From Ureibacillus sinduriensis BLB-1 = JCM 15800 (GTDB lineage Bacteria > Bacillota > Bacilli > Bacillales_A > Planococcaceae): DNA of 64,000 nt. The position numbers were made by a program, and so were the translations under genes. The DNA lies in assembly GCF_000772955.1 (NCBI RefSeq), contig NZ_JPVO01000039.1, forward strand, positions 1-64,000, given 5' to 3'. The stretch's first letter is position 1. The number at the start of each line of letters is the position of its first letter. Below, piece after piece: positions 1-64,000 of the stretch. The notes below the pieces were generated by a model, which did no database searches, had not been told where the DNA came from, and saw nothing but the letters and a program-made list of their open reading frames with translations.

Positions 1-84
1 AAGAAACGATATCATTAACGTTTTGTTGTTCAGTTTTCAAGGTTCATTCATTTATTGCCGCTTCATTTTAACAGCGACTTTTAT
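1..84 (-). other. Leader region of a probable rRNA operon (continues off left edge)
   Basis: Read on the minus strand, this stretch lies just downstream of three strong promoters. It carries the motif CTTGAAAACTGAACAAC at 25-41, a sequence typical of the leader and spacer just ahead of 16S or 23S rRNA in Bacillales. The rRNA gene itself would lie left of base 1, so this is an inference from the motif and the promoters. Confidence 0.6.
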
Positions 85-113
85 ATCATATCACTGTGCT
101 CGTTTGGCGTCAA
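85..113 (-). promoter_or_regulatory. Third (leader-proximal) rrn-type promoter
   Basis: On the minus strand: -35 TTGACG at 108-113, exactly 17 bp, -10 TATGAT at 85-90. It is followed by ATAAAAGTCGC, nearly the same initiation region as the promoter at 245-273. It reads leftward out of the window. Confidence 0.7.
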
Positions 114-159
114 GAACTTTTAAAATAAAGTTTTTTCATTCAATCGAGACAACTTTTAT

Positions 160-188
160 ATAATATCAACTTATCAATCAGAAGTCAA
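160..188 (-). promoter_or_regulatory. Second tandem rrn-type promoter
   Basis: On the minus strand: -35 TTGACT at 183-188, exactly 17 bp, -10 TATTAT at 160-165, followed by ATAAAAGTTGTC. Its spacing and initial transcribed sequence match its two neighbours, which argues for one multi-promoter rRNA control region. Confidence 0.7.
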
Positions 189-244
189 CTATCTTTTTCG
201 TTTATTAATAAGTTTTATTGTGCGTCACATCAGCGACTTTTAAT

Positions 245-273
245 ATACTACATTGTTCATTCGTCATTGTCAA
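245..273 (-). promoter_or_regulatory. First (distal) rrn-type promoter
   Basis: On the minus strand: -35 TTGACA at 268-273, exactly 17 bp, -10 TAGTAT at 245-250, followed by ATTAAAAGTCGCTG. From here to 421 I see no gene, only AT-rich spacer. Confidence 0.6.
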
Positions 274-421
274 CACTTTATAAATATAAAATCATATTGT
301 TTTACGGCGTACGTTACAATATAAAAGAAAAGAAGCTATTTAATTTAATCTAATTAGAAGGAAAAACAAGTTTCTTTGCTTTAGTCAACGCCTTAGCAAC
401 AAAGGAAATTTACTTTTAGAA

Positions 422-464
422 TAAAAAGAGTGCAGATAAAAATCAGGCTAGACTTTATCTGCAC
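422..464 (-). terminator. Terminator of the mhqD operon
   Basis: Arms GTGCAGATAAA (430-440) and TTTATCTGCAC (454-464). On the minus strand the hairpin is followed by CTTTTTAT, so it ends the three-gene unit 2662-475. Confidence 0.8.
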
Positions 465-474
465 ATCTATATTG

Positions 475-1080
475 TTATAAATTATTTTCATACCACTGTT
501 TTGCGGCCTGAACTTCATTCATGGTTAATTGGTGGCCGTGATTTTCCCAATGCACATCAACCTTGGCTCCAGCCGCTTCCAGTAATTGCTTAAGTTCCAC
601 CGACTCCTGTTGCGGACAAATCGGATCGTTTGTACCAGCTGCTATATATACGTTCTTAGCGGTTAGATCCGGCAATTCAATACCTCGTCTAGGTACCATC
701 GGATGGTGTAAAATTGCTCCCATTAAAGCATCTTTATAATGGAATAAGAGACTTGCTGCAATATTGGCTCCGTTTGAATACCCTAATGCCAGGATGTTTT
801 GGCGATTAAATCTATATTCCTTTGAAGCATGATCTAAAAACTCATTTAATTCCTTTGTGCGGTAAATTAAATCCTCTTCATCAAATACACCTTCTGCTAA
901 ACGTCTGAAGAAACGGGGCATGCCATTCTCCAATACATTCCCTCTCACACTTAAATATGAAGCTTCGGGATCTACAATATCAGCTAGTGGAATTAAACCG
1001 TTTTCGTCGCCTCCTGTGCCATGCAATAATAGCAATACCGGCTTATCCTGGTTTGTTCCCTCTTTAAATATATGTCTCAC
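475..1080 (-). CDS. mhqD: MhqD-type phospholipase/carboxylesterase-family hydrolase
   Basis: A 201-residue alpha/beta hydrolase. Seen: oxyanion segment HGTGGDE at 20-26, nucleophile Ser102 in GYSNG, Asp152 in TNDP and His183 in HGH, giving a full Ser-Asp-His triad. No signal peptide, so probably cytosolic. In Bacillus subtilis the MhqD family is induced by hydroquinones and catechols and encoded beside a ring-cleaving dioxygenase; the same neighbour is found here two genes upstream. It is the last gene of the unit dioxygenase - flavin reductase - hydrolase and ends at a strong terminator. The natural substrate is unknown; hydrolysis of a thioester or ester from quinone detoxification is only inferred. 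Confidence 0.85.
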   Translation of the reverse strand: MRHIFKEGTNQDKPVLLLLHGTGGDENGLIPLADIVDPEASYLSVRGNVLENGMPRFFRRLAEGVFDEEDLIYRTKELNEFLDHASKEYRFNRQNILALGYSNGANIAASLLFHYKDALMGAILHHPMVPRRGIELPDLTAKNVYIAAGTNDPICPQQESVELKQLLEAAGAKVDVHWENHGHQLTMNEVQAAKQWYENNL

Positions 1081-1101
1081 GCATTATCCTCCTTGCAATA
1101 T

Positions 1102-1713
1102 TTATTCAGGTCTTATAATGGAGAATAATTCTCCTATTTCGGCGTATTCAGAACCCGCCAAACGGCTGACAGGGTTTAATATTTCCGCATTTATTCTGCC
1201 ATTTTCCTCGTAAATCTCTTCATTTAAATGGAACTGAATTACTTGTCCGATTAGTAGATCACAGAGCGATCCACCTTCTGAATCCAGTGGGATGGCTTTG
1301 ACCAGTTTGCATTCCATCCGAACTTTCGACTCCCTTATACCCGGTACGCTGATTGATGTGCTTGGAACCTGTGTCATCTTCGCAAGCTCTAGTTCACTTT
1401 CGTTAAAAGGCAAAGGTGCTGCTGTTTCATTGACCTGCGTCACATTATCGCGATCGACAATATGAACGACAAATTCTTCATTACTCTTTATATTTCTTGT
1501 AGTATCTTTCATGGCCCCATTCTCTCTTTGAATTGCCAAAGAGATCATCGGTGGATGGGCACATACAATATTGAAGTAACTAAAAGGTGCCCCGTTCACG
1601 ATATTTTGATCAGAGCTTGTTGTCACAAAGGCAATAGGTCTCGGAATAATAGTGCCTTTAAGAATCTTTGAAACTTCGTGTTCAGTAAGATCGTTGGGAT
1701 TAATGGAAATCAT
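1102..1713 (-). CDS. Flavin reductase-like (flavoredoxin) domain protein
   Basis: A 203-residue FMN-binding split-barrel protein of the flavoredoxin/YwrF type. The conserved PRPIAFVTT stretch lies near residues 24-32, followed by the NGAPFSYFN block that shapes the flavin pocket. I chose the ATG at 1713 because AAGGAGG sits just upstream; a longer open frame exists but has no ribosome site. It starts 10 bases after the dioxygenase gene and ends 21 bases before mhqD, so all three are one transcript. Likely role: supplying reduced flavin, or reducing a quinone or chlorinated aromatic, in the same pathway. The exact acceptor cannot be told from sequence. Confidence 0.8.
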   Translation of the reverse strand: MISINPNDLTEHEVSKILKGTIIPRPIAFVTTSSDQNIVNGAPFSYFNIVCAHPPMISLAIQRENGAMKDTTRNIKSNEEFVVHIVDRDNVTQVNETAAPLPFNESELELAKMTQVPSTSISVPGIRESKVRMECKLVKAIPLDSEGGSLCDLLIGQVIQFHLNEEIYEENGRINAEILNPVSRLAGSEYAEIGELFSIIRPE

Positions 1714-1723
1714 GTCGCCCTCC

Positions 1724-2662
1724 TTAGTCAAGTGGTCTAACTTCAATAGGGATCAGAGATTTCTCTAGTCGATCCCGTAGATGTTCGTATTGTTCCGGCA
1801 GCATTAGCTGGTTACCCATTATCTCGTAAGTCTCATCATGGGCAAAACCAGGTGGATCTGTAGCAATTTCGAATAAAATTTCACCCGACTCACGGAAGTA
1901 GATTGCATCAAAGTAGTTCCGATCCTTGATTTCAGTAACGTGTTGGCCTTGATTCATCGCGTAATTCTGCCATTCTCGGTGGTCTTTTGCATCGTTTGCA
2001 CGCCATGCGATATGATGGACTGTCCCAACACCCATTGTGCCTCGAACACCAGTAGTCATTTTTACATCTATAATATTTCCAATTTCAGCCGTTGCTTTAA
2101 AGCGAGTATAATCTCCTTCTGTTCCTACTATCTCTAGTCCCATTACATTAACTAACGTCGCCGCTGTTTCTTCCGGATGAACGGAGTATAGAGTAGCGCC
2201 GCCAAATCCCTTAATGGCCACATCTTTTGATATCCCACCAAATGTCCAAGGATCCAACGCTCCATCTCCACGTTCCACTATTTCAAGATGAAGACCATGT
2301 GGATCGTCAAATTGGAGATAAGTTTCTCCAAACCGTTTTGCTTCCATATATTCAATTTCAAATTTCAATAAGCGATTTTTCCAAAAATCCAGAGCTCCAG
2401 CAGGTACTACATATGTAGTCACACCGACTTGGCCGTCTCCTATTCTCCCCTGGTACGCATTCGCCCAAGGGAAGAATGTAATAATTGAACCAGGATTACC
2501 GCTTCCATCACCAAAATATAAATGATATGTTTCTGGATCATCAAAATTAATGGTTTTTTTCACAAGTCTTAAACCTAATACCCCTGCATAAAAATCGATA
2601 TTTTCTTGAGGATGGCCAACAATCGCAGTAATGTGGTGAATCCCCGTTGTTTGTTTTTTCAT
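1724..2662 (-). CDS. Mhq-type ring-cleaving dioxygenase (VOC/glyoxalase fold)
   Basis: A 312-residue protein with two tandem vicinal-oxygen-chelate domains. Seen: first-domain HHITAI (His10), second-domain VHHIAWR (215-221), and FEIATD (264-269), which place the two His and one Glu that bind the metal in extradiol-type enzymes. Length equals MhqO/MhqA of B. subtilis, proteins of the 2-methylhydroquinone response. The ATG at 2662 follows AGGAGG by 8 bases; the 17 extra upstream codons lack a ribosome site. It heads a three-gene operon. Unlike its paralogue at 3545-4528 it has no MhqR-type box, but a long inverted repeat at 2764-2817 lies upstream. Ring cleavage of a hydroquinone or catechol is the family-level inference. 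Confidence 0.85.
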   Translation of the reverse strand: MKKQTTGIHHITAIVGHPQENIDFYAGVLGLRLVKKTINFDDPETYHLYFGDGSGNPGSIITFFPWANAYQGRIGDGQVGVTTYVVPAGALDFWKNRLLKFEIEYMEAKRFGETYLQFDDPHGLHLEIVERGDGALDPWTFGGISKDVAIKGFGGATLYSVHPEETAATLVNVMGLEIVGTEGDYTRFKATAEIGNIIDVKMTTGVRGTMGVGTVHHIAWRANDAKDHREWQNYAMNQGQHVTEIKDRNYFDAIYFRESGEILFEIATDPPGFAHDETYEIMGNQLMLPEQYEHLRDRLEKSLIPIEVRPLD

Positions 2663-2763
2663 AGTGGTGCCTCCTAAAGTTATATGAACATAAAATCTGA
2701 GCACATCCTTCAATCGAATTTAATTGATTTGCTCAAATTTCATATTGTTAGAATTAGAATGAT

Positions 2764-2817
2764 GCTTACCTTACAACACGTACACAAATAACTGTGTACA
2801 TGTTGTCTTTTGTAAGC
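2764..2817. promoter_or_regulatory. 54-bp inverted repeat ahead of the dioxygenase operon (candidate operator)
   Basis: Core arms ACAACACGTACACA (2773-2786) and TGTGTACATGTTGT (2793-2806) pair at 13 of 14 positions. An outer pair, GCTTAC (2764-2769) and GTAAGC (2812-2817), extends it. There is no U-run on either strand, so a terminator is unlikely. On the minus strand it overlaps TTGTAA, a possible -35 for the gene starting at 2662. This suggests a repressor site different from the MhqR boxes at 4546-5391. Confidence 0.5.
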
Positions 2818-2932
2818 AATTTTTATGTCCCCATCAGTCAGTTTCTCCAAGCGAATGCGAAAAGTAAGACAATGCCGCATTGCCGTTATCAACAACGCGG
2901 AGGCTTGCACATGCACCTTTAGAGCTTTTCTA

Positions 2933-3475
2933 TTAGCGGATAGTTTTTAACGCTGTCGCCCAAGGAATTACTTGGTCCAACATCTGGTTAACAGAATCTG
3001 CTTGAACTTCTTTCGGCTTAAAGTCAGTGCCATTTTCAAAATCAGTGAATAAAGATAATGCTGGGTGCACCCGTACGTCCGCTACTAATAATTCACCCAA
3101 GATACCGCGCAAGTGCTCTGCAGCACGCGCCCCTCCTACAGAACCGTAAGATACGATTCCAGCCGATTTGTTATTCCACTCTTCTCGCAAATAGTCCAAG
3201 GCGTTTTTAAGGGCACCCGTGATAGAGTGATTATATTCTTGTACAATAAAAACAAATCCATCTTGAGCAGCTACTGCTTGTGACCAAGCCGCCACCCCTG
3301 AGGTGTCACCGCCTGCTTCCCCTAGCAACGGCAGCTTGTAGTCTGCGATATCAATGATTGTATAGTTTGCGTCCCCGCGTTTGTCTGCTAATTCTTTTAC
3401 CCAAGAACCCACTTGAGGGCTTACTCGTCCTTCACGAGTTGAACCTAAAATAATACCAATATTTAACTTCGTCAT
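2933..3475 (-). CDS. NADPH-dependent FMN reductase-family (azoreductase-like) protein
   Basis: A 180-residue flavodoxin-fold reductase. Seen: the phosphate-binding loop GSTREGR near the N-terminus, a central VQEYNHSITGALKNALDY segment typical of the NADPH-dependent FMN reductase family, and GSVGG near the flavin ring site. The ATG at 3475 is preceded by AGAGGAGG at good spacing; the longer frame starting at 3526 has no such site. It follows the MhqR-boxed dioxygenase by 69 bases on the same strand. Two-electron quinone or azo reduction would fit the neighbours and the B. subtilis MhqR regulon, which includes azoreductase AzoR2. The substrate is inferred. Confidence 0.8.
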   Translation of the reverse strand: MTKLNIGIILGSTREGRVSPQVGSWVKELADKRGDANYTIIDIADYKLPLLGEAGGDTSGVAAWSQAVAAQDGFVFIVQEYNHSITGALKNALDYLREEWNNKSAGIVSYGSVGGARAAEHLRGILGELLVADVRVHPALSLFTDFENGTDFKPKEVQADSVNQMLDQVIPWATALKTIR

Positions 3476-3544
3476 TGTTTGTTCCTCCTCTTGTTTGTTT
3501 CCGAATAGTCTATTCAAAAATCCCATCTGATTAAATTCACCTTC

Positions 3545-4528
3545 TCATTCATATTGTTTTTCGAAATGTTTTGTACTTCGTACTGTATCGATCGGTCTGA
3601 CTAAATTTACTATTTCATCACGTTTTTCTTCGAAGAATGGTGGTAACGATAACTTTTCACCAAGCGTTTCATATGGTTCATCTCCCATAAATCCCGGGCC
3701 ATCTGTTGCCAATTCAAATAAAATCGAAGGAGCTACATTTGTGTAGAGTGATCCAAAATAATATCGCTCCACATAACCTGAGTTAGGCAATTTGAATTCT
3801 TGCAGACGTTGCTTCCAAGCTTCTAAGTCAGAACGATCATCCACGCGGAAGGCTGTATGATGCACAGTTCCAAATCCCTGTCTAGCTTGAGGTAACACCG
3901 TATTGTATTCCAAAATGACTTGGGCACCATTCCCACCTTCGCCCATTTCAAATAGATGGAAAGAATCTTCCTGTGCAATTTCTCTCATAAAGAATACTGT
4001 CTCCATAACCTCTTTAAGGTAATCAAAATAAGAAGTGCGGATATGGATTGGTCCCAACCCTGTGATGGCATATTCTAAAGGGATAGGCCCATCTTGCCAC
4101 GGTGTTCCTGATTCTACACCCTCGTTTAATTCATCAGAAATTAATTGATATTGTTGTTCATCAAAATCGGCGAAACCGATAATTTTCTTGCCGAATTGTT
4201 CCTTAATCCCTGTATGCTTCACCTTGAATCGATCAAAGCGTTTTTCCCAATATTGTAATGCGGCATCATCCTGTACACGGAATGATGTTTTTGAGATTTC
4301 ATTTGTCCCGTGTATTCCTTTTGGAATTCCGGGGAAATCAAAGAACGTCATATCCGTTCCCGGGCTGCCCACATCATCCGCAAAATATAAATGATATGTT
4401 TTAATATCATCCTGATTAACGGTTTTCTTTACTAAACGAAGGCCTAATGTGTAAGTAAAGAAATCATAAATCTTTTCCGCACTACTAGTAATTGCTGTTA
4501 CATGGTGCAATCCTTTTAATTCATCCAT
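3545..4528 (-). CDS. Second Mhq-type ring-cleaving dioxygenase
   Basis: A 327-residue tandem VOC protein, a paralogue of the one at 1724-2662. Seen: LHHVTAI (His8/9), VHHTAFR around 222-228 and a later ILFELATD block, again giving His/His/Glu metal ligands. The ATG at 4528 follows TTTGGAG by 9 bases; the in-frame GTG three codons upstream is too close to that site. A perfect MhqR-type palindrome lies 18 bases upstream, next to an AT-rich -10 region, so induction by quinones through loss of MhqR binding is likely. The flavin reductase gene downstream is probably cotranscribed. No mhqR gene is visible nearby. Confidence 0.85.
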   Translation of the reverse strand: MDELKGLHHVTAITSSAEKIYDFFTYTLGLRLVKKTVNQDDIKTYHLYFADDVGSPGTDMTFFDFPGIPKGIHGTNEISKTSFRVQDDAALQYWEKRFDRFKVKHTGIKEQFGKKIIGFADFDEQQYQLISDELNEGVESGTPWQDGPIPLEYAITGLGPIHIRTSYFDYLKEVMETVFFMREIAQEDSFHLFEMGEGGNGAQVILEYNTVLPQARQGFGTVHHTAFRVDDRSDLEAWKQRLQEFKLPNSGYVERYYFGSLYTNVAPSILFELATDGPGFMGDEPYETLGEKLSLPPFFEEKRDEIVNLVRPIDTVRSTKHFEKQYE

Positions 4529-4545
4529 TAGTATCACTCCAAAAC

Positions 4546-4563
4546 TATCTCGAATTCGAGATA
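4546..4563. promoter_or_regulatory. MhqR-type operator 1
   Basis: TATCTCGAATTCGAGATA is a perfect 18-bp palindrome and matches the box described for the MarR/DUF24-era quinone sensor MhqR of B. subtilis. It lies immediately upstream of the ribosome site of the dioxygenase gene that starts at 4528. Confidence 0.8.
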
Positions 4564-4698
4564 TTTAATTAAAAAAATTTCACTTCTGTCTTCTATATTA
4601 TTATGGATTGTTTACTTCGCTTTTATTCAGCAACTGTTATTATTCAACTTTGAAAATTACTATTAAGTGAAGAAAACTGTCATCTTGATTTCTTAATT

Positions 4699-4738
4699 TT
4701 TTAAAAGAGGGCAACCAACCTTGTTGTATTGCCCTCTT
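4699..4738 (-). terminator. Terminator of the YceI gene
   Basis: Arms AAGAGGGCAA (4705-4714) and TTGCCCTCTT (4729-4738). On the minus strand the stem is followed by TTTTAAAAAATT. It separates the YceI unit from the dioxygenase unit. Confidence 0.8.
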
Positions 4739-4755
4739 GTTCCCATTCTTAAGCT

Positions 4756-5283
4756 TTATGCTACTGGGTTAACTTCCAATTCAACTTTAATTTTAATGTC
4801 TTTACCAACTAGTACGCCACCTGTTTCAAGTGCAGCATTCCAAGTTAAACCGAATTCTTCACGGTTAAGTTTAGCTTCCGCTTCGAAACCATAAACTTCT
4901 ACACCCCATGGATTTTTGCCTTTACCGCCATATTCAACGTCAAATGTTACTGGTTTTGTTACGTCCTTAATTGTTAAATCACCAGTTACTTTGTAGTCAT
5001 CGCCATCTCTAGTGATGTTTGTTGATTTGAACTCGATTGAAGGGAATTGTTCTGCATCAAAGAAATCCGCACCTTTTAAGTGATTATCGCGGTCTTCGCT
5101 GCGTGTATTAACACTTGCAACATCAAATTTGAATGCAATTGTCGCTGAAGTCAAGTCTGCAAGATCTGCTGCTTCTACATCAGCAGTATAAGAATCGAAA
5201 GTTCCTTTCACTTTTGAAACCATCATATGTTTTACTTCAAATCCAACACTCGAATGAGATTGATCCACTATCCATTTTGCCAT
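4756..5283 (-). CDS. YceI-family polyisoprenoid-binding protein
   Basis: A 175-residue YceI-domain protein over its whole length: N-terminal WIVDQSHSSVGFEVKHMM, the DFFDAEQFP block and the C-terminal GVLVGKDIKIKVELEV strand. The family forms a lipocalin-like barrel that binds long isoprenoid or isoprenoid-quinone chains. No signal peptide is visible, so it should stay in the cytoplasm. The ATG at 5283 follows TTGGAGG. It is a single-gene unit with two MhqR-type boxes upstream (5305-5322, 5374-5391). That places an isoprenoid-quinone-binding fold inside a quinone-stress regulon. A role in sequestering or carrying damaged menaquinone is my inference. Confidence 0.85.
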   Translation of the reverse strand: MAKWIVDQSHSSVGFEVKHMMVSKVKGTFDSYTADVEAADLADLTSATIAFKFDVASVNTRSEDRDNHLKGADFFDAEQFPSIEFKSTNITRDGDDYKVTGDLTIKDVTKPVTFDVEYGGKGKNPWGVEVYGFEAEAKLNREEFGLTWNAALETGGVLVGKDIKIKVELEVNPVA

Positions 5284-5304
5284 TTTATTTTCCTCCAATG
5301 TGTT

Positions 5305-5322
5305 TATCTTGAAATCGAGATA
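5305..5322. promoter_or_regulatory. MhqR-type operator 2 (YceI promoter)
   Basis: TATCTTGAAATCGAGATA matches the perfect box at 4546 in 16 of 18 bases. It abuts a minus-strand TATAAT (-10) at 5322-5327, an ideal place for repression of the gene starting at 5283. Confidence 0.7.
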
Positions 5323-5373
5323 TTATATTAAAAAAATTTTTGTTTGAATTCATTATATTATTTCGAACTGAGT

Positions 5374-5391
5374 TATCTCTAATTCGAGATA
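5374..5391. promoter_or_regulatory. MhqR-type operator 3 (YceI upstream)
   Basis: TATCTCTAATTCGAGATA differs from the perfect box at one base. It lies 69 bp (about 6.5 helical turns) from operator 2, so cooperative binding or looping is possible. Confidence 0.7.
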
Positions 5392-5441
5392 AATTTACCA
5401 TGATTCGAACTATCTTGTCAATACGTCAATAAAAGTTTTTT

Positions 5442-5467
5442 AAAAAAGATTGCTCATTTCTGAGCAA
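5442..5467 (-). terminator. Terminator of lytH
   Basis: TTGCTCA (5450-5456) pairs with TGAGCAA (5461-5467) around a 4-base loop and is followed on the minus strand by CTTTTTT. Confidence 0.8.
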
Positions 5468-5474
5468 CCTCCAT

Positions 5475-6473
5475 TTATTTCCTTTGTTGTTTCGTGAATT
5501 TTTCCCACTGTACAAGAGAGGGATATGGATCAAATGCCCATTCTGTCCGACCGTTAAATTTATACATTCCATAGTGCAAATGTGGCGGGAATTTCCCGGA
5601 AGTGCCTTCTTTCCCATAGCCAGAGCTCCCCACACCGCCTAGTAGCATTCCCGGTTCAACCATGTCGCCTACCTTCAAATCCTTGTTGAAGTATGCTAAA
5701 TGGGCATAGTAGTGATACGTATTGTGATTATCCCTTATTCCTACACGCCAGCCACCAAATTCATTCCACCCCATCACTTCAACGACGCCATACGAAGTAG
5801 AAACTACAGGTGTACTGTAACCGGCAAATATATCAGTTCCTTCATGTATACGTCTTCCACCCCAGCCCCGGTTGGCACCCCAAGTTCCCCTGTAGCTATA
5901 ATTATATCCACGCACCGGTACAGGGAAAACGTGTGTATCTAAGTCGATTGTGTCATAGTGTTTATACATTTTAGCAATCGTTAGTATCTGATTAACAGCC
6001 TCTTCGGTTTGGTAATACTCATACAAAGCAAGTTTGAAATCCTCCTCTGTCGGCCCAAACTGGCTTAAATAATTTGCTATAGTAAAAATCACATCTTCGT
6101 CATCGTCCCGGCTCGCATCGCCATCACCATTTCCATCGAGCCCTAAACCTCCAAAATACTCTATTGAGAATGGGGATGTATCATCAGGTTGAGGGTTCAA
6201 TGCCCCTGCCCAGGACTCTTTAGAAAACTGTATGGCAACGGTGCTTTCTCGTTTGGGTATATCCGGCCTAACTGCTTGGATGTTTCGTTCATATTGGTCG
6301 ATGGCTGCTAAGTTATACCAAGGGACAATATGGTCTTGAAATTGTATATACATAGACATACGTTGCTCGATTACTTGTTCCCTCGAGGGCGCTTCATTTG
6401 CATTAACATCCTCGGAAAGAACTGTAGTGCCAATTAACAGGAATATAGACAATAGTACTAAATGCCGAACCAA
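5475..6473 (-). CDS. lytH: LytH-type M23 peptidoglycan endopeptidase
   Basis: A 332-residue secreted zinc peptidase. Seen: an N-terminal signal peptide (about 1-25), an acidic DGNGDGDASRDDDED stretch at 113-127 that could bind calcium, and a C-terminal M23 domain with His210 and Asp214 (HEGTD), His258 (YAHL) and His298/His300 (HLHYG). The GTWGA, FGGWR, PPHLHYGMY and DPYPSLVQWE blocks match LytH of B. subtilis, an L-Ala-D-Glu endopeptidase made late in sporulation that shapes spore cortex cross-linking. It stands alone between its own terminator and the divergent thioredoxin gene. Mother-cell, sporulation-stage expression is expected from the family; I could not identify its promoter with confidence. 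Confidence 0.9.
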   Translation of the reverse strand: MVRHLVLLSIFLLIGTTVLSEDVNANEAPSREQVIEQRMSMYIQFQDHIVPWYNLAAIDQYERNIQAVRPDIPKRESTVAIQFSKESWAGALNPQPDDTSPFSIEYFGGLGLDGNGDGDASRDDDEDVIFTIANYLSQFGPTEEDFKLALYEYYQTEEAVNQILTIAKMYKHYDTIDLDTHVFPVPVRGYNYSYRGTWGANRGWGGRRIHEGTDIFAGYSTPVVSTSYGVVEVMGWNEFGGWRVGIRDNHNTYHYYAHLAYFNKDLKVGDMVEPGMLLGGVGSSGYGKEGTSGKFPPHLHYGMYKFNGRTEWAFDPYPSLVQWEKFTKQQRK

Positions 6474-6725
6474 AATGAACCCTCCTTCTGCTTTTCACCA
6501 TTTAGAATGTGCATAAATTTTTAATCCATGACTGCGAACAATTGCATCTATATTTTACAGTCTGAAGGAATCTCGCTGATCGCGTTTAAAAAACTATAAC
6601 CACATAAATATTTTGTTCGAAATGTGGGATATTATTTAAAGAAGTTTTTGTTATTCCTTAGCTTTCTTATAGGAAATAACCAATTACTTATGGTAAGATG
6701 AGGGAAAAGTATTGGGGGAATTTAA

Positions 6726-7043
6726 GTGGAAAACTTACAATCCGTTGAACAATTTGAAAAGTTGAAAGCAGTAGGAAAAACGATCTTCATGTTTTCAGCA
6801 GATTGGTGTGGAGATTGCCGTTTCATTGATCCAGTAATGCCGACAATCGAAGAGAAATATTCGGGCACATATCAATTTATCAAAGTAGATCGGGATGAAT
6901 TCATCGATTTATGTATTCAGTTAGATATTTTTGGCATCCCTAGTTTCGTTGCATTTAATGATAATGAAGAAATAGGTCGTTTCGTAAACAAGGATCGTAA
7001 AACTCAAGAAGAAATCGAGTCATTTATTGATGGTTTAAAATAA
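6726..7043 (+). CDS. ytpP: YtpP-like thioredoxin-family protein
   Basis: A 105-residue single-domain thioredoxin with active site WCGDC (Cys28, Cys31) and the cis-Pro region GIPSF. The FVNKDRKTQEEIESFI tail resembles B. subtilis YtpP rather than TrxA, whose site is CGPC. The start is GTG at 6726 after a TTGGGGGAA ribosome site. It is monocistronic, divergent from lytH, with a -10-like TAAGAT in the leader. Cytosolic thiol-disulfide exchange is the likely role. The acidic residue in CGDC should change its redox potential compared with classical thioredoxin. Confidence 0.85.
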   Translation: MENLQSVEQFEKLKAVGKTIFMFSADWCGDCRFIDPVMPTIEEKYSGTYQFIKVDRDEFIDLCIQLDIFGIPSFVAFNDNEEIGRFVNKDRKTQEEIESFIDGLK

Positions 7044-7095
7044 CAAACATGATTTTTGATTCTGCGGGTACTATAACTGTACAATCAATCATTTA

Positions 7096-7130
7096 AAAAG
7101 CGCCTCCTTTAAGACGCTTTTCATAATAAA
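7096..7130 (+). terminator. Terminator of ytpP
   Basis: AAAAGCG (7096-7102) pairs with CGCTTTT (7115-7121). A second hairpin, CCCC/GGGG followed by GTTTTTC, lies at about 7160-7186 and may back it up. Confidence 0.6.
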
Positions 7131-7212
7131 ATGGACAGATGGCTGCAGAAAATAACATCCCCGACGCAATAGGCGAAGGGGGTTTTTCGCTTTTAAAATA
7201 AGCCAATCCTTA

Positions 7213-8241
7213 CTATGAAGGATTGAGTGAACTTCGAACAAGCCATGTTGCTGTTCGAGCTAAAATTTCTGTCCGTAATTGAACCAATTCCTCATACTCA
7301 TAAAAAAACAAAAGCTTTTCTTCCATTACATTTTTTCCGGAAGGAGTTTCAGTCAACACGAAATGAGCAAAAGATTCCGAGAAATCCTCTTCGGGAGAAG
7401 ACATGGCATACCTTGAAACATAAAAATCCTCTATCTTCCCATGACCCCCCGGCTCCCAAAATCGTTTATAAAAAGCATTTAAGTAGGCATCCTCATAAAA
7501 ACAGCCTGAATCCTTTAAAACTAACGAGGTACACCCATCTATTTCTGTCCAATAATCTATTTGACTCTCGTTTAAGGACAGGAAATGTGCATATTCATGC
7601 AAGTATGTCACCAATGTTTCAGAAGCAAGTTCAATATCTTCATTATTCATTCCCAACGTCCAAAATCGCCCATATTTATCACGCAAAGAGATATAGGCAA
7701 GTGTGTCACCACTTTCAAACACCTCGAATCGATTGATCTCTTTTCGATATTTTTCAGGTATTAGCCAGCTAAAGCTATTCCAAAGATGGGAATGATAATC
7801 CGTTAACTCTTTGGAAAGTTTCTGCTCTTCTGCAAAAATCATTTCCCCATCATGATCGACATTATAGCTAGCAAGCAGGGTAATTCCTTCCTGTCCAGTT
7901 GCAACAGATTCTTCATAAACTAGTGACCCGTAATCAGCTTCAAGATTTGCAACTATTGTATTGCCCCATTTTGCACAGGAATCAGCATCGTTGCATTCAA
8001 TGTTCAATGAACAAGTTTTTTCATCTTCGATAAAAACCTCATTCTCGTAGCATGCATTTACCAACTCAATTTCCTCACTGGAAGTCTCCAATTTTAGTTC
8101 TTGTTCTGAAACTTCTATAGTTGGACTAGTTTCAATTACTGGTTTTGCATATACCATGACAACTGGATTTTCTTCCACCGACTCTTCACAACCAACTAAA
8201 AAAATAATGATGGAAACTAAGAGAAAGCGGAAAAACTTCAA
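7213..8241 (-). CDS. Lipoprotein with an HExxH zinc-metallopeptidase motif
   Basis: A 342-residue protein. Signal peptide with lipobox LVGC (lipidated Cys18), then a Glu-rich linker, then a region with four cysteines (64, 77, 83, 89). The core shows TLVTYLHEYAHFL with His215-Glu216-His219 and, about 70 residues on, SPEEDFSESFAHF (282-293). This spacing matches clan-MA peptidases whose third zinc ligand is a Glu in an EDFxE segment. It would therefore be an exported, membrane-anchored peptidase, but I do not recognise a named family. Start TTG at 8241 after AGGAGGAGGG. It stands alone; neighbours do not suggest a substrate. Confidence 0.65.
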   Translation of the reverse strand: MKFFRFLLVSIIIFLVGCEESVEENPVVMVYAKPVIETSPTIEVSEQELKLETSSEEIELVNACYENEVFIEDEKTCSLNIECNDADSCAKWGNTIVANLEADYGSLVYEESVATGQEGITLLASYNVDHDGEMIFAEEQKLSKELTDYHSHLWNSFSWLIPEKYRKEINRFEVFESGDTLAYISLRDKYGRFWTLGMNNEDIELASETLVTYLHEYAHFLSLNESQIDYWTEIDGCTSLVLKDSGCFYEDAYLNAFYKRFWEPGGHGKIEDFYVSRYAMSSPEEDFSESFAHFVLTETPSGKNVMEEKLLFFYEYEELVQLRTEILARTATWLVRSSLNPS

Positions 8242-8360
8242 AAAGGCACCCTCCTCCTTTCATAAATGTCACTATATATTACTAAACATAATGATTTGAA
8301 ATGAATGAAATTTAAACTTTTTCCTAGGAGCTATAATAGACAGCAATTTACTCAAAAGAA

Positions 8361-8406
8361 AAAAGTGCACAACTTTGTAATTTCGGAACGTGTGCACTTT
8401 TGTTAT
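8361..8406 (-). terminator. Terminator of the DUF2087/GIY-YIG unit
   Basis: AAAAGTGCAC (8361-8370) pairs with GTGCACTTTT (8392-8401). A/T runs on both sides allow function in either direction; the genes it serves are on the minus strand. Confidence 0.75.
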
Positions 8407-8410
8407 TTTT

Positions 8411-8755
8411 TTAGTTATATCCATTTTCCCCATAAGGTTTCAACTGTTCCAACCATTTCTCTTCCAGCTCTTTTAAAGCTTCTTTCTCATTATAGTATGG
8501 ATTATTCTCATCTTTTTTCAATGTCTCCAAGATTTCAATGGAAAAATCATCTTTACCAAATTCATTCCAGTCCGATTGCAATTTTTTATTCATATGTGTA
8601 TTGTTATTCAGCGTAAATTTAACCCCGTTAATGGTTTTTAGATTTCTCGTACTCTCGACAAATCGCTTTCCATTCATATTATTCTTGATTTGATAAACTC
8701 CTGCAACAATTTCCAGTTCCTGGTACATATGTTTTAATTCCTTTTTTCTATCCAT
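8411..8755 (-). CDS. Small GIY-YIG-like nuclease-family protein
   Basis: A 114-residue protein. It begins with a GVYQIKN block (the GIY position) and continues with NGKRFVESTRNLKTINGVKF, which aligns with the YIG/VGxS-N region of GIY-YIG proteins. The second motif is degenerate: the YIG triad reads RFV. Later DWNEFGKDDFSIEILE and an acidic EEKWLEQLKPYGENGYN tail fit the short stand-alone GIY-YIG proteins of Firmicutes. ATG at 8755 follows AGGAAG by 12 bases. Its gene starts 29 bases after the DUF2087 regulator gene, so the two are cotranscribed. Nuclease activity is uncertain because the catalytic Arg/Glu set is only partly visible. Confidence 0.6.
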   Translation of the reverse strand: MDRKKELKHMYQELEIVAGVYQIKNNMNGKRFVESTRNLKTINGVKFTLNNNTHMNKKLQSDWNEFGKDDFSIEILETLKKDENNPYYNEKEALKELEEKWLEQLKPYGENGYN

Positions 8756-8784
8756 ATTCTTCACTCACTTCCTGCTTCCCCGCT

Positions 8785-9540
8785 TTATTTTTTTACCCAA
8801 TATTCGCTTCCATCAGATTTTCGATCAAAAAATCCATACTCGATTAAATACCTTCTCAGCAGTACAAAATCTTCGTAAATTTCTTTTAAGATCCCGTTCA
8901 TCTCTTTCTCGTTGTATACTGCCGTTTCATCAAATCTGCCTACAATCGCCCGCAAGATTACAATACGCTGCTTTTCCTTCGGGGGGAATTTTACTAATGG
9001 TCCGTTAAGTCCATTTGCAAAATATTTTTCCAATATCTTCTCCTGTTCCTCCGTCGTAACCGAATAACGGTCATCCACCATTGTTGCATGCTTATGGGGA
9101 GTTACAAATGATGGCGCATTATGATCTCTTTCTTTTAGCAACTCCATAATGGCTAGCAATGTTTTTGCCTGACGTTCTTTTTCCTTCAATACAAAACGGT
9201 GATGGCGAATTGTCGAGCTGCTTCCTATTCCCATCTCTTCCTGCACTTCTTTATCACGTTTTCCTGCATAAAAATATCGTAAGAGTGTTGTTTGATGCTC
9301 TGTTAACCCTGTAAATTTTTTATCTAAGTCAACTAAATATTCAAACACCGAACCGTGACTTTGTTCAATATGCAGCCTGATAAAGCGCTGTGCTTCATAC
9401 AGAATCCCGCCTTGAGGATAGATAACGCCTTTTTCCACTGTTTGCCCACACATCAGACATATAAATTGGTTCGCATCCTCTGTGTATCCTTTCTTCATTT
9501 CATCCAACTTAGCATTCCAAAACAATTCTGATTGGCTCAT
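8785..9540 (-). CDS. DUF2087-domain transcriptional regulator with C2H2-like motif
   Basis: A 251-residue protein with three parts. N-terminal: Cys28-x2-Cys31 and His57-x4-His62, a C2H2-like metal site unusual for a bacterial regulator. Middle (about 75-125): a LuxR-like helix-turn-helix, LTEHQTTLLRYFYAGKRDKEVQEEMGIGSSSTIRHH. C-terminal (about 180-250): the DUF2087 fold, FPPKEKQRIVILRAIVGRF through SDGSEYWVKK, which is often found fused to helix-turn-helix domains. I read it as a DNA-binding regulator. It is followed directly by the GIY-YIG gene. The target is unknown; no operator was recognised in 9541-9760, which otherwise appears empty. Confidence 0.7.
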   Translation of the reverse strand: MSQSELFWNAKLDEMKKGYTEDANQFICLMCGQTVEKGVIYPQGGILYEAQRFIRLHIEQSHGSVFEYLVDLDKKFTGLTEHQTTLLRYFYAGKRDKEVQEEMGIGSSSTIRHHRFVLKEKERQAKTLLAIMELLKERDHNAPSFVTPHKHATMVDDRYSVTTEEQEKILEKYFANGLNGPLVKFPPKEKQRIVILRAIVGRFDETAVYNEKEMNGILKEIYEDFVLLRRYLIEYGFFDRKSDGSEYWVKK

Positions 9541-9760
9541 ATATAGTACAAACCTCTTTTCTCTAAACGAACATCAATTATGTTTGCTATAAATTAAACT
9601 AAATAACATTTCGTTTGTATTATTACTAACAATTTAACAAAACGTTTATTTGGTGTCAAGATGGATGGTAAAAGTTAATATTTGTTTTCACGAACAAGTG
9701 ATAAGAGTCTAAAGGGGAATTTCTTCATTATGCTAATAATATAAAGATAGATGGGAACAC

Positions 9761-9783
9761 AAAAAAAGAGAGAAGTAACTCTC
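9761..9783 (-). terminator. Terminator of the 71-residue protein gene
   Basis: GAGAG (9768-9772) pairs with CTCTC (9779-9783), and the minus strand continues into a TTTTTTT run at 9761-9767. Confidence 0.65.
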
Positions 9784-9806
9784 CCCTCCGATTCGGTCCT
9801 CTTCGT

Positions 9807-10022
9807 TTAGTTGACGAACAATAACTTTGTAGCAATATATTTCCTAGCTTCGGCAGTTAGTAATTTTAGTTGGACGACTTCCCGTTCACTAGCCCCTTCA
9901 CCTGTAACAAAATCAACAAATGTACCACTTAAATTCTCAAAGATACTGATGACTTGATAGCCTCTGTCAAAGTAACTATCGATTTTACTTTTCTCCTCCA
10001 TATATGTTTCATATTCAGACAT
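9807..10022 (-). CDS. Small conserved-looking protein of unknown function
   Basis: A 71-residue acidic, soluble, helical-looking protein starting MSEYETYMEEKSKIDSYF and ending LLTAEARKYIATKLLFVN. The ATG at 10022 has CGAGGTG at 8-base spacing; the longer frame to 10091 has no ribosome site. It has its own terminator and lies between unrelated genes. I do not recognise the family. No signal peptide, membrane helix or cysteine is present. Confidence 0.6.
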   Translation of the reverse strand: MSEYETYMEEKSKIDSYFDRGYQVISIFENLSGTFVDFVTGEGASEREVVQLKLLTAEARKYIATKLLFVN

Positions 10023-10218
10023 ACCCACACCTCGCTTTATACTAGAAGTCGATTCACTGACCAAAAGCATCATTACAAGATATGTGGTCATATTGCATTT
10101 TATGCCTGCCTTTCACATTTATGTCCAAATTAACCCCATTGGATCTTTCTTTACGGGAGCAACACCGGTGAAAGAAAAAAGTGAAAAGCTTGAACTTTTC
10201 ACCTCATCGTTTGTCTAT

Positions 10219-10971
10219 TTAATTCACTGTACTTTTTTTGCTTCGAACCGCATGAATAATAAAAGTTAGAATAAACGCCAAAATCAATACGATTATAAAT
10301 ATTTCGTTTGGAATATGTATATCTATAATAGTGAGTCCCATTTTGACAGCAATGAAGACAATCAAAACGTAAGCAGTCGTTTCCAGTTCCGGCACTTTAT
10401 TCATCAAGGCGATAAAGAACGTAGCAATCCCTCGCATTAACAGAATTCCAATCATACCACCAAGCAACACGACCCAAACTTGTTCAGAAATGGCTAGTGC
10501 CGTTAAAATACTATCTACGGAAAAGGCCAAATCCATGAGCTCCACACTTATAACCGTAGCCCAAAACACTCCGAATACCCTAACAAGCCAGCCCTTTGGT
10601 TTGGCGTCAGCTTCGTCGTCTCCATCTTTTCCTTTACTTTTCTCGCGGAAAAACTTAATAGCGAGGTACAATAAATAAAGTGCGCCGATCAATTTAATTG
10701 CCCAGAATTTAATCAATACAGTACCCAGTCCAATAAAAATGAAACGGAATATGTAAGCTCCCCATAAGCCATAAATTAGCGCCTTTTTTTGCTGTTCTTT
10801 TGGTAGTGGCTTTACAAATGCAGAAAGCACCAATGCGTTATCTGCAGATAATATGCATTCCATGACAGCCAAAGATAAAATAAGTCCCCAGCTTTCCGAA
10901 CTTGATAAAGCTTCTACCCACATATGCCAATCGAACATGGAAGCATAGGTTGAAAATATTTCTTCTAGCAC
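10219..10971 (-). CDS. yceF: TerC-family membrane protein (YceF/MeeF-type manganese exporter)
   Basis: A 250-residue integral membrane protein with about seven helices. The two TerC signature blocks are present: ECILSADNALVLS near residue 40 and VELMDLAFSVDSI near 145, whose acidic residues bind the metal. The sequence around FDWHMW, FRFIFIGLG and VISVELMDLAFSVDS is close to B. subtilis YceF (MeeF), which supplies Mn to exported enzymes. I chose GTG at 10971 because AAGGAG lies 9 bases upstream; a TTG eleven codons earlier has none. No yybP-ykoY manganese riboswitch is visible in 10972-11270, which is AT-rich spacer. Confidence 0.85.
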   Translation of the reverse strand: MLEEIFSTYASMFDWHMWVEALSSSESWGLILSLAVMECILSADNALVLSAFVKPLPKEQQKKALIYGLWGAYIFRFIFIGLGTVLIKFWAIKLIGALYLLYLAIKFFREKSKGKDGDDEADAKPKGWLVRVFGVFWATVISVELMDLAFSVDSILTALAISEQVWVVLLGGMIGILLMRGIATFFIALMNKVPELETTAYVLIVFIAVKMGLTIIDIHIPNEIFIIVLILAFILTFIIHAVRSKKSTVN

Positions 10972-11300
10972 TTGATTCGTCTCCTTGAAAATATGAATTG
11001 TCAATTATATTTCGTAACAGAAAAAGATATATCTATATAATTGTTGAACTTCTTTAGTTTTTTGCATCAATTATATAGCATATTATTTCTGATAGTTTTT
11101 ATTATATACCTTCAAATAAATTTCAACCATTTTCGACTACAATTATTATATATATTTACTTCCCAACATCCCCCCTCTTCTTCATCGAATTACTTTTCTG
11201 GAAAAATTATTGTCATTATGAGTTTAAGATACTAATTCCCCTAATTTGCGAATATGATGAATAACACTACGTATAGATGGGGGTTAGGGAGTTGGAAAAT

Positions 11301-11924
11301 GTGAAAGCAATCGCTACCTTTCAACTAATTGGGGAGGAAGTTTATCGGACAAATACGTATATACAATTCGGCACTTCCCGGAAGTCGCTAGGTGCAGTAG
11401 TTATGTTAAATCCCGGTTCTGCCGATTTGCAAGGAGAAGCAAGGAAGAAGCTGATTATGAACGGTTCCCATACCGATGAAACAACTATTGACAATACCAT
11501 GCGGCAACTAATCCAATTTATGAAGGAAGCTCACACAAATTTGGATGGCCGGCTTCATATCTATAATTTATTTTACGTAAGAAATACGAACGGGGTGGAA
11601 TCCATAAACCTTTTTGAACATTTAAAGGCCACTGGAAAATACCCTACCATTGCACTGCCTTCTTTATTTGAAATGACGCAGCATCCCTGGTTACTAATTG
11701 GCTGGGGTGTCGAGAAAAGAAGCAAATGGAAGTATTTCGAAAAAGAAAAAAGAGAATGGCTCCAGCTAATCCAGGATAGCGGTATTCCTTCATTCGGAAT
11801 ACTTTCCGAAAACAATGAATACTACCACCCGTGCCCAAGAGGTCCCGTCAAGACTGAAAGACTCCAACAACTCATCGAAGCATATAACTCAAACATCAAA
11901 CCGCTATCAATAAAAAAGCTGTAA
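11301..11924 (+). CDS. DUF1643-like protein
   Basis: About 207 residues. The block GAVVMLNPGSAD near the N-terminus and the C-terminal HPCPRGPVKTERLQQLI resemble the DUF1643 family, whose core reads MLNPSTAD and ends near an HPL/HP segment. A central LLIGWGVEKRSKWKYFEKEK segment is also family-like. The start is uncertain: GTG at 11301 has AGGGAG at 9 bases and is preferred, while the ATG at 11277 has no ribosome site. Function unknown; soluble; single gene. Confidence 0.6.
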   Translation: MKAIATFQLIGEEVYRTNTYIQFGTSRKSLGAVVMLNPGSADLQGEARKKLIMNGSHTDETTIDNTMRQLIQFMKEAHTNLDGRLHIYNLFYVRNTNGVESINLFEHLKATGKYPTIALPSLFEMTQHPWLLIGWGVEKRSKWKYFEKEKREWLQLIQDSGIPSFGILSENNEYYHPCPRGPVKTERLQQLIEAYNSNIKPLSIKKL

Positions 11925-11985
11925 AACCCTCCTTTTCAACCGATTACTACTCACTAGCGTATTTACTTTCTAGCCAAATGAGGAA

Positions 11986-12012
11986 AAGAGCTAGGATACC
12001 TTTCCTAGTTCT
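11986..12012 (-). terminator. Terminator of the UPF0316 gene
   Basis: CTAGGA (11991-11996) pairs with TCCTAG (12003-12008); on the minus strand it is followed by CTCTTTTCC. Confidence 0.55.
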
Positions 12013-12015
12013 TAC

Positions 12016-12546
12016 TCATTGTCTAAGTTTGGCTTGTTTCCGCATTCGGTCAACTAAGAAACCGCCCTTAAATGATTTTGGTTCATATGATATGATAAAC
12101 GCTTTTGGCTCAATTGATTCAACTAATGTAAATACTTCTTTTTCGCGATTTCGTTTTGCCAATATCTCATATTTGTAACGGTCACTATCTCGCCCTTCGC
12201 CTATGTAGGTTGTTATGGCAAACCCATTTATTCTTAACGTATCAATCAGCTCTTGATTTTTATCTTGGGTATTAATCGTGATATATACATAGCCAATAGC
12301 CAATTTATTTTCTATCTTCGTTCCCAAGAACATTCCCAATCCAAACCCTACAGCATAGACAATCATCGCTACCAAGCTTTGATCACCATTGAATACTAAA
12401 GAAAGCCCGAAAACATAAATAAGCATCTCCAATATTCCAAAAATCGCCGCAAATAAAGTAAGATTTTTTACCAGGAAAATCGTTCGTAATGTTAGTAGGG
12501 GGACGTACACGAGCTGTAATATCAGAATCAAAATTATGTTAGACAT
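12016..12546 (-). CDS. UPF0316 membrane protein with DUF2179 domain (YebE-like)
   Basis: A 176-residue protein. Three transmembrane helices occupy about residues 1-85, with the signature VYVPLLTLRTIFLVKN and GLGMFLGTKIENKLAIGYVYI. The C-terminal soluble DUF2179 domain (about 88-170) includes TLRINGFAITTYIGEGRDSDRY and AFIISYEPKSFKGGF. The family is universal in Bacillus (YebE) but lacks an established function. ATG at 12546 follows GAGGAG. Its gene stands alone with its own terminator. Confidence 0.8.
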   Translation of the reverse strand: MSNIILILILQLVYVPLLTLRTIFLVKNLTLFAAIFGILEMLIYVFGLSLVFNGDQSLVAMIVYAVGFGLGMFLGTKIENKLAIGYVYITINTQDKNQELIDTLRINGFAITTYIGEGRDSDRYKYEILAKRNREKEVFTLVESIEPKAFIISYEPKSFKGGFLVDRMRKQAKLRQ

Positions 12547-12641
12547 CCGAACTCCTCTTTCAAAAGTTATATACTCTTATTGTTTACCCATAACGCCGCA
12601 TTGTACTCTTATTATTTTTAAGGAGCGGAGCTGTGAATGAT

Positions 12642-12680
12642 GAAAAAAAAAGAGTCACTAGCTTCTGACTAGCGGCTCGA
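12642..12680 (-). terminator. Terminator of the DinB-family gene
   Basis: GAGTCACTAG (12652-12661) pairs, with one mismatch, with CTAGCGGCTC (12669-12678). On the minus strand a TTTTTTTT run follows. Confidence 0.75.
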
Positions 12681-12694
12681 AGTGATTTTTTAAA

Positions 12695-13186
12695 TTATTT
12701 TCTTGTCAGTGCTTCTTTAATTTCCTCAATTTGACCAATGTGCCGCTGTTCATGGTAGCCAACCAATGCAATCCATTGATTTATGCTCAGTACTCCAAAA
12801 CGGCGATGAGCAAACGTCTTTTGGCTCAACTCTTCCTCGTTATGCAAGTGTGCAATCTGTTTTAAAGATGCTCTTGATGCAGCTAATTTCTCATTCAGCT
12901 CCTCTAACGTGTGAAAATTGTTGGATGGGACTAAATAATCTGGAGCATCGATTTTCTTCGTGCGGTCTACAACAACATGAAGAGGGAATGTGCCGGGTTC
13001 TTCATGTTCCTCCTCGTTGAGCGCGTTGTGGATCTGCCCTACTATCTTTTCTTCCATAATATATAAATGCTCAAGGACCTGAGCGATACTCCATGACCCT
13101 TCCGCCACAACCTCGTTAAGCTGTTCATCTGTTAAACTACCAACACTTTCCAGTATTTCCTCACGTACTCTATCAAGATTCTCCAT
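12695..13186 (-). CDS. DinB-family putative metal-dependent enzyme
   Basis: A 163-residue four-helix-bundle DinB/YfiT-type protein. The metal triad is visible: His40 in AQVLEHLYI, and His145 and His149 in GYHEQRHIGQI. Members include bacillithiol or mycothiol S-transferases and many uncharacterised proteins; Bacillales use bacillithiol, so a bacillithiol-linked role is possible but unproven. ATG at 13186 after a GAAGGA site. Not in an operon. Confidence 0.8.
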   Translation of the reverse strand: MENLDRVREEILESVGSLTDEQLNEVVAEGSWSIAQVLEHLYIMEEKIVGQIHNALNEEEHEEPGTFPLHVVVDRTKKIDAPDYLVPSNNFHTLEELNEKLAASRASLKQIAHLHNEEELSQKTFAHRRFGVLSINQWIALVGYHEQRHIGQIEEIKEALTRK

Positions 13187-13262
13187 TATCCTTCACCCCA
13201 TAAATAGTCATTACTATAACATATTCCTTTCCTAGCTGACTTAGAACAACCCGAAAACATCA

Positions 13263-13291
13263 AAAGTGAGATACACGAGGCATCTCACTTT
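13263..13291 (-). terminator. Terminator of the Gly/Pro-rich protein gene
   Basis: AAAGTGAGAT (13263-13272) pairs perfectly with ATCTCACTTT (13282-13291). Confidence 0.65.
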
Positions 13292-13341
13292 GCAGTAGGA
13301 TTGATTCAAAATTTAGGGGTGTGAATCACTAGATTAGCGGA

Positions 13342-13812
13342 TTAATAGCATTGGAAGAACAAGATATTATTTCGGTTGATAGAGTCATAAACCCAGCCTC
13401 TTGTTCCTCTCCATCGGAAACCGATAATTTGGTTTCCAAAGGCCAGCATCGGGAAGAACCAAAAGCTATTGCCGTTTCTCATCCACACAAAAGTGTTTCT
13501 GAAAAAGCAACGTCTTATTCCACCTACTCCACCACCACGAGTGAATTGTTGTTGCTGAAGTGTTGTCATTTGAGGTGTAAAGTTGGGTGGAGGTGAAGTC
13601 GGTGCTTGTAGTTGACCTTGACCACCCCCTGGGAAACCTCCTGGACTACCCGGGAAACCTCCAGGGAAACCGGGCATACCTGGGAAGCCACCAGGCACAC
13701 CAGGTGCCCCCCCTGGAAATCCAGGTTGTCTTCCACCTCTTCCACGACCTCTTCTCGGAGATTCATCATCAAATCGATCTAAAAAATCATCATCATAATC
13801 AAAAGGGTACAT
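13342..13812 (-). CDS. Collagen-like Gly/Pro-rich protein with aromatic C-terminal domain
   Basis: A 156-residue protein in three zones: an acidic then Arg/Gly-rich head, a PGxPGG low-complexity repeat (about residues 29-68, GFPGG, GMPGF, GSPGG), and a distinct C-terminal domain of about 60 residues with IRRCFFRNTFVWMRNGNSFWFFP and RWRGTRGWVY. No signal peptide. Small Gly/Pro-rich proteins with aromatic tails are common among spore coat or exosporium components in Bacillales, but nothing here proves that. ATG at 13812 follows AGGAGTG. It has its own terminator and is isolated. The next 270 bases (13813-14080) hold no gene. Confidence 0.6.
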   Translation of the reverse strand: MYPFDYDDDFLDRFDDESPRRGRGRGGRQPGFPGGAPGVPGGFPGMPGFPGGFPGSPGGFPGGGQGQLQAPTSPPPNFTPQMTTLQQQQFTRGGGVGGIRRCFFRNTFVWMRNGNSFWFFPMLAFGNQIIGFRWRGTRGWVYDSINRNNILFFQCY

Positions 13813-14176
13813 TTCACTCCTCCTTTCTACTAAACTACAATCAATTTATGTAGAAATCGGAAGCCCACATAGGTTGAATATCCCTACTTTAAAAGTTTAT
13901 AAGGAAAATTGGCGTACTTCCTTTTTTATTGCAAAATAAAGAATTGAACATACTTATTTTATCGGTAACCCATACTGCATCGATAGATAAAGCAATAATG
14001 ATGAATATTATTAAATTTTGTGAATATGTTTTAACGAATCGCTTTTTCTTAAGCAGCCAAAAATTGGCTTAACAACCTAGAAGGAGCTGAATGCTATTCT
14101 TCAATTTGTCATTCCGAGGGAAAAATACAGCCTATGTCTTGTAAATCCAAGTAAAAAGGACGTTCATGATGTTTAT

Positions 14177-14797
14177 TTGAAGTATTCTGGTCACGCGGTG
14201 GAAGGTTCGACTTATTACGAATTCGAACCAGTCCAAATGCAGACTGATGTACTTTACGGAGAGAGTTACGCCATTTTGGAAGAAGACAATACATGGGCAG
14301 TCGACACAACATTTCATTATGAAGTACTTTATGTTTCTGATGAAGGTCTTATTTTAAAGAAATTTTATCGCAAAAAATTAGACAATGTGCAAACGCTGGA
14401 ATCCCATCCACTATTTCAATCGGCCATCTGTGTAATAGAAGAAACGGCGAGCGAATACATTAACGAGGAAGATATTATTCAAATTGTCACAAAAGATGTG
14501 TACGCTTCGAAAGTCCCCATGAACAGTAGCACTTATCGGTATTTGATGGAAAGAAGCGAGTTATTCGAGCAGTTTTTTGAAGATCTATATAGTGAGATGG
14601 ACCAGTATTATAATGGAGTTAAACAGAATGCCCCGGAAAAATGGGATTTTGCAAATTTCCTTCAAACAAGTTATGGTGTGCAGTTTGAACAATCTGAAGG
14701 AGCAGACATTATATTATCGAACTGTCTGGGAATAATGCGAAAATTAAATTTAACTTATGAAGAGATGGCTGAGTATTTTTGTAAATACATCTACTAG
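14177..14797 (+). CDS. Hypothetical protein with unresolved start
   Basis: At least 206 residues from the in-frame TTG at 14177. The frame stays open and protein-like back to 14081: a PREKYSLCLVNPSKKDVHDVY stretch precedes the TTG, which has no ribosome site. An AAGGAG at 14081-14086 is present, but the nearby ATG at 14091 is in another frame that stops after 17 codons. Either an ATT at 14096 is the start or a small indel has broken the 5' end. The protein is soluble and acidic, with FHYEVLYVSDEGLILKKFYRKKL in the middle. I do not recognise it. A weak hairpin at 14802-14832 follows the stop. Confidence 0.55.
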   Translation: MKYSGHAVEGSTYYEFEPVQMQTDVLYGESYAILEEDNTWAVDTTFHYEVLYVSDEGLILKKFYRKKLDNVQTLESHPLFQSAICVIEETASEYINEEDIIQIVTKDVYASKVPMNSSTYRYLMERSELFEQFFEDLYSEMDQYYNGVKQNAPEKWDFANFLQTSYGVQFEQSEGADIILSNCLGIMRKLNLTYEEMAEYFCKYIY

Positions 14798-14801
14798 TGA
14801 A

Positions 14802-14836
14802 TAATTGGCCTAATCATTAGTTGGGCCAATTAAATT
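14802..14836 (+). terminator. Possible terminator after the hypothetical gene
   Basis: TAATTGGCC (14802-14810) pairs with GGCCAATTA (14824-14832). The following T-run is poor (AATTTA), so termination is uncertain. Confidence 0.45.
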
Positions 14837-15097
14837 TATCATTCCGCACATACTTCCCCTTCCTATTTTAGATTCCCCCTTTTATTTTAAAAGCCATATT
14901 CAATATCCTCGAAAGATTACAGATGATAAACAATCCCATTTAACTATTTTTATTGAGGATCGGCCAATTCGTATGTTGGGTATAATAGCGTTTTTTTGAT
15001 TTTATGAACAATTTTTTCTTTGAAAATCAATAATATTGTGACGATTTTCCTCATAAGTTTTAAACATAAAAAAATTTGCTGGCGAAGAAGGAGGTCA

Positions 15098-15280
15098 TTG
15101 GTCATTTTATACGTATTTCTAGTACTCTCAGGGCTCTGTTTATTAGTCGCTTTAAGAAGAAAACGCTTTGGCGTTTTAGCCGTCCCGTTTGTTGCGATCG
15201 CACTATATATAGTTGCTGAAATCATACTCGTACCGGCCCCGTTTATCGATACCGTAAAATTTATCTTTAGCCTGCAGTAA
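15098..15280 (+). CDS. Small two-helix membrane protein
   Basis: About 60 residues: helix 1 (ILYVFLVLSGLCLLVAL), a basic RRKRFG turn, helix 2 (VLAVPFVAIALYIVAEIILV) and a VKFIFSLQ tail. AAGGAGG at 15088-15094 marks the start zone. The TTG at 15098 is only 3 bases away, while an ATT at 15104 sits at the usual 9 bases. The 26 codons further upstream are basic and not protein-like. Function unknown. It lies upstream of the symporter operon but a gap of about 220 bases separates them. Confidence 0.5.
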   Translation: MVILYVFLVLSGLCLLVALRRKRFGVLAVPFVAIALYIVAEIILVPAPFIDTVKFIFSLQ

Positions 15281-15501
15281 CCATACTGCCTTAACCTCCC
15301 ATCAGTAATTCCAGCTAACCAGCCAATCAACTAATTTCTCATCATTTACTCGCATTTTTATTTTTCCCATGCCCCAACAAATGGGGCAGGTAAAAATACA
15401 ATCCGTTCATAAAGGAGGTTGGAGGAAAGACTTTGCAAGAAAGATGATAAACATCCTTGCAACAAAAAATTTTTAAGGAAATCGAGAACAGGGGTGATAT
15501 A

Positions 15502-15804
15502 GTGAAAAAAATCGACAAAAGTAAAGCAGATGCGTACTTCCGTGAAAAAAATACTTATATGATCGTTTACTTTATCATTTGGGCGATTGTTTCTTATGGC
15601 ATAGTTCTTTTTGCTGAACCTTTAAGCGATATTTACTTTAATGGATTTCCATTACACTACTACATGGGAGCACAAGGCGCTTTAGCAGTCTTCATCATTT
15701 TACTGTTTGTTAATGCCGTTATGGGGGATAAAATCGACAAAAAGTATGGAATTGACCCTAACAAGAACGAGGCGATTGGACGGGGGTCTACGGTCGATCA
15801 TTAA
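15502..15804 (+). CDS. DUF4212 small subunit of a sodium:solute symporter
   Basis: A 100-residue membrane protein with two helices (about 20-42 and 55-78), the segment YFREKNTYMIVYFIIWAIVSYGI and a conserved MGAQGALAVFIILLFVNAVMGDKID. This is the probable small subunit that accompanies VC_2705-type symporters. GTG at 15502 follows AGGGGTG by 6 bases; the longer frame from 15457 lacks a ribosome site. The large subunit gene starts 33 bases later, so they form a two-gene operon. Confidence 0.85.
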   Translation: MKKIDKSKADAYFREKNTYMIVYFIIWAIVSYGIVLFAEPLSDIYFNGFPLHYYMGAQGALAVFIILLFVNAVMGDKIDKKYGIDPNKNEAIGRGSTVDH

Positions 15805-15837
15805 TGTTTGGAACATAGCGACAAAGGGGGATGATTT

Positions 15838-17490
15838 TTGGATACACAGTTTATTACATCGTTAGCAATCATTTTAGCGACATTTGCTTTGTATATTTTT
15901 ATAGCCATTTATAATAAGGCAAAAGAAACATCAGAATTCTACGTCGCCGGCCGTGGGGTTCCACCGATTTGGAACGGTATGGCTATTGGCGCCGACTGGA
16001 TGAGTGCCGCTTCTTTCATCGGTATGGCCGGGACAATTATGATGTTGGGCTACGATGGTTTAGCCTACATTATGGGTTGGACTGGTGGTTATTTACTTTT
16101 AACATTCTTGCTTGCTCCCCAACTAAGAAAGTCCGGAAGTTATACTGTACCTGAATTTATCGGGGATCGCTATAAAAGTAAGACAGCGCTCATTATTGCC
16201 GCTATTTGTACGATGATTATCAGTTTCACTTACTCGATTGGCCAGTTATCTGGATCCGGTGTAGTTATCGGCCGTCTTTTCGAAATTGATGCGAAACTCG
16301 GAACGATGATTGGTGTGGTATTAATAGCATTCTATGCCGCATTTGGGGGAATGAAAGGGATTACATGGACACAAGTTGCCCAATATATTGTGCTGATTGT
16401 TGCTTATCTTGTACCCGTTATCTTCATGTCGCTGCAGATTACGGGCAACCCGCTACCATGGTTATCATATGGGGAGATTGTTGGAAAGTTGGGTGAACTC
16501 GACCGGGAATTAGGGTTATCTGAATACTTTGCACCATTTGAAAAAGGTACCAAGTGGCAATTCCTTGCATTGATGTTTACTTTAATGGCGGGTACTGCCG
16601 GTCTTCCTCACGTTATTGCACGTTTCTATACCGTATCAACGATGAAAGCCGCTCGTTGGTCAGGTGCTTGGGCGCTATTATTCATCGGGCTATTATACTT
16701 CTCTGCACCGGCATATGCGGCATTTTCCCGTTTCATCCTAATGACTCAAGTTGCTGGCAGTAAAATTGCGGAACTTCCGGCGTGGACAAAAACATGGGTG
16801 GACACCGGGCTTTTAAAAGTGGCCGATACTAGTGGAAATGGAATTCTTGAGTGGAGTGAGCTAATTATCGCAAATGACATTGTCGTAATGGCCACACCGG
16901 AAATTGCAAACCTGGGCATATTCGTTATCGGCCTAGTTGCTGCCGGTGCTATGGCTGCAGCCCTTTCAACGGCAGGCGGCTTATTGATTGCCATTTCATC
17001 TGCATTTGCTCATGATATTTATTATCGTATTATAAAACCGACTGCCACTGATAAACAACGTTTAAATGTTGGACGTATTACAATTGTTATAGCTACACTT
17101 TTAGCTGGCTTAGTAGCCCTAAATCCTCCGGGAGCCATTACACAAATTGTGGCTTGGGCATTCGCACTCGCTACAGGAACATTCTTCCCAGCATTAGTGC
17201 TAGGTGTATGGTGGAAGCGTTCAAATTCGAAAGGTTTAATCGCCGGCTTACTGGTTGGTTTGGGCGTAACTTTAACTTACATCTTTGCGGCGAAATACGG
17301 AGGCTTTACAATTCTCGGAATTATCGATACTGGTGCAGGAGTATTCGGCGCAATTGCGGCATTTGCAACGAACATCATCGTATCCCTTGCAACAAAACCA
17401 CCTTCACAAGAAATCCAAGATGCCGTTATCAACCTTCGCTACCCTGAACAAATGACCTACAAAGACGGCGAAGTTTATATGGAAGAATAA
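15838..17490 (+). CDS. Sodium:solute symporter, VC_2705 subfamily (large subunit)
   Basis: A 550-residue SSS-family transporter with about 13 helices. Seen: the early SEFYVAGRGVPPIWNGMAIGADWMSAASF block and RFYTVSTMKAARWS, both typical of acetate/ActP-like members of the family. Between helices lies an EF-hand-like loop, DTSGNGILEWSE, at 330-341. Substrate is probably a short monocarboxylate (acetate, propionate or pyruvate) moved with sodium; this is family-level inference. Start TTG at 15838 after AAAGGGGG. Second gene of the operon with the DUF4212 subunit. It ends just before a long palindrome shared with the convergent MFS gene. Confidence 0.85.
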   Translation: MDTQFITSLAIILATFALYIFIAIYNKAKETSEFYVAGRGVPPIWNGMAIGADWMSAASFIGMAGTIMMLGYDGLAYIMGWTGGYLLLTFLLAPQLRKSGSYTVPEFIGDRYKSKTALIIAAICTMIISFTYSIGQLSGSGVVIGRLFEIDAKLGTMIGVVLIAFYAAFGGMKGITWTQVAQYIVLIVAYLVPVIFMSLQITGNPLPWLSYGEIVGKLGELDRELGLSEYFAPFEKGTKWQFLALMFTLMAGTAGLPHVIARFYTVSTMKAARWSGAWALLFIGLLYFSAPAYAAFSRFILMTQVAGSKIAELPAWTKTWVDTGLLKVADTSGNGILEWSELIIANDIVVMATPEIANLGIFVIGLVAAGAMAAALSTAGGLLIAISSAFAHDIYYRIIKPTATDKQRLNVGRITIVIATLLAGLVALNPPGAITQIVAWAFALATGTFFPALVLGVWWKRSNSKGLIAGLLVGLGVTLTYIFAAKYGGFTILGIIDTGAGVFGAIAAFATNIIVSLATKPPSQEIQDAVINLRYPEQMTYKDGEVYMEE

Positions 17491-17497
17491 AAAAAGA

Positions 17498-17547
17498 AAG
17501 TGCCAGGCACTCAAACAATTCAGAATTGTTTGAGTGCCTGGTACTTT
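17498..17547. terminator. Bidirectional terminator on a 19-bp palindromic repeat
   Basis: A perfect 19-bp stem, 17503-17521 with 17523-17541, begins CCAGGCACTC and is flanked by AAAG and ACTTTT. The CCAGGCAC/GTGCCTGG core is a palindrome type found repeatedly in Bacillales intergenic DNA. The stop codon of the MFS gene lies inside it. Confidence 0.8.
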
Positions 17548-18719
17548 TTGTGGACCAAGAAGTAGTATAAAACTAGAGCCAACAGAATAATAGGCACCAT
17601 TGCCAGGAATAGTTGACGATAGGTTGTGTAAGGTTCTACCAGGCCTAATATAAACGGACCTACCCCTAAACCAATATCGAGCAGTATAAAATAAGTAGAT
17701 GTCGCCAATCCGTAACGATGCGGTTCAGTTGATTTGACTGCTAGTGCTTGTGCAATTGAGTTCATATTTCCATATCCGATGCCGATTAATCCCGCAGCAA
17801 TCAAGAAAACAATTGAATTCGTCGCTTGGCTAAATAGAAACATACCCATTGCAAAGATAGCTAACGCTGGATAAGAAACTATATTCGCCCCTTTGCGATC
17901 CATCAATGGGCCCGTAATCGGACGTGTGCAGAGGATTGTTATAGCATAAACAAGGAAAAAGAAACTTCCCGCTTTTACTAAATTGATACTCTCAGAATAG
18001 AATGAGAGAAAAGACATCACACCGGAATATGCAAATCCGATAAACAATACGATAATGGAAATCGGCAATGCTTTCGGTTCGATATAATTACTTAATTTAA
18101 AGCCTTTTTCATCTGTTGCTTCTGTAACTTTTGCCGGCGCTTTTATATGATTCAAGTTCACCGTGAAGTACATCAATACACAGACAACCACCAATATGGC
18201 ATTAAACAAGAAGATCGAGGTGAAACTCTCTGTATGTTGAGTAAGCAGTATTCCGATGAAAGGACCAATTGCCGTTGCCAGAACCGCACTCATGGAGAAA
18301 TAGCCAATTCCTTCACCACGTCTAGATGGAGGAATAATTTGTGCAATTAATGTTCCTGTCGTGGTCCCTATAATTCCGACCGCAATCCCATGCAATAAAC
18401 GAATCAATATTAACATTGGTAAGTTGATGGCAATAAAATATGCCCATGTTGTAATGAAGAAGGCGATCAACCCGATTTGAAAGGTTCTCTTACTTCCTAT
18501 AGAGGTGATCACGCGCCCTGTCAGTAGCCGTCCCAATAAGGAACCAACTATAAAAATACTGGATACTAATCCCGCTATGCTTGTCGACGCATTGAATTTA
18601 TCTACTGCAAATCCAGCTATGACAACAATTAACAAATAAAAAATTAACGTAACCAAAAAGTTGGTCAACGATATCATGATAAAATTTTTGGTCCATAGCG
18701 GTTCTTTTTGTTTTACCAT
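17520..18719 (-). CDS. MFS efflux transporter
   Basis: A 399-residue major facilitator with 12 predicted helices and the loop 2-3 signature GRLLTGRVITSIGSKR around residues 64-79. It resembles drug or sugar-efflux type transporters of Firmicutes; substrate unknown. It starts 10 bases after the MarR gene upstream, so the two are cotranscribed and the MarR protein is its likely repressor. Its last ten codons are encoded inside the terminator palindrome, giving the tail HKKYQALKQF. Confidence 0.8.
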   Translation of the reverse strand: MVKQKEPLWTKNFIMISLTNFLVTLIFYLLIVVIAGFAVDKFNASTSIAGLVSSIFIVGSLLGRLLTGRVITSIGSKRTFQIGLIAFFITTWAYFIAINLPMLILIRLLHGIAVGIIGTTTGTLIAQIIPPSRRGEGIGYFSMSAVLATAIGPFIGILLTQHTESFTSIFLFNAILVVVCVLMYFTVNLNHIKAPAKVTEATDEKGFKLSNYIEPKALPISIIVLFIGFAYSGVMSFLSFYSESINLVKAGSFFFLVYAITILCTRPITGPLMDRKGANIVSYPALAIFAMGMFLFSQATNSIVFLIAAGLIGIGYGNMNSIAQALAVKSTEPHRYGLATSTYFILLDIGLGVGPFILGLVEPYTTYRQLFLAMVPIILLALVLYYFLVHKKYQALKQF

Positions 18720-18729
18720 CTTAATTCTC

Positions 18730-19152
18730 CTACCTTAATAATTTTACTAGTATTTGATTTAACACATCCCGGGTAGTCTTTAAATCCGCTTCGTCAATTC
18801 CGACCGTAAGCTCATCTAAGAATATAGATAGCTCTGTTTGCAGGGATGTATACACTTCCGATCCTCGTGCAGTGAGGTGGACATACTTTTCTCTTTTGTC
18901 ATCCCCTTGCTGTATTTCAACGTACCCTAGTTCCATCAGCTTTTGAATAATACGTGTCACGCTAGGTTTTTCCACTCGTGTTTCTTTTGCCAATTCTGCC
19001 AAAGTACAAGATTTTTTAATGCTGATCAAGCGCAATACCACCCACTGAGATGTATATAGTTGATGCTTCGCCAATCGATTGTTCACGGCGTTCACATAAG
19101 GCCTGTACAAGTCCCTGTAGCTATCAAAAAGGGTTGGTTCCATATTATTCAT
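18730..19152 (-). CDS. MarR-family transcriptional regulator
   Basis: A 140-residue winged-helix protein. The recognition region TLAELAKETRVEKPSVTRIIQKLMELGYVEIQQGDDKREKYVHLT (about 50-94) contains the DxR wing motif. It heads a two-gene unit with an MFS transporter, the usual arrangement for a ligand-released repressor of its own operon. A palindrome directly after its -10 (19173-19187) is a good autoregulatory site. I do not think it is MhqR, given its partner and the different operator. Confidence 0.85.
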   Translation of the reverse strand: MNNMEPTLFDSYRDLYRPYVNAVNNRLAKHQLYTSQWVVLRLISIKKSCTLAELAKETRVEKPSVTRIIQKLMELGYVEIQQGDDKREKYVHLTARGSEVYTSLQTELSIFLDELTVGIDEADLKTTRDVLNQILVKLLR

Positions 19153-19172
19153 TCAATAACCTCCATAATAGA

Positions 19173-19197
19173 TAGTTAACCTAACTAACTATTATAC
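19173..19197 (-). promoter_or_regulatory. Promoter -10 and MarR-type operator
   Basis: On the minus strand TATAAT (19192-19197) is followed by the palindrome TAGTTAGGTTAACTA (19173-19187, arms TAGTTA/TAACTA with a 3-base centre). Position over the start point of the MarR-MFS transcript suits autorepression. Confidence 0.55.
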
Positions 19198-19349
19198 TTT
19201 ACACTAGATTAAAAACGAAGTCCAGATGGTAAAACAAATAACATTCACTAATTTAATGAAACTAATATTACTTTTAAACGTATAATAAATAACAACAAAA
19301 TTAGCTACAACATTTTGATATAACTAAGACTATTAGGAGGAATAATTGT

Positions 19350-19541
19350 ATGTTCGATAAGATATTAAAGGGATTGCTAGGTGGCAGCCATGGAAAGCGC
19401 CGGAACCATTCCAGCAGTAAAAGACATTATTCCAATAAGCATAATTATTACGGGCATAAGCATTACAAAAAAGGTTACAAACGAAGCAGCAAATCCGGCT
19501 TTTTCGGTTCAAGAAGTTCTCGCAGCTTTTTCAGTAGCTGA
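19350..19541 (+). CDS. Very basic Ser/Lys/His/Tyr-rich small protein
   Basis: A 63-residue protein with about 24 Lys/Arg/His, many Ser and several Tyr: segments such as KRRNHSSSKRHYSNKHNYYG and a tail SRSSRSFFSS. It is low complexity, with no signal peptide. ATG at 19350 follows TTAGGAGG. Its stop codon overlaps the kinase start by one base (TGATG), so the two are translationally coupled. Nucleic-acid or membrane binding, and being the substrate of that kinase, are plausible from composition and coupling only. Confidence 0.65.
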   Translation: MFDKILKGLLGGSHGKRRNHSSSKRHYSNKHNYYGHKHYKKGYKRSSKSGFFGSRSSRSFFSS

Positions 19542-20314
19542 TGATTTTTGAATACTTCTCCGAAAAGAAATATGATCGACTCGTAAAAGGCTTTGTTAAT
19601 AATGAAACGCCCTATAACTTTATAGAAGAAATTGGCATAGGTGCATATGGTGTAGCATATTTACTGGAGGATGCCGCCTCTGATAAAAAATATGTGCTAA
19701 AACGCTTGAAAACAAAGCATCGCCACAAGAAAAAAATAAGGCAAAAATTTGATCGAGAAATAAAAATATTAAAAGAAACCGGTCTTCACCATGTACCAGC
19801 CATCATTTCGCACGGTAAAATACAGGATATTCCATTTTATATTATGGATTATATAGAGGGCAAGACTTTTGAACAGGCTATTTTTGCAGAGGGGAAGAGA
19901 TTCCCGCTGGAACGGTCACTTCAAATTACGAAAGAACTCCTTTCAATTATAAAAGAATTCCACAAAAAGGGAATCGTCCATCGGGATCTACGCATTCCAA
20001 ATATTTTATTGAAAGGCAACACGCTCTATATTATTGATTTCGGACTGGCTTCATATATAAATGAAGAAATCAAATACGATAAAATAATCAATCCAAAGCG
20101 GACTGAAAACCATATAAGTGATTTGTATTTTATTGGGCATTTCTTGCTCTTTCTACTTTACTCCAATTACACGCCAACAATCAAAAAGGAGAAAAGTTGG
20201 CAGGAAGAGCTGCAGCTGCCATCTGCTGTTGTTGACTATATCGAACGACTTTTGCTAATACGCCCTGCCTTTTCCAGTGCCGAAGAAGCATTCAATCAAA
20301 TTCCTGAAATTTAG
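19541..20314 (+). CDS. Soluble Ser/Thr protein kinase-like protein
   Basis: A 257-residue Hanks-type kinase. Seen: Gly-rich loop GIGAYGVAY (31-39), the Lys in YVLKRLK, catalytic loop HRDLRIPNILL (Arg replaces the usual Lys of HRDLK), and DFGLASY. The C-lobe is short. There is no transmembrane helix or PASTA repeat, so it is not PrkC; it is nearer the small YrzF-type kinases. Start codon overlaps the stop of the basic protein gene and no ribosome site precedes it, so translation depends on coupling. The catalytic residues seem sufficient for activity, although the HRDLR variant deserves testing. Confidence 0.75.
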   Translation: MIFEYFSEKKYDRLVKGFVNNETPYNFIEEIGIGAYGVAYLLEDAASDKKYVLKRLKTKHRHKKKIRQKFDREIKILKETGLHHVPAIISHGKIQDIPFYIMDYIEGKTFEQAIFAEGKRFPLERSLQITKELLSIIKEFHKKGIVHRDLRIPNILLKGNTLYIIDFGLASYINEEIKYDKIINPKRTENHISDLYFIGHFLLFLLYSNYTPTIKKEKSWQEELQLPSAVVDYIERLLLIRPAFSSAEEAFNQIPEI

Positions 20315-20427
20315 CTTACCGCATAATATATCTAATTGTTCATCTATTCTGTTGTAAAATTTGTGTATCGCTTCTTCCATATTTGTCTATCCTTATAATA
20401 AGAAATAGATGGAGGAGTTAGACGCCA

Positions 20428-20838
20428 ATGCTACAATTCGAATCTGAACTTGAAGGAAAACATGCACAGTTTGGTTATTTACGCGATAAGCTTAAAAACT
20501 ATGGTTTTTGTCTTGGGGGATATTGGGATTATGACCGTGGTTTTTTTGATGCTATTTTGTCCAGACAAGAGGGAGAAACAATTTATTTACGTCTGCCCTT
20601 CGTTGTCATAAGTGGGGAGCTTGACTCCGATCATGCTCATATACAATTCAAAACACCGTATGTCATCAAACATATTGTAAACTATGGGCTGGATTTTGAT
20701 GATGGCTCGCTTCTTGATGCAACTGGGTTTAGTCAATTCCAAACACCTATAGATACGGACGGGAATATTCAAAATAAACACAAATGGGTACAAGCCGGTG
20801 AGCAAGTTGTAGATAAAGTACTTCAATACGTCCATTAA
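20428..20838 (+). CDS. YugN-like family protein
   Basis: A 136-residue YugN-like protein. The family pattern, a GYWDYDRG block near residue 31, LRLPF, then HVIKH/DFDDGS and a tail with DTDGNIQ, is present along the full length. Function is unknown; members are cytosolic. ATG at 20428 after TGGAGGAG at 10 bases. Monocistronic, ending at a shared bidirectional terminator. Confidence 0.8.
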   Translation: MLQFESELEGKHAQFGYLRDKLKNYGFCLGGYWDYDRGFFDAILSRQEGETIYLRLPFVVISGELDSDHAHIQFKTPYVIKHIVNYGLDFDDGSLLDATGFSQFQTPIDTDGNIQNKHKWVQAGEQVVDKVLQYVH

Positions 20839-20844
20839 TAATTT

Positions 20845-20895
20845 AAAGGCCCTAAAGAACCGCCCCATTAAACGGTTTTTTTAGGGCCTCTTTTA
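20845..20895. terminator. Bidirectional terminator between yugN-like and GGDEF/EAL genes
   Basis: AGGCCCTAAA (20847-20856) pairs with TTTAGGGCCT (20880-20889), enclosing a smaller CCG/CGG stem. T-runs are present on both strands. Confidence 0.75.
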
Positions 20896-23145
20896 TGTCC
20901 TTTGGAAATAACTAGAAACTTGTTCGTAAACAAATTCTGTATTTGGTATCGGTTGATTCTTTATTCTTAGTGTAGTCATTTGATTTATGAGCCGCGCTAA
21001 ATAATCTTCATACGTCCGATTTAAACGGAACAACACCCCATAGGAATAGACGTCCGGAAGTTCCTCCTCAATCCATCGCAGCCTTCCATACAGTTCAATC
21101 ACCTCTCCAAGTACTTTAAACTCAAATTTAAATTTCATATTGGAGTTCACTGGCAGTTTTAAATTGGATAAGACTCTTATGCCGCCCAAGCTTAAATTTT
21201 CAATTAAAATCGGTGTCGAACCAACATGGACAACCTGATCATTGACTTCTGCAATCGTCATTTCACCTTGGATATGGAGTGGCAACTCAAAACGATAGAA
21301 TTTCCTATTTTCCCGCATGCCACTTTTCCTTTTAGATTTTTGCACTGCTTTTAAATAACCAACTTGAATCATTTTCTCATATTTTTCCTTCGGTACAGGC
21401 TCCGAAAATAGAAAACCTTGGATCATATCACATTCATTGTGCTTTAAGAACTCCAGTTGCCCCTTTTCTTCCACCCCTTCCGCAACAACTTTCATTTCCA
21501 ACCTTTTCCCTAAAAATAAAATGGAAGCAATCACACCTTTATCGATTTCACTGTCGCTTTTAATATTATTGATGAACGTTTGATCGATCTTGATGGTATC
21601 TGGTTTAATCTTTCGCAAATAGTCAAGGGATGAATATCCTGTTCCAAAATCATCAATCGCTATTTTTACACCTAATTCCTTCAATTCATTTAAGATGGTT
21701 AATACCGTTTGATCCGTTTTTAATAGAGAACTTTCTGTTATCTCTAACTCTAGATAATGGGGCTCCACATCGTACTTTTCTAGTTGTTTTTGTATCAGTT
21801 CCACCAAGCCATCTTTCATAAAGCGCATGGGTGAAATATTGATTGAGATCGGATAAATTCGATAACCTTTTACCTTCCATTCATGAAGGATTGCACAAAC
21901 TTTTTCAATCTCCCAATCAATTATGTTATTAATCATATGATTTTCCTCTGCTAATGGGATAAATTCTGCAGGGGAAATATCTCCCCATTCAGGATGCTGC
22001 CAGCGAATGAGCACCTCTGCTCCAACAATGAACCCTTCCCTAGGCTCAACTTGGGGTTGGAAGTATAAGTTAAACTCGTCATTTATTAGTGCCAAGCGCA
22101 TATCTCGGTCCAAGACATATTTTTTATAGGATGGAATATCTTTGGAATATGAAAACAACTGGTAATTATTTTTTCCCTGCCGCTTTGCTTGATAAAGGGC
22201 TGTATGGGCATTTTCCAACAAAGTTAGCCTGCCTTCCCCTTCTTCAGGGAAAAACGTTATGCCGATACTCGTCGTCATATGTAATACATAGTCCCGGATA
22301 GTGATGGGCTTTTCAAAAGAACGAAGTATTTTGTCTGCTACTTCGTAAACTTCTTCTTCGTACTCATAGTTTTTCACTACCAAAATAAAGTCATTACTAT
22401 TTAAACGTGCTAAGTATCCTTCTTCTGGTGTTAAATCGGAAAGGCGAAGTGCAATCTTTTTCAGTGCTTCGTCTCCAATTTGATAACCTAAGGAGTTATT
22501 TATGACATGGAATCGATCAATGTCCAGGTAAAGAAGGGAAAACTTTATGCCCTCTCGACAAAAATGATCCAGCTTTTCAAACAGGCTTTTCTGATTTGGA
22601 AGCCGTGTTAACGAGTCATAGTGAGCCAAGAAATTCAGTTTTTCTTCGATTTTCATTTCGTGGGTGACATCTGTGATCATGCCGAAAATTTGTGTAACGA
22701 TTCCATCATCCTTGACTCTCGGAATAATTTGTTCGAGTAGCCACTTTTTTTGACCTTTGCCATCGTTGATAGGATAAAGCATTTGGACCTTTTTTCCTTC
22801 AGCAACCATCTCTAGATGAGCAGCCACTTCTTTTTTATGCATTGAATGAACCATTTGAAACCTTAATGACGGTGTTTCATAAATTTTATCTAAAGGGAGA
22901 TTTAGGATTTCTTCAAAGCCCTTTGAAGCATAGACTAAGTCCCCTTGTATTTCCTCACGCATCCAAATTCCGGATGTTAAGTGGTCAAATATGTATTGAA
23001 AATTGTTAAATTCGATTTCAAACCCATTTTCAGCCAAATGTGTATGCTCAAAATAATCTTCCTTCATAGCCCCGCTCAGTTTTGTTGTTTCCACATTATT
23101 GAATAGGCGCTTCAAAATATTCAACTTTTGCTCCTTATACTTCAA
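20893..23145 (-). CDS. PAS-GGDEF-EAL-PilZ cyclic-di-GMP protein
   Basis: 750 residues. Domains in order: PAS (about 45-165), GGDEF (175-335), EAL (355-595), PilZ (612-715). The GGDEF site reads NSNDF (249-253), so cyclase activity is probably lost. The EAL site reads EVL (377-379) with DDFGTGYSS (498-506) and EGVEE kept, so phosphodiesterase activity is likely. PilZ keeps RKFYR (614-618) and NLSLGG (650-655), both c-di-GMP contacts. Start TTG at 23145 follows AGGAGG by 7 bases; a longer frame to 23205 exists without such a site. No membrane helix: a cytosolic, sensor-controlled c-di-GMP hydrolase with a built-in effector domain. Confidence 0.9.
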   Translation of the reverse strand: MKYKEQKLNILKRLFNNVETTKLSGAMKEDYFEHTHLAENGFEIEFNNFQYIFDHLTSGIWMREEIQGDLVYASKGFEEILNLPLDKIYETPSLRFQMVHSMHKKEVAAHLEMVAEGKKVQMLYPINDGKGQKKWLLEQIIPRVKDDGIVTQIFGMITDVTHEMKIEEKLNFLAHYDSLTRLPNQKSLFEKLDHFCREGIKFSLLYLDIDRFHVINNSLGYQIGDEALKKIALRLSDLTPEEGYLARLNSNDFILVVKNYEYEEEVYEVADKILRSFEKPITIRDYVLHMTTSIGITFFPEEGEGRLTLLENAHTALYQAKRQGKNNYQLFSYSKDIPSYKKYVLDRDMRLALINDEFNLYFQPQVEPREGFIVGAEVLIRWQHPEWGDISPAEFIPLAEENHMINNIIDWEIEKVCAILHEWKVKGYRIYPISINISPMRFMKDGLVELIQKQLEKYDVEPHYLELEITESSLLKTDQTVLTILNELKELGVKIAIDDFGTGYSSLDYLRKIKPDTIKIDQTFINNIKSDSEIDKGVIASILFLGKRLEMKVVAEGVEEKGQLEFLKHNECDMIQGFLFSEPVPKEKYEKMIQVGYLKAVQKSKRKSGMRENRKFYRFELPLHIQGEMTIAEVNDQVVHVGSTPILIENLSLGGIRVLSNLKLPVNSNMKFKFEFKVLGEVIELYGRLRWIEEELPDVYSYGVLFRLNRTYEDYLARLINQMTTLRIKNQPIPNTEFVYEQVSSYFQRT

Positions 23146-23282
23146 ATCCCCACCTCCTCCTAAACTATTAATTATTAGTGATTTGGAATTGTATAATATA
23201 AACATTTTAGTTCAAAGGTCACTAATTAGACATAGGTAATATTTACTTATATCAATATTATAGTCCCCCTGCACGAATAATT

Positions 23283-23325
23283 GCAAAAAAATGCCCAAAA
23301 GCTTGTTGAACAAACTTTGGGCATT
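23283..23325 (-). terminator. Terminator of the ABC exporter gene
   Basis: AATGCCCAAA (23290-23299) pairs with TTTGGGCATT (23316-23325), followed on the minus strand by TTTTTTGC. Confidence 0.8.
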
Positions 23326-23332
23326 CTCGTTT

Positions 23333-25045
23333 TTAACTGTATTGATGTTGATGTAATCTAGCAAAGATGCCATTCTCTGCAACCAGATCATTATAGGAAC
23401 CATCTTCTTCAATACCATTCGGAGTTACGACCATTACACGGTCCGCATCTTTTATGGTTGCCAATCGATGGGCAATCACAAGCGTTGTACGATTTTCTGC
23501 TAGTTCCGCCAGCGATTCTTGAATTATTTTTTCTGTTTCCGTATCAAGAGCAGAAGTTGCCTCATCTAAGATTAGAATCGGTGGATTTTTCAAAAACATG
23601 CGGGCTATCGCCAGTCTCTGTTTTTGCCCTCCTGAAAGCTTTAATCCACGCTCGCCAATCTCTGTTTCCAGACCATCAGATAAATTATTAACAAAGTCTT
23701 CTAAATGGGCTTTTCGGAGTGCTTCCAAAATTTCTTCCTCTGTAGCACCAAGTTTTCCGTAAGCAATATTTTCCCTGATTGTCCCAGTGAATAAAAATAC
23801 ATCTTGTTGAACAATCCCGATTTGATTGCGCAATGAACGTTTCGACATATCGCGAATATCAATGCCGTCAATAGAAATGGTACCGCTCGTTACATCATAA
23901 AAACGCGGTATCAATGAACAGATCGTTGTTTTCCCTGCTCCAGAAGGTCCAACAAAAGCAGTCATTTCCCCTGCTCTCAAATCGAATGAAATATTATTTA
24001 AGATGACCTTGTCTCCCTCATATCCGAAGGTTACATGTTCAAATTTTATATCGCCATGCAAATAAGAAACGTCAATTGCACCCTCTTTATCCTGCACTTC
24101 CGGTTGCTCATTTAACATCTCCTGGAACCGTTTGAATCCAGCCATTCCTTTTGGGTACAATTCGAGCAATGCACTAATTTTATCGATTGGTTTAATTAAT
24201 ACATTTGTATAAAGGACAAAGCTCACTAGTTCCCCATAAGTTAGTTTTCCATTAAAGCTTAACCACGCTCCAAAAACTAAAACGACTAGTGTTAGTAGCC
24301 TTGTCATCATATAAATGCCCGAGTGGGTTCCGGCCATTACTTTATAACCTAGTAGTTTCGCTGTCTTGAATAACCCATTTTGCTTACGGAAACGTTCCAT
24401 TTCAAACTTTTCGTTTGTGAATGATTGGACGACACGAATCCCCGAAACGCTATCTTCTATACGGCCATTTACATCCGCAATTTTGCCGTACATCTCTTTC
24501 CAGGCAGCATTCATTTTTTTATTGCTATATGTAACAATCCAAATCAAAAATGGTACTGCAACCAAAGCGACCAGAGCTAATGTCGGATTGACATTGAACA
24601 TAATTGCAAATGCCCCGATAAAGGTCATAATGGCGATGAAAAAGTCTTCCGGTCCGTGGTGGGCAAATTCGCCAATGTCGAACAAATCGTTTGTAATACG
24701 GCTCATTAAATGTCCGGTTTTGTTATTATCGAAAAATCGGAAAGATTGTTTTTGGAAATGGTTAAATAAGTCTTGTCGCATATCCGTCTCAATATTGATT
24801 CCTAGTTTGTGCCCTAAGTAGTTGACGATAAAATTCAAGATTGTACTCAGTACATACACCAACAACAACAATACACTTACTTTGACGATCATTCCCCACT
24901 CATTGGTTGGAAGCAGTTCATCAATGAACCACTGAACAGCTATAGGAAATGCTAATTCTAAAATTGCAACAATTATCGCACTTGAAAAATCGATTATAAA
25001 TAACCGTTTGTGCGGTTTATAATAAGCAAAAAACTTTGAAAACAT
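23333..25045 (-). CDS. ABC-type exporter (fused membrane and ATPase domains)
   Basis: 570 residues: six transmembrane helices (1-310) fused to a nucleotide-binding domain. Seen: Walker A GPSGAGKTT near 370, Q-loop QQDVFLF, signature LSGGQKQR, Walker B ILILDEATSALD and the H-loop AHRLAT. This is a half-transporter that works as a homodimer or with a partner; no partner gene is adjacent. Multidrug or lipid export is typical of the family; substrate unknown. ATG at 25045 after AGGAGA. The TetR gene to the right is on the same strand, with a gap of 77 bases. Confidence 0.85.
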   Translation of the reverse strand: MFSKFFAYYKPHKRLFIIDFSSAIIVAILELAFPIAVQWFIDELLPTNEWGMIVKVSVLLLLVYVLSTILNFIVNYLGHKLGINIETDMRQDLFNHFQKQSFRFFDNNKTGHLMSRITNDLFDIGEFAHHGPEDFFIAIMTFIGAFAIMFNVNPTLALVALVAVPFLIWIVTYSNKKMNAAWKEMYGKIADVNGRIEDSVSGIRVVQSFTNEKFEMERFRKQNGLFKTAKLLGYKVMAGTHSGIYMMTRLLTLVVLVFGAWLSFNGKLTYGELVSFVLYTNVLIKPIDKISALLELYPKGMAGFKRFQEMLNEQPEVQDKEGAIDVSYLHGDIKFEHVTFGYEGDKVILNNISFDLRAGEMTAFVGPSGAGKTTICSLIPRFYDVTSGTISIDGIDIRDMSKRSLRNQIGIVQQDVFLFTGTIRENIAYGKLGATEEEILEALRKAHLEDFVNNLSDGLETEIGERGLKLSGGQKQRLAIARMFLKNPPILILDEATSALDTETEKIIQESLAELAENRTTLVIAHRLATIKDADRVMVVTPNGIEEDGSYNDLVAENGIFARLHQHQYS

Positions 25046-25122
25046 AGATGTCTCCTCTCATTTCGGTTTACGAAGTATAATGTCTTATTCTAACCTATCC
25101 AAAGGTGAAATGTTAGCGAAAG

Positions 25123-25686
25123 TTAAGTCAGCCTCAAAATTTTAACAAGCTGCTCATTTAAGTAGTTTGCCTTCTGCTCAAAGTCATCCTGATACCATTG
25201 TATAATAAGCCCTAAAATAGCATTGGCCGCGTAAGATGCTTGCCATTTCAGGTCAATCTCCCCTTCTTTCCTATAATCCTTCTCTAGGTTGCCCGTTAAT
25301 AAATTTTTAACTTCTTCAAGCAGTAAATAATAATAAGTAAGTGGTACATTTTTTGATAATATAATACGATAATAATCTTTATATTTTTCCACATGATGAA
25401 AAATACGTATCGTGGATGGGTTAAGTTCTCTTGGGTTGAGTTTTGCCACATAACGATATGGCTCATGATAAGAGGTTGCTAAATCATCCATGATTTCCTT
25501 GAAGTACTCTTCAAATAAGTCTCCTACTTGTGCGTAGTGCAAATAAAAAGTTCCCCTATTTACTTTTGCAATTCGGCAAATTTCAGAAATTGAAATGGCT
25601 TCTAACGGTTTATTCTTTAATAAAGTTAATAATGCTATATGAAGTGCTTCCTTCGTTTTCACTACCCGTAGATCTATTTGGCCCAA
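25123..25686 (-). CDS. TetR/AcrR-family regulator
   Basis: About 187 residues. N-terminal helix-turn-helix: ISISEICRIAKVNRGTFYLHYAQVGDLFEEY (about 33-63). The C-terminal ligand domain is typical of TetR proteins with a TetR_C-type helix bundle (YYLLLEEVKNLL). Start TTG at 25686 is preferred because AAAGGGTG is 7 bases upstream; a GTG three codons earlier is not well placed. Divergent from the SDR gene and upstream of the ABC exporter on the same strand, so it could control either or both. Confidence 0.8.
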   Translation of the reverse strand: MGQIDLRVVKTKEALHIALLTLLKNKPLEAISISEICRIAKVNRGTFYLHYAQVGDLFEEYFKEIMDDLATSYHEPYRYVAKLNPRELNPSTIRIFHHVEKYKDYYRIILSKNVPLTYYYLLLEEVKNLLTGNLEKDYRKEGEIDLKWQASYAANAILGLIIQWYQDDFEQKANYLNEQLVKILRLT

Positions 25687-25702
25687 TTTTTTCACCCTTT
25701 GT

Positions 25703-25728
25703 TGAACAAAAATTTTAAAATGTGTTCA
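25703..25728. promoter_or_regulatory. Candidate TetR operator
   Basis: TGAACA (25703-25708) and TGTTCA (25723-25728) form an inverted repeat with a 14-base centre in the divergent TetR/SDR intergenic region. A further TGTTCATTA copy lies at about 25801-25809. Suggestive only. Confidence 0.35.
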
Positions 25729-25757
25729 TTACTCAACATTATACTCTTTTTTGCTGA

Positions 25758-25787
25758 TTGAAAGCGTTTACTTATTTCCCTTATACT
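25758..25787 (+). promoter_or_regulatory. SDR promoter with overlapping cre-like site
   Basis: -35 TTGAAA at 25758-25763 and -10 TATACT at 25782-25787 (18-bp spacer). TGAAAGCGTTTACT at 25759-25772 fits the CcpA cre consensus TGWNANCGNTNWCA except for the last base, so carbon catabolite repression is possible. Confidence 0.45.
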
Positions 25788-25832
25788 TTTATTGTACAAC
25801 TGTTCATTAAATTTATTCAGGAGGTTTTCTTA

Positions 25833-26591
25833 ATGAGATTACAAGGCAAAGTAGCAATCGTTACAGGGGCAGCTTCCGGTATGGGAAAAGCTATAGCCGA
25901 AGCTTATGGAAAAGAAGGGGCAAAAGTTGTTGTATCCGACTTCAATTTCGAGGGAGCTAAAGCTGTAGCAGAAGGCATTAATGCTAGTGGTGGAGAAGCA
26001 ATTGCAAACCGTACGAATGTTGCTGAATTAACCGATCTAGAAAATCTATTTGCTGAAACGAAAGCGGCCTTCGGTAAACTAGATATTTTAGTAAACAATG
26101 CTGGAATCATGGATGGCATGGAGCCAGTTGGTGAAATTTCGGATGAAAAATGGGATCGCGTATTTGCGGTGAATACAACGGGTGTGATGCGAGCGATGCG
26201 TATCGCAACGAATATTTTCCTAGCGCAAGGCCATGGCGTCATCGTTAACAATATTTCTGCTGGTGGCCTACGGGGAGCTCGTGCCGGCGCTGCATATACG
26301 GCGTCAAAACATGCTGTAACCGGGTTAACCAAAAATACTGCTTACATGTATGCGAATTCCGGCATACGTTGTAACGGAATTGCTCCAGGGGGAGTTGAAA
26401 CGAATATCGGCGCGTCAATGGCAAATATTTCAGAGTTTGGTATGGGGCGTCAAATGACTGGTAGCGGGACGATGCCGCGAGTTGGTAAACCCGAAGAAAT
26501 CGCCCAACTTGCATTATTCCTCGGCTCCGACGAATCAAGTTTCATTAACGGCCAGGTGATTGCTGCTGACGCAGGTTGGACTGCCTACTAA
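25833..26591 (+). CDS. Short-chain dehydrogenase/reductase
   Basis: 252 residues, a classical SDR: cofactor loop TGAASGMG (11-18), NNAG (88-91), Ser142 in ISAGG, and Tyr155-x3-Lys159 in YTASK. The VVVSDFN stretch after strand 2 has an Asp, which favours NAD over NADP. ATG at 25833 follows AGGAGG by 8 bases; the longer frame to 25758 is leader. Substrate unknown; it is close to sugar or acyl-carrier reductases by general sequence. Divergent from a TetR gene, its likely regulator. Confidence 0.85.
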   Translation: MRLQGKVAIVTGAASGMGKAIAEAYGKEGAKVVVSDFNFEGAKAVAEGINASGGEAIANRTNVAELTDLENLFAETKAAFGKLDILVNNAGIMDGMEPVGEISDEKWDRVFAVNTTGVMRAMRIATNIFLAQGHGVIVNNISAGGLRGARAGAAYTASKHAVTGLTKNTAYMYANSGIRCNGIAPGGVETNIGASMANISEFGMGRQMTGSGTMPRVGKPEEIAQLALFLGSDESSFINGQVIAADAGWTAY

Positions 26592-26605
26592 TGCTTTTAT
26601 ATTGA

Positions 26606-26638
26606 TAGAGGGGACCCAGAAAATGGGTTCTCTTTTTC
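26606..26638 (+). terminator. Terminator of the SDR gene
   Basis: AGAG-GGGACCC (26607-26617) pairs imperfectly with GGGTTCTCT (26625-26633) around an A-rich loop and runs into TTTTTC. Confidence 0.65.
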
Positions 26639-26722
26639 TATGGTCATACTTGTTGGCGATGTTTAATCAATAGGGAATAGGGAGGGTTATCTTGGACGCT
26701 AGCTTGGTGCTGTTGGGGAGAC

Positions 26723-27690
26723 GAGACACTCAGAGATCAGTTTTCACTCGATTGCTTCTTAACTGCTTGCTCACGGACACTTTCAGTAACGTTTTCGCTC
26801 AACTTGTCTTTTAACTGCTTTCTTATGGACAGTTAATGCTCGCCTTTCGCTCGAACTGTCTATTAGCCGCCTTCTTTTGGACACTTTGAGCACGTTTCCG
26901 CTCAACTTGTCTCTTAGCTGCTTGCTTATGGACAGTTAAAGCTCGCCTTTCACTCGAACTGTCTCTTAGCCGCCTTCTCTTGGACACTTTGAGCACGTTT
27001 CCGCTCAACTTGTCTCTTAGCCGCTTGCTTATGGACAGTTAAAGCTCGCCTTTTACTCGAACTGTCTCTTAGCCGCCTTCTCTTGGACACTTTGAGCACT
27101 CCTTTCCCTCGAACTGTCTATTAGCCGCTTTCTCTTGGACACTTTGAGCACTCCTTTCCCTCGATTTGTCTATTAGCCACTCTCTCTTGGACACTTAGAG
27201 CCCAACTTACGCTCGAACTGTCTATTAGCTACCTTCTCTTGGACACTTAATGCTCGCCTTTCACTCGAACTGTCTATTAGCGGCCTTCTTTTGGACACTT
27301 TGAGCACGTTTCCGCTCAACTTGTCTCTTAGCCGCTTTCTTATGGACAGTTAAAGCTCGCCTTTTACTCGAACTGTCTATTAGCGGCCTTCTCTTGGACA
27401 CTTTGAGCACTGCTTTCGCTCGAACTGTCTATTAGCAACCTTCTCTTGGACACTTTGAGAACTCCTTTCCCTCGAACTGTCTATTAGCCGCTTTCTCTTG
27501 GACACTTTGAGCACTGCTTTCCCTCGATTTGTCTATTAGCCACTCTCTCTTGGACACTTTGAGCACTGCTTTCCCTCGAACTGTCTATTAGCCGGCTTCT
27601 CTTGGACACTTCGAGCACTGCTTTCACACGAACTGTCTATTAGCCGCTTGCTTATGGACGTTAATCACTCAACTCGTCTATAATACCCCT
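26723..27690. repeat. Array of about 18 tandem 52-bp hairpin-forming repeats
   Basis: The GGACA mark recurs at 26775, 26827, 26879, 26930, 26982, 27033, 27085, 27137, 27189, 27241, 27293, 27344, 27396, 27448, 27500, 27552, 27604 and (as GGACG) 27656: steps of 52, sometimes 51. A decayed unit precedes at 26723. Each unit carries a self-complementary part, for example GACAGTT with AACTGTC, or TTGAGC with GCTCAA plus GACA with TGTC, then a linker TATTAGCCGCCTTCTCTT. Two unit types alternate on the left (GGACAGTTAAAGCTCG and GGACACTTTGAGCACG). Because 52 is not a multiple of 3 no frame persists, so it is non-coding. Confidence 0.95.
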
Positions 27691-27783
27691 CCTCATAAAC
27701 TGTAGGACCCTATAAAACTCGACGTGTTCTTTTATTATCATCGGCATCAAGCTTCTTGGGTGAATCTGCCGTAAGTGCTAAAT

Positions 27784-28326
27784 TTACTCAACCGACTCCA
27801 AATACCGATAAAGTGTAGACTTGCTGATCCCTGTTTCATTTTTAATCTCAAGTAAGGTGTAATTTCCTGAATGGTACATTGAAATCGCTTTTTGGATATT
27901 ATCATCCGATTTTTTCGGCCGTCCTATCGATTTGCCTTGCGCTTTTGCATTTGCAAGTCCAAGAATGGTTGATTGTTTGACGATGTCTGTTTGAAAGGCT
28001 ATCAAGTGCTCCAAAATATCCGTCAATTCTAAAGATAACGTCTCCTTGCTCCGTATCCCTTCCTTCATAAACTGAATGGTTACACCGTCTTTTTCACATA
28101 ATTTTAGTAGTTCCATCAGGTGCCTTGTCGTGTCAGCTATGGCAAACATTCGTTCAACAACAATGACATCGCCCTTTTGCAAGCACATCAACATTTGTTC
28201 AAGTTCTACTCTTTTTTTGGGGTAACCGTGTGCTTCCTGATAGATCTCCCCGCAATTTTGTAGCTGATTCAACTGATTTTCGCAGTTTTCATCGTTATAT
28301 AAAGGGCGTATGTACCCATATTTCAT
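27784..28326 (-). CDS. Serine-recombinase-like protein lacking catalytic residues
   Basis: 180 residues with the layout of a small resolvase/invertase: N-terminal catalytic-like domain (1-100), long helix, RPKK hinge and C-terminal helix-turn-helix [21 protein letters not shown]. The active site is gone. The usual YxRVS reads YIRPLYN, so the Ser nucleophile is missing. The usual KLDRLGRS reads ERMFAIADT, and the later EFERxxIxER reads [10 protein letters not shown], so the conserved Arg residues are missing too. DNA binding seems intact. ATG at 28326 after TTGGGAG. It lies beside the 52-bp array and divergent from the SulP gene. Domesticated DNA-binding protein is the best reading. Confidence 0.8.
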
Positions 28327-28345
28327 ATTTTTCACTCCCAAGCAC

Positions 28346-28371
28346 TTCCCATAAGGGTTCCTTTATGGGAA
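28346..28371. promoter_or_regulatory. Inverted repeat in the recombinase/SulP divergent promoter
   Basis: TTCCCATAA (28346-28354) and TTATGGGAA (28363-28371) form a perfect 9-bp inverted repeat with an 8-base centre. It lies between the start codons of the recombinase-like gene and the SulP gene, upstream of a TATGAT -10 on the plus strand. No U-run on either side, so an operator is more likely than a terminator. Confidence 0.5.
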
Positions 28372-28418
28372 TTAAAATGTTATGATATCCAAAGAATTTT
28401 ATTTTGAAGGAGAATTCC

Positions 28419-29852
28419 ATGCAAAGTTTAAAACAACAATGGTTCGGAAATATTCGTGGCGATATTTTATCTGGTATTGTCGTGGCCCTTGCGCTTATAC
28501 CCGAAGCCATTGCCTTTTCCATTATCGCCGGTGTTGACCCTATGGTAGGTCTTTATGCATCCTTTACTATGGCTGTGATCATTGCATTTGCGGGCGGGCG
28601 TCCTGGAATGATTTCGGCAGCAACTGGTGCAATGGCTTTAGTGATGGTTCCATTGATAAAAGACTATGGTCTGGAATATTTATTCGCCGCAACCCTTTTA
28701 ACCGGAGTCATCCAAATACTATTCGGTGTTTTAAAAGTGGCAAGATTAATGAAGTTTATTCCAAATGCAGTCATGATTGGTTTCGTAAATTCATTGGCGA
28801 TTTTGATTTTTATGGCTCAAGTACCGCATTTCATCGGAATTTCTACGATGACCTATATTTTTGTCGGAATTACTTTATTGCTTGTCTATACATTACCACG
28901 TTTTATAAAAGTGATTCCAGCACCACTTATCGCAATAATTTCTTTAACCATTGTCGCGATTTTTAGCGGCGTTAACTTAAGGACGATCGGAGACCTGGGG
29001 ACAATCACCCAATCCTTGCCAACCTTTATGATTCCCGATGTTCCCTTCAGTTTGGAAACATTGAAAATCATATTTCCTTTCTCTCTTTCACTCGCCATCG
29101 TCGGTTTGGTCGAGTCATTATTAACCTCTCAAATTGTTGATGATATGACAGGTACCGAGAGCAATAAAAACCAAGAAGCGAGGGGACAAGGGATTGCCAA
29201 TATAGTTACGGGATTTTTCGGAGGAATGGCTGGTTGTGCGATGATCGGTCAATCTGTTATTAACGTCAAGTCTGGTGGGCGGGGACGTCTGTCCACATTG
29301 ATTGCCGGACTCTTCCTTATGTTTTTAATACTTGTTCTTGGGGATTTAGTAGTCAAAATTCCAATGCCCGTACTTGTAGGAATCATGATCATGGTGTGTA
29401 TAGGAACCTTTGATTGGGCTTCGTTTAAGTATCTTGTCAAAGCCCCGCGTACAGATGCCATTGTCATGCTTACAACAGTTGTAATTGTAGTTTGGACACA
29501 TGACCTTTCAAAAGGGGTTATTGCTGGAGTCATACTTAGTGCCGTATTTTTCGTTGTCAAAATATCCTCCGTCAGTATCACCCATGAGGATAATCGTTAT
29601 TATGTAAATGGGCAGCTTTTCTTTGCTTCAACCGATTCTTTTATCGACTTCTTTAAATATAATGAAATTAATAGCAAATCGATTCTTATTGACTTCTCCA
29701 ATAGCCGCATTTGGGACGAATCAGGTGTTGGAGCGCTTTTAAAGGTAAAGGAGCTCTTAAAAGAGAAAAATATTCACATTGAAGTCGTGGAACTGGATTC
29801 TTCCAGCAAGAAAATAATTTCGAGACTAGAAGGTGCAACTTCATCACATTAG
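28419..29852 (+). CDS. SulP-family anion transporter with STAS domain
   Basis: 477 residues: about 12 helices (1-385) then a C-terminal STAS domain (about 390-477) with [23 protein letters not shown]. Signature [36 protein letters not shown] is typical of SulP transporters of the YbaR or BicA-like group. Substrate could be sulfate, bicarbonate or another anion. ATG at 28419 follows GAAGGAG. A UspA gene starts 13 bases after its stop, a pairing seen with several SulP genes, so they form one operon. Confidence 0.85.
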
Positions 29853-29864
29853 GAGGGGTTCAAG

Positions 29865-30284
29865 GTGTACAAACATATTTTGCTAGCTGCAGATGGTTCA
29901 GAAAACGCAGCCCGAGCCGCAAAGGAAGCGATTAAGATTGCTTCATGCCGCAAAGATTCAATGATTGAAGTCGCCTATGTGGTAGACTTCGATCAATCGA
30001 AAACCGATGTGTTGCACTCGGGCTCAAGTGAGGCAATCAATCTGGAGCGACGTAAAAAGATTGTCAAAGTAGAACAATTACTTAAAGATTCTGGGGTTTC
30101 TTATAAAGTGACATTTTTGCATGGTACACCTGGTCTGGAAATCGTCAACTATGCAAACGAACAACAAGTTGAATTAGTTGTGATTGGTAGTCGCGGTTTA
30201 AATGGTCTACAGGAGATGGTATTAGGAAGCGTTAGTCATAAAGTAATGAAGCGCGTCAATTGTCCTGCATTAATCGTGAAGTAG
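29865..30284 (+). CDS. Universal stress protein, UspA family
   Basis: 139 residues. Seen: N-terminal ILLAADGSENA and the ATP-binding block GSRGLNGLQEMVLGSVSHKV (G-x2-G-x9-GS), so this is an ATP-binding type. Start GTG at 29865 after AGGAGGGG. Second gene of the SulP operon, which suggests it modulates the transporter or reports its state. A strong terminator follows. Confidence 0.85.
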   Translation: MYKHILLAADGSENAARAAKEAIKIASCRKDSMIEVAYVVDFDQSKTDVLHSGSSEAINLERRKKIVKVEQLLKDSGVSYKVTFLHGTPGLEIVNYANEQQVELVVIGSRGLNGLQEMVLGSVSHKVMKRVNCPALIVK

Positions 30285-30299
30285 TAAAGACACAATCAA

Positions 30300-30338
30300 A
30301 ACAAGCATCTCCTTTTCATTTGAGATGCTTGTTTTTTT
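30300..30338 (+). terminator. Terminator of the SulP-UspA operon
   Basis: ACAAGCATCTC (30301-30311) pairs with GAGATGCTTGT (30322-30332), followed by TTTTTTT. Confidence 0.85.
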
Positions 30339-30350
30339 GAATTTGTTACT

Positions 30351-31367
30351 TTACATAAAAATCTGCTTAACCATATTCCCATTATTATTGTATATTCTTA
30401 CTTCTGCATAGGCCCCATTAATAAAAGTTAGCTGTGGAGGCAAATGTCCACAATCCATATCATACGCAATCGGCACATTTAGCTCCTCGGCAAGCTCCAT
30501 ATAGACATCCAAAACGTGGTAATCATTGACTGTCTCATTTGCGTTGCTTCTACCAAAGAGAATCCCGCTGCAACGCTCAAACCATCCCGCCAGCTTCATT
30601 TGGATGAGCGATCTGCGTAAATCTGTCACCGTCAATTCACAATTCTCAAGGTACCAAATAATCGGTTCATTGTTTATGTACTTTTTCTGGAAGCGCCCTA
30701 TATCTCCAAATGGTGTACCGATTAAATGGCGTATTACATCAATACAGCCTCCCAATAAGCGTCCTTTAATATGTATGGGCGTATTATTAATGGTTTTCCA
30801 TTTCGTAGGTTCGGTTAAGTGATAAATCCAATCCGTAACATAATCGTGCTGCCATCTTAACTGATACAATTCGGATGGATATTGAATGATTTCTTCACCA
30901 ACTTTCGTACTTAACACTTTCTCCCACATAGCCGTCGTTGGGTCGGATGTTTGCCCACGCAGATCGACCAAGTTTGGGCCATGTGCTGTGGCAATTCCCG
31001 TCTTTAACGTCATAGCCAGTAAAAGTACACTGATATCTGAATAGCCCAAAATCCACTTGGGCTTAATGTTCTCGAAATCAATCAACCCCAATATTTCAAT
31101 TAACAACTCCCCTCCCCAGGGAGGAAAAATTAGCTGTAACGAGTCGTCCTGCAGCATGGAGTTCAGTTCAGCTGCCCGTACTTCCGCAGGTGCAGATTTC
31201 GCCTTATATTGGGTCCAACAGGTTTGTCCGATTTTAAAATGATAGCCTTTACTTTCCATTCGGTAAACTGCCTCTTCCAAAAAGGGATGTTCATCTAAAT
31301 GCAGCCCTGATGACGGTGCAGTTACACCCACTCTAATCGGCTTACTTAAACTTGGATAACGTATCAT
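30351..31367 (-). CDS. S66-family peptidase (LD-carboxypeptidase/MccF-like)
   Basis: 338 residues of the S66 family. Nucleophile Ser110 in GYSDIS, Glu241 in LENCE and His308 in DCGHLPPQ form the Ser-Glu-His triad. No signal peptide, so cytoplasmic. Members either recycle muropeptides (LD-carboxypeptidase) or detoxify microcin-like peptidyl nucleotides (MccF). The WYLENCEL and CGHLPPQLTF wording is nearer the MccF-like side, but this is not decisive. ATG at 31367. Single gene. Confidence 0.8.
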   Translation of the reverse strand: MIRYPSLSKPIRVGVTAPSSGLHLDEHPFLEEAVYRMESKGYHFKIGQTCWTQYKAKSAPAEVRAAELNSMLQDDSLQLIFPPWGGELLIEILGLIDFENIKPKWILGYSDISVLLLAMTLKTGIATAHGPNLVDLRGQTSDPTTAMWEKVLSTKVGEEIIQYPSELYQLRWQHDYVTDWIYHLTEPTKWKTINNTPIHIKGRLLGGCIDVIRHLIGTPFGDIGRFQKKYINNEPIIWYLENCELTVTDLRRSLIQMKLAGWFERCSGILFGRSNANETVNDYHVLDVYMELAEELNVPIAYDMDCGHLPPQLTFINGAYAEVRIYNNNGNMVKQIFM

Positions 31368-31442
31368 CGCCTTCAGCCCCCCTCTCTCTTTTAATTCTGT
31401 CTTAATAGCATATTATCGGCTTCTTTTATTTACGAATGAATT

Positions 31443-31479
31443 TTAAAAAATAAAGCCGATTTCTTAGTAGAAATCGGCT
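31443..31479 (-). terminator. Terminator of the Gly/Thr-rich lipoprotein gene
   Basis: AGCCGATTTC (31454-31463) pairs with GAAATCGGCT (31470-31479), followed on the minus strand by TTATTTTTT. Confidence 0.8.
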
Positions 31480-31493
31480 CGGCTTTAATTTAA

Positions 31494-31973
31494 TTATCGT
31501 TCTTCATCCGCTTTATCCATATCCGTTGTTCCGTCAGTGCCCGTTCCTGTACCGCTTGATTCATTACCATCAGTAGCTGTTCCTCCAGCACCACCTGTTC
31601 CAGTGCCACCAGTACCTGTTCCTCCAGTTCCACCTGTAGTGCCGCCAGTACCTGCACCATTTGTAGTACCACCCGTTCCACCTGTCGTACCGTTTGTTGT
31701 TCCGCCTGTGGAATTATTAGTGCCGCCCATGCCGTCAGTTGTACCGTTGTTAGTGCCCATGCCATCTTGTGTATCCAACGCTTCATCATCGCCAACACTA
31801 TTGTTATTAGTACCTGTATCGTTATTTGTACCATCATTTAAGTTGTTAGTACCTTGATCATGTACATCTTCATTTATAATGTCATTATTTTGTCCTGCTT
31901 CATCATTCATGCCACAACCAACTAATGCACCTGCAAAAAGAAACATAAACGGTATCGCTAATATTTTTTTCAA
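31494..31973 (-). CDS. Gly/Thr/Asn-rich low-complexity lipoprotein
   Basis: About 160 residues. Signal peptide KKILAIPFMFLFAGA with lipobox LVGC; lipidated Cys at residue 20. The mature part is Asn/Asp-rich, then almost pure Gly/Thr (GGTGGTTNG, GGTGTGGTG), and ends in acidic DMDKADEER. Start TTG at 31973 follows AAGGAGG by 9 bases; the frame extends further upstream but with no signal. It is a surface-anchored, unstructured spacer-like protein; function unknown. The GGT coding repeats are prone to slippage, so length may vary between strains. Confidence 0.7.
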   Translation of the reverse strand: MKKILAIPFMFLFAGALVGCGMNDEAGQNNDIINEDVHDQGTNNLNDGTNNDTGTNNNSVGDDEALDTQDGMGTNNGTTDGMGGTNNSTGGTTNGTTGGTGGTTNGAGTGGTTGGTGGTGTGGTGTGGAGGTATDGNESSGTGTGTDGTTDMDKADEER

Positions 31974-32041
31974 TATCTTTTCCCTCCTTGACGTGATGGT
32001 AATAGAATGCGTTTTTTCAAGGAGGTTATACATAAAATTAT

Positions 32042-32785
32042 TTAAATATCCTCACCATAAATTGCTGCTGTTTGGCGCACAATAATAAACTCCCGGCCGT
32101 TCCAATGGAGAAGGTTTTCAATGTACCCCAATCCATCTGCATGGAATCGTCCTGCAATTTGCTGCATGCCGAGCAAGTCATACTTCCCATTGCGTGCCAA
32201 ATCAATTGGATATAAAGCACTCGGAGGGTCCACCCATCCTTCAATCGGTTGTTTTAATGTTCCATTTGCATTATAAATTTCATCTAGATATTCCTTTCCT
32301 TTATATTGCAGATCTAAAGTATATTTTTTTCTTGGATTCTCACTATATACATTCGCCTTATAATTATTTGCATATTGTACCTTAAAGGAATGCTGTTCAT
32401 TAAATTGAATGGAATCAAAAATTTTTGTCATTCTTCCATGGAGAGAGGCATATACATAGGCCAAAATGATGCCTCCGCTCCCGCCAGAATCCATGACGAC
32501 AAAGACATCCTTTACACCATTTCCCGTCAAATCGCCCAACCAGATTGTCGGCTCATATCCCGCACTTTCTGGAAGTGTGATTGCTTGAACTTGATTTGTA
32601 CGGCCATCTCTAATCATTAACTTTACATTCGTAATATACGGGCTATCCGGTTGTTTAGTGCCGACTAGATATACCCAGTCCAAAAATCCGTCCCCAGTTA
32701 CATCACCGACTTGGCTTGCAATAACAGTTTGGCCTATGGATTGAGGTAAGGCAGGCACCCTTCTCCACTGGAATTGATTATTCAA
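32042..32785 (-). CDS. FG-GAP/VCBS-like repeat protein
   Basis: About 248 residues with three calcium-loop-like motifs, GDVTGDGFLDWVYLV (about 26-40), GDLTGNGVKDVFVV (about 89-102) and a weaker DLARNGKYDLLGM near 200. These are beta-propeller-type FG-GAP repeats. No signal peptide is seen, odd for a family usually found outside the cell. AGGAG is 7 bases before a TTG at 32785 but only 1 base before the ATG at 32791, so TTG is preferred. Role unknown; spore or envelope association is possible. Confidence 0.6.
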   Translation of the reverse strand: MNNQFQWRRVPALPQSIGQTVIASQVGDVTGDGFLDWVYLVGTKQPDSPYITNVKLMIRDGRTNQVQAITLPESAGYEPTIWLGDLTGNGVKDVFVVMDSGGSGGIILAYVYASLHGRMTKIFDSIQFNEQHSFKVQYANNYKANVYSENPRKKYTLDLQYKGKEYLDEIYNANGTLKQPIEGWVDPPSALYPIDLARNGKYDLLGMQQIAGRFHADGLGYIENLLHWNGREFIIVRQTAAIYGEDI

Positions 32786-32957
32786 CTTCATTCTCCTCGC
32801 TCATCAAGTTTCTTCTTACTAGTAAATGACAGGACATTCAAATGTGTCATGAATCTACCATTTTTTATGGTTTTCAACGGAATTTATGGGAAGCGAGGTA
32901 GCCCTCTAACAATTTTTCATTCTTTATAACCAAAATAACCCCCGCTAGCCACGGAGG

Positions 32958-33998
32958 TTACCTTTTCGTTATCCAGGAGAAGAAGATGGCGATTATGATG
33001 AAAAAGCCCAAATACCCCATTAAGGAATACACCTTGCCAACCAAAGTAGTAAACCCTATAAAGCTTGCCATAAACCCAATCGCACCTACCATAATAACTG
33101 CTGGTTTGTAAGTTGGATCTTTTGCGGGAACAAATCGTATGATAAACGAGTAGAGAAGCCCCACCGCGGTACTATAAATCATTCCCAACAGCGCGATAGC
33201 CATTATAATTCCCAATAACGGATGCATATTAGACGCAATTTCCAAAATCGGCATGTCTTTACCTGCAACAATATCCATTTTGGCGAACATTGCAATGTTG
33301 ATTAATAGAATTAAAATTCCAAGAATGATGCCGCCAATCAGCCCTCCAGCTCCAGCAACCTTCCGACTGCTCGCTGTACTGCCGATAACCGTCATCATTG
33401 CAACTCCTGTAGCGATATTATAAGAAACATAAAGCAAAGCACCCATCAGCCAATTAGGAGCCGCTACCCGTTGATGCTGTGCTAACATATTCTGTTCCGC
33501 TATAGTTAAATCCATTGTGAAAATAGAATAGATCGCGATAATGAGCATGACGCCCAGCAAATAAGGTGTAGCTACGGCAATAATACTAATAATGTTCTTT
33601 ACGTTCAGCATTAAAGTAAGCACCGTGATGATGACCATAAATAGACTGCCTATTATGGGATCCATACCCAGAATCTGATAAAATGTAGCCCCAGCCCCTG
33701 CAAACATGGCTACTGTGACAGCGAATAAAAAGAACGTGATCAGAATATCCAATATCGCTCCAAAAGAACGCCCTGCTATGTGATAAACAACTTCCTTATG
33801 CGATGTAGTATGTAGTTCATACCCTAATTGTGCGATACTCATCCCCAAAAATGAAAATCCGATCATGGCGACAATGGCACCGGTAATTCCGTAGGTACCA
33901 AAGCCAGTAAAAAATTGCATGATCTCTTGTCCGGAAGCAAAGCCCCCGCCAACAACTAAACCAACAAACGCTCCGCCGATTTGAAAACTTTTTTTCAC
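32958..33998 (-). CDS. YkvI-family membrane transporter-like protein
   Basis: About 346 residues with ten hydrophobic segments. The N-terminal SFQIGGAFVGLVVGGGFASGQEIMQFF and the later GALLYVSYNIATGVAMM are typical of the YkvI-type family, distantly related to the LeuT-fold amino acid transporters. Substrate unknown. GTG at 33998 follows GAGGG by 5-6 bases; a TTG at 34025 has no ribosome site. Downstream of menC on the same strand, but with a gap of 158 bases and a hairpin in between. Confidence 0.75.
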   Translation of the reverse strand: MKKSFQIGGAFVGLVVGGGFASGQEIMQFFTGFGTYGITGAIVAMIGFSFLGMSIAQLGYELHTTSHKEVVYHIAGRSFGAILDILITFFLFAVTVAMFAGAGATFYQILGMDPIIGSLFMVIITVLTLMLNVKNIISIIAVATPYLLGVMLIIAIYSIFTMDLTIAEQNMLAQHQRVAAPNWLMGALLYVSYNIATGVAMMTVIGSTASSRKVAGAGGLIGGIILGILILLINIAMFAKMDIVAGKDMPILEIASNMHPLLGIIMAIALLGMIYSTAVGLLYSFIIRFVPAKDPTYKPAVIMVGAIGFMASFIGFTTLVGKVYSLMGYLGFFIIIAIFFSWITKR

Positions 33999-34103
33999 CA
34001 ATTCCCTCATTTCTAAATTGGACAATCATATCTTTGAAGCGATCAAGATATGTTTTCTCTATATACATACGTCAAATAAAGCCATGAAATGTTTTTCAAA
34101 TTT

Positions 34104-34155
34104 CGACGAAAAAATCGCAGGAGGTCAAAGGTTAAAGTCTCCTGCGATATTGCAC
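34104..34155 (-). terminator. Terminator of menC
   Basis: ATCGCAGGAG (34114-34123) pairs with CTCCTGCGAT (34139-34148); on the minus strand the stem is followed by TTTTTTCG. Confidence 0.75.
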
Positions 34156-34156
34156 G

Positions 34157-35263
34157 CTATTTGTATGTTTTACTAGTTGTTGTATATTTGTTGATGGCCT
34201 CCAAATTTGGAGCAAAGCCTATTCCAACTTCTTGAGGGACTGTAATATAACCATCCTTTACAACTACTTCCGGCGTAATAATATCTTGTTCAAAGTAATG
34301 ATTGGAGCCTGCTGTGTCTCCGGGCATAACGAAATTCGATAGTGCCGTCAGAGCGATATTGTGTGCCCGGCCTATCCCGGATTCAAGCATACCGCCGCAC
34401 CATACCGGAATCCCCTTTTTCTCACAATAATCATGAATTCTTTTAGCTTCTGATATCCCGCCGACACGGCCAATTTTAATATTGATGATACCACAGCTTC
34501 CCATTTCAACCGCTTTTCTAGCATCCTCCAATGAAAGGATGCTTTCATCTAAACAAATCGGGGTTTTGATCATTTTTTGCAACTCAGCATGGTCAATAAT
34601 ATCGTCCGGTGCAAGTGGTTGTTCTATCATCATTAAATTAAATTCGTCCAATTGTTTAAATATCTCCACATCCGCCAAAGTGTAAGCCGAATTCGCATCA
34701 GCCATCATTGGCAGTTCAGGGAAATTTTCACGTAGAACGCGCATTACATCTACGTCCCAACCTGGCTTGATTTTAAGTTTAATACGCTTATATCCTTCAT
34801 TAACCGCTTTAGCGACTACCTCAATTTGTTTTTCAATCGTCTCTTGAATTCCTAGGCTAATACCCACTTCGATTTTATCCTTTTTACCACCAAGGGCCTG
34901 TGCCAAAGATTGGTTTGTTTGTTGGGCATAAATATCCCATAGCGCTCCTTCGATCGCAGATTTAGCCATATAATTTTTTCGAATCCCTTTAAATAACTCG
35001 ATTGTTTCTTCGGGATGCCGTATTTCTCGGTCCAAAATTAAGGGAATTAAAAAATCCTCCAGCATATGCCAAGTTGTTTTCATTGTTTCCTCGGTATACC
35101 ACGGCGCCTCGAAGGCAACCGATTCTCCAAATCCGATTGTTCCCTTTTCATCTTCTACTTCTAAAAGCAAAAATCCTTTGTTAGAAATAGTGCCAAAGCT
35201 TGTCGAGAATGGATGTTTAAGTTTCATATTTAAATGGCGTATAGTTACTTTTTTTATTTTCAT
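34157..35263 (-). CDS. menC: o-Succinylbenzoate synthase / N-acylamino acid racemase
   Basis: 368 residues, enolase superfamily of the muconate-cycloisomerase group. Seen: KLKIKPGWD (the KxK acid/base pair), MADANSAYT (Asp ligand), IEQPL (Glu ligand), CLDESI (Asp ligand) and NIKIGRVGG with the second catalytic Lys. The [17 protein letters not shown] block is typical of the low-GC MenC type. It makes o-succinylbenzoate for menaquinone, but in Firmicutes the same proteins often racemise N-acylamino acids. No other men gene is nearby, so the racemase role is as likely. ATG at 35263 after GGAAGGAA. Confidence 0.85.
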
Positions 35264-35597
35264 CTTGATTTCCTTCCTATATGCTAACTAATTCGTATTT
35301 TTTCGAACATCAATGCAATCTCTATCTTGGTACACTGCCCTCTTTAAATCACATTATTATAAATATACATCTTATATAAAGAAATTCGTGAATTCACGTC
35401 TGTAAATACAACTTTTCTAAACAGCTATACTCACCTTTGTTAGTTAGATCGTGGTGGAATTCTCTCCTGTTATTACCTCTATATAGCTTAAAATCGACGC
35501 TCCTCGATTTATATAGCTTGTTTCCTCATGATAGAATGTTACAATTATATGAAAGTTTTTGAAGTTTTTCACAAATTAGTCATAAGGGGATGTACGA
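35264..35597. other. Intergenic region between menC and MFS gene
   Basis: No gene seen in 334 bases. It contains the small hairpin AAATCGA/TCGATTT (35491-35510) flanked on both sides by the direct repeat ATATAGCTT (35481 and 35511). The ribosome site AAGGGGATG for the next gene lies at its end. Confidence 0.5.
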
Positions 35598-36791
35598 ATG
35601 CAAAGACAACACATAGAGGTGCTATTTGGAGGCGTGTTGCTTTTAGTAGTTGCAATGGGGATCAGTCGTTTTGCATTTACACCGATCTTACCGTTCATGC
35701 GAATAGAGGAAGGGCTCTCCTTTGAAAAAGGTGGCTACCTAGCTTCTAGTAATTATATCGGTTACTTTGCAGGGGCTCTTGGCGCGGGGTTTATTTACCG
35801 CAATAAAAAAAATTTCTTGATTATAACTGTGATACTTAATGTGATCTCGATTTTCATAATGGGGTTGACACATTCTTTTTTGCTATGGCTGTTATTGCGA
35901 TTTATTGCAGGTGCAACAAGTGGTTTTATTTTCGTATTGACCTCTAGTATTATTATGGATTACCTGGCTTCCCACTCGAAGACTCGTTATTCGGGCTTTT
36001 TATTCTCCGGAATCGGGATCGGTATTGCTATCTCGGGTTTACTCGTACCGTTTATCGAGGGCCGTTTCGGTTGGGAGGGATCTTGGCTGGGGCTCGGTAT
36101 ATTATCTGCGCTATTTCTCATTATGACAATCGTTTTTTGGAGGAGTATCTCTATCCAAAATGGCGAGAAAGTTGAAAAATCGAATGATACTAAAATCTTC
36201 AAAGGGTTTATGCCTTGGTTAATCATTGCTTATGGTTTGGAAGGCCTTGGTTATATTATTACAGGTACATTTTTGGTAGATATCATCTACAATATTGAGA
36301 GTTTAAGATCGTTTGCCAGTTTTAGTTGGGTAATCGCCGGAATAGCCGCCGCACCGGCTGCACCGTTATGGATGCTGTTAATATCCCGGTTCACTACCGT
36401 GAAAGTATTATCAATTGCTTATATTTTGCAGGTGATTGGGATACTATTGCCTGTTTTTGCACAGACATCCTGGAGTGTTCTTTTATCAGCGTTTTTATTC
36501 GGCTTTACTTTTGTAGGGATTGTTTCTCTATCAACGGCTTATGCACGTGAGCTATTTCCGAAACAAAGTGGGGTTGTGGTCTCTGCATTGACTACCTCCT
36601 ATGCGCTCGGTCAAATTATCGGGCCTATACTGGCAAGTTCGGTTGAATCATATTTTAATAGCTTTAAAGCGCCTCTTTCCTTCGCAGGCTCCATCGTAAC
36701 TGTTGCACTTGCTATTCTATTAATAGGGAAACGGTATAGTGATCGTAAGGAGTTGGCAAAGGATATCGAAGTTTTTCATCATTCTAGTTAG
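35598..36791 (+). CDS. YbfB/YjiJ-family MFS transporter
   Basis: 397 residues, 12 helices. The opening VLFGGVLLLVVAMGISRFAFTPILPFM and EEGLSFEKGGYLASSNYIGYFAGALGAG are the hallmark of the YbfB/YjiJ group of major facilitators. Substrate unknown. ATG at 35598 follows AAGGGGATG. No regulator is adjacent. Confidence 0.8.
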   Translation: MQRQHIEVLFGGVLLLVVAMGISRFAFTPILPFMRIEEGLSFEKGGYLASSNYIGYFAGALGAGFIYRNKKNFLIITVILNVISIFIMGLTHSFLLWLLLRFIAGATSGFIFVLTSSIIMDYLASHSKTRYSGFLFSGIGIGIAISGLLVPFIEGRFGWEGSWLGLGILSALFLIMTIVFWRSISIQNGEKVEKSNDTKIFKGFMPWLIIAYGLEGLGYIITGTFLVDIIYNIESLRSFASFSWVIAGIAAAPAAPLWMLLISRFTTVKVLSIAYILQVIGILLPVFAQTSWSVLLSAFLFGFTFVGIVSLSTAYARELFPKQSGVVVSALTTSYALGQIIGPILASSVESYFNSFKAPLSFAGSIVTVALAILLIGKRYSDRKELAKDIEVFHHSS

Positions 36792-37046
36792 ATATTTCCA
36801 TATTAGCAGTTTCCCGGCAAACAAAGGGAAACTGTTTTTATTTCTCCGCCACTTCTTCAGGATACCGATGTGGTCTCCGTTTTGTTGGGGGCAATTTCCC
36901 AACATTTACTTATGGTAGATTCTAAGTAGATTCATTCCTCATGATTTCTATCTAGACTTCAGCACATTTTTAGCTTTCATGGCTATATGTCCATTAACTA
37001 AATCTATTAACCGAATAAAATGATACAGAAAGGAGGTGAAACAAGG

Positions 37047-37148
37047 TTTGTAAATGTTCTCCTCATCATCGTTGCCATGTTCACACTCCTCCAAATAGGC
37101 AAATTGATGATGTATAATCTGGAAGAATGGCTACAACCCTTATATTAA
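37047..37148 (+). pseudogene. Possible small membrane peptide or 5' remnant without a start codon
   Basis: Frame VNVLLIIVAMFTLLQIGKLM then MYNLEEWLQPLY and a stop at 37146. It looks like one membrane helix with an amphipathic tail. AGGAGG lies at 37031-37036, but the codons at normal spacing are TTT and GTA, not a start. The first ATG is 11 codons in. Either a true mini-gene with a lost start or decay. Confidence 0.35.
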
Positions 37149-37842
37149 TCTATTAGTACTCTAATGTTTTTAAGAAATGGCACCATGACCAAATGGAGAT
37201 TCAAGGATTGAATCTTTTCGGCAATCATACTCACCTGGTAGATTCATGCCTTAAAGAATTGTGATTCAATCTCTTCCCCCTCTTAAAAGAAACTCCATGG
37301 AAGATTGGAAATGCGAATGCAGCATTTTTTGAAGACAATGCTTTACTGTTGGGAATCAAGAAAGAGAATTGTCAATTTGATGATGTAAGCAGATGCTATA
37401 AATATGAATAGATAGTTTAAAAACATGTGAACAGCATGATATTAGTAAGCTCGGGTCTCCAAAAGATTTAAGAAGAAAACTAAGATCATCCATTCATCCA
37501 GCAAATGCGGACATTATGACAATTGCACAATTACTCTATTTCATGTAAGGGAATCCGAATTCCGACAAATCTCTCAAAAACAAGCAAATAGAGTATATTT
37601 TAAAATAGGCGGGGAACAAAGCTTCCCTCGGTTAAAGCAGAAAAAAATCACATCTTCTGTAATGGCGAAAACTTCCTCCTTTCTGACATTATGAGCAAGT
37701 GTGATTATAGCTGGAATTTCAAAGCTTTTAAGTAACAACTATGCTTTTGGCTTCTCGTAAATACTCTTTATTGAAAAGGATTATTCAATTTAATAAGGTG
37801 CAGTAATTTTTCCACAAACCCATTTTATACAACCTGTTTAAT

Positions 37843-37880
37843 GCTTATTGGTTCAAAGCCAATAGGCATCTTTTTATTGA
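37843..37880 (+). terminator. Orphan rightward terminator
   Basis: GCTTATTGG (37843-37851) pairs, with one wobble/mismatch, with CCAATAGGC (37859-37867) and is followed by ATCTTTTTATT. There is no intact gene before it. Confidence 0.55.
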
Positions 37881-38063
37881 TAAGGCAAGTATTGTTGGGT
37901 TATATGATTGCCGAGTTGTTCTCTTTGTAGAAGGTTTGAGGAAAAATGAGATTCCTTTTCCCAGATTTCAAGAGCTTCTAACAAGGTGAATATTCTTAGC
38001 ATGCGTAATTATCTTTTCAATAAAAAGTATTTCTATAAGCTAGTTGATTTAGATGCTTTCAAT

Positions 38064-38104
38064 AAAAAGGTGGCGGGAACAACTAAATTCCCACCACCTT
38101 TTTT
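38064..38104 (-). terminator. Terminator of the MMPL gene
   Basis: AAGGTGGCGGGAA (38067-38079) pairs with TTCCCACCACCTT (38088-38100) with one mismatch, followed on the minus strand by TTTTATTG. Confidence 0.8.
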
Positions 38105-38113
38105 ATTTTTATC

Positions 38114-41100
38114 CTATTCTTTTTTTCTTGAGAATACGTTTTTCATTTTTTCAGTCAGCCCCATTACTGCTGGCATGAAGACCGGCAGCATAATAAAGCT
38201 TAATAATACAAGGCCGACCAAAACCAAAATCGCTACTTGCATTAGTGTAACAATACCCGAAGGAATTAACGCCGCAAACGTACCACCCAAGATTAGGGCC
38301 GCTGACAAGACAACGCCGCCGATATGTTTGGCTGCATCAATAATTCCTGCACTTCCCTGTTCCTTCACTTCATGATAACGCATCATTAAGAAGATACTAT
38401 AATCCACCCCTAGTGTTACGATCATGATAAAGCTGAAGAATGGAACATTCCAACTCAGTATACTTTGCCCCAGCAATGCTTCACTCAGTAATTCAGAAAG
38501 GCCGAGTGATGTGTAGTAAGCAAGAATAAGCGACGCAATAATTATAATCGGTTGCCAAATAGAGCGTGTGATAACTACTAATACAAGTGCAATACCAATC
38601 ATCATGATAACAATCGTACGCGTAAAGTCATCACTGGAAATTTGCTGCAAATCTACATTGGCTGATGATTTACCGCCCAATGCGATTTCTGCATCGGCAA
38701 GACTTGAATTTTTTGCAGTTGCCTTGATTTGTTCATCGATATCTTTGATAATCGACATCGCTTCTTTTGAATATGGATTTACGTCCAAGATAATCGTCAT
38801 TTTTGTCATTGTCCGATCTTCCGACATGTACATATCCAAGCTTTCTTCAAATTCTTCACCGTCTAATACTTCTTGCGGTATATAGAAGACGCTATTTGAA
38901 TCTGAACTGCTGACTTCTCCAAGATAGTCTTGTGCGTCCAATAGACCATCACTGATCTCCGTTAAACCATCTGTGCTTTGGGCCAAGCCGTCCTGCAATT
39001 GCTTCATTTTATCTTGAAGTGTCGTTAAACCTTCTTGCAATTGTTTTTGGCCGTCGTTAACTGTAGATAATCCTGTTTCCAGATCTCCAGTTTTGGAGCT
39101 AATTTGGTTAACCCCTGCTTCACCTGATTGGAGTCCTGTCGCTAACGTATTAGCTCCCGTTTGCAGTTGTCCTACTCCCTTTTCCACCTGCTCCAAGCCA
39201 TTTGTAATTTGAGCGAAAGATGTATTTGCTTGTTGCAGAGAAGTGATGGCTACATTGTATTGTGGCGTTAACTCTTGTAATTTTGTTGCTAGTTGCGCCA
39301 GCTGAGCCTGGGCGGATACTGCTGTACCGATAACAGTTTGGACATTCACATCAGTGGCTAAATCCGGATTAGATTCAACTAAGACATTCATGGATTGTTC
39401 AATGGCTGCATAACCTTGTGCACTGCTTGCAATTGCATTTTCCACTGTAGTGAAAAGTTCACTAAATGCACTTAATCCATTTTCAATTTCCCCGTACCCT
39501 TTTTGTAATTCAGAGGCACCACTACTTAAATTACCAATACTTGTTTTTAAGGCACTTAGACCACCTTCCAGTTCGGTTGCCCCATTAGCACCATTTTCCA
39601 AGCCATTCGCTACTTGGTTTAAAGCATCCCCTAACTTGCCAACCCCCTGCTCCATTGCAGTAGTACCATCAATTAGTTGTTGGACGCTATCAAAGCTGTT
39701 TTCGTCTACTTCACCAAGCTTGCCTTCTGCTTCAGAAAGACCTTCGTTAATAGTTCCCAAGCCTTCTTGAGCCGAACCAAGACCTTCATTTAGTGTATTT
39801 GTTTGATCCTGGATATATAAATCTTGAATTTTATCCCCCGCCGGACGTGTTACAGATAACACTTGGGAGACACCATCTACATTTGAGATCACATCTGCCA
39901 ATTGGTCTATATCTTGCAAACCAGATTGAGTGGCAAGTGAATCTTCTTCTTTAATAACCAATGTTGTTGGGGATGAGAACCCAGATGGGAAATGATCCTC
40001 AATTACATTGATTGCTTGTTTTGATTCATATTCATCGCTGATTTCAACCAAATCATTATAATTCAGTTCACCGGTATATTTAATAATGAACGGTGTTGAA
40101 ATGACAGCTACCAATACCAATGCAACAATCGGTCTAAAGAAAGAATGCTTCGATAAAAATAACCATATTTTATTTTCACTATGGCCATTAATCGATTTAG
40201 CCGGCCAGAACATCTTAATGCCAAATACAGCCATAAAGAACGGATTTAATGTAAGTAATACAAGCATTAAAACTGCTACCCCGATTGCAACAGCCGATGT
40301 CGCCTGGTAAAGTTTAAATTCCGCTAAATACAGTACGATAAATCCGATAAATACTGCAATCCCACTATATATAACCGTTTTACCTGCCGTCTTGTATGTC
40401 TCAGTAATCGCTTTTAAAATTTGTCCGCCTTTTCCGAGCTCTTCTTTAAAACGTGTGTAAAGTAGGATATTATAATCTGTTCCTATTCCAAACAAGATAA
40501 CAATCAAAAAGACTTGCGTAAAATTTGAGAATGGAAAGTTGAACTTATCAACAAGCTGGGTCACAATCCCAAGGGAAACAATATAGGATACGCCTACTGT
40601 AATTAACGAAATTAAAGGAACCACTGGAGATCGGAATACTAAAACTAATACGACCAGTATGAAAACAATCGCAATGACCTCAGTTTTCTTAATTCCCGCC
40701 TGTGATGACTTTGCAAAATCATCCATTACGATATCTGTTCCTGTATAATAAGAATCTACAGATTGCAGTTCCGTTTCTTCCCTCAAGCTTTGGGCAGCTT
40801 CTTCTACTGTCCCTTGATTTTTATCAACGGAAATTTGAGTTAATATCGTTGTTCCATCTTCGGAAACAAGTTGTTTCTCTGCCTCTTCGCTATCTGCGGG
40901 AGCAAGCATGTCCGTTATCCCCAGCTCATCGCGATGATCTTTCAGGGTTTGGATTGCCTGATCAACCTCTTCAAGCTGTGCTTCAGTCAATGCTTCCTCA
41001 TTGCCACTCGTAAATACCGCTATAAACTCATAGGTATCGGTTCCCTCATCGGCCATCTCCGTCAGCAGCTTTGATGCCACCTTACTTTGAGTGTAGGATG

Positions 41101-41224
41101 GAATATCTGTCTGACCTTTTTCACGTACTAATGTATCTAAATTTGGCATTGTAACAATCATGACGATTGATATTATTACCCATACTACAAACGATGCAGT
41201 ACGCATATTCAGCCAATTCTTCAA
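38114..41224 (-). CDS. MMPL/RND-superfamily exporter (YdfJ-like)
   Basis: 1036 residues with two MMPL halves. Each half has a helix bundle and the proton-relay motif: GTDYNILLYTRFKEEL in the first (near 245) and GVDYSIFLMMRYHE in the second (near 955). Between them (about 475-790) lies a long extracytoplasmic region of heptad-like LxxGLxxAxxGL repeats, a coiled-coil module also found in YhgE/Pip-type proteins. Probably exports lipids, surfactants or drugs. Start TTG at 41224 after AAAGGTG. The divergent TetR gene 151 bases away is the likely repressor. Confidence 0.85.
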   Translation of the reverse strand: MKNWLNMRTASFVVWVIISIVMIVTMPNLDTLVREKGQTDIPSYTQSKVASKLLTEMADEGTDTYEFIAVFTSGNEEALTEAQLEEVDQAIQTLKDHRDELGITDMLAPADSEEAEKQLVSEDGTTILTQISVDKNQGTVEEAAQSLREETELQSVDSYYTGTDIVMDDFAKSSQAGIKKTEVIAIVFILVVLVLVFRSPVVPLISLITVGVSYIVSLGIVTQLVDKFNFPFSNFTQVFLIVILFGIGTDYNILLYTRFKEELGKGGQILKAITETYKTAGKTVIYSGIAVFIGFIVLYLAEFKLYQATSAVAIGVAVLMLVLLTLNPFFMAVFGIKMFWPAKSINGHSENKIWLFLSKHSFFRPIVALVLVAVISTPFIIKYTGELNYNDLVEISDEYESKQAINVIEDHFPSGFSSPTTLVIKEEDSLATQSGLQDIDQLADVISNVDGVSQVLSVTRPAGDKIQDLYIQDQTNTLNEGLGSAQEGLGTINEGLSEAEGKLGEVDENSFDSVQQLIDGTTAMEQGVGKLGDALNQVANGLENGANGATELEGGLSALKTSIGNLSSGASELQKGYGEIENGLSAFSELFTTVENAIASSAQGYAAIEQSMNVLVESNPDLATDVNVQTVIGTAVSAQAQLAQLATKLQELTPQYNVAITSLQQANTSFAQITNGLEQVEKGVGQLQTGANTLATGLQSGEAGVNQISSKTGDLETGLSTVNDGQKQLQEGLTTLQDKMKQLQDGLAQSTDGLTEISDGLLDAQDYLGEVSSSDSNSVFYIPQEVLDGEEFEESLDMYMSEDRTMTKMTIILDVNPYSKEAMSIIKDIDEQIKATAKNSSLADAEIALGGKSSANVDLQQISSDDFTRTIVIMMIGIALVLVVITRSIWQPIIIIASLILAYYTSLGLSELLSEALLGQSILSWNVPFFSFIMIVTLGVDYSIFLMMRYHEVKEQGSAGIIDAAKHIGGVVLSAALILGGTFAALIPSGIVTLMQVAILVLVGLVLLSFIMLPVFMPAVMGLTEKMKNVFSRKKE

Positions 41225-41328
41225 GTTGAATCACCTTTCTTCTATATAATTCGTTTGTTTCTCCAGTACTTCTTTTCGAGAAACATTTCTATTAATACAC
41301 TAACATGATAAAAAAGTTTAAAATATAG

Positions 41329-41347
41329 ACAATGAGGGCCCAATTGT
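41329..41347. promoter_or_regulatory. Candidate TetR operator in MMPL/TetR intergenic
   Basis: ACAAT (41329-41333) and ATTGT (41343-41347) flank a GGGCCC centre. It lies between the divergent starts. One site only and slightly off-centre, so low certainty. Confidence 0.3.
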
Positions 41348-41375
41348 TTAAAAAATTTTTAATCCGGGGTGAAAA

Positions 41376-41942
41376 ATGAAACATAGTGAAGAAACAAAAA
41401 GAATACTTGCCGTATCCTTAAAGGAATTAATGAAAAATAAGCCCCTTGAAAAAATCTCCATCCGTGAACTGACTGAAAATGCGAATGTGAACCGCCAAAC
41501 CTTTTACTACCATTTCGAAGACATTTACGATTTACTCAAATGGACATTCCAACAGGAAACAATTCAATTTCTGGATGTACATGATGATGCACTTGTTTGG
41601 AAAGAAGGACTACTTCAGCTTTTTAAATATTTGGAGGCCAATAAAGAATTTTGTTTATGTGCATTACAATCTTTGGGCCGAGGTCATCTTAAGCGTTTTT
41701 TCTATTCCGATATTTCCAGCATTTTCGGAAGAGTTATTAAGGCATGTGGAGAGAGATTGGATGCAACGGAAGAATATATGTCATTTTTAACTCACTTCTA
41801 CACCATCTCATTGGCGGGTTTAGTAGAGAGCTGGCTTACCGGTGAAATGGACCAAACACCCGAGGAGATAATTGAGATGATTGATATCTTTATAGCTGAT
41901 CAACTACTCGGTGCGGAACAACGGATAAAAGGAAATAGTTAG
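41376..41942 (+). CDS. TetR-family regulator, likely repressor of the MMPL gene
   Basis: 188 residues. Helix-turn-helix ISIRELTENANVNRQTFYYHFEDIYDLLKW (about 27-56) is typical of TetR proteins close to the DhaS-like group. C-terminal ligand-binding helices follow. Divergent from the MMPL exporter, the common arrangement for local control. A possible operator, ACAAT/ATTGT around GGGCCC, lies at 41329-41347. ATG at 41376 follows CCGGGGTG. Confidence 0.8.
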   Translation: MKHSEETKRILAVSLKELMKNKPLEKISIRELTENANVNRQTFYYHFEDIYDLLKWTFQQETIQFLDVHDDALVWKEGLLQLFKYLEANKEFCLCALQSLGRGHLKRFFYSDISSIFGRVIKACGERLDATEEYMSFLTHFYTISLAGLVESWLTGEMDQTPEEIIEMIDIFIADQLLGAEQRIKGNS

Positions 41943-42002
41943 TAGTTAGTGCAGCCTGATAAAATAAGTGATTAGCTTTTTTTTAGGATTTTGTGCTTTG
42001 CG

Positions 42003-42015
42003 ATTTGCGCAAAAT
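42003..42015. promoter_or_regulatory. RocR-UAS-like palindrome downstream of sigL
   Basis: ATTTGCGCAAAAT shares the TTTGCGCAAA core with the palindrome upstream of rocD (44885-44900). It lies between the TetR and sigL stop codons. It may be chance, or a distant activator site of the kind known downstream of B. subtilis rocG. Confidence 0.3.
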
Positions 42016-42042
42016 TCAAAGTGTGTTCAACATAACTACCAA

Positions 42043-42088
42043 AAAAGCAGCATCCCTCTCTCCTATGGAGATGTGGTGCTACTTTTTT
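42043..42088 (-). terminator. Terminator of the rocR-sigL operon
   Basis: AGCAGCATC (42046-42054) pairs imperfectly with the GTGGTGCTAC region (42074-42083). On the minus strand it ends in CTTTTTTGG. It overlaps the sigL stop codon. Confidence 0.6.
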
Positions 42089-43410
42089 GTCCTTCTTGCA
42101 GATTGGGGGATGCTGAGCTCTTCTCTATATTTTGCAACGGTACGCCTTGCGATCGGAATCCCTTCTGCTAGTAAAAGGTTGGCGATTTTCTGATCGGACA
42201 ACGGCTTATTCCTATCTTCTGAGTCGATAATCGCCTTGATTTTTTCCTTAATTAATAATGGAGACTCCACTTCACCATTATGCATTTTTACGCCACGAAT
42301 AAAAAAGGTCTTCAGAGCAAATATCCCTTTTGGCGTTCGTATATATTTATTACTGATTGTACGACTGACAGTGGATTCATGAAGTCCTACATGATCCGCT
42401 ATCTCCTTTAGGCGAAGGGGGACCAATGCCTTTGTTCCTTTTTGGAAAAAAGCCCTTTGTTTTTTCAAAATACTTTCTGTTACCTTATACAATGTTTCGT
42501 GACGCTGCTCAATTCCACGCATCAACAATATAGCATCCGAAAGTTTTGTTTTTAAATATGTCCCCGTCTCCCCGCAATCAGTTATTCGAAGCAATTCTTC
42601 ATAATGTGGGTTAATTGAAATTTGGGGAAGATACATATCATTTATCGAAATGATATGCTCCCCATTAAATTCTTCTACAATAATATCGGGTATGATGAGT
42701 TCTTGTCTCGCGGACTGCACTGCCATTAGTGGCCGTGGATTTAACTGCTTAATATATGAGAATGCATTTTCTATTTCTCTTTTTGGTACGCCATACAGGT
42801 CAGCTACAAACTGAAAATCTCCTTGAGCCAAATCCTCAAGATGTCTTAGGATAAGTGCCTCGGTATGTTTCGGAGCGTTTCCATCCCGAGCTGCTTGTAG
42901 TTGCAAACACTCTCTTAAACTACGTGCACCTATTCCGGCAGGTTCAAAGCTTTGAAGCAGGGAAATAAGTTCGTCACATTTCTCAATCGGTACACGAAAT
43001 CGTTCAGCTGTTTCTTCCATATCACAATCTAAATAGCCTGATTCATTCAAATTACGAATCAAATAAAGGACAATTTCCCTTTCACTTTTCGTTAGCCGTC
43101 TTTGAACAGCTAGCTGCTCCATTAAATAGGGTTCAATCGAGCTATCTTGTTGTGGAATATGCAAAAGCGGATCAAAAAGGGCATCACTTTCATAATTGGA
43201 AGCCTGGGAATTCGGTACACGCGCCATTTCCAGTAAATGCTCGCTATTCGGTTCTATCAATTCGATAAGAGGGTTGGCGTTAGCTTCCTCTCTTATAATA
43301 TGTTCAAGCTCCTCCAAAGAATATTTAAGAATCTCTAATGATTGCTTTACGTAAGGTGTTAGGGAAAGTTTGGTTTCTAGCTTATGCTGTAAATGTAATG
43401 ATACCTCCAC
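42079..43410 (-). CDS. sigL: RNA polymerase sigma-54 factor
   Basis: 443 residues. Region I is the Gln/Leu-rich activator-contact segment (LQHKLETKLSLTPYVKQSLEIL), then the core-binding domain, then the helix-turn-helix LKEIADHVGLHESTVSRTISNKYI, and the RpoN box ARRTVAKYRE at 421-430, which reads the -24 element. GTG at 43410 follows AAGGGGG. It lies 16 bases downstream of the rocR gene on the same strand, so the sigma factor and one of its own activators are cotranscribed. It should drive rocD from the promoter at 44946. Confidence 0.95.
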   Translation of the reverse strand: MEVSLHLQHKLETKLSLTPYVKQSLEILKYSLEELEHIIREEANANPLIELIEPNSEHLLEMARVPNSQASNYESDALFDPLLHIPQQDSSIEPYLMEQLAVQRRLTKSEREIVLYLIRNLNESGYLDCDMEETAERFRVPIEKCDELISLLQSFEPAGIGARSLRECLQLQAARDGNAPKHTEALILRHLEDLAQGDFQFVADLYGVPKREIENAFSYIKQLNPRPLMAVQSARQELIIPDIIVEEFNGEHIISINDMYLPQISINPHYEELLRITDCGETGTYLKTKLSDAILLMRGIEQRHETLYKVTESILKKQRAFFQKGTKALVPLRLKEIADHVGLHESTVSRTISNKYIRTPKGIFALKTFFIRGVKMHNGEVESPLLIKEKIKAIIDSEDRNKPLSDQKIANLLLAEGIPIARRTVAKYREELSIPQSARRTKK

Positions 43411-43426
43411 TAGAATACCCCCTTTT

Positions 43427-44821
43427 TTATGTCTTCGGCACCTGTATATTTAGACGTTTCATTCGGTATTGCAAGCTTTGCCTGCTTAAATTCAACGCCA
43501 AGGCCGTATTGGTTATATGGTTTTTGTGAGCTCTTAAATACTGCTCTATCGTTCGCTTTTCAAACAACGCTAATTGTTCCGTCAAACCCGTGTTTTCATT
43601 ATTTTTCGGCGCTTCTGTAATTACCTGATGCGGAATAGGTCTTCTAGCTTCACTTTTACGATATTGATAAGGTAAATGATCAAACTCTATCACTTGTTCA
43701 TGATTCACCAAATTCATGGAAGCTTCAATGACATGCTCCAATTCGCGAATATTTCCCGGCCAACTTAAAGAGTCAAAAAATTGAAGTACATCTTCTGATA
43801 CACACTTTACGTTCAATTTGAACAATCCATTATATTTTTTTATAAATTCTTCAATCAGTATCGGGATATCCCCGTTACGTTCCCTTAATGGCGGGATAAA
43901 TAGGGTCACCACCGCTAAACGGTAATATAAATCCTTTCTTAAACGGTTATTGGCGATCGCATCAATTGGATCTTCGTTTATCGTTGCAATAACTCGTACA
44001 TCGATTGAAGTTTCCTTCGAGTCTCCAATTCTGCGTACTTTACGCTCTTGCAATAGGCGCAATAGTTTTGCTTGCAACGCAATATTTAAGGAATTCAACT
44101 CATCGAGCAATATAGTCCCGCCCTGTGCTTGCTCAAAAAGCCCCGGACTATCAATCGCCCCTGTAAATGCCCCTTTTGTCGTACCAAACAAAATCCCTTC
44201 GATTAGGGTGTCCGGCAATGCAGCACAGTTCTGTGTGATGAATGGGGCTTCTGAGCGTTCGCTTTCCGCATGAATGCTCTGTGCGAATAATTCCTTACCT
44301 GTTCCGGTTTCACCGATAATCAAGACATTCGAATTTGTCCGTGTCGCACGTTTTGCCAAGGCAATAACTTCTTTTAATTCACTGCTCTTGCCTATGATAT
44401 GATTAAACGTAAAATCTGTTTTCGTTTGTCTAAGATTTTGGCGGATCAATCGTTCCATCTTTGTCACGTCTGCCGCAATTTCTACGGCCGCACATATATC
44501 TCCGTCAACCTTTAGAGGAAATGTGTTATTAACGGTTGTAATCTCTACACCACGATTATTAAAATAGGTTTGTTTCACATTGACGATTTCCTCGCCATGC
44601 TGCAATGATTTCAATAACGTACTACTCTGGTTTTCTTGAAATTGAAAGACATCCCTTACGTCCTTATGCAAAACATCTTCCTTGTTCATCGCTTCCATCT
44701 CACGCATTTTTTTATTATAGATAATCGTTTTCCCATCTCCATCCACTGCATGAATTCCAACGCCTACCCGCTCGATAATTTCTTCATATAATTGTTTCAT
44801 TATACGCTCACTGTGATTCAA
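43427..44821 (-). CDS. rocR: RocR-like sigma-54-dependent activator
   Basis: 464 residues: PAS-type sensor (about 1-130), AAA+ domain (142-370) with Walker A GETGTGKE (170-177) and the sigma-54 contact loop GAFTGA (217-222), and a C-terminal Fis-type helix-turn-helix (TNTALALNLSRQSLQYRMKRL). Length and order match RocR of B. subtilis, the ornithine/citrulline-sensing activator of arginine catabolism. Start TTG at 44821 after GAGGTG. Divergent from rocD, with an activator-like palindrome and a -24/-12 promoter between them. Confidence 0.85.
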   Translation of the reverse strand: MNHSERIMKQLYEEIIERVGVGIHAVDGDGKTIIYNKKMREMEAMNKEDVLHKDVRDVFQFQENQSSTLLKSLQHGEEIVNVKQTYFNNRGVEITTVNNTFPLKVDGDICAAVEIAADVTKMERLIRQNLRQTKTDFTFNHIIGKSSELKEVIALAKRATRTNSNVLIIGETGTGKELFAQSIHAESERSEAPFITQNCAALPDTLIEGILFGTTKGAFTGAIDSPGLFEQAQGGTILLDELNSLNIALQAKLLRLLQERKVRRIGDSKETSIDVRVIATINEDPIDAIANNRLRKDLYYRLAVVTLFIPPLRERNGDIPILIEEFIKKYNGLFKLNVKCVSEDVLQFFDSLSWPGNIRELEHVIEASMNLVNHEQVIEFDHLPYQYRKSEARRPIPHQVITEAPKNNENTGLTEQLALFEKRTIEQYLRAHKNHITNTALALNLSRQSLQYRMKRLNIQVPKT

Positions 44822-44884
44822 TTCTCATCACCTCATTCCTATCATACTGCAAAAATATTATGCTAAAAAGGTTGAATTGCTATA

Positions 44885-44912
44885 AATTTTGCGCAAAATT
44901 ATTTGGCAAAAG
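44885..44912. promoter_or_regulatory. RocR upstream activating sequence
   Basis: AATTTTGCGCAAAATT (44885-44900) is a perfect 16-bp palindrome, followed by the half-similar TTTGGCAAAAG (44903-44912). It lies about 45 bp upstream of the -24 element. This resembles the tandem TTTGCA-type sites bound by RocR in B. subtilis. It also lies close upstream of the rocR start, allowing autoregulation. Confidence 0.65.
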
Positions 44913-44945
44913 ATAAAAACTAGTGATAACTACAGAAGAATGAAG

Positions 44946-44962
44946 TTGGCATGAAAATTGCT
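44946..44962 (+). promoter_or_regulatory. Sigma-54 (-24/-12) promoter of rocD
   Basis: TTGGCATGAAAATTGCT: the -24 GG and -12 GC are separated by exactly 10 bases, and the match to TTGGCAC-N5-TTGCW is nearly complete. The rocD start codon is about 150 bases downstream. Confidence 0.85.
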
Positions 44963-45110
44963 TATTAAAATATGATACTAGAAAGAAGAGTTTTTAATAT
45001 CAATAATTCAACTGCAATGGGTAACCAATACTGTGTTTCGCTCTGCATTTTGATTGTTGGTCATCGATTCAGACAATTTTTTTAGCAAGACTTTCTAAGG
45101 AGGAATTTAA

Positions 45111-46304
45111 ATGTCGACAAAATCAGCTAACGTAATTGAACAAACAGAAAAATTTGGTGCGCATAACTATCATCCGCTGCCAATCGTCATTTCGGAGGCC
45201 GAAGGGGTATGGGTACAAGACCCTGAAGGCAATAAGTATATGGATATGCTATCTGCTTATTCCGCACTCAATCAAGGTCATCGCCATCCTAAAATTATTC
45301 AAGCATTAATTGACCAAGCAAACCGCGCTACTTTAACATCCCGTGCATTTCATAATGACCAGCTTGGACCTTGGTATGAGAAATTAACGAAAATAACTGG
45401 GAAAAATATGGTATTACCAATGAATACCGGTGCAGAAGCTGTGGAATCTGCAATAAAAGTTGCACGACGATGGGCGTATGATGTAAAGGGTGTAGCAGAG
45501 AACAAAGCTGAAATCATCGGCTGTTATGGAAACTTCCATGGCCGAACGATGGGCGCCGTTTCCCTGTCATCCGACGAAGAGTATAAAAGGGGCTTTGGAC
45601 CTCTATTACCAGGGTTTATATTAATTCCCTACGGAGACGCCGAAGCTCTTAAAGCTGCTATTACACCAAACACAGCAGCATTCATTGTGGAGCCGATTCA
45701 AGGGGAAGCAGGAATCGTAATGCCTCCAAAAGGATTCTTGAAAGAAGTGGAACAAATCTGTAAAGAAAACAATGTTCTGTTTATTGCCGACGAAATCCAG
45801 ACAGGGCTTGCCCGTACAGGTAAAATGTTCGCCCATCAGTGGGAAGAAGTAAATCCAGATGTGATGATCCTTGGCAAGGCTCTTGGCGGAGGTGTATTGC
45901 CGATATCTGCTGTTGTGGCAAATAGCGATATTCTTGGTGTATTAAATCCAGGTTCCCACGGCTCCACATTTGGTGGCAACCCACTTGCTTGTGCAGTTTC
46001 AATTGCTTCCTTGGAGGTGCTTGAAGATGAAAAATTAACTGAACGTTCATTGGAATTGGGTAACTACTTCCAAGAACAATTACGTTCGATTAATCACCCT
46101 TCAATTAAGGAAGTACGAGGCAGTGGTTTATTTATTGGGGTTGAATTAACAGTTCCTGCCCGTTCATATTGCGAACAATTAAAGGACTTAGGTTTATTAT
46201 GTAAAGAAACGCATGAATTTGTAATCCGATTTGCCCCACCATTAATTATTACAAAAGAAGAAATCGATTGGGCTTTGGAAAAAATAAAATCAGTATTCGC
46301 TTAA
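45111..46304 (+). CDS. rocD: Ornithine--oxo-acid transaminase
   Basis: 397 residues, class III PLP aminotransferase. Seen: [41 protein letters not shown] and the PLP Lys256 in ILGKALGGG. It converts ornithine and 2-oxoglutarate to glutamate semialdehyde and glutamate in arginine breakdown. ATG at 45111 follows AAGGAGG. Controlled by the sigma-54 promoter and RocR site upstream. No rocE/rocF follows, so here rocD is a single-gene unit ending in a terminator. Confidence 0.95.
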
Positions 46305-46315
46305 TCAAGTTTTAC

Positions 46316-46353
46316 AAGAGGCTGTTCGAATTATTTTCGGATTGCCTCTTTTC
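46316..46353 (+). terminator. Terminator of rocD
   Basis: AAGAGGC (46316-46322) pairs with GCCTCTT (46344-46350), followed by TTCT. Confidence 0.65.
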
Positions 46354-46392
46354 TGCGTTAAGATAAGGGAAATAACTAAAGGAGTCATGTAT

Positions 46393-46944
46393 ATGCAAAC
46401 CATTTATCTATCTGGATACCGCCCTCACGAACTTGGTATCTTTAATGATAAACACCCCGGTATCCCAATTATTAAGAAAGCAATCGAAAATGAATTAAGA
46501 GGATTGTTTGACGAAGGGCTTGAATGGGTAGTGATTAGTGGGCAGCAAGGAGTAGAAACCTGGGCAGCAGAAGTCATAATCCATCTGAAAAATGAATATC
46601 CTAATCTTAAGTATTCTGTTATCACACCTTTTTTAGATCAGGAAAAGAATTGGAACGAAATAAAGCAACAAAAATATCACGATATTCTCTCCAAGGCAGA
46701 TTTCGTAACAAGTGTCACGAAAAAACCCTATGAGGCTCCATGGCAATTTATCGAAAAAGATAAGTTCATTATTCAAAACACCGATGGGTTGCTCCTGGTT
46801 TATGATGAAGATAATGAAGGCTCTCCGAAATATGTAAAAAAACTTGCACAAAAATATGAGGAACAGCATAACTATAGGATTATAGAAATTAATGCCTACG
46901 ATTTACAATCAATTGCAGACGAAATGCAAAGAGAGGAATGGTAG
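46393..46944 (+). CDS. ypsA: YpsA-family (SLOG/DUF1273) protein
   Basis: 183 residues of the YpsA type in the SLOG superfamily. Seen: IYLSGYRPHELGIF at the start, EWVVISGQQGVETWAAEV (the Rossmann-like nucleotide loop) and the NTDGLLLVYDEDNEGSPKYV block. In B. subtilis, overproduced YpsA blocks cell division and protects from oxidative stress; the ligand is thought to be a nucleotide. ATG at 46393 is 8 bases after AAAGGAG; an ATG two codons earlier is too close. Single gene. Confidence 0.9.
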   Translation: MQTIYLSGYRPHELGIFNDKHPGIPIIKKAIENELRGLFDEGLEWVVISGQQGVETWAAEVIIHLKNEYPNLKYSVITPFLDQEKNWNEIKQQKYHDILSKADFVTSVTKKPYEAPWQFIEKDKFIIQNTDGLLLVYDEDNEGSPKYVKKLAQKYEEQHNYRIIEINAYDLQSIADEMQREEW

Positions 46945-47079
46945 CGTTCATCTTGCATCTTGGCAGTATCGGTGGTTGGCACACCTATTATCCTCAGCGA
47001 AACTTCTTCATTCTTCACCCTTCTAGCTTTATCATTTATTCAAATGTTTTTCGAGGCAAAAATAAATTGATTAAATTTT

Positions 47080-47108
47080 CTGTCATTTTTATTTATTTTT
47101 GTTATAAT
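47080..47108 (+). promoter_or_regulatory. Promoter of the 102-residue protein gene
   Basis: -10 TATAAT at 47103-47108 with CTGTCA at 47080-47085, 17-bp spacer. It lies 45 bases before the ATG. Confidence 0.5.
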
Positions 47109-47152
47109 GATATGAAATCCAAAACATTAACTATTTTGAAGGAGATGATGCT

Positions 47153-47461
47153 ATGCAACAAATCAGATTTGTAAAGGAAGCAAAACCTATTAATGTATCC
47201 CATGATACTTACAGGAGGGAGTGCTGTTATACGAGCGGTGTCCATATTCCATATGATGATTTTGTCGGAATTTTGGAGAGTATGCCACATGATACAAAGC
47301 TTTACTTTGAATTCCACAATCCAGGAAAACAAATTGCTCCGGGCACTTATTTAAATGGTCATGCAGGGCTAGCAAGAAGTATCGTCAATTATTATCAACA
47401 AACGAAAGACTTGAATGTTAACGGTGTAATCGGCCAGGATTTCTATGTTAAAATTGTTTAA
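47153..47461 (+). CDS. Conserved-looking 102-residue protein, function unknown
   Basis: A soluble protein starting MQQIRFVKEAKPINVSHDTY, with adjacent Cys residues in RRECCYTSGVHIPYDDF, the block LYFEFHNPGKQIAPGTYLNGHAGLARSIVNYY, and a tail VNGVIGQDFYVKIV. AAGGAGATGATGCT precedes the ATG. It has a good promoter and terminator, so it is a real single-gene unit. I do not recognise the family. The Cys pair could bind a metal or form a redox disulfide, but nothing in its context supports either. Confidence 0.65.
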   Translation: MQQIRFVKEAKPINVSHDTYRRECCYTSGVHIPYDDFVGILESMPHDTKLYFEFHNPGKQIAPGTYLNGHAGLARSIVNYYQQTKDLNVNGVIGQDFYVKIV

Positions 47462-47492
47462 TTTCGGGGTGACAATCAGGTGAATACCAAGT

Positions 47493-47548
47493 AAAAACAC
47501 CGCTCTGTTCGAATGCCAATGGCGCTTCGCTTCAAGCGGTGTTTATTT
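47493..47548. terminator. Bidirectional terminator
   Basis: AAACACCGCT (47495-47504) pairs perfectly with AGCGGTGTTT (47535-47544). It serves the gene on its left and, on the minus strand, tusA. Confidence 0.7.
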
Positions 47549-47552
47549 TAAA

Positions 47553-47777
47553 CTATTTCTTTTGAATTGAGATTGTCCAAGATGCTTCATCTAGTTGCTC
47601 AAAGTTTGTAACCGTATGGCCAGCTTCTGCAGCCCAAGTTGGAATTGACTCTGTCCCTTGTGTACAGTCAAATTCAACTACGAGCACATCCCCTGAATTC
47701 ATTTCTTCAATCGCATTTTGTGCTTCTATTAATGGAAATGGGCAAACCATTCCTTTTACTTCTAAAGTCTTTTGCAT
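47553..47777 (-). CDS. tusA: TusA-family sulfur-carrier protein
   Basis: 74 residues. The signature GMVCPFPLIEAQ contains the active-site Cys of the CPxP motif, which carries a persulfide. ATG at 47777 follows AGGAGG. It is 33 bases downstream of the YeeE/YedE transporter gene, the usual thiosulfate-uptake pairing (TsuA/TsuB). It should take sulfur from the imported thiosulfate and pass it on. Confidence 0.9.
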   Translation of the reverse strand: MQKTLEVKGMVCPFPLIEAQNAIEEMNSGDVLVVEFDCTQGTESIPTWAAEAGHTVTNFEQLDEASWTISIQKK

Positions 47778-47810
47778 GTCTTTTCCTCCTAAAAAGTTTA
47801 TCCTGCTCGA

Positions 47811-48884
47811 TTAAGCGGGTGTTACTTGTTCTTTTAGCTTTGCTGCTTTCGCTTTTTGGCGCGGACGTACAAACACGAAGTAAGATGCTGTCCAAGTACC
47901 TAAAATCATGAATATGAGGCCGATCCAACCTTGCCAAGTCATCATCGCGGTCATCACCAACCCGTTCCCGATAGAACAGCCCCCGGCAAGACTTGCACCT
48001 ACCCCCATTAAATTACCGCCGATAAAGCTATTGATACCCGTTTTAACATCTGGCATTCTAAAGCGGAATTCCTTACTTGCTTTCGCTGCAATAAATGATC
48101 CTGCAAAAATCCCCAGCACCAAGAATACACCCCAGTTGATAAATCCTTTATCGCCCGTTGTCAAGTATTGCAGGATATTCGCTGATGGCGTTGTAATACC
48201 TAAACCAAAAACTCGGCCCGTTGCCGCGCTTAATGGCCATGCGATCAAAGCAATAACACCGATTAAGGTAGCAGTTACAAATGGATGCCAACGTTTTTCA
48301 AATAAAATATGGGCCAAACCTGTACGTTTCGGTTTTAATGCTGGAATAACTACTTTCGGTTTTGTTAATTGTTTATAAACTATTAATGCAACAATCACAA
48401 CAAAAGGAATAATGATAATCCAATGATTAATGCCGAAAGTTTCTGCAATTGAGTTTGTTGGGAATACAGCACTTTGTTGTGCTTGTTGGTTGAATGATGC
48501 CAAAACACCTGACTTCATGATCGTACTCATTAGCATATAACCAGCTAATGCAATCCAGCTACCAATTAGCCCTTCCCCTGCACGATACCATGTACCTGTC
48601 GCACAGCCCCCTGCTAGAATAATTCCTATTCCGAAAACAAAAGATCCAATAATGACAGAGACAATGGAAATAGAACCAGCAGAATACTCAAATACGCCTA
48701 AATCTATTAGTAAAAATACACCCACACTTTGTACTGCAATGGCAATAAGCAATGCATAAAACATGCGGTTATTTTTTGCTATATACATATCACGGAATCC
48801 ACCTGTTAAACAAAAACGGCCTCTTTGCATAACGAAGCCTAGTAATGCTCCACAAAGCAGTCCGGTAATAATCATGTAAGACAC
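47811..48884 (-). CDS. YeeE/YedE-family thiosulfate importer
   Basis: 357 residues, about nine helices, in two similar halves. Family Cys-bearing motifs are visible: GRFCLTGGFRD near residue 26, FGIGIILAGGCATGTWYRAGEG near 90, and LAGGCSIGNGLV near 310. In the TsuA structure such Cys residues pass thiosulfate through the membrane. Paired with tusA downstream. The ATG at 48884 is preceded by GGAGTGAG. The control region upstream (48885-49067) has no site that I recognise. Confidence 0.85.
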   Translation of the reverse strand: MSYMIITGLLCGALLGFVMQRGRFCLTGGFRDMYIAKNNRMFYALLIAIAVQSVGVFLLIDLGVFEYSAGSISIVSVIIGSFVFGIGIILAGGCATGTWYRAGEGLIGSWIALAGYMLMSTIMKSGVLASFNQQAQQSAVFPTNSIAETFGINHWIIIIPFVVIVALIVYKQLTKPKVVIPALKPKRTGLAHILFEKRWHPFVTATLIGVIALIAWPLSAATGRVFGLGITTPSANILQYLTTGDKGFINWGVFLVLGIFAGSFIAAKASKEFRFRMPDVKTGINSFIGGNLMGVGASLAGGCSIGNGLVMTAMMTWQGWIGLIFMILGTWTASYFVFVRPRQKAKAAKLKEQVTPA

Positions 48885-49067
48885 AATCTCACTCCTATTC
48901 TATTTTAATTCATAGTAAGTTGATATGATTATATTACATTCATTATTGCTACTTTACAATAGTTTTTTTGTATACAAAAACAATAATAGAACCTTTGTCC
49001 TATTACAGAGTATTATTTTTACATTCCAACTATTTTTATAAAGTGGGAATAATTTGTATGAAAAATG

Positions 49068-49096
49068 TTGACAATTCAATTGATAATGATTATCAT
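49068..49096 (+). promoter_or_regulatory. Strong sigma-A promoter of fumC
   Basis: -35 TTGACA at 49068-49073, exactly 17 bp, -10 TATCAT at 49091-49096. The -10 lies inside the Fur box. Confidence 0.75.
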
Positions 49097-49100
49097 TATC
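49082..49100. promoter_or_regulatory. Fur box over the fumC promoter
   Basis: GATAATGATTATCATTATC, a 19-bp palindrome differing from the classic Fur consensus GATAATGATAATCATTATC at one (central) base. It covers the -10, so iron-loaded Fur would block transcription. Confidence 0.85.
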
Positions 49101-49157
49101 GTATATTACTACTCTTTCGAGACGAACCCCTCACACTTCTCGAATAAATTTGATGGA

Positions 49158-49200
49158 AAATGGCAAATCTACTAAAGGTTTGCCATTTACTATTTTGTCT
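49158..49200 (+). terminator. Hairpin in the fumC leader (possible attenuator)
   Basis: AAATGGCAAA (49158-49167) pairs perfectly with TTTGCCATTT (49179-49188), followed by a broken T-run (ACTATTTTGTCTT). It lies between the Fur-box promoter and the fumC start at 49252, so transcripts from that promoter must pass it. Confidence 0.5.
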
Positions 49201-49251
49201 TCTAATTTCGGGTATAGCATACATATATACTATTAAAGGAGTGTTGATAGA

Positions 49252-50643
49252 ATGGAATTTCGAATTGAAAAAGATACATTGGGTGAAGTGCGCGTACCAG
49301 CAGACAAAATTTGGGGCGCTCAAACTCAACGAAGCAGAGAAAATTTCCAAATTGGCGAAGAAAAAATGCCTATCGAAATTATTCACGCATTTGCTACATT
49401 AAAAAAGGCAGCCGCCATCGCAAATAAGAAATTAGGCAAGCTACCAGAAGTTAAAGCGGATGTAATTGTTGCTGCTGCAGATGAAATTCTAGCTGGTAAA
49501 TGGGATGACCAATTCCCTCTCGTAGTGTGGCAAACCGGAAGTGGTACACAATCCAATATGAATGTAAATGAAGTGATTGCCTTCCGCGCCAACCAAATGC
49601 TTGAAGAACAAGGGAGTTCAGAACGAATCCATCCAAATGATGATGTCAACAAATCACAAAGCTCAAATGACACATTCCCTACCGCTTTGCATATCGCAGC
49701 AGTAGAAATCGTCGAGAACTATTTAATGCCCCGACTCCAATTATTAAAGGCTACTTTAAAGGAAAAGTCGGATGCATTTAACGATATTATTAAAATAGGC
49801 CGCACTCACCTTCAGGATGCAACGCCACTAACATTAGGCCAGGAAATTGGCGGCTGGCACCATATGCTTGTAAAATCCGAAAAGATGATCATGGTGAATA
49901 CACAATTTTTAAAAGATCTTGCCATTGGCGGAACGGCTGTTGGAACCGGCATTAATGCACATCCAAAGTTTGGCGACATGGTTGCTGAAGAGATAAGTTC
50001 ATTAACCGGCATGTCCTTTAAATCTTCCGAAAACAAATTCCATGCACTGACAAGCCATGATGAAATCGTCTCTGCTCACGGTGCATTAAAGGCTCTTGCA
50101 GTAGATTTGATGAAGATTGCCAACGATGTTCGTTGGCTGGCAAGTGGACCGCGGAGTGGAATCGGTGAAATTACTATTCCAGAAAATGAGCCTGGAAGTT
50201 CGATTATGCCCGGGAAAGTAAATCCTACCCAGAGCGAAGCGATGACAATGGTTGTCACACAAGTGGTCGGAAACGATGCAACAATCGCCTTTGCAGCATC
50301 ACAGGGGAACTTCGAGTTGAATGTTTTCAAGCCTGTTATCATTTATAACTTCCTGCAATCAGCTCGTCTTCTAGCAGATTCCATGAAGTCATTTAACGAT
50401 AATTGCGCAATCGGTATTGAGCCAAATAAAGAAGTCCTTGAACGAAATCTCGAAAATTCATTGATGTTGGTCACAGCATTAAACCCGTATATCGGCTATG
50501 AAAATGCGGCTAAAATTGCGAAAAAGGCACATAAGGACAGTACGACATTGAAAGAGGCTACACTTTCGCTTGGGTTATTGACCGAAGAACAGTTCGAGGA
50601 ATATATTGATCCAAAGAAAATGATTTATCCAAATGCAGAATAA
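49252..50643 (+). CDS. fumC: Class II (iron-independent) fumarate hydratase
   Basis: 463 residues of the fumarase/aspartase superfamily: [14 protein letters not shown] near residue 98, the [17 protein letters not shown] active-site segment (about 124-140), TxLQDATP and the signature [13 protein letters not shown] around 310-325 that carries the catalytic serine loop. It interconverts fumarate and malate without an Fe-S cluster. ATG at 49252 follows AAAGGAGTG. The Fur box upstream predicts induction under iron starvation, as reported for fumC in some bacteria. A double-hairpin terminator follows. Confidence 0.95.
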
Positions 50644-50656
50644 TACCAAAGACAAA

Positions 50657-50757
50657 TGATGCTGGGACAGAATCCGAAGACACCATTTCCTTGATTAGGA
50701 AAATGGTGTCTTCTTGATGTAGCTAAGAAATTCCCACTTCTATCCCGGCCTCTTTTA
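50657..50757. repeat. Nested-hairpin intergenic repeat acting as terminator
   Basis: An outer imperfect stem, GCTGGGACAGAA (50661-50672) with TTCTATCCCGGC (50738-50749), encloses a perfect inner stem GAAGACACCATTT/AAATGGTGTCTTC (50676-50713), and a TCTTTTAT follows. The GCTGGGACA...TCCCGGCCTC layout matches a repeat common between genes in staphylococci and Bacillales. It ends fumC transcription. Confidence 0.65.
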
Positions 50758-50872
50758 TCGTTCAGCAAGGAAATCGTATCGAAGTTTGTTAATCCCAGTC
50801 TTAGATAATAAAATCAAAATAATGGTAGTAAGTGATATCGTAGTTCTTGCCATTGGGATGACTTCCCATAAA

Positions 50873-52519
50873 CTATTTACTATTGAGTACTTCCTCTTTC
50901 GATTTCAATTCCTTTAATTCTTTTAAAATTGTTTCGTTCTTTCCAAAAAGCGTACTTAATTTTTGATAGATTTCATACAATTGTTGGTACTTCTTTTGAT
51001 ATTGAGCATTTGGTTTAAATTGCACAATTTGCTTTGCAGCATATTGTTTAATCAGATCATTCACTGGTTCCCGTTTAGCAGCAGCAACACCAATAATCGC
51101 CGCCCCTAATGCAGATACATGATCTTGATTAATTACGGTTATCTCTTTTTGCAGGACATCCGCATAAACCTGGACAAGAAAATGATTCTTTCTAGGGATT
51201 CCACCCGTCAGCACTACCCGATTTACCGGAACTTGGTTTCGTTCAAATAAATCCAGGATGACCTTTGTACCAAAAGCTGTACTTTCCACTAATGCCCGAT
51301 AGACCTCATAGCTTTCTGTCAGTAGGGTTTCACCTACCATTACACTTGATAGGTTCGGGTTAACAAAAGGTGTACGATTTCCATTATGCCAATCAAGTGC
51401 TACAAGCCCTGATTCCCCCACTTCCAATTTGCTTGCGTAATCGTTCAACACTTCGAAAACTGATTTCCCTGCTAAGTTCGCTTCGATGTAGTACTTTTCC
51501 GGCAACTGTTTTTTTACAAAATACGAAAAAATATCACCTACCGCGACTTGCCCTGCTTCATAAGCAAATAAGCCCGGGATAATTCCATCTTCCACAACAC
51601 CGGAAATGCCGGGGATGACTGTTTCTTTTTCACTTAATAATAAATGGCAACTAGATGTCCCAACAACAATTAGAAGTTCGTTTGGTTCGCTCAACCCCGC
51701 TCCTATAACCGCTGCATGGGCATCTATCATACCCACCCCTACAGCTGTTCCACAGGATAGACCTAACCAGTTCGCCATGTCTTCCCGTAAATATCCTGCA
51801 AACGTGCCAACCGGCAATACATCGCCCACCAGCTTCGTATCATATACTTCTTCAAGTGCTGGATGAATAGAGGCCAATGTTGCTCTATCCAAGTAATTAC
51901 CGCTTTTTTGCCATAGCCCTTTATATCCGGCCATGCAATTACTGCGCACTAAACGACCTGTAAGCTTCGCCACTAACCAATCACCAGCTTCGATGAAATA
52001 ATCCATTTTATTGAACAAAGTTGGTTCATCGTGAATAACTTCCAAAAGTTTGGGTAAAAGCCATTCAGATGAAATGATATTTCCGTACTTTTCCAAGTAT
52101 GGGTGGGCTGCTAACCTCTCTGTAATGATTCTTGCTTCCTTATCGGCACTATGGCTCTTCCATAACTTTGCGTATGCATGGGGGTTTTTTGAAAACTCGG
52201 GCGTCTTCATAAGCGGTTCAAAATCTGCTGTTATGGGTAAAACCGTGCTGCTAGTAAAATCAATCCCAATGCCTTTAATTTGCTCCTTGGAGATGTTTGT
52301 TTCCTTCACTATCCTCTCCGTAAGCTCCTTTAAGGTCCACTCATAATCATTTGGATTTTGCAGAACCATTGCGTTTTTTAAAGGACGATCATTTAATTGT
52401 TTTGCAATCACCCCATGGGGATAAGCAACCTCGATCGTGGCGATAATTTCCGCGGTTTCAATATGAATAAGTAATGCCCTGCCGGTTTCCGTACCAAAGT
52501 CAAAGCCGATTGCATACAT
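50873..52519 (-). CDS. araB: AraB-like ribulokinase (FGGY family)
   Basis: 548 residues, FGGY sugar kinase. Opening GFDFGTETGRALLIH, middle GIDFTSSTVLP and C-terminal VVLTGGIPRKNHFLVQVYADVLQ are typical of ribulokinases. ATG at 52519 has AGGAGG at 7 bases; an ATG two codons earlier is too close. Last gene of the fucose operon, 12 bases after fucI. No L-arabinose isomerase or epimerase is present, so it more likely acts on D-ribulose or L-ribulose made by a side activity of FucI. That is inference. Confidence 0.85.
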   Translation of the reverse strand: MYAIGFDFGTETGRALLIHIETAEIIATIEVAYPHGVIAKQLNDRPLKNAMVLQNPNDYEWTLKELTERIVKETNISKEQIKGIGIDFTSSTVLPITADFEPLMKTPEFSKNPHAYAKLWKSHSADKEARIITERLAAHPYLEKYGNIISSEWLLPKLLEVIHDEPTLFNKMDYFIEAGDWLVAKLTGRLVRSNCMAGYKGLWQKSGNYLDRATLASIHPALEEVYDTKLVGDVLPVGTFAGYLREDMANWLGLSCGTAVGVGMIDAHAAVIGAGLSEPNELLIVVGTSSCHLLLSEKETVIPGISGVVEDGIIPGLFAYEAGQVAVGDIFSYFVKKQLPEKYYIEANLAGKSVFEVLNDYASKLEVGESGLVALDWHNGNRTPFVNPNLSSVMVGETLLTESYEVYRALVESTAFGTKVILDLFERNQVPVNRVVLTGGIPRKNHFLVQVYADVLQKEITVINQDHVSALGAAIIGVAAAKREPVNDLIKQYAAKQIVQFKPNAQYQKKYQQLYEIYQKLSTLFGKNETILKELKELKSKEEVLNSK

Positions 52520-52531
52520 CGTCATCCCTCC

Positions 52532-54316
52532 TTATTTGTATAGAGGACCAAAATTCTGACAAGCTCTAAAATCAGCTTGTTCACTTTCTTGGGTACCAAA
52601 CATGTTCCAAGCGCTTGGGCGGTAAATGCTCTCACTGCTAACATTATGCATATTAACCGGGATACGCAGCATGGAAGCTAATGTCATAAATTCCGAACCG
52701 ACATGTCCGTAAGTTACGACACAGTGATTGGAGCCCCAGTTATTCATCACCGAGTAGACATCCTTGAAGGCGCCTTCGCCAGTTAAATTTGGGACAAACC
52801 AAGTTGTTGGCCATGTCGGATCTGTTCTAAGGTCTAGCGAATCATGCATCTCATCTCCCAATTCCACCGTGTATCCTTCCGCAATTTGCAATACCGGCCC
52901 CAAACCTTTAATATAGTTCAATCTACTTATCGTTACTGGCATATCCCCTTTTGTCGTGAAATCTGTTGAATAGCCTCCTCCACGGAAATAACCAGTATTC
53001 CCTGGACGTAATTGTGTATTTTTTATACAAGCCATCATTTCATCGTCCGTAATATCCCAAAATGGTTTGATAGCCGGATTTCCATCAATTTTTTGTTGTC
53101 CCGTACCATCCAATGCCGCGGGGCCGGAGTTGATCAAATGAATAAAGCCTCCCTGCGCTTTTCCTGTTGGCACCTTGCCTGTCACACGTTTTACCGCATC
53201 GGGACTCCAATACGTACGAACATCCGCGAACACCTGTGCAGTATTTGTCAGCAAGTGACCGAATGCCATCGTGACACCATTCATGCAGTCATTTTCTGTT
53301 GCCAAAATATAAGGAGCCCTTTTCCCGTTCCAATCAAAAGATGAGTTAAGGATTGCTTCCATAAAATCACCATTTGGATAATGGTCCGTCCACTGCCTTT
53401 GTCCCTGGAATCCGGCAATAAGCGCATTATGTCCGCATGCCTCTTCGACCCAGCCTTGTTCTGCCAGTTTTTCATTTCCAATCATTAAATCCCGGGCAAT
53501 AATCGCCATTTTAATAGAAGTTTGCAAGTCTTTTTCTTTCTGTTCGGCCGTGCGTTGCCCTTTAGGTTCGTTAATATCCTCGCCAAACACAAAATGCTCT
53601 TTTACCCATTTATAGGCCTTTTCATATTCTTCTTTATCGAAAATCTCCAATTCCATTCTTCTTAGAAACTCTACAGATTCCACATACTCATTACGCATGC
53701 CTAAGTACTCTTGGAAAAAGTCATCTTTTACAATGCTCCCTGCAATTCCCATCGAAACAGAACCCATTGATAAATAGGATTTCCCGCGCAACGTTGCTAC
53801 CGCTAAACCAGCCTTAGCAAATTTCAGAAGCTTTTCCTGAACATCGCCTGGAATCGTTGTATCTCCCAAGTCTTGAACATCTCGTCCGTAAATACCAAAG
53901 GCAGGCAGACCTTTGTGATTGTGGGCTGCCAATACAGCCGCCAAATATACCGCTCCCGGACGTTCTGTTCCGTTAAAACCCCAAACCGCTTTAGGTATAT
54001 GCGGATCCATATCCATTGTCTCTATTCCATAGCACCAGCTCGGAGTAACAGTAATCGATACGCCAACACCTTCACGCCTAAACTTTTCCGCGCAGGCTGC
54101 AGCTTCAGCTACCCCACCAATACATGTATCGGCAACTACACATTGAACCGATTCACCATTAGAATACTTTAAGTTTTCACTTAAAAATTGAGCAACCGCA
54201 TTTGCTAAACCAATTGCATGATCTTCAATGGACTCACGCACCCCTCTACGTCTTCCATCAACCGTCGGGCGAATTCCAATTTTCGGAAACTCCCCAATAA
54301 ATCTATTTTCCCCCAT
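52532..54316 (-). CDS. fucI: L-fucose isomerase
   Basis: 594 residues, full length for FucI. Seen: [17 protein letters not shown] at the start, [15 protein letters not shown], then the manganese-site segments [20 protein letters not shown] and the C-terminal [16 protein letters not shown]. It converts L-fucose to L-fuculose and D-arabinose to D-ribulose. ATG at 54316 after AAGGGGG; a longer frame to 54352 overlaps the kinase gene and lacks a site. Its start is one base after the upstream kinase stop, so translation is coupled. Confidence 0.95.
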
Positions 54317-54317
54317 T

Positions 54318-55769
54318 TTAAGAAACCCCCTTATTGATATGTGCATCTGCAAATTGTATGCTCATTTCCCGCCACATTTCGGCTTGTTGTGGCTCATATT
54401 CTTTAGCTGGAAAGGATCGTTTTATCAATTGCCGTCCTTCATCCAGCGAAGCTATTTCCCCTAGTGCCCTCAACTGCGAGAGCCCATTTCCTAATGAACT
54501 TGCTTCTGCAGGGCCTGTCACTACTTTTTTGTTTGCTGCATTTGCAATCAGCTGGCAAATAATTTCATTTTGAGCCCCGCCTCCACCAATGTATATGGTT
54601 GAACAGCTATGTTTGGACAATTCCTCCATCCGATTGATGACAGCAGCATATTGCATTGCCAAGCTTTCGCTGACACACCGAACAAATTCCCCAACATTGT
54701 TGGGAACAGGCTGATTCGTATTGTGACAGTATGCTTGTATTGCTTTGGACATGGAGTTCGGGTTAAAGAAGCTTGCATCCTCTGGCTGAATGAATGATTG
54801 AAATGGTTCTGCTTTATGGAATGCCTCCCTTTCATCATCGAAATCTATGGCCATACCACGTTGTTTCCACTCTTTCCGCAATTGCTGGATCACCCAGAAT
54901 CCCGTCGCATTTTTCTGGAATCGAATGTCCCCTTCACTTGTTCTCTCATTCGTAAAACCGCCATTAAAAGCATCCATTGTTAGCACAGGTTCTTTAATTT
55001 CCATACCGATTACTCCCCATGTCCCTAAGCTAATAAACATTGCATCGCCCTCTTCAATCGGCAAAGCGGATAAAGCACAAGCCGTATCATGGCCAGGTAC
55101 TAGGGCCGCCTTAATAGAAGGAAAATCCGAAATTTTTCCAATAATTTGATGCGGATTGTCGATCAAACTTAAAGGCAATGACCGTTTGAATATGGAGTGG
55201 ATTAACTCTTCATCCCATTGAGATGAATGAATATTTAACAACTGTGTCGTCGAAGCAATGGTTCTTTCATTCACAATCTCATTGGATAACGCATGGATAA
55301 ATAGATTCGGCATGAGTAATATCTCCTTTGCCTCTTCCAAAAAAAATGGGTGATGTTCTTGAATCATCCTTAATTGAAACAAAGTATTGATCGGAGATAC
55401 TTCATTACCTGTCCGCTTAAACAACTCATTATGACTGATTGTCTTCTCTAGTTCTTGAACAAAAGGGACGGTATGTGTATCCCTATAGGAAAATGGATTG
55501 GATATTAACTTTCCTTTTGTATTTAATAGACCTATATCAACGCCCCAAGTATCAATCCCTAATGAGGCTGCATTGTTTTCTGCTTTATTCAAACCTTCAC
55601 TCAAATTTTTGAGGATGGAAGGAAAATCCCAGTAATAATGTTTTCCTATTTGGATTGGTTCATTTTTAAACCGATGAACTTCTGATAAACTCAAGCTTTC
55701 TCCATCAAACTTTTGAGCAGTTAATCGTCCACTGGAAGCACCTAGATCATATGCTAATACGACCGTCAC
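54318..55769 (-). CDS. RhaB-like FGGY kinase, probable L-fuculokinase
   Basis: 483 residues, FGGY family. The N-terminal [16 protein letters not shown] and [13 protein letters not shown] belong to the rhamnulokinase (RhaB) group; the C-terminal [21 protein letters not shown] is the second ATP motif. GTG at 55769 follows GGAGG by 7 bases. It is between the class II aldolase and fucI, exactly where fuculokinase is needed, and no RhaA/RhaD is present. I therefore infer L-fuculose 1-phosphorylation, although family naming alone would say rhamnulokinase. Confidence 0.8.
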
Positions 55770-55781
55770 GTTAGCACCTCC

Positions 55782-56426
55782 CTATCTTTCTAAAAGTTTT
55801 GCACGGTATTTTTCCGCAGATAGATTTCGTAATGCACCGCACTCTTCCTCTGTTAGGATACGTGGCTCACCCAATATGGAACTGTAGGTAAATACTTTGG
55901 CAGATTCCTCTGTCAGCTGCATAAAGAAGAATGCTTCCTTCATCGTCTTTCCTACGGTTAATACACCATGATTACGCATTATCATGACATCCGTGTCGCT
56001 CACTAATTCGGCAACCTTTTCGGCAAGCAATGAAGTTGTCGGGATAACATAATCGATATAGCCCACTTTTTTTACCATTGCCGGGAAATCCGGAAATAAC
56101 GGTGGAATTTCCTTGCCTGCAGTGGCGACGGCGACAGAGTACGTGGGATGGGCATGTAAACATGCGTTGATACTTGAATTATTTCGGAAACACTCTAGAT
56201 GCATTAATACTTCCGAGGAAGGACGAATCTCGCTTTCATGGTGCCCTGTTTCGATATGCACTTTCACCCACTCATGGTCAGCAATTTCTTTTAAGTCGTA
56301 CCCACTTGGAGAAATATACATATATTCCCCATCTCTCATGCTCAAGTTTCCTCCCGCACCAACAACTAGACCACTGCTTACTAATTCCTTTGCATATTTC
56401 TGAAGCTCTTCTATCACTTTTGACAT
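55782..56426 (-). CDS. fucA: Class II aldolase, probable L-fuculose-phosphate aldolase
   Basis: 214 residues. The zinc site is visible: His91 and His93 in CLHAHPTYS and His153 in MRNHGVL, with Glu72 in SSEVLMHLE as catalytic acid/base. GAGGNLSMRDG binds the phosphate. It should split L-fuculose-1-phosphate to dihydroxyacetone phosphate and L-lactaldehyde. Start overlaps the end of the oxidoreductase gene by 13 bases. AraD/RhaD-type substrates are alternatives; the fucI neighbour favours fuculose phosphate. Confidence 0.85.
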   Translation of the reverse strand: MSKVIEELQKYAKELVSSGLVVGAGGNLSMRDGEYMYISPSGYDLKEIADHEWVKVHIETGHHESEIRPSSEVLMHLECFRNNSSINACLHAHPTYSVAVATAGKEIPPLFPDFPAMVKKVGYIDYVIPTTSLLAEKVAELVSDTDVMIMRNHGVLTVGKTMKEAFFFMQLTEESAKVFTYSSILGEPRILTEEECGALRNLSAEKYRAKLLER

Positions 56427-57394
56427 ATGCCGGCCCCTCTCTCCAGTTCATATTGAAGTTGCTCCAATAACTCCATTTGCATTAACATTTCATTCCAAGC
56501 ATAGCTAGATTCCGATTCTCCCAATAGCACATGGTGGAAATGTTCAATCTGCAAATGATAAGCATCCCCTTCCAAATAAACCCGCTCCATCTCTTCACCT
56601 CTCACTATTTCGATTACACCCGTATGTTCATTGAGGTCTGTCCGAAAGGCGTATGGCAACCGCATGGTGCCTTTTGTGCCAACAATGTCCACATTTTGAG
56701 TGAAGCTTCCATAAAAACTGCAATCCATAATTCCCAGCACTCCATTTTCATAGAGGATATTTGCTGCGATATGAACATCCAGAGCAGCTCTTTTAGAGTG
56801 GATTACTTGCAATTCAGTTACATTCTCTTCCAGGAATAATTGTTGAATATTAATGCAATAACAACCGATATCCCGCAAAACACCGCCACCAAGCGAGGGG
56901 TTAACGCGAATATCATTTTCCCAATCCAGCAGTTCAAAATGAAACTGACTACGAACCGTCACGATATCCCCAATAGTGCCTTCGTCTAGCAACCGTTTCG
57001 CCTCTTTAATTTGCGGATGATGCCGATACATGAAAGCTTCGAGAATGAATAAGCCCTTTTCACTCGCTTTCTCTTTAATCTGCAATAGCTCGCCTTTTGT
57101 AAGAACAATCGGCTTTTCCACTAAAACGTGCTTTCCATATTCGATTGATTTCATGACCCAATGAAAATGTTCACTATTGGGTAATGGAATGTAGACAGCC
57201 TCTATTTCCTCGACTTTCAACAGCTGTTCGTAATCATCGAAAGTGAAGGATATCTTGTGTTGTTCTTTAACTTCATTCAAATTATTGGATTTACTGGCAA
57301 TAGCAATAATCTCACCACCGGCTTTTTGAATAGCCGGCATGACTTTTTCCTTTGCAATTGTTGCTGCTCCCAGTATTCCCCATCGAATTCCCAT
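56414..57394 (-). CDS. Gfo/Idh/MocA-family oxidoreductase
   Basis: 326 residues. N-terminal Rossmann fold (WGILGAATIA, 5-14) and the family EKP motif Glu93-Lys94-Pro95 (VEKPIVL), then the C-terminal alpha/beta domain. ATG at 57394 after AGGAGG. In the middle of the fucose operon, between the importer and the aldolase. It may oxidise a sugar or deoxysugar before isomerisation, or reduce lactaldehyde-derived products. No FucO-type lactaldehyde reductase is present, so a non-canonical step is possible; the substrate is unknown. Confidence 0.8.
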   Translation of the reverse strand: MGIRWGILGAATIAKEKVMPAIQKAGGEIIAIASKSNNLNEVKEQHKISFTFDDYEQLLKVEEIEAVYIPLPNSEHFHWVMKSIEYGKHVLVEKPIVLTKGELLQIKEKASEKGLFILEAFMYRHHPQIKEAKRLLDEGTIGDIVTVRSQFHFELLDWENDIRVNPSLGGGVLRDIGCYCINIQQLFLEENVTELQVIHSKRAALDVHIAANILYENGVLGIMDCSFYGSFTQNVDIVGTKGTMRLPYAFRTDLNEHTGVIEIVRGEEMERVYLEGDAYHLQIEHFHHVLLGESESSYAWNEMLMQMELLEQLQYELERGAGICQK

Positions 57395-57451
57395 GCCGAT
57401 GCCTCCTTTGAAGAGGAGCTGCCTTATTTCAGCTCCTCAACTCACCTTCAC

Positions 57452-58459
57452 TTATTCATAGATCGCCGATTGAATCTCTTCGCTCTCGATATTTTCTTTG
57501 TCGTACCAATAGAACCCGGTATCAATTTGCTTTTCAACTGTTTCGCCATTAATCGCTGCAACGGCAGCCTTCACCGTTTCATAACCGATCCCCATCGGAT
57601 TTTGTGTTACAGCTCCAGCCATTACCTCATTTTTAATTGCATCAATTTGCTGTTTACCAGAATCGAATCCAACTAGGGTAATTTCCCCCACTTTATTCAT
57701 TTCTTGAACAGCATTGATAACGCCGATTGCTGAACCTTCATTGGAACCGAAAATACCTTTTAAATCCGGATGCGCTTGCATAATCGCTTTTGCCAAATCT
57801 GTGGATTTCAAATGGTCGCCACCGCCATACTGAATGTCTACTATTTCAATATTTGGATACCTTTCTTCGATTTGGTTGACGAATCCATCTCGGCGGCTAA
57901 TACCTGTAATAGAAGTTTGGTCATGAACAACTAAAGCAACCTTTCCTTCTTCCCCAATCAATTCGGCCATTTTATCCGCTGCAAGTGCTGCTGCTGCTTC
58001 ATTGTCAGTCGATGCAGTCGCTAATGGAATATCGCTATCCACACCCGAGTCAAAAGCAATGATTGGGATATCTTGACTTTTTGCTGTTTCCAATAAACCT
58101 ACCGATGCTTGGGAATCCAGTGCTGCAAATCCGATCGCGTCAGGTTTTTTATCCAATGCCGCTTGAAGCATCTCAATCTGTTTATCGACTTGCGATTCGC
58201 TTTCAGGGCCTTCAAATGTAATGTCTACATCAAATTCTTCAGCAGCTTGTTCAGCCCCTTCTTTCACCGCTTGCCAGAATTGATGCTGAAAGCCTTTCGA
58301 GACGATTGCTACATACGGCTTGTCGCTACTCTCTGCGGGTGCATCAGTTGAACCTTGTGAATCAGCAGAACCAGACGAATCACTCTCCTCTTCACTGCAT
58401 GCCACCAGCAATAATCCTAGCAATAGCATAATCCCCATTAACCAATAACGTCTTTTCAT
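57452..58459 (-). CDS. Sugar ABC transporter substrate-binding lipoprotein
   Basis: 335 residues. Signal peptide with lipobox LVAC (Cys21), a Ser-rich linker, then a periplasmic-binding-protein-4-type fold like RbsB: VAIVSKGFQHQFWQAVKEGAEQAAEE at the start and GIFGSNEGSAIGVINAVQEM. ATG at 58459 after AAGGGGG. Captures the sugar outside the membrane for the permease and ATPase encoded upstream. Specificity for L-fucose or a related sugar is from context. Confidence 0.85.
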   Translation of the reverse strand: MKRRYWLMGIMLLLGLLLVACSEEESDSSGSADSQGSTDAPAESSDKPYVAIVSKGFQHQFWQAVKEGAEQAAEEFDVDITFEGPESESQVDKQIEMLQAALDKKPDAIGFAALDSQASVGLLETAKSQDIPIIAFDSGVDSDIPLATASTDNEAAAALAADKMAELIGEEGKVALVVHDQTSITGISRRDGFVNQIEERYPNIEIVDIQYGGGDHLKSTDLAKAIMQAHPDLKGIFGSNEGSAIGVINAVQEMNKVGEITLVGFDSGKQQIDAIKNEVMAGAVTQNPMGIGYETVKAAVAAINGETVEKQIDTGFYWYDKENIESEEIQSAIYE

Positions 58460-58539
58460 TGAAACATCCCCCTTGGATATTACTGTCTTGTATACTAGCC
58501 ATTAATGGCTTAATACCATATTCAACATTCACTTTGGTA

Positions 58540-59535
58540 TTACTTTTTCCTTCTGCGTAAAATATCCATATATACGGCAAAGATAATAACCACTCCAACT
58601 ACAACTGTCTGCCACTCCTGCGGGATGGAAAGTACACGCAATCCATTCGTTAGTACGCTCATTATTAAGGCACCAATAATCGTCCCGATAATAGTTCCTT
58701 TTCCTCCGCTTAATGATGTCCCCCCAATTACCACGGCTGCAATTGCTTCCAACTCATACCCTTGACCAAGAGCTGGTTGGGCCGAATTAAGACGTGAAGC
58801 CATTAGCACACCGGCAATTCCTGTAAATACACCCGCCAACCCATAAATTGCGATTTTCCATCGATCGACACTAATTCCCGATAGTTTTGTCGCCTCTTCA
58901 TTGCTTCCAATCGCAAAATTAAATCGACCAAGGATTGTTTTGGACAAAATGACGGCAGCGATAATACCCAATATGAAGAAGATAAGAACCGCATTCGGTA
59001 TATCAATCCCCGGGATGATAGTCCCAAGGGCAATCTTTGAGAACATTTCATGGTCGGTAAAATATATAGGTGCCGCATCTGATATTACTAAAGCCAACCC
59101 TTTGGCAATCATCATCATTGCAAGTGTTGCAACGAATGGTGGTATACCGAGTTTGGTGATTGCAAATCCACAAAGCATCCCACATAGTGCCCCTGTTAAA
59201 ATACCTCCGATGATTCCAAAGATCAGCGGCAAGTTCGCATTCACGATGATGATTCCTGTCATGACAGAGCTTAAGGTCATGACAGTGCCGACTGATAAAT
59301 CAATCCCCCCCGTGATTATGACGAATGTTGCTCCCAACGCCAAAATCCCGATGACCGCTGTTGAAAGTAAAATACCGATAATATTACTCCACTGCATGAA
59401 ATTCGGTGAAGCTATCGAGAAAAAGATGACCAAAACTACCAAACTTCCAATTGCCAAAAATTGCTGCAATTTACCACCTGTTGTCTTTTTCAATTTTGGC
59501 GCTTCCAATTGCCCCTGTATTGAATCCGCTTTCAA
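58540..59535 (-). CDS. RbsC-like sugar ABC permease
   Basis: 331 residues, about ten helices. FVIITGGIDLSVGTVMTLSSVMTG near 70 and GRFNFAIGSNEEATKLSGI near 205 are the RbsC-type signatures, and AAVVIGGTSLSGGKGTIIGT follows. Start TTG at 59535 after AAGGGGG. Works as a dimer with the ATPase encoded 15 bases upstream. Confidence 0.85.
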   Translation of the reverse strand: MKADSIQGQLEAPKLKKTTGGKLQQFLAIGSLVVLVIFFSIASPNFMQWSNIIGILLSTAVIGILALGATFVIITGGIDLSVGTVMTLSSVMTGIIIVNANLPLIFGIIGGILTGALCGMLCGFAITKLGIPPFVATLAMMMIAKGLALVISDAAPIYFTDHEMFSKIALGTIIPGIDIPNAVLIFFILGIIAAVILSKTILGRFNFAIGSNEEATKLSGISVDRWKIAIYGLAGVFTGIAGVLMASRLNSAQPALGQGYELEAIAAVVIGGTSLSGGKGTIIGTIIGALIMSVLTNGLRVLSIPQEWQTVVVGVVIIFAVYMDILRRRKK

Positions 59536-59550
59536 AATTGCCGCCCCCTT

Positions 59551-61047
59551 TCATTCTCTATAAGCTGTTGCAAGTTCCATTATTTTTTCTTGGCTAGCAT
59601 CCAATGCATTGAGTATTCCCGTCATTCTTCCCTCCGACATGACGGCAATTCGATGACTCATTCTTAAGATTTCCGGCAGCTCCGAGGAAATCATGATAAT
59701 GGATTTCCCTTGACTCGCCAAATCCTCCAGCAACCTATAAATCTCGCCTTTCGCTCCCACATCAATACCACGCGTCGGTTCATCGAATATTAAAATATCG
59801 CAATCTCTTAAGAGCCATTTTGAAATAACAACTTTCTGCTGATTCCCTCCTGACAAAAATCGGATTTGTTGGTGAATGGAAGGCGTTTTTATTTTTAGCT
59901 TCTCCACAAAATGTTCGGCTGTCTTCGCAATTTTATCTTCCTGCACAAAGCCCGCTCTTTGGAAATTTTGCACGGAAGCTAGAGTTACATTTGTCTTTAC
60001 GTCCATATCCAATAGCAAACCTAAATGCTTGCGATCCTCCGTTAAAAATCCAATCCCTTTTTGCACTGCTTGAGTGGGATTCGATATTTTCACCTTTTTG
60101 CCGTGTAAATAAATTTCACCGGATTTTATCTTATCGATTCCAAAAATCGCATTTGCAACTTCTGTACGACCGGCGCCCATCAATCCTGCGAATCCCAAAA
60201 TTTCTCCCTTTCGTAAAGCAAACGATACTCCTTTAACATTTGTATTAGTGGAGACATTTTTCATTTCTAATACAACTTCTCTATCATCCCTTTGAATATT
60301 TGGTTTTGATTCTACGTAAACTTCACGTCCAACCATGAGATGGATCACTTGTTTTATATCTGTCTCGCTAGTTTTTAGTGTGTCGACATATTCCCCATCA
60401 CGCATAATGGCAATTCGATCTGAAATACGTTTCAGTTCATCCATTCGATGTGATATATAAATAATTCCTACACCGGATTTCTTCAGATTTTCAATGATTT
60501 CAAAGAGCACATCAATTTCCGGCTCCGTTAACGCAGTAGTGGGTTCATCCATTATCAAAATTTTCGATTCATACGAAAGCGCTTTCGCAATTTCTACCAT
60601 TTGTTGCTTAGCAATTGTCAATTGTTCAATCTTTGTCTTGGGATCCAAATCGAGTGAGAGTTGATTGAACAGGTCTCTTGTCATTTGGTTCAACTCATGA
60701 TCCTTAATGAACAAGTTCATTAAACCTTTTGGTTCTCTCCCGATGAAAATATTCTCGGCAATCGTCAGATCCTTCATTAGGTTCAATTCCTGGTGAATCA
60801 TTGATATTCCTAATTCAGCCGCGCGTTTTGTGTCCGGAATCTCGACCTTTTCACCATTTAGGGAAATTTCCCCCTGATCCGCCTTATAGATGCCTGTCAG
60901 AATTTTCATTAATGTGGATTTCCCTGCTCCATTTTCACCAATCAAAGCAAGTACTTCCCCTTTGTTAAGATCGATTGAGACATTTGATAAGGCTTGAACT
61001 CCTGGAAACGCTTTAGATATACCTCGCATTTCTAACAGTTTTGTCAT
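59551..61047 (-). CDS. RbsA-like sugar ABC ATPase (two ATP domains)
   Basis: 498 residues with tandem nucleotide-binding domains. The first has Walker A GENGAGKST (about 38-46) and Walker B ILIMDEPT; the second has a degenerate Walker A (GLMGAGRTE) as usual for RbsA, with signature LSGGNQQKV and ILIFDEPTRGID. ATG at 61047 after ACGGGG. Drives import with the permease and binding protein encoded next. Confidence 0.9.
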   Translation of the reverse strand: MTKLLEMRGISKAFPGVQALSNVSIDLNKGEVLALIGENGAGKSTLMKILTGIYKADQGEISLNGEKVEIPDTKRAAELGISMIHQELNLMKDLTIAENIFIGREPKGLMNLFIKDHELNQMTRDLFNQLSLDLDPKTKIEQLTIAKQQMVEIAKALSYESKILIMDEPTTALTEPEIDVLFEIIENLKKSGVGIIYISHRMDELKRISDRIAIMRDGEYVDTLKTSETDIKQVIHLMVGREVYVESKPNIQRDDREVVLEMKNVSTNTNVKGVSFALRKGEILGFAGLMGAGRTEVANAIFGIDKIKSGEIYLHGKKVKISNPTQAVQKGIGFLTEDRKHLGLLLDMDVKTNVTLASVQNFQRAGFVQEDKIAKTAEHFVEKLKIKTPSIHQQIRFLSGGNQQKVVISKWLLRDCDILIFDEPTRGIDVGAKGEIYRLLEDLASQGKSIIMISSELPEILRMSHRIAVMSEGRMTGILNALDASQEKIMELATAYRE

Positions 61048-61079
61048 CCCCGTTCACCCCCAGCTTTCGTGTAATTTCA

Positions 61080-61844
61080 CTACTCTCCGACAAGTAATTT
61101 GATTTCCGAGTTCTTTAGTTTTTGCAAGTATTGTAGATCTGCCTTCCTATCGACAATCAAATAGTCAAGCACATTCATATCTTCAATAAATACAAAGGAA
61201 CGCTTTTTTATTTTTGAATAATCAAGAAGTAATATCTTCTCCTCCGCCATTTCAATGACTTCTCTTTTGACAGCAGCTTGTTGTTCATTTGAATCACTGA
61301 TGCCCCGGTCCATATCAAAAGCTTTACATGAAAAAAAGATTTTATTGATATGGTAGTACTTGATAGTCCGAATAGCAGATGGCCCTACAAGCGATAGAGA
61401 GGATTTGGTTAGGTTGCCGCCTGTCATCACAACTTGTATGTTTGAACGACTAAATAATTCATAGGCGATTAAGATGGAATTAGTTATAACGGTCAAATTA
61501 AGATTCGGAAGTTCTTTAGCTAAATAGAGCGATGTTGAACTAGCATCCAGAAATATGACATCTTTTTCTTGAATGAGCTGTTTTGCAACATTTACAATAC
61601 TCAATTTTTCCTCACGATTTAAAATCGTTCGGTCGTTAAAAGGAATTTCATCATCATCCCGACTTTCAACTGCAATAGCTCCACCATGGGTACGGACCAA
61701 TTTATTCTCAGCTTCCAGTTTTTCAAGATCCCGGCGAATGGTTTCAACAGTGACCTTAAACTTTTCACTTAACTGGGCAACCTTAACGTTCCCATGAACA
61801 TTAAGCTCTCTCACTATTTGTATTTGCCTTTCTTCAGCAAACAT
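61080..61844 (-). CDS. DeoR/GlpR-family sugar regulator
   Basis: 254 residues. N-terminal helix-turn-helix NVKVAQLSEKFKVTVETIRRDLEKLE, then the DeoR sensor domain with NDRTILNREEK, IFLDASSTSLYLAKELP and a basic phosphate-binding part. These proteins usually sense a sugar phosphate. Encoded within the fucose operon between fucU and the importer, so it probably controls the whole unit via the palindrome at 62323-62339. ATG at 61844 after AGGAGA. Confidence 0.9.
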   Translation of the reverse strand: MFAEERQIQIVRELNVHGNVKVAQLSEKFKVTVETIRRDLEKLEAENKLVRTHGGAIAVESRDDDEIPFNDRTILNREEKLSIVNVAKQLIQEKDVIFLDASSTSLYLAKELPNLNLTVITNSILIAYELFSRSNIQVVMTGGNLTKSSLSLVGPSAIRTIKYYHINKIFFSCKAFDMDRGISDSNEQQAAVKREVIEMAEEKILLLDYSKIKKRSFVFIEDMNVLDYLIVDRKADLQYLQKLKNSEIKLLVGE

Positions 61845-61854
61845 TCACATTCTC

Positions 61855-62280
61855 CTATTCTGTTACAACACCTTTTTTTAAGATGATATTTGCATAGAGC
61901 GCTTTTTCGCTGGTAGCAACGATGGCATAAGCACTTTTTGCCCTTTCGTAGAAATCGAAGCGTTCTAAATATTGCGCTTTAAAATGGTTCTCTTCATTTC
62001 TCACAATCTCTTCATATACTTGCCAAATGGAAGGCCGACTTACTTCTACACCGTGCATCATCAAGGAAACCGGATATTCAACATACGTATCCAAAGGCAT
62101 TAGGTGTAATATGCCTTCTAGTATTTCCGGAGTCTCGTTTCCATCCAACCTCACAAGTCTTTTCGTATGGGAGGCGGCCGGAAAGTTGCCGTCAGCTAGA
62201 ACAATTTCATCTCCATGACCCATTTCCATAAGAATTTTCACTAAATCGGGCGAAATACAAGATTTTATATTTTTGAGCAT
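61855..62280 (-). CDS. fucU: L-fucose mutarotase (FucU/RbsD family)
   Basis: 141 residues. The family signature MGHGDEIVLADGNFPA (His20 catalytic) and the YVEYPVSLMMHGVE and FYERAKSAYAIVATSE segments, with the terminal Tyr/Asn block, identify FucU rather than RbsD. It equilibrates alpha and beta sugar anomers after uptake. First gene of the operon; ATG at 62280 after AAAGGTGAA. Its presence is one of the best arguments that the pathway substrate is L-fucose. Confidence 0.9.
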   Translation of the reverse strand: MLKNIKSCISPDLVKILMEMGHGDEIVLADGNFPAASHTKRLVRLDGNETPEILEGILHLMPLDTYVEYPVSLMMHGVEVSRPSIWQVYEEIVRNEENHFKAQYLERFDFYERAKSAYAIVATSEKALYANIILKKGVVTE

Positions 62281-62314
62281 GTGGGTTCACCTTTGTTTAC
62301 TTGGATTTTATTTT

Positions 62315-62342
62315 ATATTATCAATATTTTCAAAATATTCAA
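62315..62342 (-). promoter_or_regulatory. Promoter and palindromic operator of the fucose operon
   Basis: On the minus strand: -35 TTGAAT at 62337-62342, 16 bp, -10 TAATAT at 62315-62320. AATATTTTCAAAATATT (62323-62339) is a perfect 17-bp palindrome filling the spacer, and a partial copy (CAATATTTATT) follows. A good place for the DeoR repressor. The rest of 62343-62595 shows no other gene. Confidence 0.55.
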
Positions 62343-62595
62343 TATTTATTTTTACACCTTCTCAAGAAATATGTCGACATTTTTTAGAAGTATCATTTCC
62401 ATATAACTTTAAGCAGAAGTTACATCCTGTATTACTTTTATACTTTTATTAGCAGTACTTTCTTTTCAGTATTTTTATATAATAAATTTTGTCGAAGGTT
62501 TTTTTTAAAACTTTCTCTTGTGGAGGATTTTCCATTTACTTAACCGAAATAAGAAATAAGTAGTAAGTAGTAGATCATTGAAAGGACATACGAAT

Positions 62596-63546
62596 ATGAA
62601 TCAACCAATTTTATGTGTAGGCGAACTTTTAATTGATTTCTTCAGCACCGACCGAAATACCAACTTAGCAGATAGCGAAGCGTTTATGAAACGGGCTGGT
62701 GGGGCTCCTGCAAATGTCTGTGCCGCCATTGCAAAACTTGGGGGAGAAGCTCATTTTTGTGGAAAAGTCGGGAATGATGCTTTCGGTGATTATTTGCAGA
62801 ACTCATTGGAACAAGCAAATGTAAATACAACACTCCTAGTTAAAGATTCTACTCTCCCAACCACGTTAGCCTTTGTTTCATTGCAGGAAGATGGACAGCG
62901 TGACTTTATTTTCAATCGGGGAGCAGATGCTAATTTATCAATTGAGGACGTGCCGCTTCATACTTTGGATTCCATGAAAATTGCCCACTTCGGCTCTGCA
63001 ACCGCCCTCCTTCCAGGCCGGTTAAAAGACACTTATAAATCCTTCATTGAAGCAGCTAAAGTCAAGCAGTCTTACATCTCTTTTGACCCCAACTATCGTT
63101 CAGATTTATGGAAGGGGGACGAAGTGGAATTCATCAAACTGGCCCGAGATTTAATTGCAAGATGTGATTTTTTAAAGGTAAGTGATGAAGAGTTACTTTT
63201 GCTGACAGGTGAACCAGATATCACAAAAGCTGTTTTCGAGCTTCATGCACTTGGTGCGGAATGCATTGCCATAACACTTGGAAAGAAAGGGACCTTTCTT
63301 TCCTTTAAAGGAGAGACGGCTACTATCCCCAGCATCCCGATTCATGCAGTAGATACGACCGGAGCTGGAGATGCATTTGTAGGCGCAACTTTATACCAGC
63401 TTGGCAAGATAGCAGCACCCCGAAGTTTAAGTTTCGGGGACTGGCAGAATATAGTCCGCTTCAGCAACAAAGTTGCCGCGAAAGTTTGCGAAAAAGTTGG
63501 CGCCATCGAGGCACTACCCACTTTAGAGGAAATTCAAAGCATTTAA
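62596..63546 (+). CDS. PfkB-family fructokinase
   Basis: 316 residues. Signatures: GELLIDFFSTD at the start, RAGGAPANVCAAIAKLGG (PfkB motif 1, about 34-51) and DTTGAGDAFVGATL (motif 2 with catalytic Asp). Fits bacterial fructokinases (ScrK-like); 2-keto-3-deoxygluconate or other sugar kinases are alternatives. ATG at 62596 after AAAGGAC; a TTG six codons earlier exists. Divergent from the fucose operon, so it may share its control region but has a separate terminator. Confidence 0.8.
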   Translation: MNQPILCVGELLIDFFSTDRNTNLADSEAFMKRAGGAPANVCAAIAKLGGEAHFCGKVGNDAFGDYLQNSLEQANVNTTLLVKDSTLPTTLAFVSLQEDGQRDFIFNRGADANLSIEDVPLHTLDSMKIAHFGSATALLPGRLKDTYKSFIEAAKVKQSYISFDPNYRSDLWKGDEVEFIKLARDLIARCDFLKVSDEELLLLTGEPDITKAVFELHALGAECIAITLGKKGTFLSFKGETATIPSIPIHAVDTTGAGDAFVGATLYQLGKIAAPRSLSFGDWQNIVRFSNKVAAKVCEKVGAIEALPTLEEIQSI

Positions 63547-63549
63547 AAA

Positions 63550-63598
63550 AGGCAATCTCATAGGGCGCGAATACACCCTATGAGATTAGCCTATTTTT
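63550..63598 (+). terminator. Terminator of the fructokinase gene
   Basis: AGGC-ATCTCATAGGG (63550-63565) pairs with CCCTATGAGAT-GCCT (63576-63592), one small internal mismatch, followed by ATTTTTAA. Confidence 0.85.
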
Positions 63599-63729
63599 AA
63601 CGGTGTGGTTTGTGTCATTCAACCATCTTATCCGTTTAGTTAAAGTGCCCCGATTTCAACTTTTGACCGATATGGCTTGACGGAAATCGCCCGTATCAAA
63701 AGCAATCTATGAATAAGTGAACCTTGTTT

Positions 63730-64000
63730 TTACTCTTCCCCTGCACGTGCCATATCTGAAACGATGGAGTTGATCTCATCAATCGTTAAATTCGGATCAA
63801 TGAATAGAATATTATAATTCAACCCCTCTTCTTGCCAACTAACCGAACGGAATTCGTCCAAATCCATAAAGGAAGCTTCATGATTGCGGATTTTAACGGC
63901 TTTCTCCCCGGGCATCATTTCCGTGCCTTCCCCAGCATCTTCCGGGGACTTAAACACCGTCATTGTAAAATACGGCAAGCCGTCCTTTTGGTAATCAATA
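63730..64000 (-). CDS. C-terminal part of a protein cut by the window edge
   Basis: The frame is open through the right edge, so at least 89 residues belong to a longer protein; an apparent internal TTG at 63978 should not be taken as the start. Seen: YFTMTVFKSPEDA, VKIRNHEASFMDLDEF, SVSWQEEGLNYNILFIDP and LTIDEINSIVSDMARAGEE. This resembles the C-terminal DUF4367-like domain of anti-sigma factors or lipoproteins in Bacillales. A guess until the N-terminus is seen. Confidence 0.5.
   Translation of the reverse strand, partial: IDYQKDGLPYFTMTVFKSPEDAGEGTEMMPGEKAVKIRNHEASFMDLDEFRSVSWQEEGLNYNILFIDPNLTIDEINSIVSDMARAGEE

Follow-up and report, generated by a model that had tools for sequence, protein, structure and literature searches.

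Genes and MhqR-type boxes at the yceI locus

The window, the whole 64,000-nucleotide stretch of Ureibacillus sinduriensis BLB-1 = JCM 15800 that was analysed, belongs to a genome (G000) of 4.02 Mb in 55 contigs. In minus-strand order, the locus consists of yceI, a terminator-like stem, a dioxygenase-superfamily gene, an FMN reductase gene, a second dioxygenase-superfamily gene, a flavin reductase-like gene and a gene for an MhqD-like hydrolase. The original prediction had named a stand-alone YceI gene and a dioxygenase/flavin-reductase unit, and these identities were recovered: YceI at 4756-5283 (minus strand), and a dioxygenase-superfamily protein at 4528-3545 (minus strand) followed by an FMN reductase. 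The features are listed below in minus-strand order.

5416..5421, minus strand: -35 element TTGACA of the yceI promoter, read directly
5393..5398, minus strand: -10 element GTAAAT, 17 nt after the -35 element and one base short of the distal box, read directly
5374..5391, unstranded: distal operator of MhqR type (1 mismatch), where transcription is expected to start, from the box scan
5330..5336, minus strand: T7 run in the coding strand, with 7 nt between it and the proximal operator, read directly
5305..5322, unstranded: proximal MhqR-type operator, 2 mismatches, in the leader, from the box scan
5291..5296, minus strand: Shine-Dalgarno sequence GGAGGA of yceI, read directly
4756..5283, minus strand: yceI, 175 aa, YceI/lipocalin-like (PF04264, E 5.7e-52; ATG at 5283)
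4695..4738, minus strand: probable intrinsic terminator after yceI, stem GAGGGCAA/TTGCCCTC, read by eye
4571..4577, minus strand: T7 run, 7 nt (4564-4570) before the dioxygenase operator, read directly
4546..4563, unstranded: perfect palindromic MhqR-type operator of the dioxygenase unit, from the box scan
3545..4528, minus strand: ring-cleavage dioxygenase-superfamily protein (Glyoxalase/dioxygenase, PF00903), MhqO/MhqE-like by context
2933..3478, minus strand: NADPH-dependent FMN reductase, azoreductase-like (PF03358, E 5.8e-34; ORF begins at 3526)
1724..2665, minus strand: second dioxygenase-superfamily protein (PF00903; ORF begins at 2713)
1102..1725, minus strand: flavin reductase-like protein (PF01613, E 1.9e-24)
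475..1077, minus strand: MhqD-like carboxylesterase (NF047577 quino_deg_MhqD, E 7.1e-59, 198.8 bits against a curated cut-off of 325)

The listed yceI ORF has an alternative TTG start five codons upstream of the ATG. No NCBIfam model matched the protein of 3545..4528 above its own cut-off. Ahead of the second dioxygenase gene (1724..2665) the scan at up to 3 mismatches gave no box, and the membership of this gene in a putative regulon is unproven. The interval between the FMN reductase and second dioxygenase genes holds an imperfect inverted repeat at 2770-2816 (ACAACACGTACACA / TGTGTACATGTTGT), which may be a terminator or an operator.

Three 18-bp boxes matching TATCTCGAATTCGAGATA were located at 4546-4563 (0 mismatches), 5374-5391 (1 mismatch) and 5305-5322 (2 mismatches), as the original prediction had described them (one perfect, two near-perfect). 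At up to 3 mismatches to TATCTCGAATTCGAGATA, the shuffled window gave a mean of 0.03 matches and at most 1; 4 matches were reached in 0 of 100 shuffles. The predicted box type also held. The published S. aureus MhqR operator, as given in the accessible parts of PMC6798810 and PMC12893000, is a 9-9 bp palindrome, TATCTCGAA-ATCGAAATA, and by sequence comparison the window boxes are of the same type.

A whole-genome scan with the motif, which had been proposed as a check, returned four sites with up to 2 mismatches, two at yceI and two at dioxygenase-type genes. The fourth site, outside the window, is a perfect box (G000:C2:67156-67173; L002:1501-1518) upstream of a dioxygenase-superfamily gene. 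Two further sites had 3 mismatches, the same number that a backwards control pattern gave. One of them, 21739-21756, lies inside the ORF 20893-23205 and was taken as chance; the other, G000:C3:66213-66230 (L006), a few bases before a zinc-type dehydrogenase gene, was at the level of the backwards control and left uncounted. The perfect box at C2:67156-67173 sits between a UbiA/MenA-type prenyltransferase gene and the dioxygenase-superfamily gene, and this prenyltransferase-box-dioxygenase order was seen at 6 of 23 loci of the genus (L115, L119, L120, L121, L124 and L128, among L112-L134).

The genome contains 21 PF01047 matches at E <=0.001 and a single MhqR-like protein at E <=1e-15, encoded outside the window on contig C1 (L009:1396-1842). 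Two S. aureus MhqR structures, 9QDR and 9SMZ, are available. The L009 protein scored 110.7 bits against 9qdr, and 50 bits against the next best solved MarR protein. The recognition helices, ASGSITYV in L009 and ASSSISYV in S. aureus, differ at two positions. With the residue numbering transferred through the L009/9qdr alignment, the published pocket residues F39, E43 (in TEFAVLE) and H111 (the H of FP-H) are kept, and F11 is replaced by Y. In a tree, the L009 protein fell into one group with the MhqR of S. aureus and the MarR proteins linked to yceI, apart from seven other MarR proteins of the same genome (84/93); this tree is rough, with long outgroup branches and unsettled bootstrap values. 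Judged by its sequence, the L009 protein is an MhqR orthologue, being nearer to characterised MhqR than to other MarR proteins. The search for an mhqR gene thus found one MhqR-like gene, and the objection that the genome might lack an orthologue does not apply. No box was found in the 10 kb surrounding this gene (L029).

Conservation of the operator-yceI pair

For comparison, we used the best 80 of 341 yceI relatives from named genomes, 73-93% identical and mostly from Bacillaceae and Caryophanaceae; since only the best were kept, the set leans to close relatives. The closest named relative is that of Ureibacillus aquaedulcis (93%). A box stood within 250 bp upstream of yceI in 70 of these best 80 loci at up to 3 mismatches and in 61 at up to 2. 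The reversed pattern gave 0/80 on the same loci, and ten rounds of 80 shuffles gave none. The operator-yceI pair is therefore conserved across species. Ten of the 80 loci lacked a box by this measure (L052, L086, L091, L092, L094, L095, L100, L101, L109 and L111). L052 has two boxes farther off, at -605 and -520. In six Sporosarcina loci (L091, L092, L094, L095, L100 and L101) a dioxygenase gene and mhqD come first and yceI stands third; a 2-mismatch box lies 1.73-1.76 kb upstream in four of them, and the other two have none at up to 3 mismatches anywhere in the locus.

Neighbouring genes were also recurrent within the best 80 of 341. A dioxygenase-superfamily relative occurs in 34 of the 80 yceI loci, and an mhqR-like gene adjoins yceI in 17, downstream on the same strand in 14, upstream on the same strand in two (L039, L083) and upstream and divergent in one (L098). 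In local alignments over 95-139 residues, the 17 proteins share 37-56% identity with S. aureus MhqR.

A wider survey covered 161 genomes drawn evenly from the class, from which 72 yceI stretches were fetched. PF04264 was present in 67 genomes, an MhqR-like protein (E <=1e-15) in 91 and both in 46. The survey table holds 58 yceI genes; the 14 distant-paralogue stretches L223-L236 were left out (12 without a box, 2 unalignable). A box with up to 3 mismatches stood at 14 of 38 yceI genes in genomes with MhqR and at 0 of 20 in genomes without (Fisher p 0.001), where 12 of the 20 MhqR-lacking genes come from family f6, so that the p value overstates independence and the contrast is partly one between families. 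One of the 14 box-bearing genes, L220 (3 mismatches), is marginal, and 24 of the 38 genes in MhqR-containing genomes have no box. In the subset at least 53% identical to the window's YceI, a cut chosen after the data were seen and comparing mostly f1 (12/17) with f6 (11/11), the counts were 13/17 and 0/11. The reversed pattern had no match at up to 4 mismatches in the 70 alignable survey stretches. Thus no MhqR-lacking genome of this sample has the box at yceI, and distant YceI paralogues have no box even in genomes with MhqR. The YceI tree does not show a single origin of the box: the box label needs 11 changes on it, though it is clustered, with 0 of 500 shuffles as low.

YceI genes of f15, f3 and, except for L220, f9 had no box at up to 3 mismatches. 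In the yceI leaders of f9 (L210-L217 and L220; possibly Staphylococcaceae), a different palindrome, GTATA-N5-TATAC, occurred with up to 1 mismatch in 9 of 12, against 0.13 in shuffles and 0 of 58 at other loci. This palindrome is probably the QsrR operator; if so, two distinct quinone repressors would have taken on yceI as a target, and the functional link would be the stronger for it. The same family has an mhqR-dioxygenase pair in L211 and L214. In f15 (L188, L191, L192, L194, L197, L198 and L201), yceI leaders without an MhqR box contain conserved-looking elements, about GTCAAAATTTTT-GACAATAATTTGTC and GAAGTCAAGATTTGTGGTAA, noticed by eye.

Promoter, leader and T-run spacing

The candidate yceI promoter, TTGACA-N17-GTAAAT, ends one base before the distal box, and this box should therefore cover the transcription start, as at S. 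aureus mhqRED, whose operator spans -6 to +12 in the accessible text of PMC6798810. The proximal box should fall within the transcribed leader, shortly before the Shine-Dalgarno sequence. Two boxes on one promoter had been read as tight control. This remains reasonable, except that the second box would be a downstream leader operator, so that the two are not equivalent. We compared 81 leaders, from the 80 relatives' loci (best 80 of 341) and the window, allowing boxes of up to 4 mismatches: 63 have a distal box, 66 a proximal box and 56 both. An exact TTGACA with a -10 element ending 0-2 nt before the distal box was found in 47 of the 63 leaders, compared with 0.03% of shuffled upstream sequences; it replaces a looser scan (63/63) that was uninformative, being satisfied by 95% of shuffles. 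The proximal box begins 35-60 nt ahead of the ATG, and the distal-proximal distance is 47-174 nt. No Rfam element matched window positions 4400-5600 at E <=1. In L048, several ATTCGAGATA-like operator half-sites were noticed by eye at about -162 to -100 of yceI, roughly every 17 bp after the distal box, and an extra half-site was seen there in some other yceI leaders too.

As in the window, most proximal boxes follow a run of T residues. A run of at least 5 T stands just upstream of 54 of the 66 proximal boxes, with a gap of exactly 7 nt in 38 and of 6-8 nt in 51; runs of at least 6 T at a distance of 4-12 nt precede 51 of 66 proximal boxes; for random positions in these leaders the figure is 146 of 3300. 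The same geometry was found at 57 of 88 other boxes, with a 7-nt gap in 37, a class that includes some yceI leaders; dioxygenase leaders that share the spacing include L034, L035, L118 and L133. Hairpins of <=-5 kcal/mol precede the T-run in 12 of 54 yceI leaders, and the window's leader has none. In a second set, such hairpins stand before the T-run in 8 of 29 leaders of yceI and in 24 of the 57 remaining leaders, an 'other' class that includes some yceI leaders missed by the motif. An intrinsic terminator in every leader was rejected as a general rule on the count of 12 in 54 and its absence from the window's leader.

From this spacing we infer that MhqR bound to a box 7 nt past the U-run would meet the front of an RNA polymerase whose active site is near the U-run, a roadblock module. 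In its fullest form the proposal is two-level MhqR control in Bacillaceae and Caryophanaceae, in which the distal operator would block initiation, the proximal operator would hold polymerase on the U-run until elongation is aborted, quinones would lift both blocks, and YceI would be a cytosolic quinone-binding lipocalin shuttling (mena)quinones or quinone toxins between the membrane and detoxifying enzymes. Taken as a whole, this chain is speculative and rather unlikely. We give close to an even chance to a T-run without any role in elongation, which would either raise MhqR affinity through DNA shape or belong to a second promoter. That would fit a yceI leader which, in the window, has no terminator hairpin before its T-run and elsewhere has one in only 12 of 54 cases at <=-5 kcal/mol, and it would fit the leader hairpins that use operator half-sites perhaps upstream of the start. 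This reading sits less well with the orientation of the run relative to transcription: among 130 boxes that could be oriented, 86 have a T-run upstream and 11 the mirror A-run downstream, where space is limited by ribosome-binding sites. An exact T6-N6-8-box likewise occurs at 10 places in 9 genomes (the window's and 8 others) among 101 family genomes, as opposed to none for A6-N6-8-box in the same 101. As for a promoter, no -35 element stands out by eye before the proximal boxes of the relatives' leaders, and a second promoter there is not supported. In the open-licence literature on roadblock-type termination by repressors, we found nothing on MhqR. The fixed T7-N7-operator spacing suggests a second block at the level of elongation, which studies of mhqRED alone would miss.

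The YceI protein, its proposed regulation and known systems

The AlphaFold2 model of the window's YceI (pLDDT 88.5) has long strands in series, and its top Foldseek matches were E. coli YceI (1y0g) and Thermus TT1927b (1wub), both at E about 1e-17. By sequence, the nearest solved relative is 1wub (E 1.2e-39), titled a polyisoprenoid-binding protein. According to the model and the family match, the protein is a PF04264 member with a lipocalin-like fold. An alignment of 24 YceI relatives had a mean column identity of 86%. In the alignment, residue 8 of the window's protein is paired with E. coli YceI residue 31, and the ATG lies directly before the domain. No export signal was found in the window's YceI, as the position of the start codon leaves no room for one; given this ATG and the Shine-Dalgarno sequence at 5291-5296, the protein should be, and probably is, cytosolic.

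Bacilli use menaquinone. Most YceI structures hold octaprenylphosphate, octaprenylphenol or ubiquinone-8 in the barrel, and ubiquinone-8 has been named as a possible natural substrate (PMC9113575, accessible part). Together, these family ligands and the menaquinone of bacilli make menaquinone, a precursor or a toxic quinone a plausible ligand. By analogy, YceI could be a lipocalin-like protein that carries or soaks up hydrophobic (hydro)quinones, or prenylated quinones such as menaquinone or its precursors, in the cytosol, a proposal that we hold tentatively, at slightly under an even chance.

For the regulation, we propose the following. Without quinones, MhqR (L009) would block yceI by sitting on both of its operators, the distal one at the start of transcription and the proximal one within the leader, and would also occupy the perfect operator before the dioxygenase-FMN reductase unit. 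(Hydro)quinones would bind MhqR, which would leave the DNA. YceI would then accumulate with the ring-cleavage dioxygenases, the reductase and perhaps the MhqD-like hydrolase, and might protect hydrophobic (hydro)quinones or prenylated quinones or hand them to the reductase and dioxygenase. The original prediction placed yceI and the dioxygenase unit under MhqR-type control, and the boxes, the MhqR-like gene, the box at 70 of 80 loci and the mhqR neighbours at 17 of 80 (both in the best 80 of 341) speak for it; MhqR binding, repression and quinone induction at yceI are steps that we infer from these. We consider it very probable that yceI belongs, as a conserved member, to the quinone-stress regulon of MhqR.

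An origin of the boxes as chance palindromes of AT-rich intergenic DNA has practically no probability; we found nothing in its favour, and conservation refutes it: 0.03 boxes are expected per window, and 70 of the best 80 of 341 loci carry one against 0 in the controls. It is also improbable that the boxes serve an MhqR paralogue or some other MarR protein whose operator is the same but whose ligand differs (a membrane-lipid or isoprenoid signal, for example), which would put yceI outside the quinone response proper. The mhqR-like genes directly downstream of yceI (14 loci) do form a subclade of their own (89/99), and several MhqR-like genes occur together in many genomes of the class survey, yet the window's genome has a single one at E <=1e-15, and of its boxes with up to 2 mismatches the one outside the window stands before a dioxygenase-superfamily gene. 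The yceI-linked proteins, at 37-56% identity, moreover match S. aureus MhqR about as well as the B. subtilis protein does (39.4%), and their recognition helices are mostly SSSITYV or SGSITYV, which is MhqR-like. A more serious possibility, though somewhat doubtful, accepts MhqR control of yceI and has YceI scavenge small electrophiles, phenolics or lipid-peroxidation products and not isoprenoid quinones. A Ralstonia yceI reportedly responds to methyl gallate (PMC8472277), and the MhqR inducers named in the available text of PMC6798810 are small benzoquinones; the title of 1wub (TT1927b), polyisoprenoid-binding protein, and the octaprenyl lipids or ubiquinone-8 of most YceI structures (PMC9113575, same part) point the other way.

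If YceI is a carrier of quinone lipids under MhqR, it would be a lipid-carrier arm of the quinone-stress response, new relative to the model species, and the regulatory link would tie a probable quinone-carrier protein to the defence against toxic quinones. YceI is widespread, and its conserved place in the putative MhqR regulon, sometimes clustered with mhqR or mhqD, makes a role in quinone stress testable. We found no report of an MhqR-YceI link in the open-licence literature, where most subscription papers are missing.

Published responses in staphylococci bear on YceI by another route. In S. aureus treated with kendomycin, a quinone-methide antibiotic, a YceI-like protein rose 5.93-fold and an azoreductase 5.38-fold, with SACOL2020 at 2.12 and SACOL0409 at 2.21 (PMC4721675, Table 2, from the accessible part). 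SACOL2020 and SACOL0409 are QsrR-regulon members, and S. aureus MhqR controls only mhqRED, as far as the available text of PMC6798810 goes; YceI must therefore be induced there in another way. SACOL2588-89, an S. aureus operon among the top hits of the methylhydroquinone response, was dropped as a YceI candidate, having later been assigned to the TetR1 regulon. In S. epidermidis, yceI is among the genes lowered by the xanthone alpha-mangostin (-1.26; PMC6372523, accessible part). Among 14 control genomes, six had a PF04264 match, and B. subtilis was not one of them. A place for yceI would also enlarge a regulon whose definition so far comes from two model species, and in B. subtilis, one of the two, no YceI match was seen.

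The window's YceI shares its fold and clear sequence homology with E. coli YceI (1y0g) and Thermus TT1927b (1wub). E. coli YceI is exported. Burkholderia BcnA, which goes with the cytochrome b561 LcoA, is secreted, whereas the window's YceI has no signal peptide and is probably cytosolic; its gene is linked to a putative quinone-stress repressor and dioxygenases, that of BcnA to cytochrome b561. The QsrR/YodB (MarR/DUF24) regulon of staphylococci and Bacillus is also quinone-responsive, but its operator differs from the one that would control the window's genes. Like the MhqR regulon of B. subtilis and S. aureus (mhqRED, mhqNOP, mhqED, mhqA, azoR2), the locus has the same operator type, placed at the expected transcription start in the case of the distal box, together with dioxygenase-superfamily proteins, an FMN/azo reductase, an MhqD-like hydrolase and, in the genome, an MhqR-like repressor. 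Unlike that regulon, it has YceI as a putative target and a second operator in the leader, often with T7-N7 spacing, and an mhqR-like gene follows yceI in 14 of the 80 loci (best 80 of 341).
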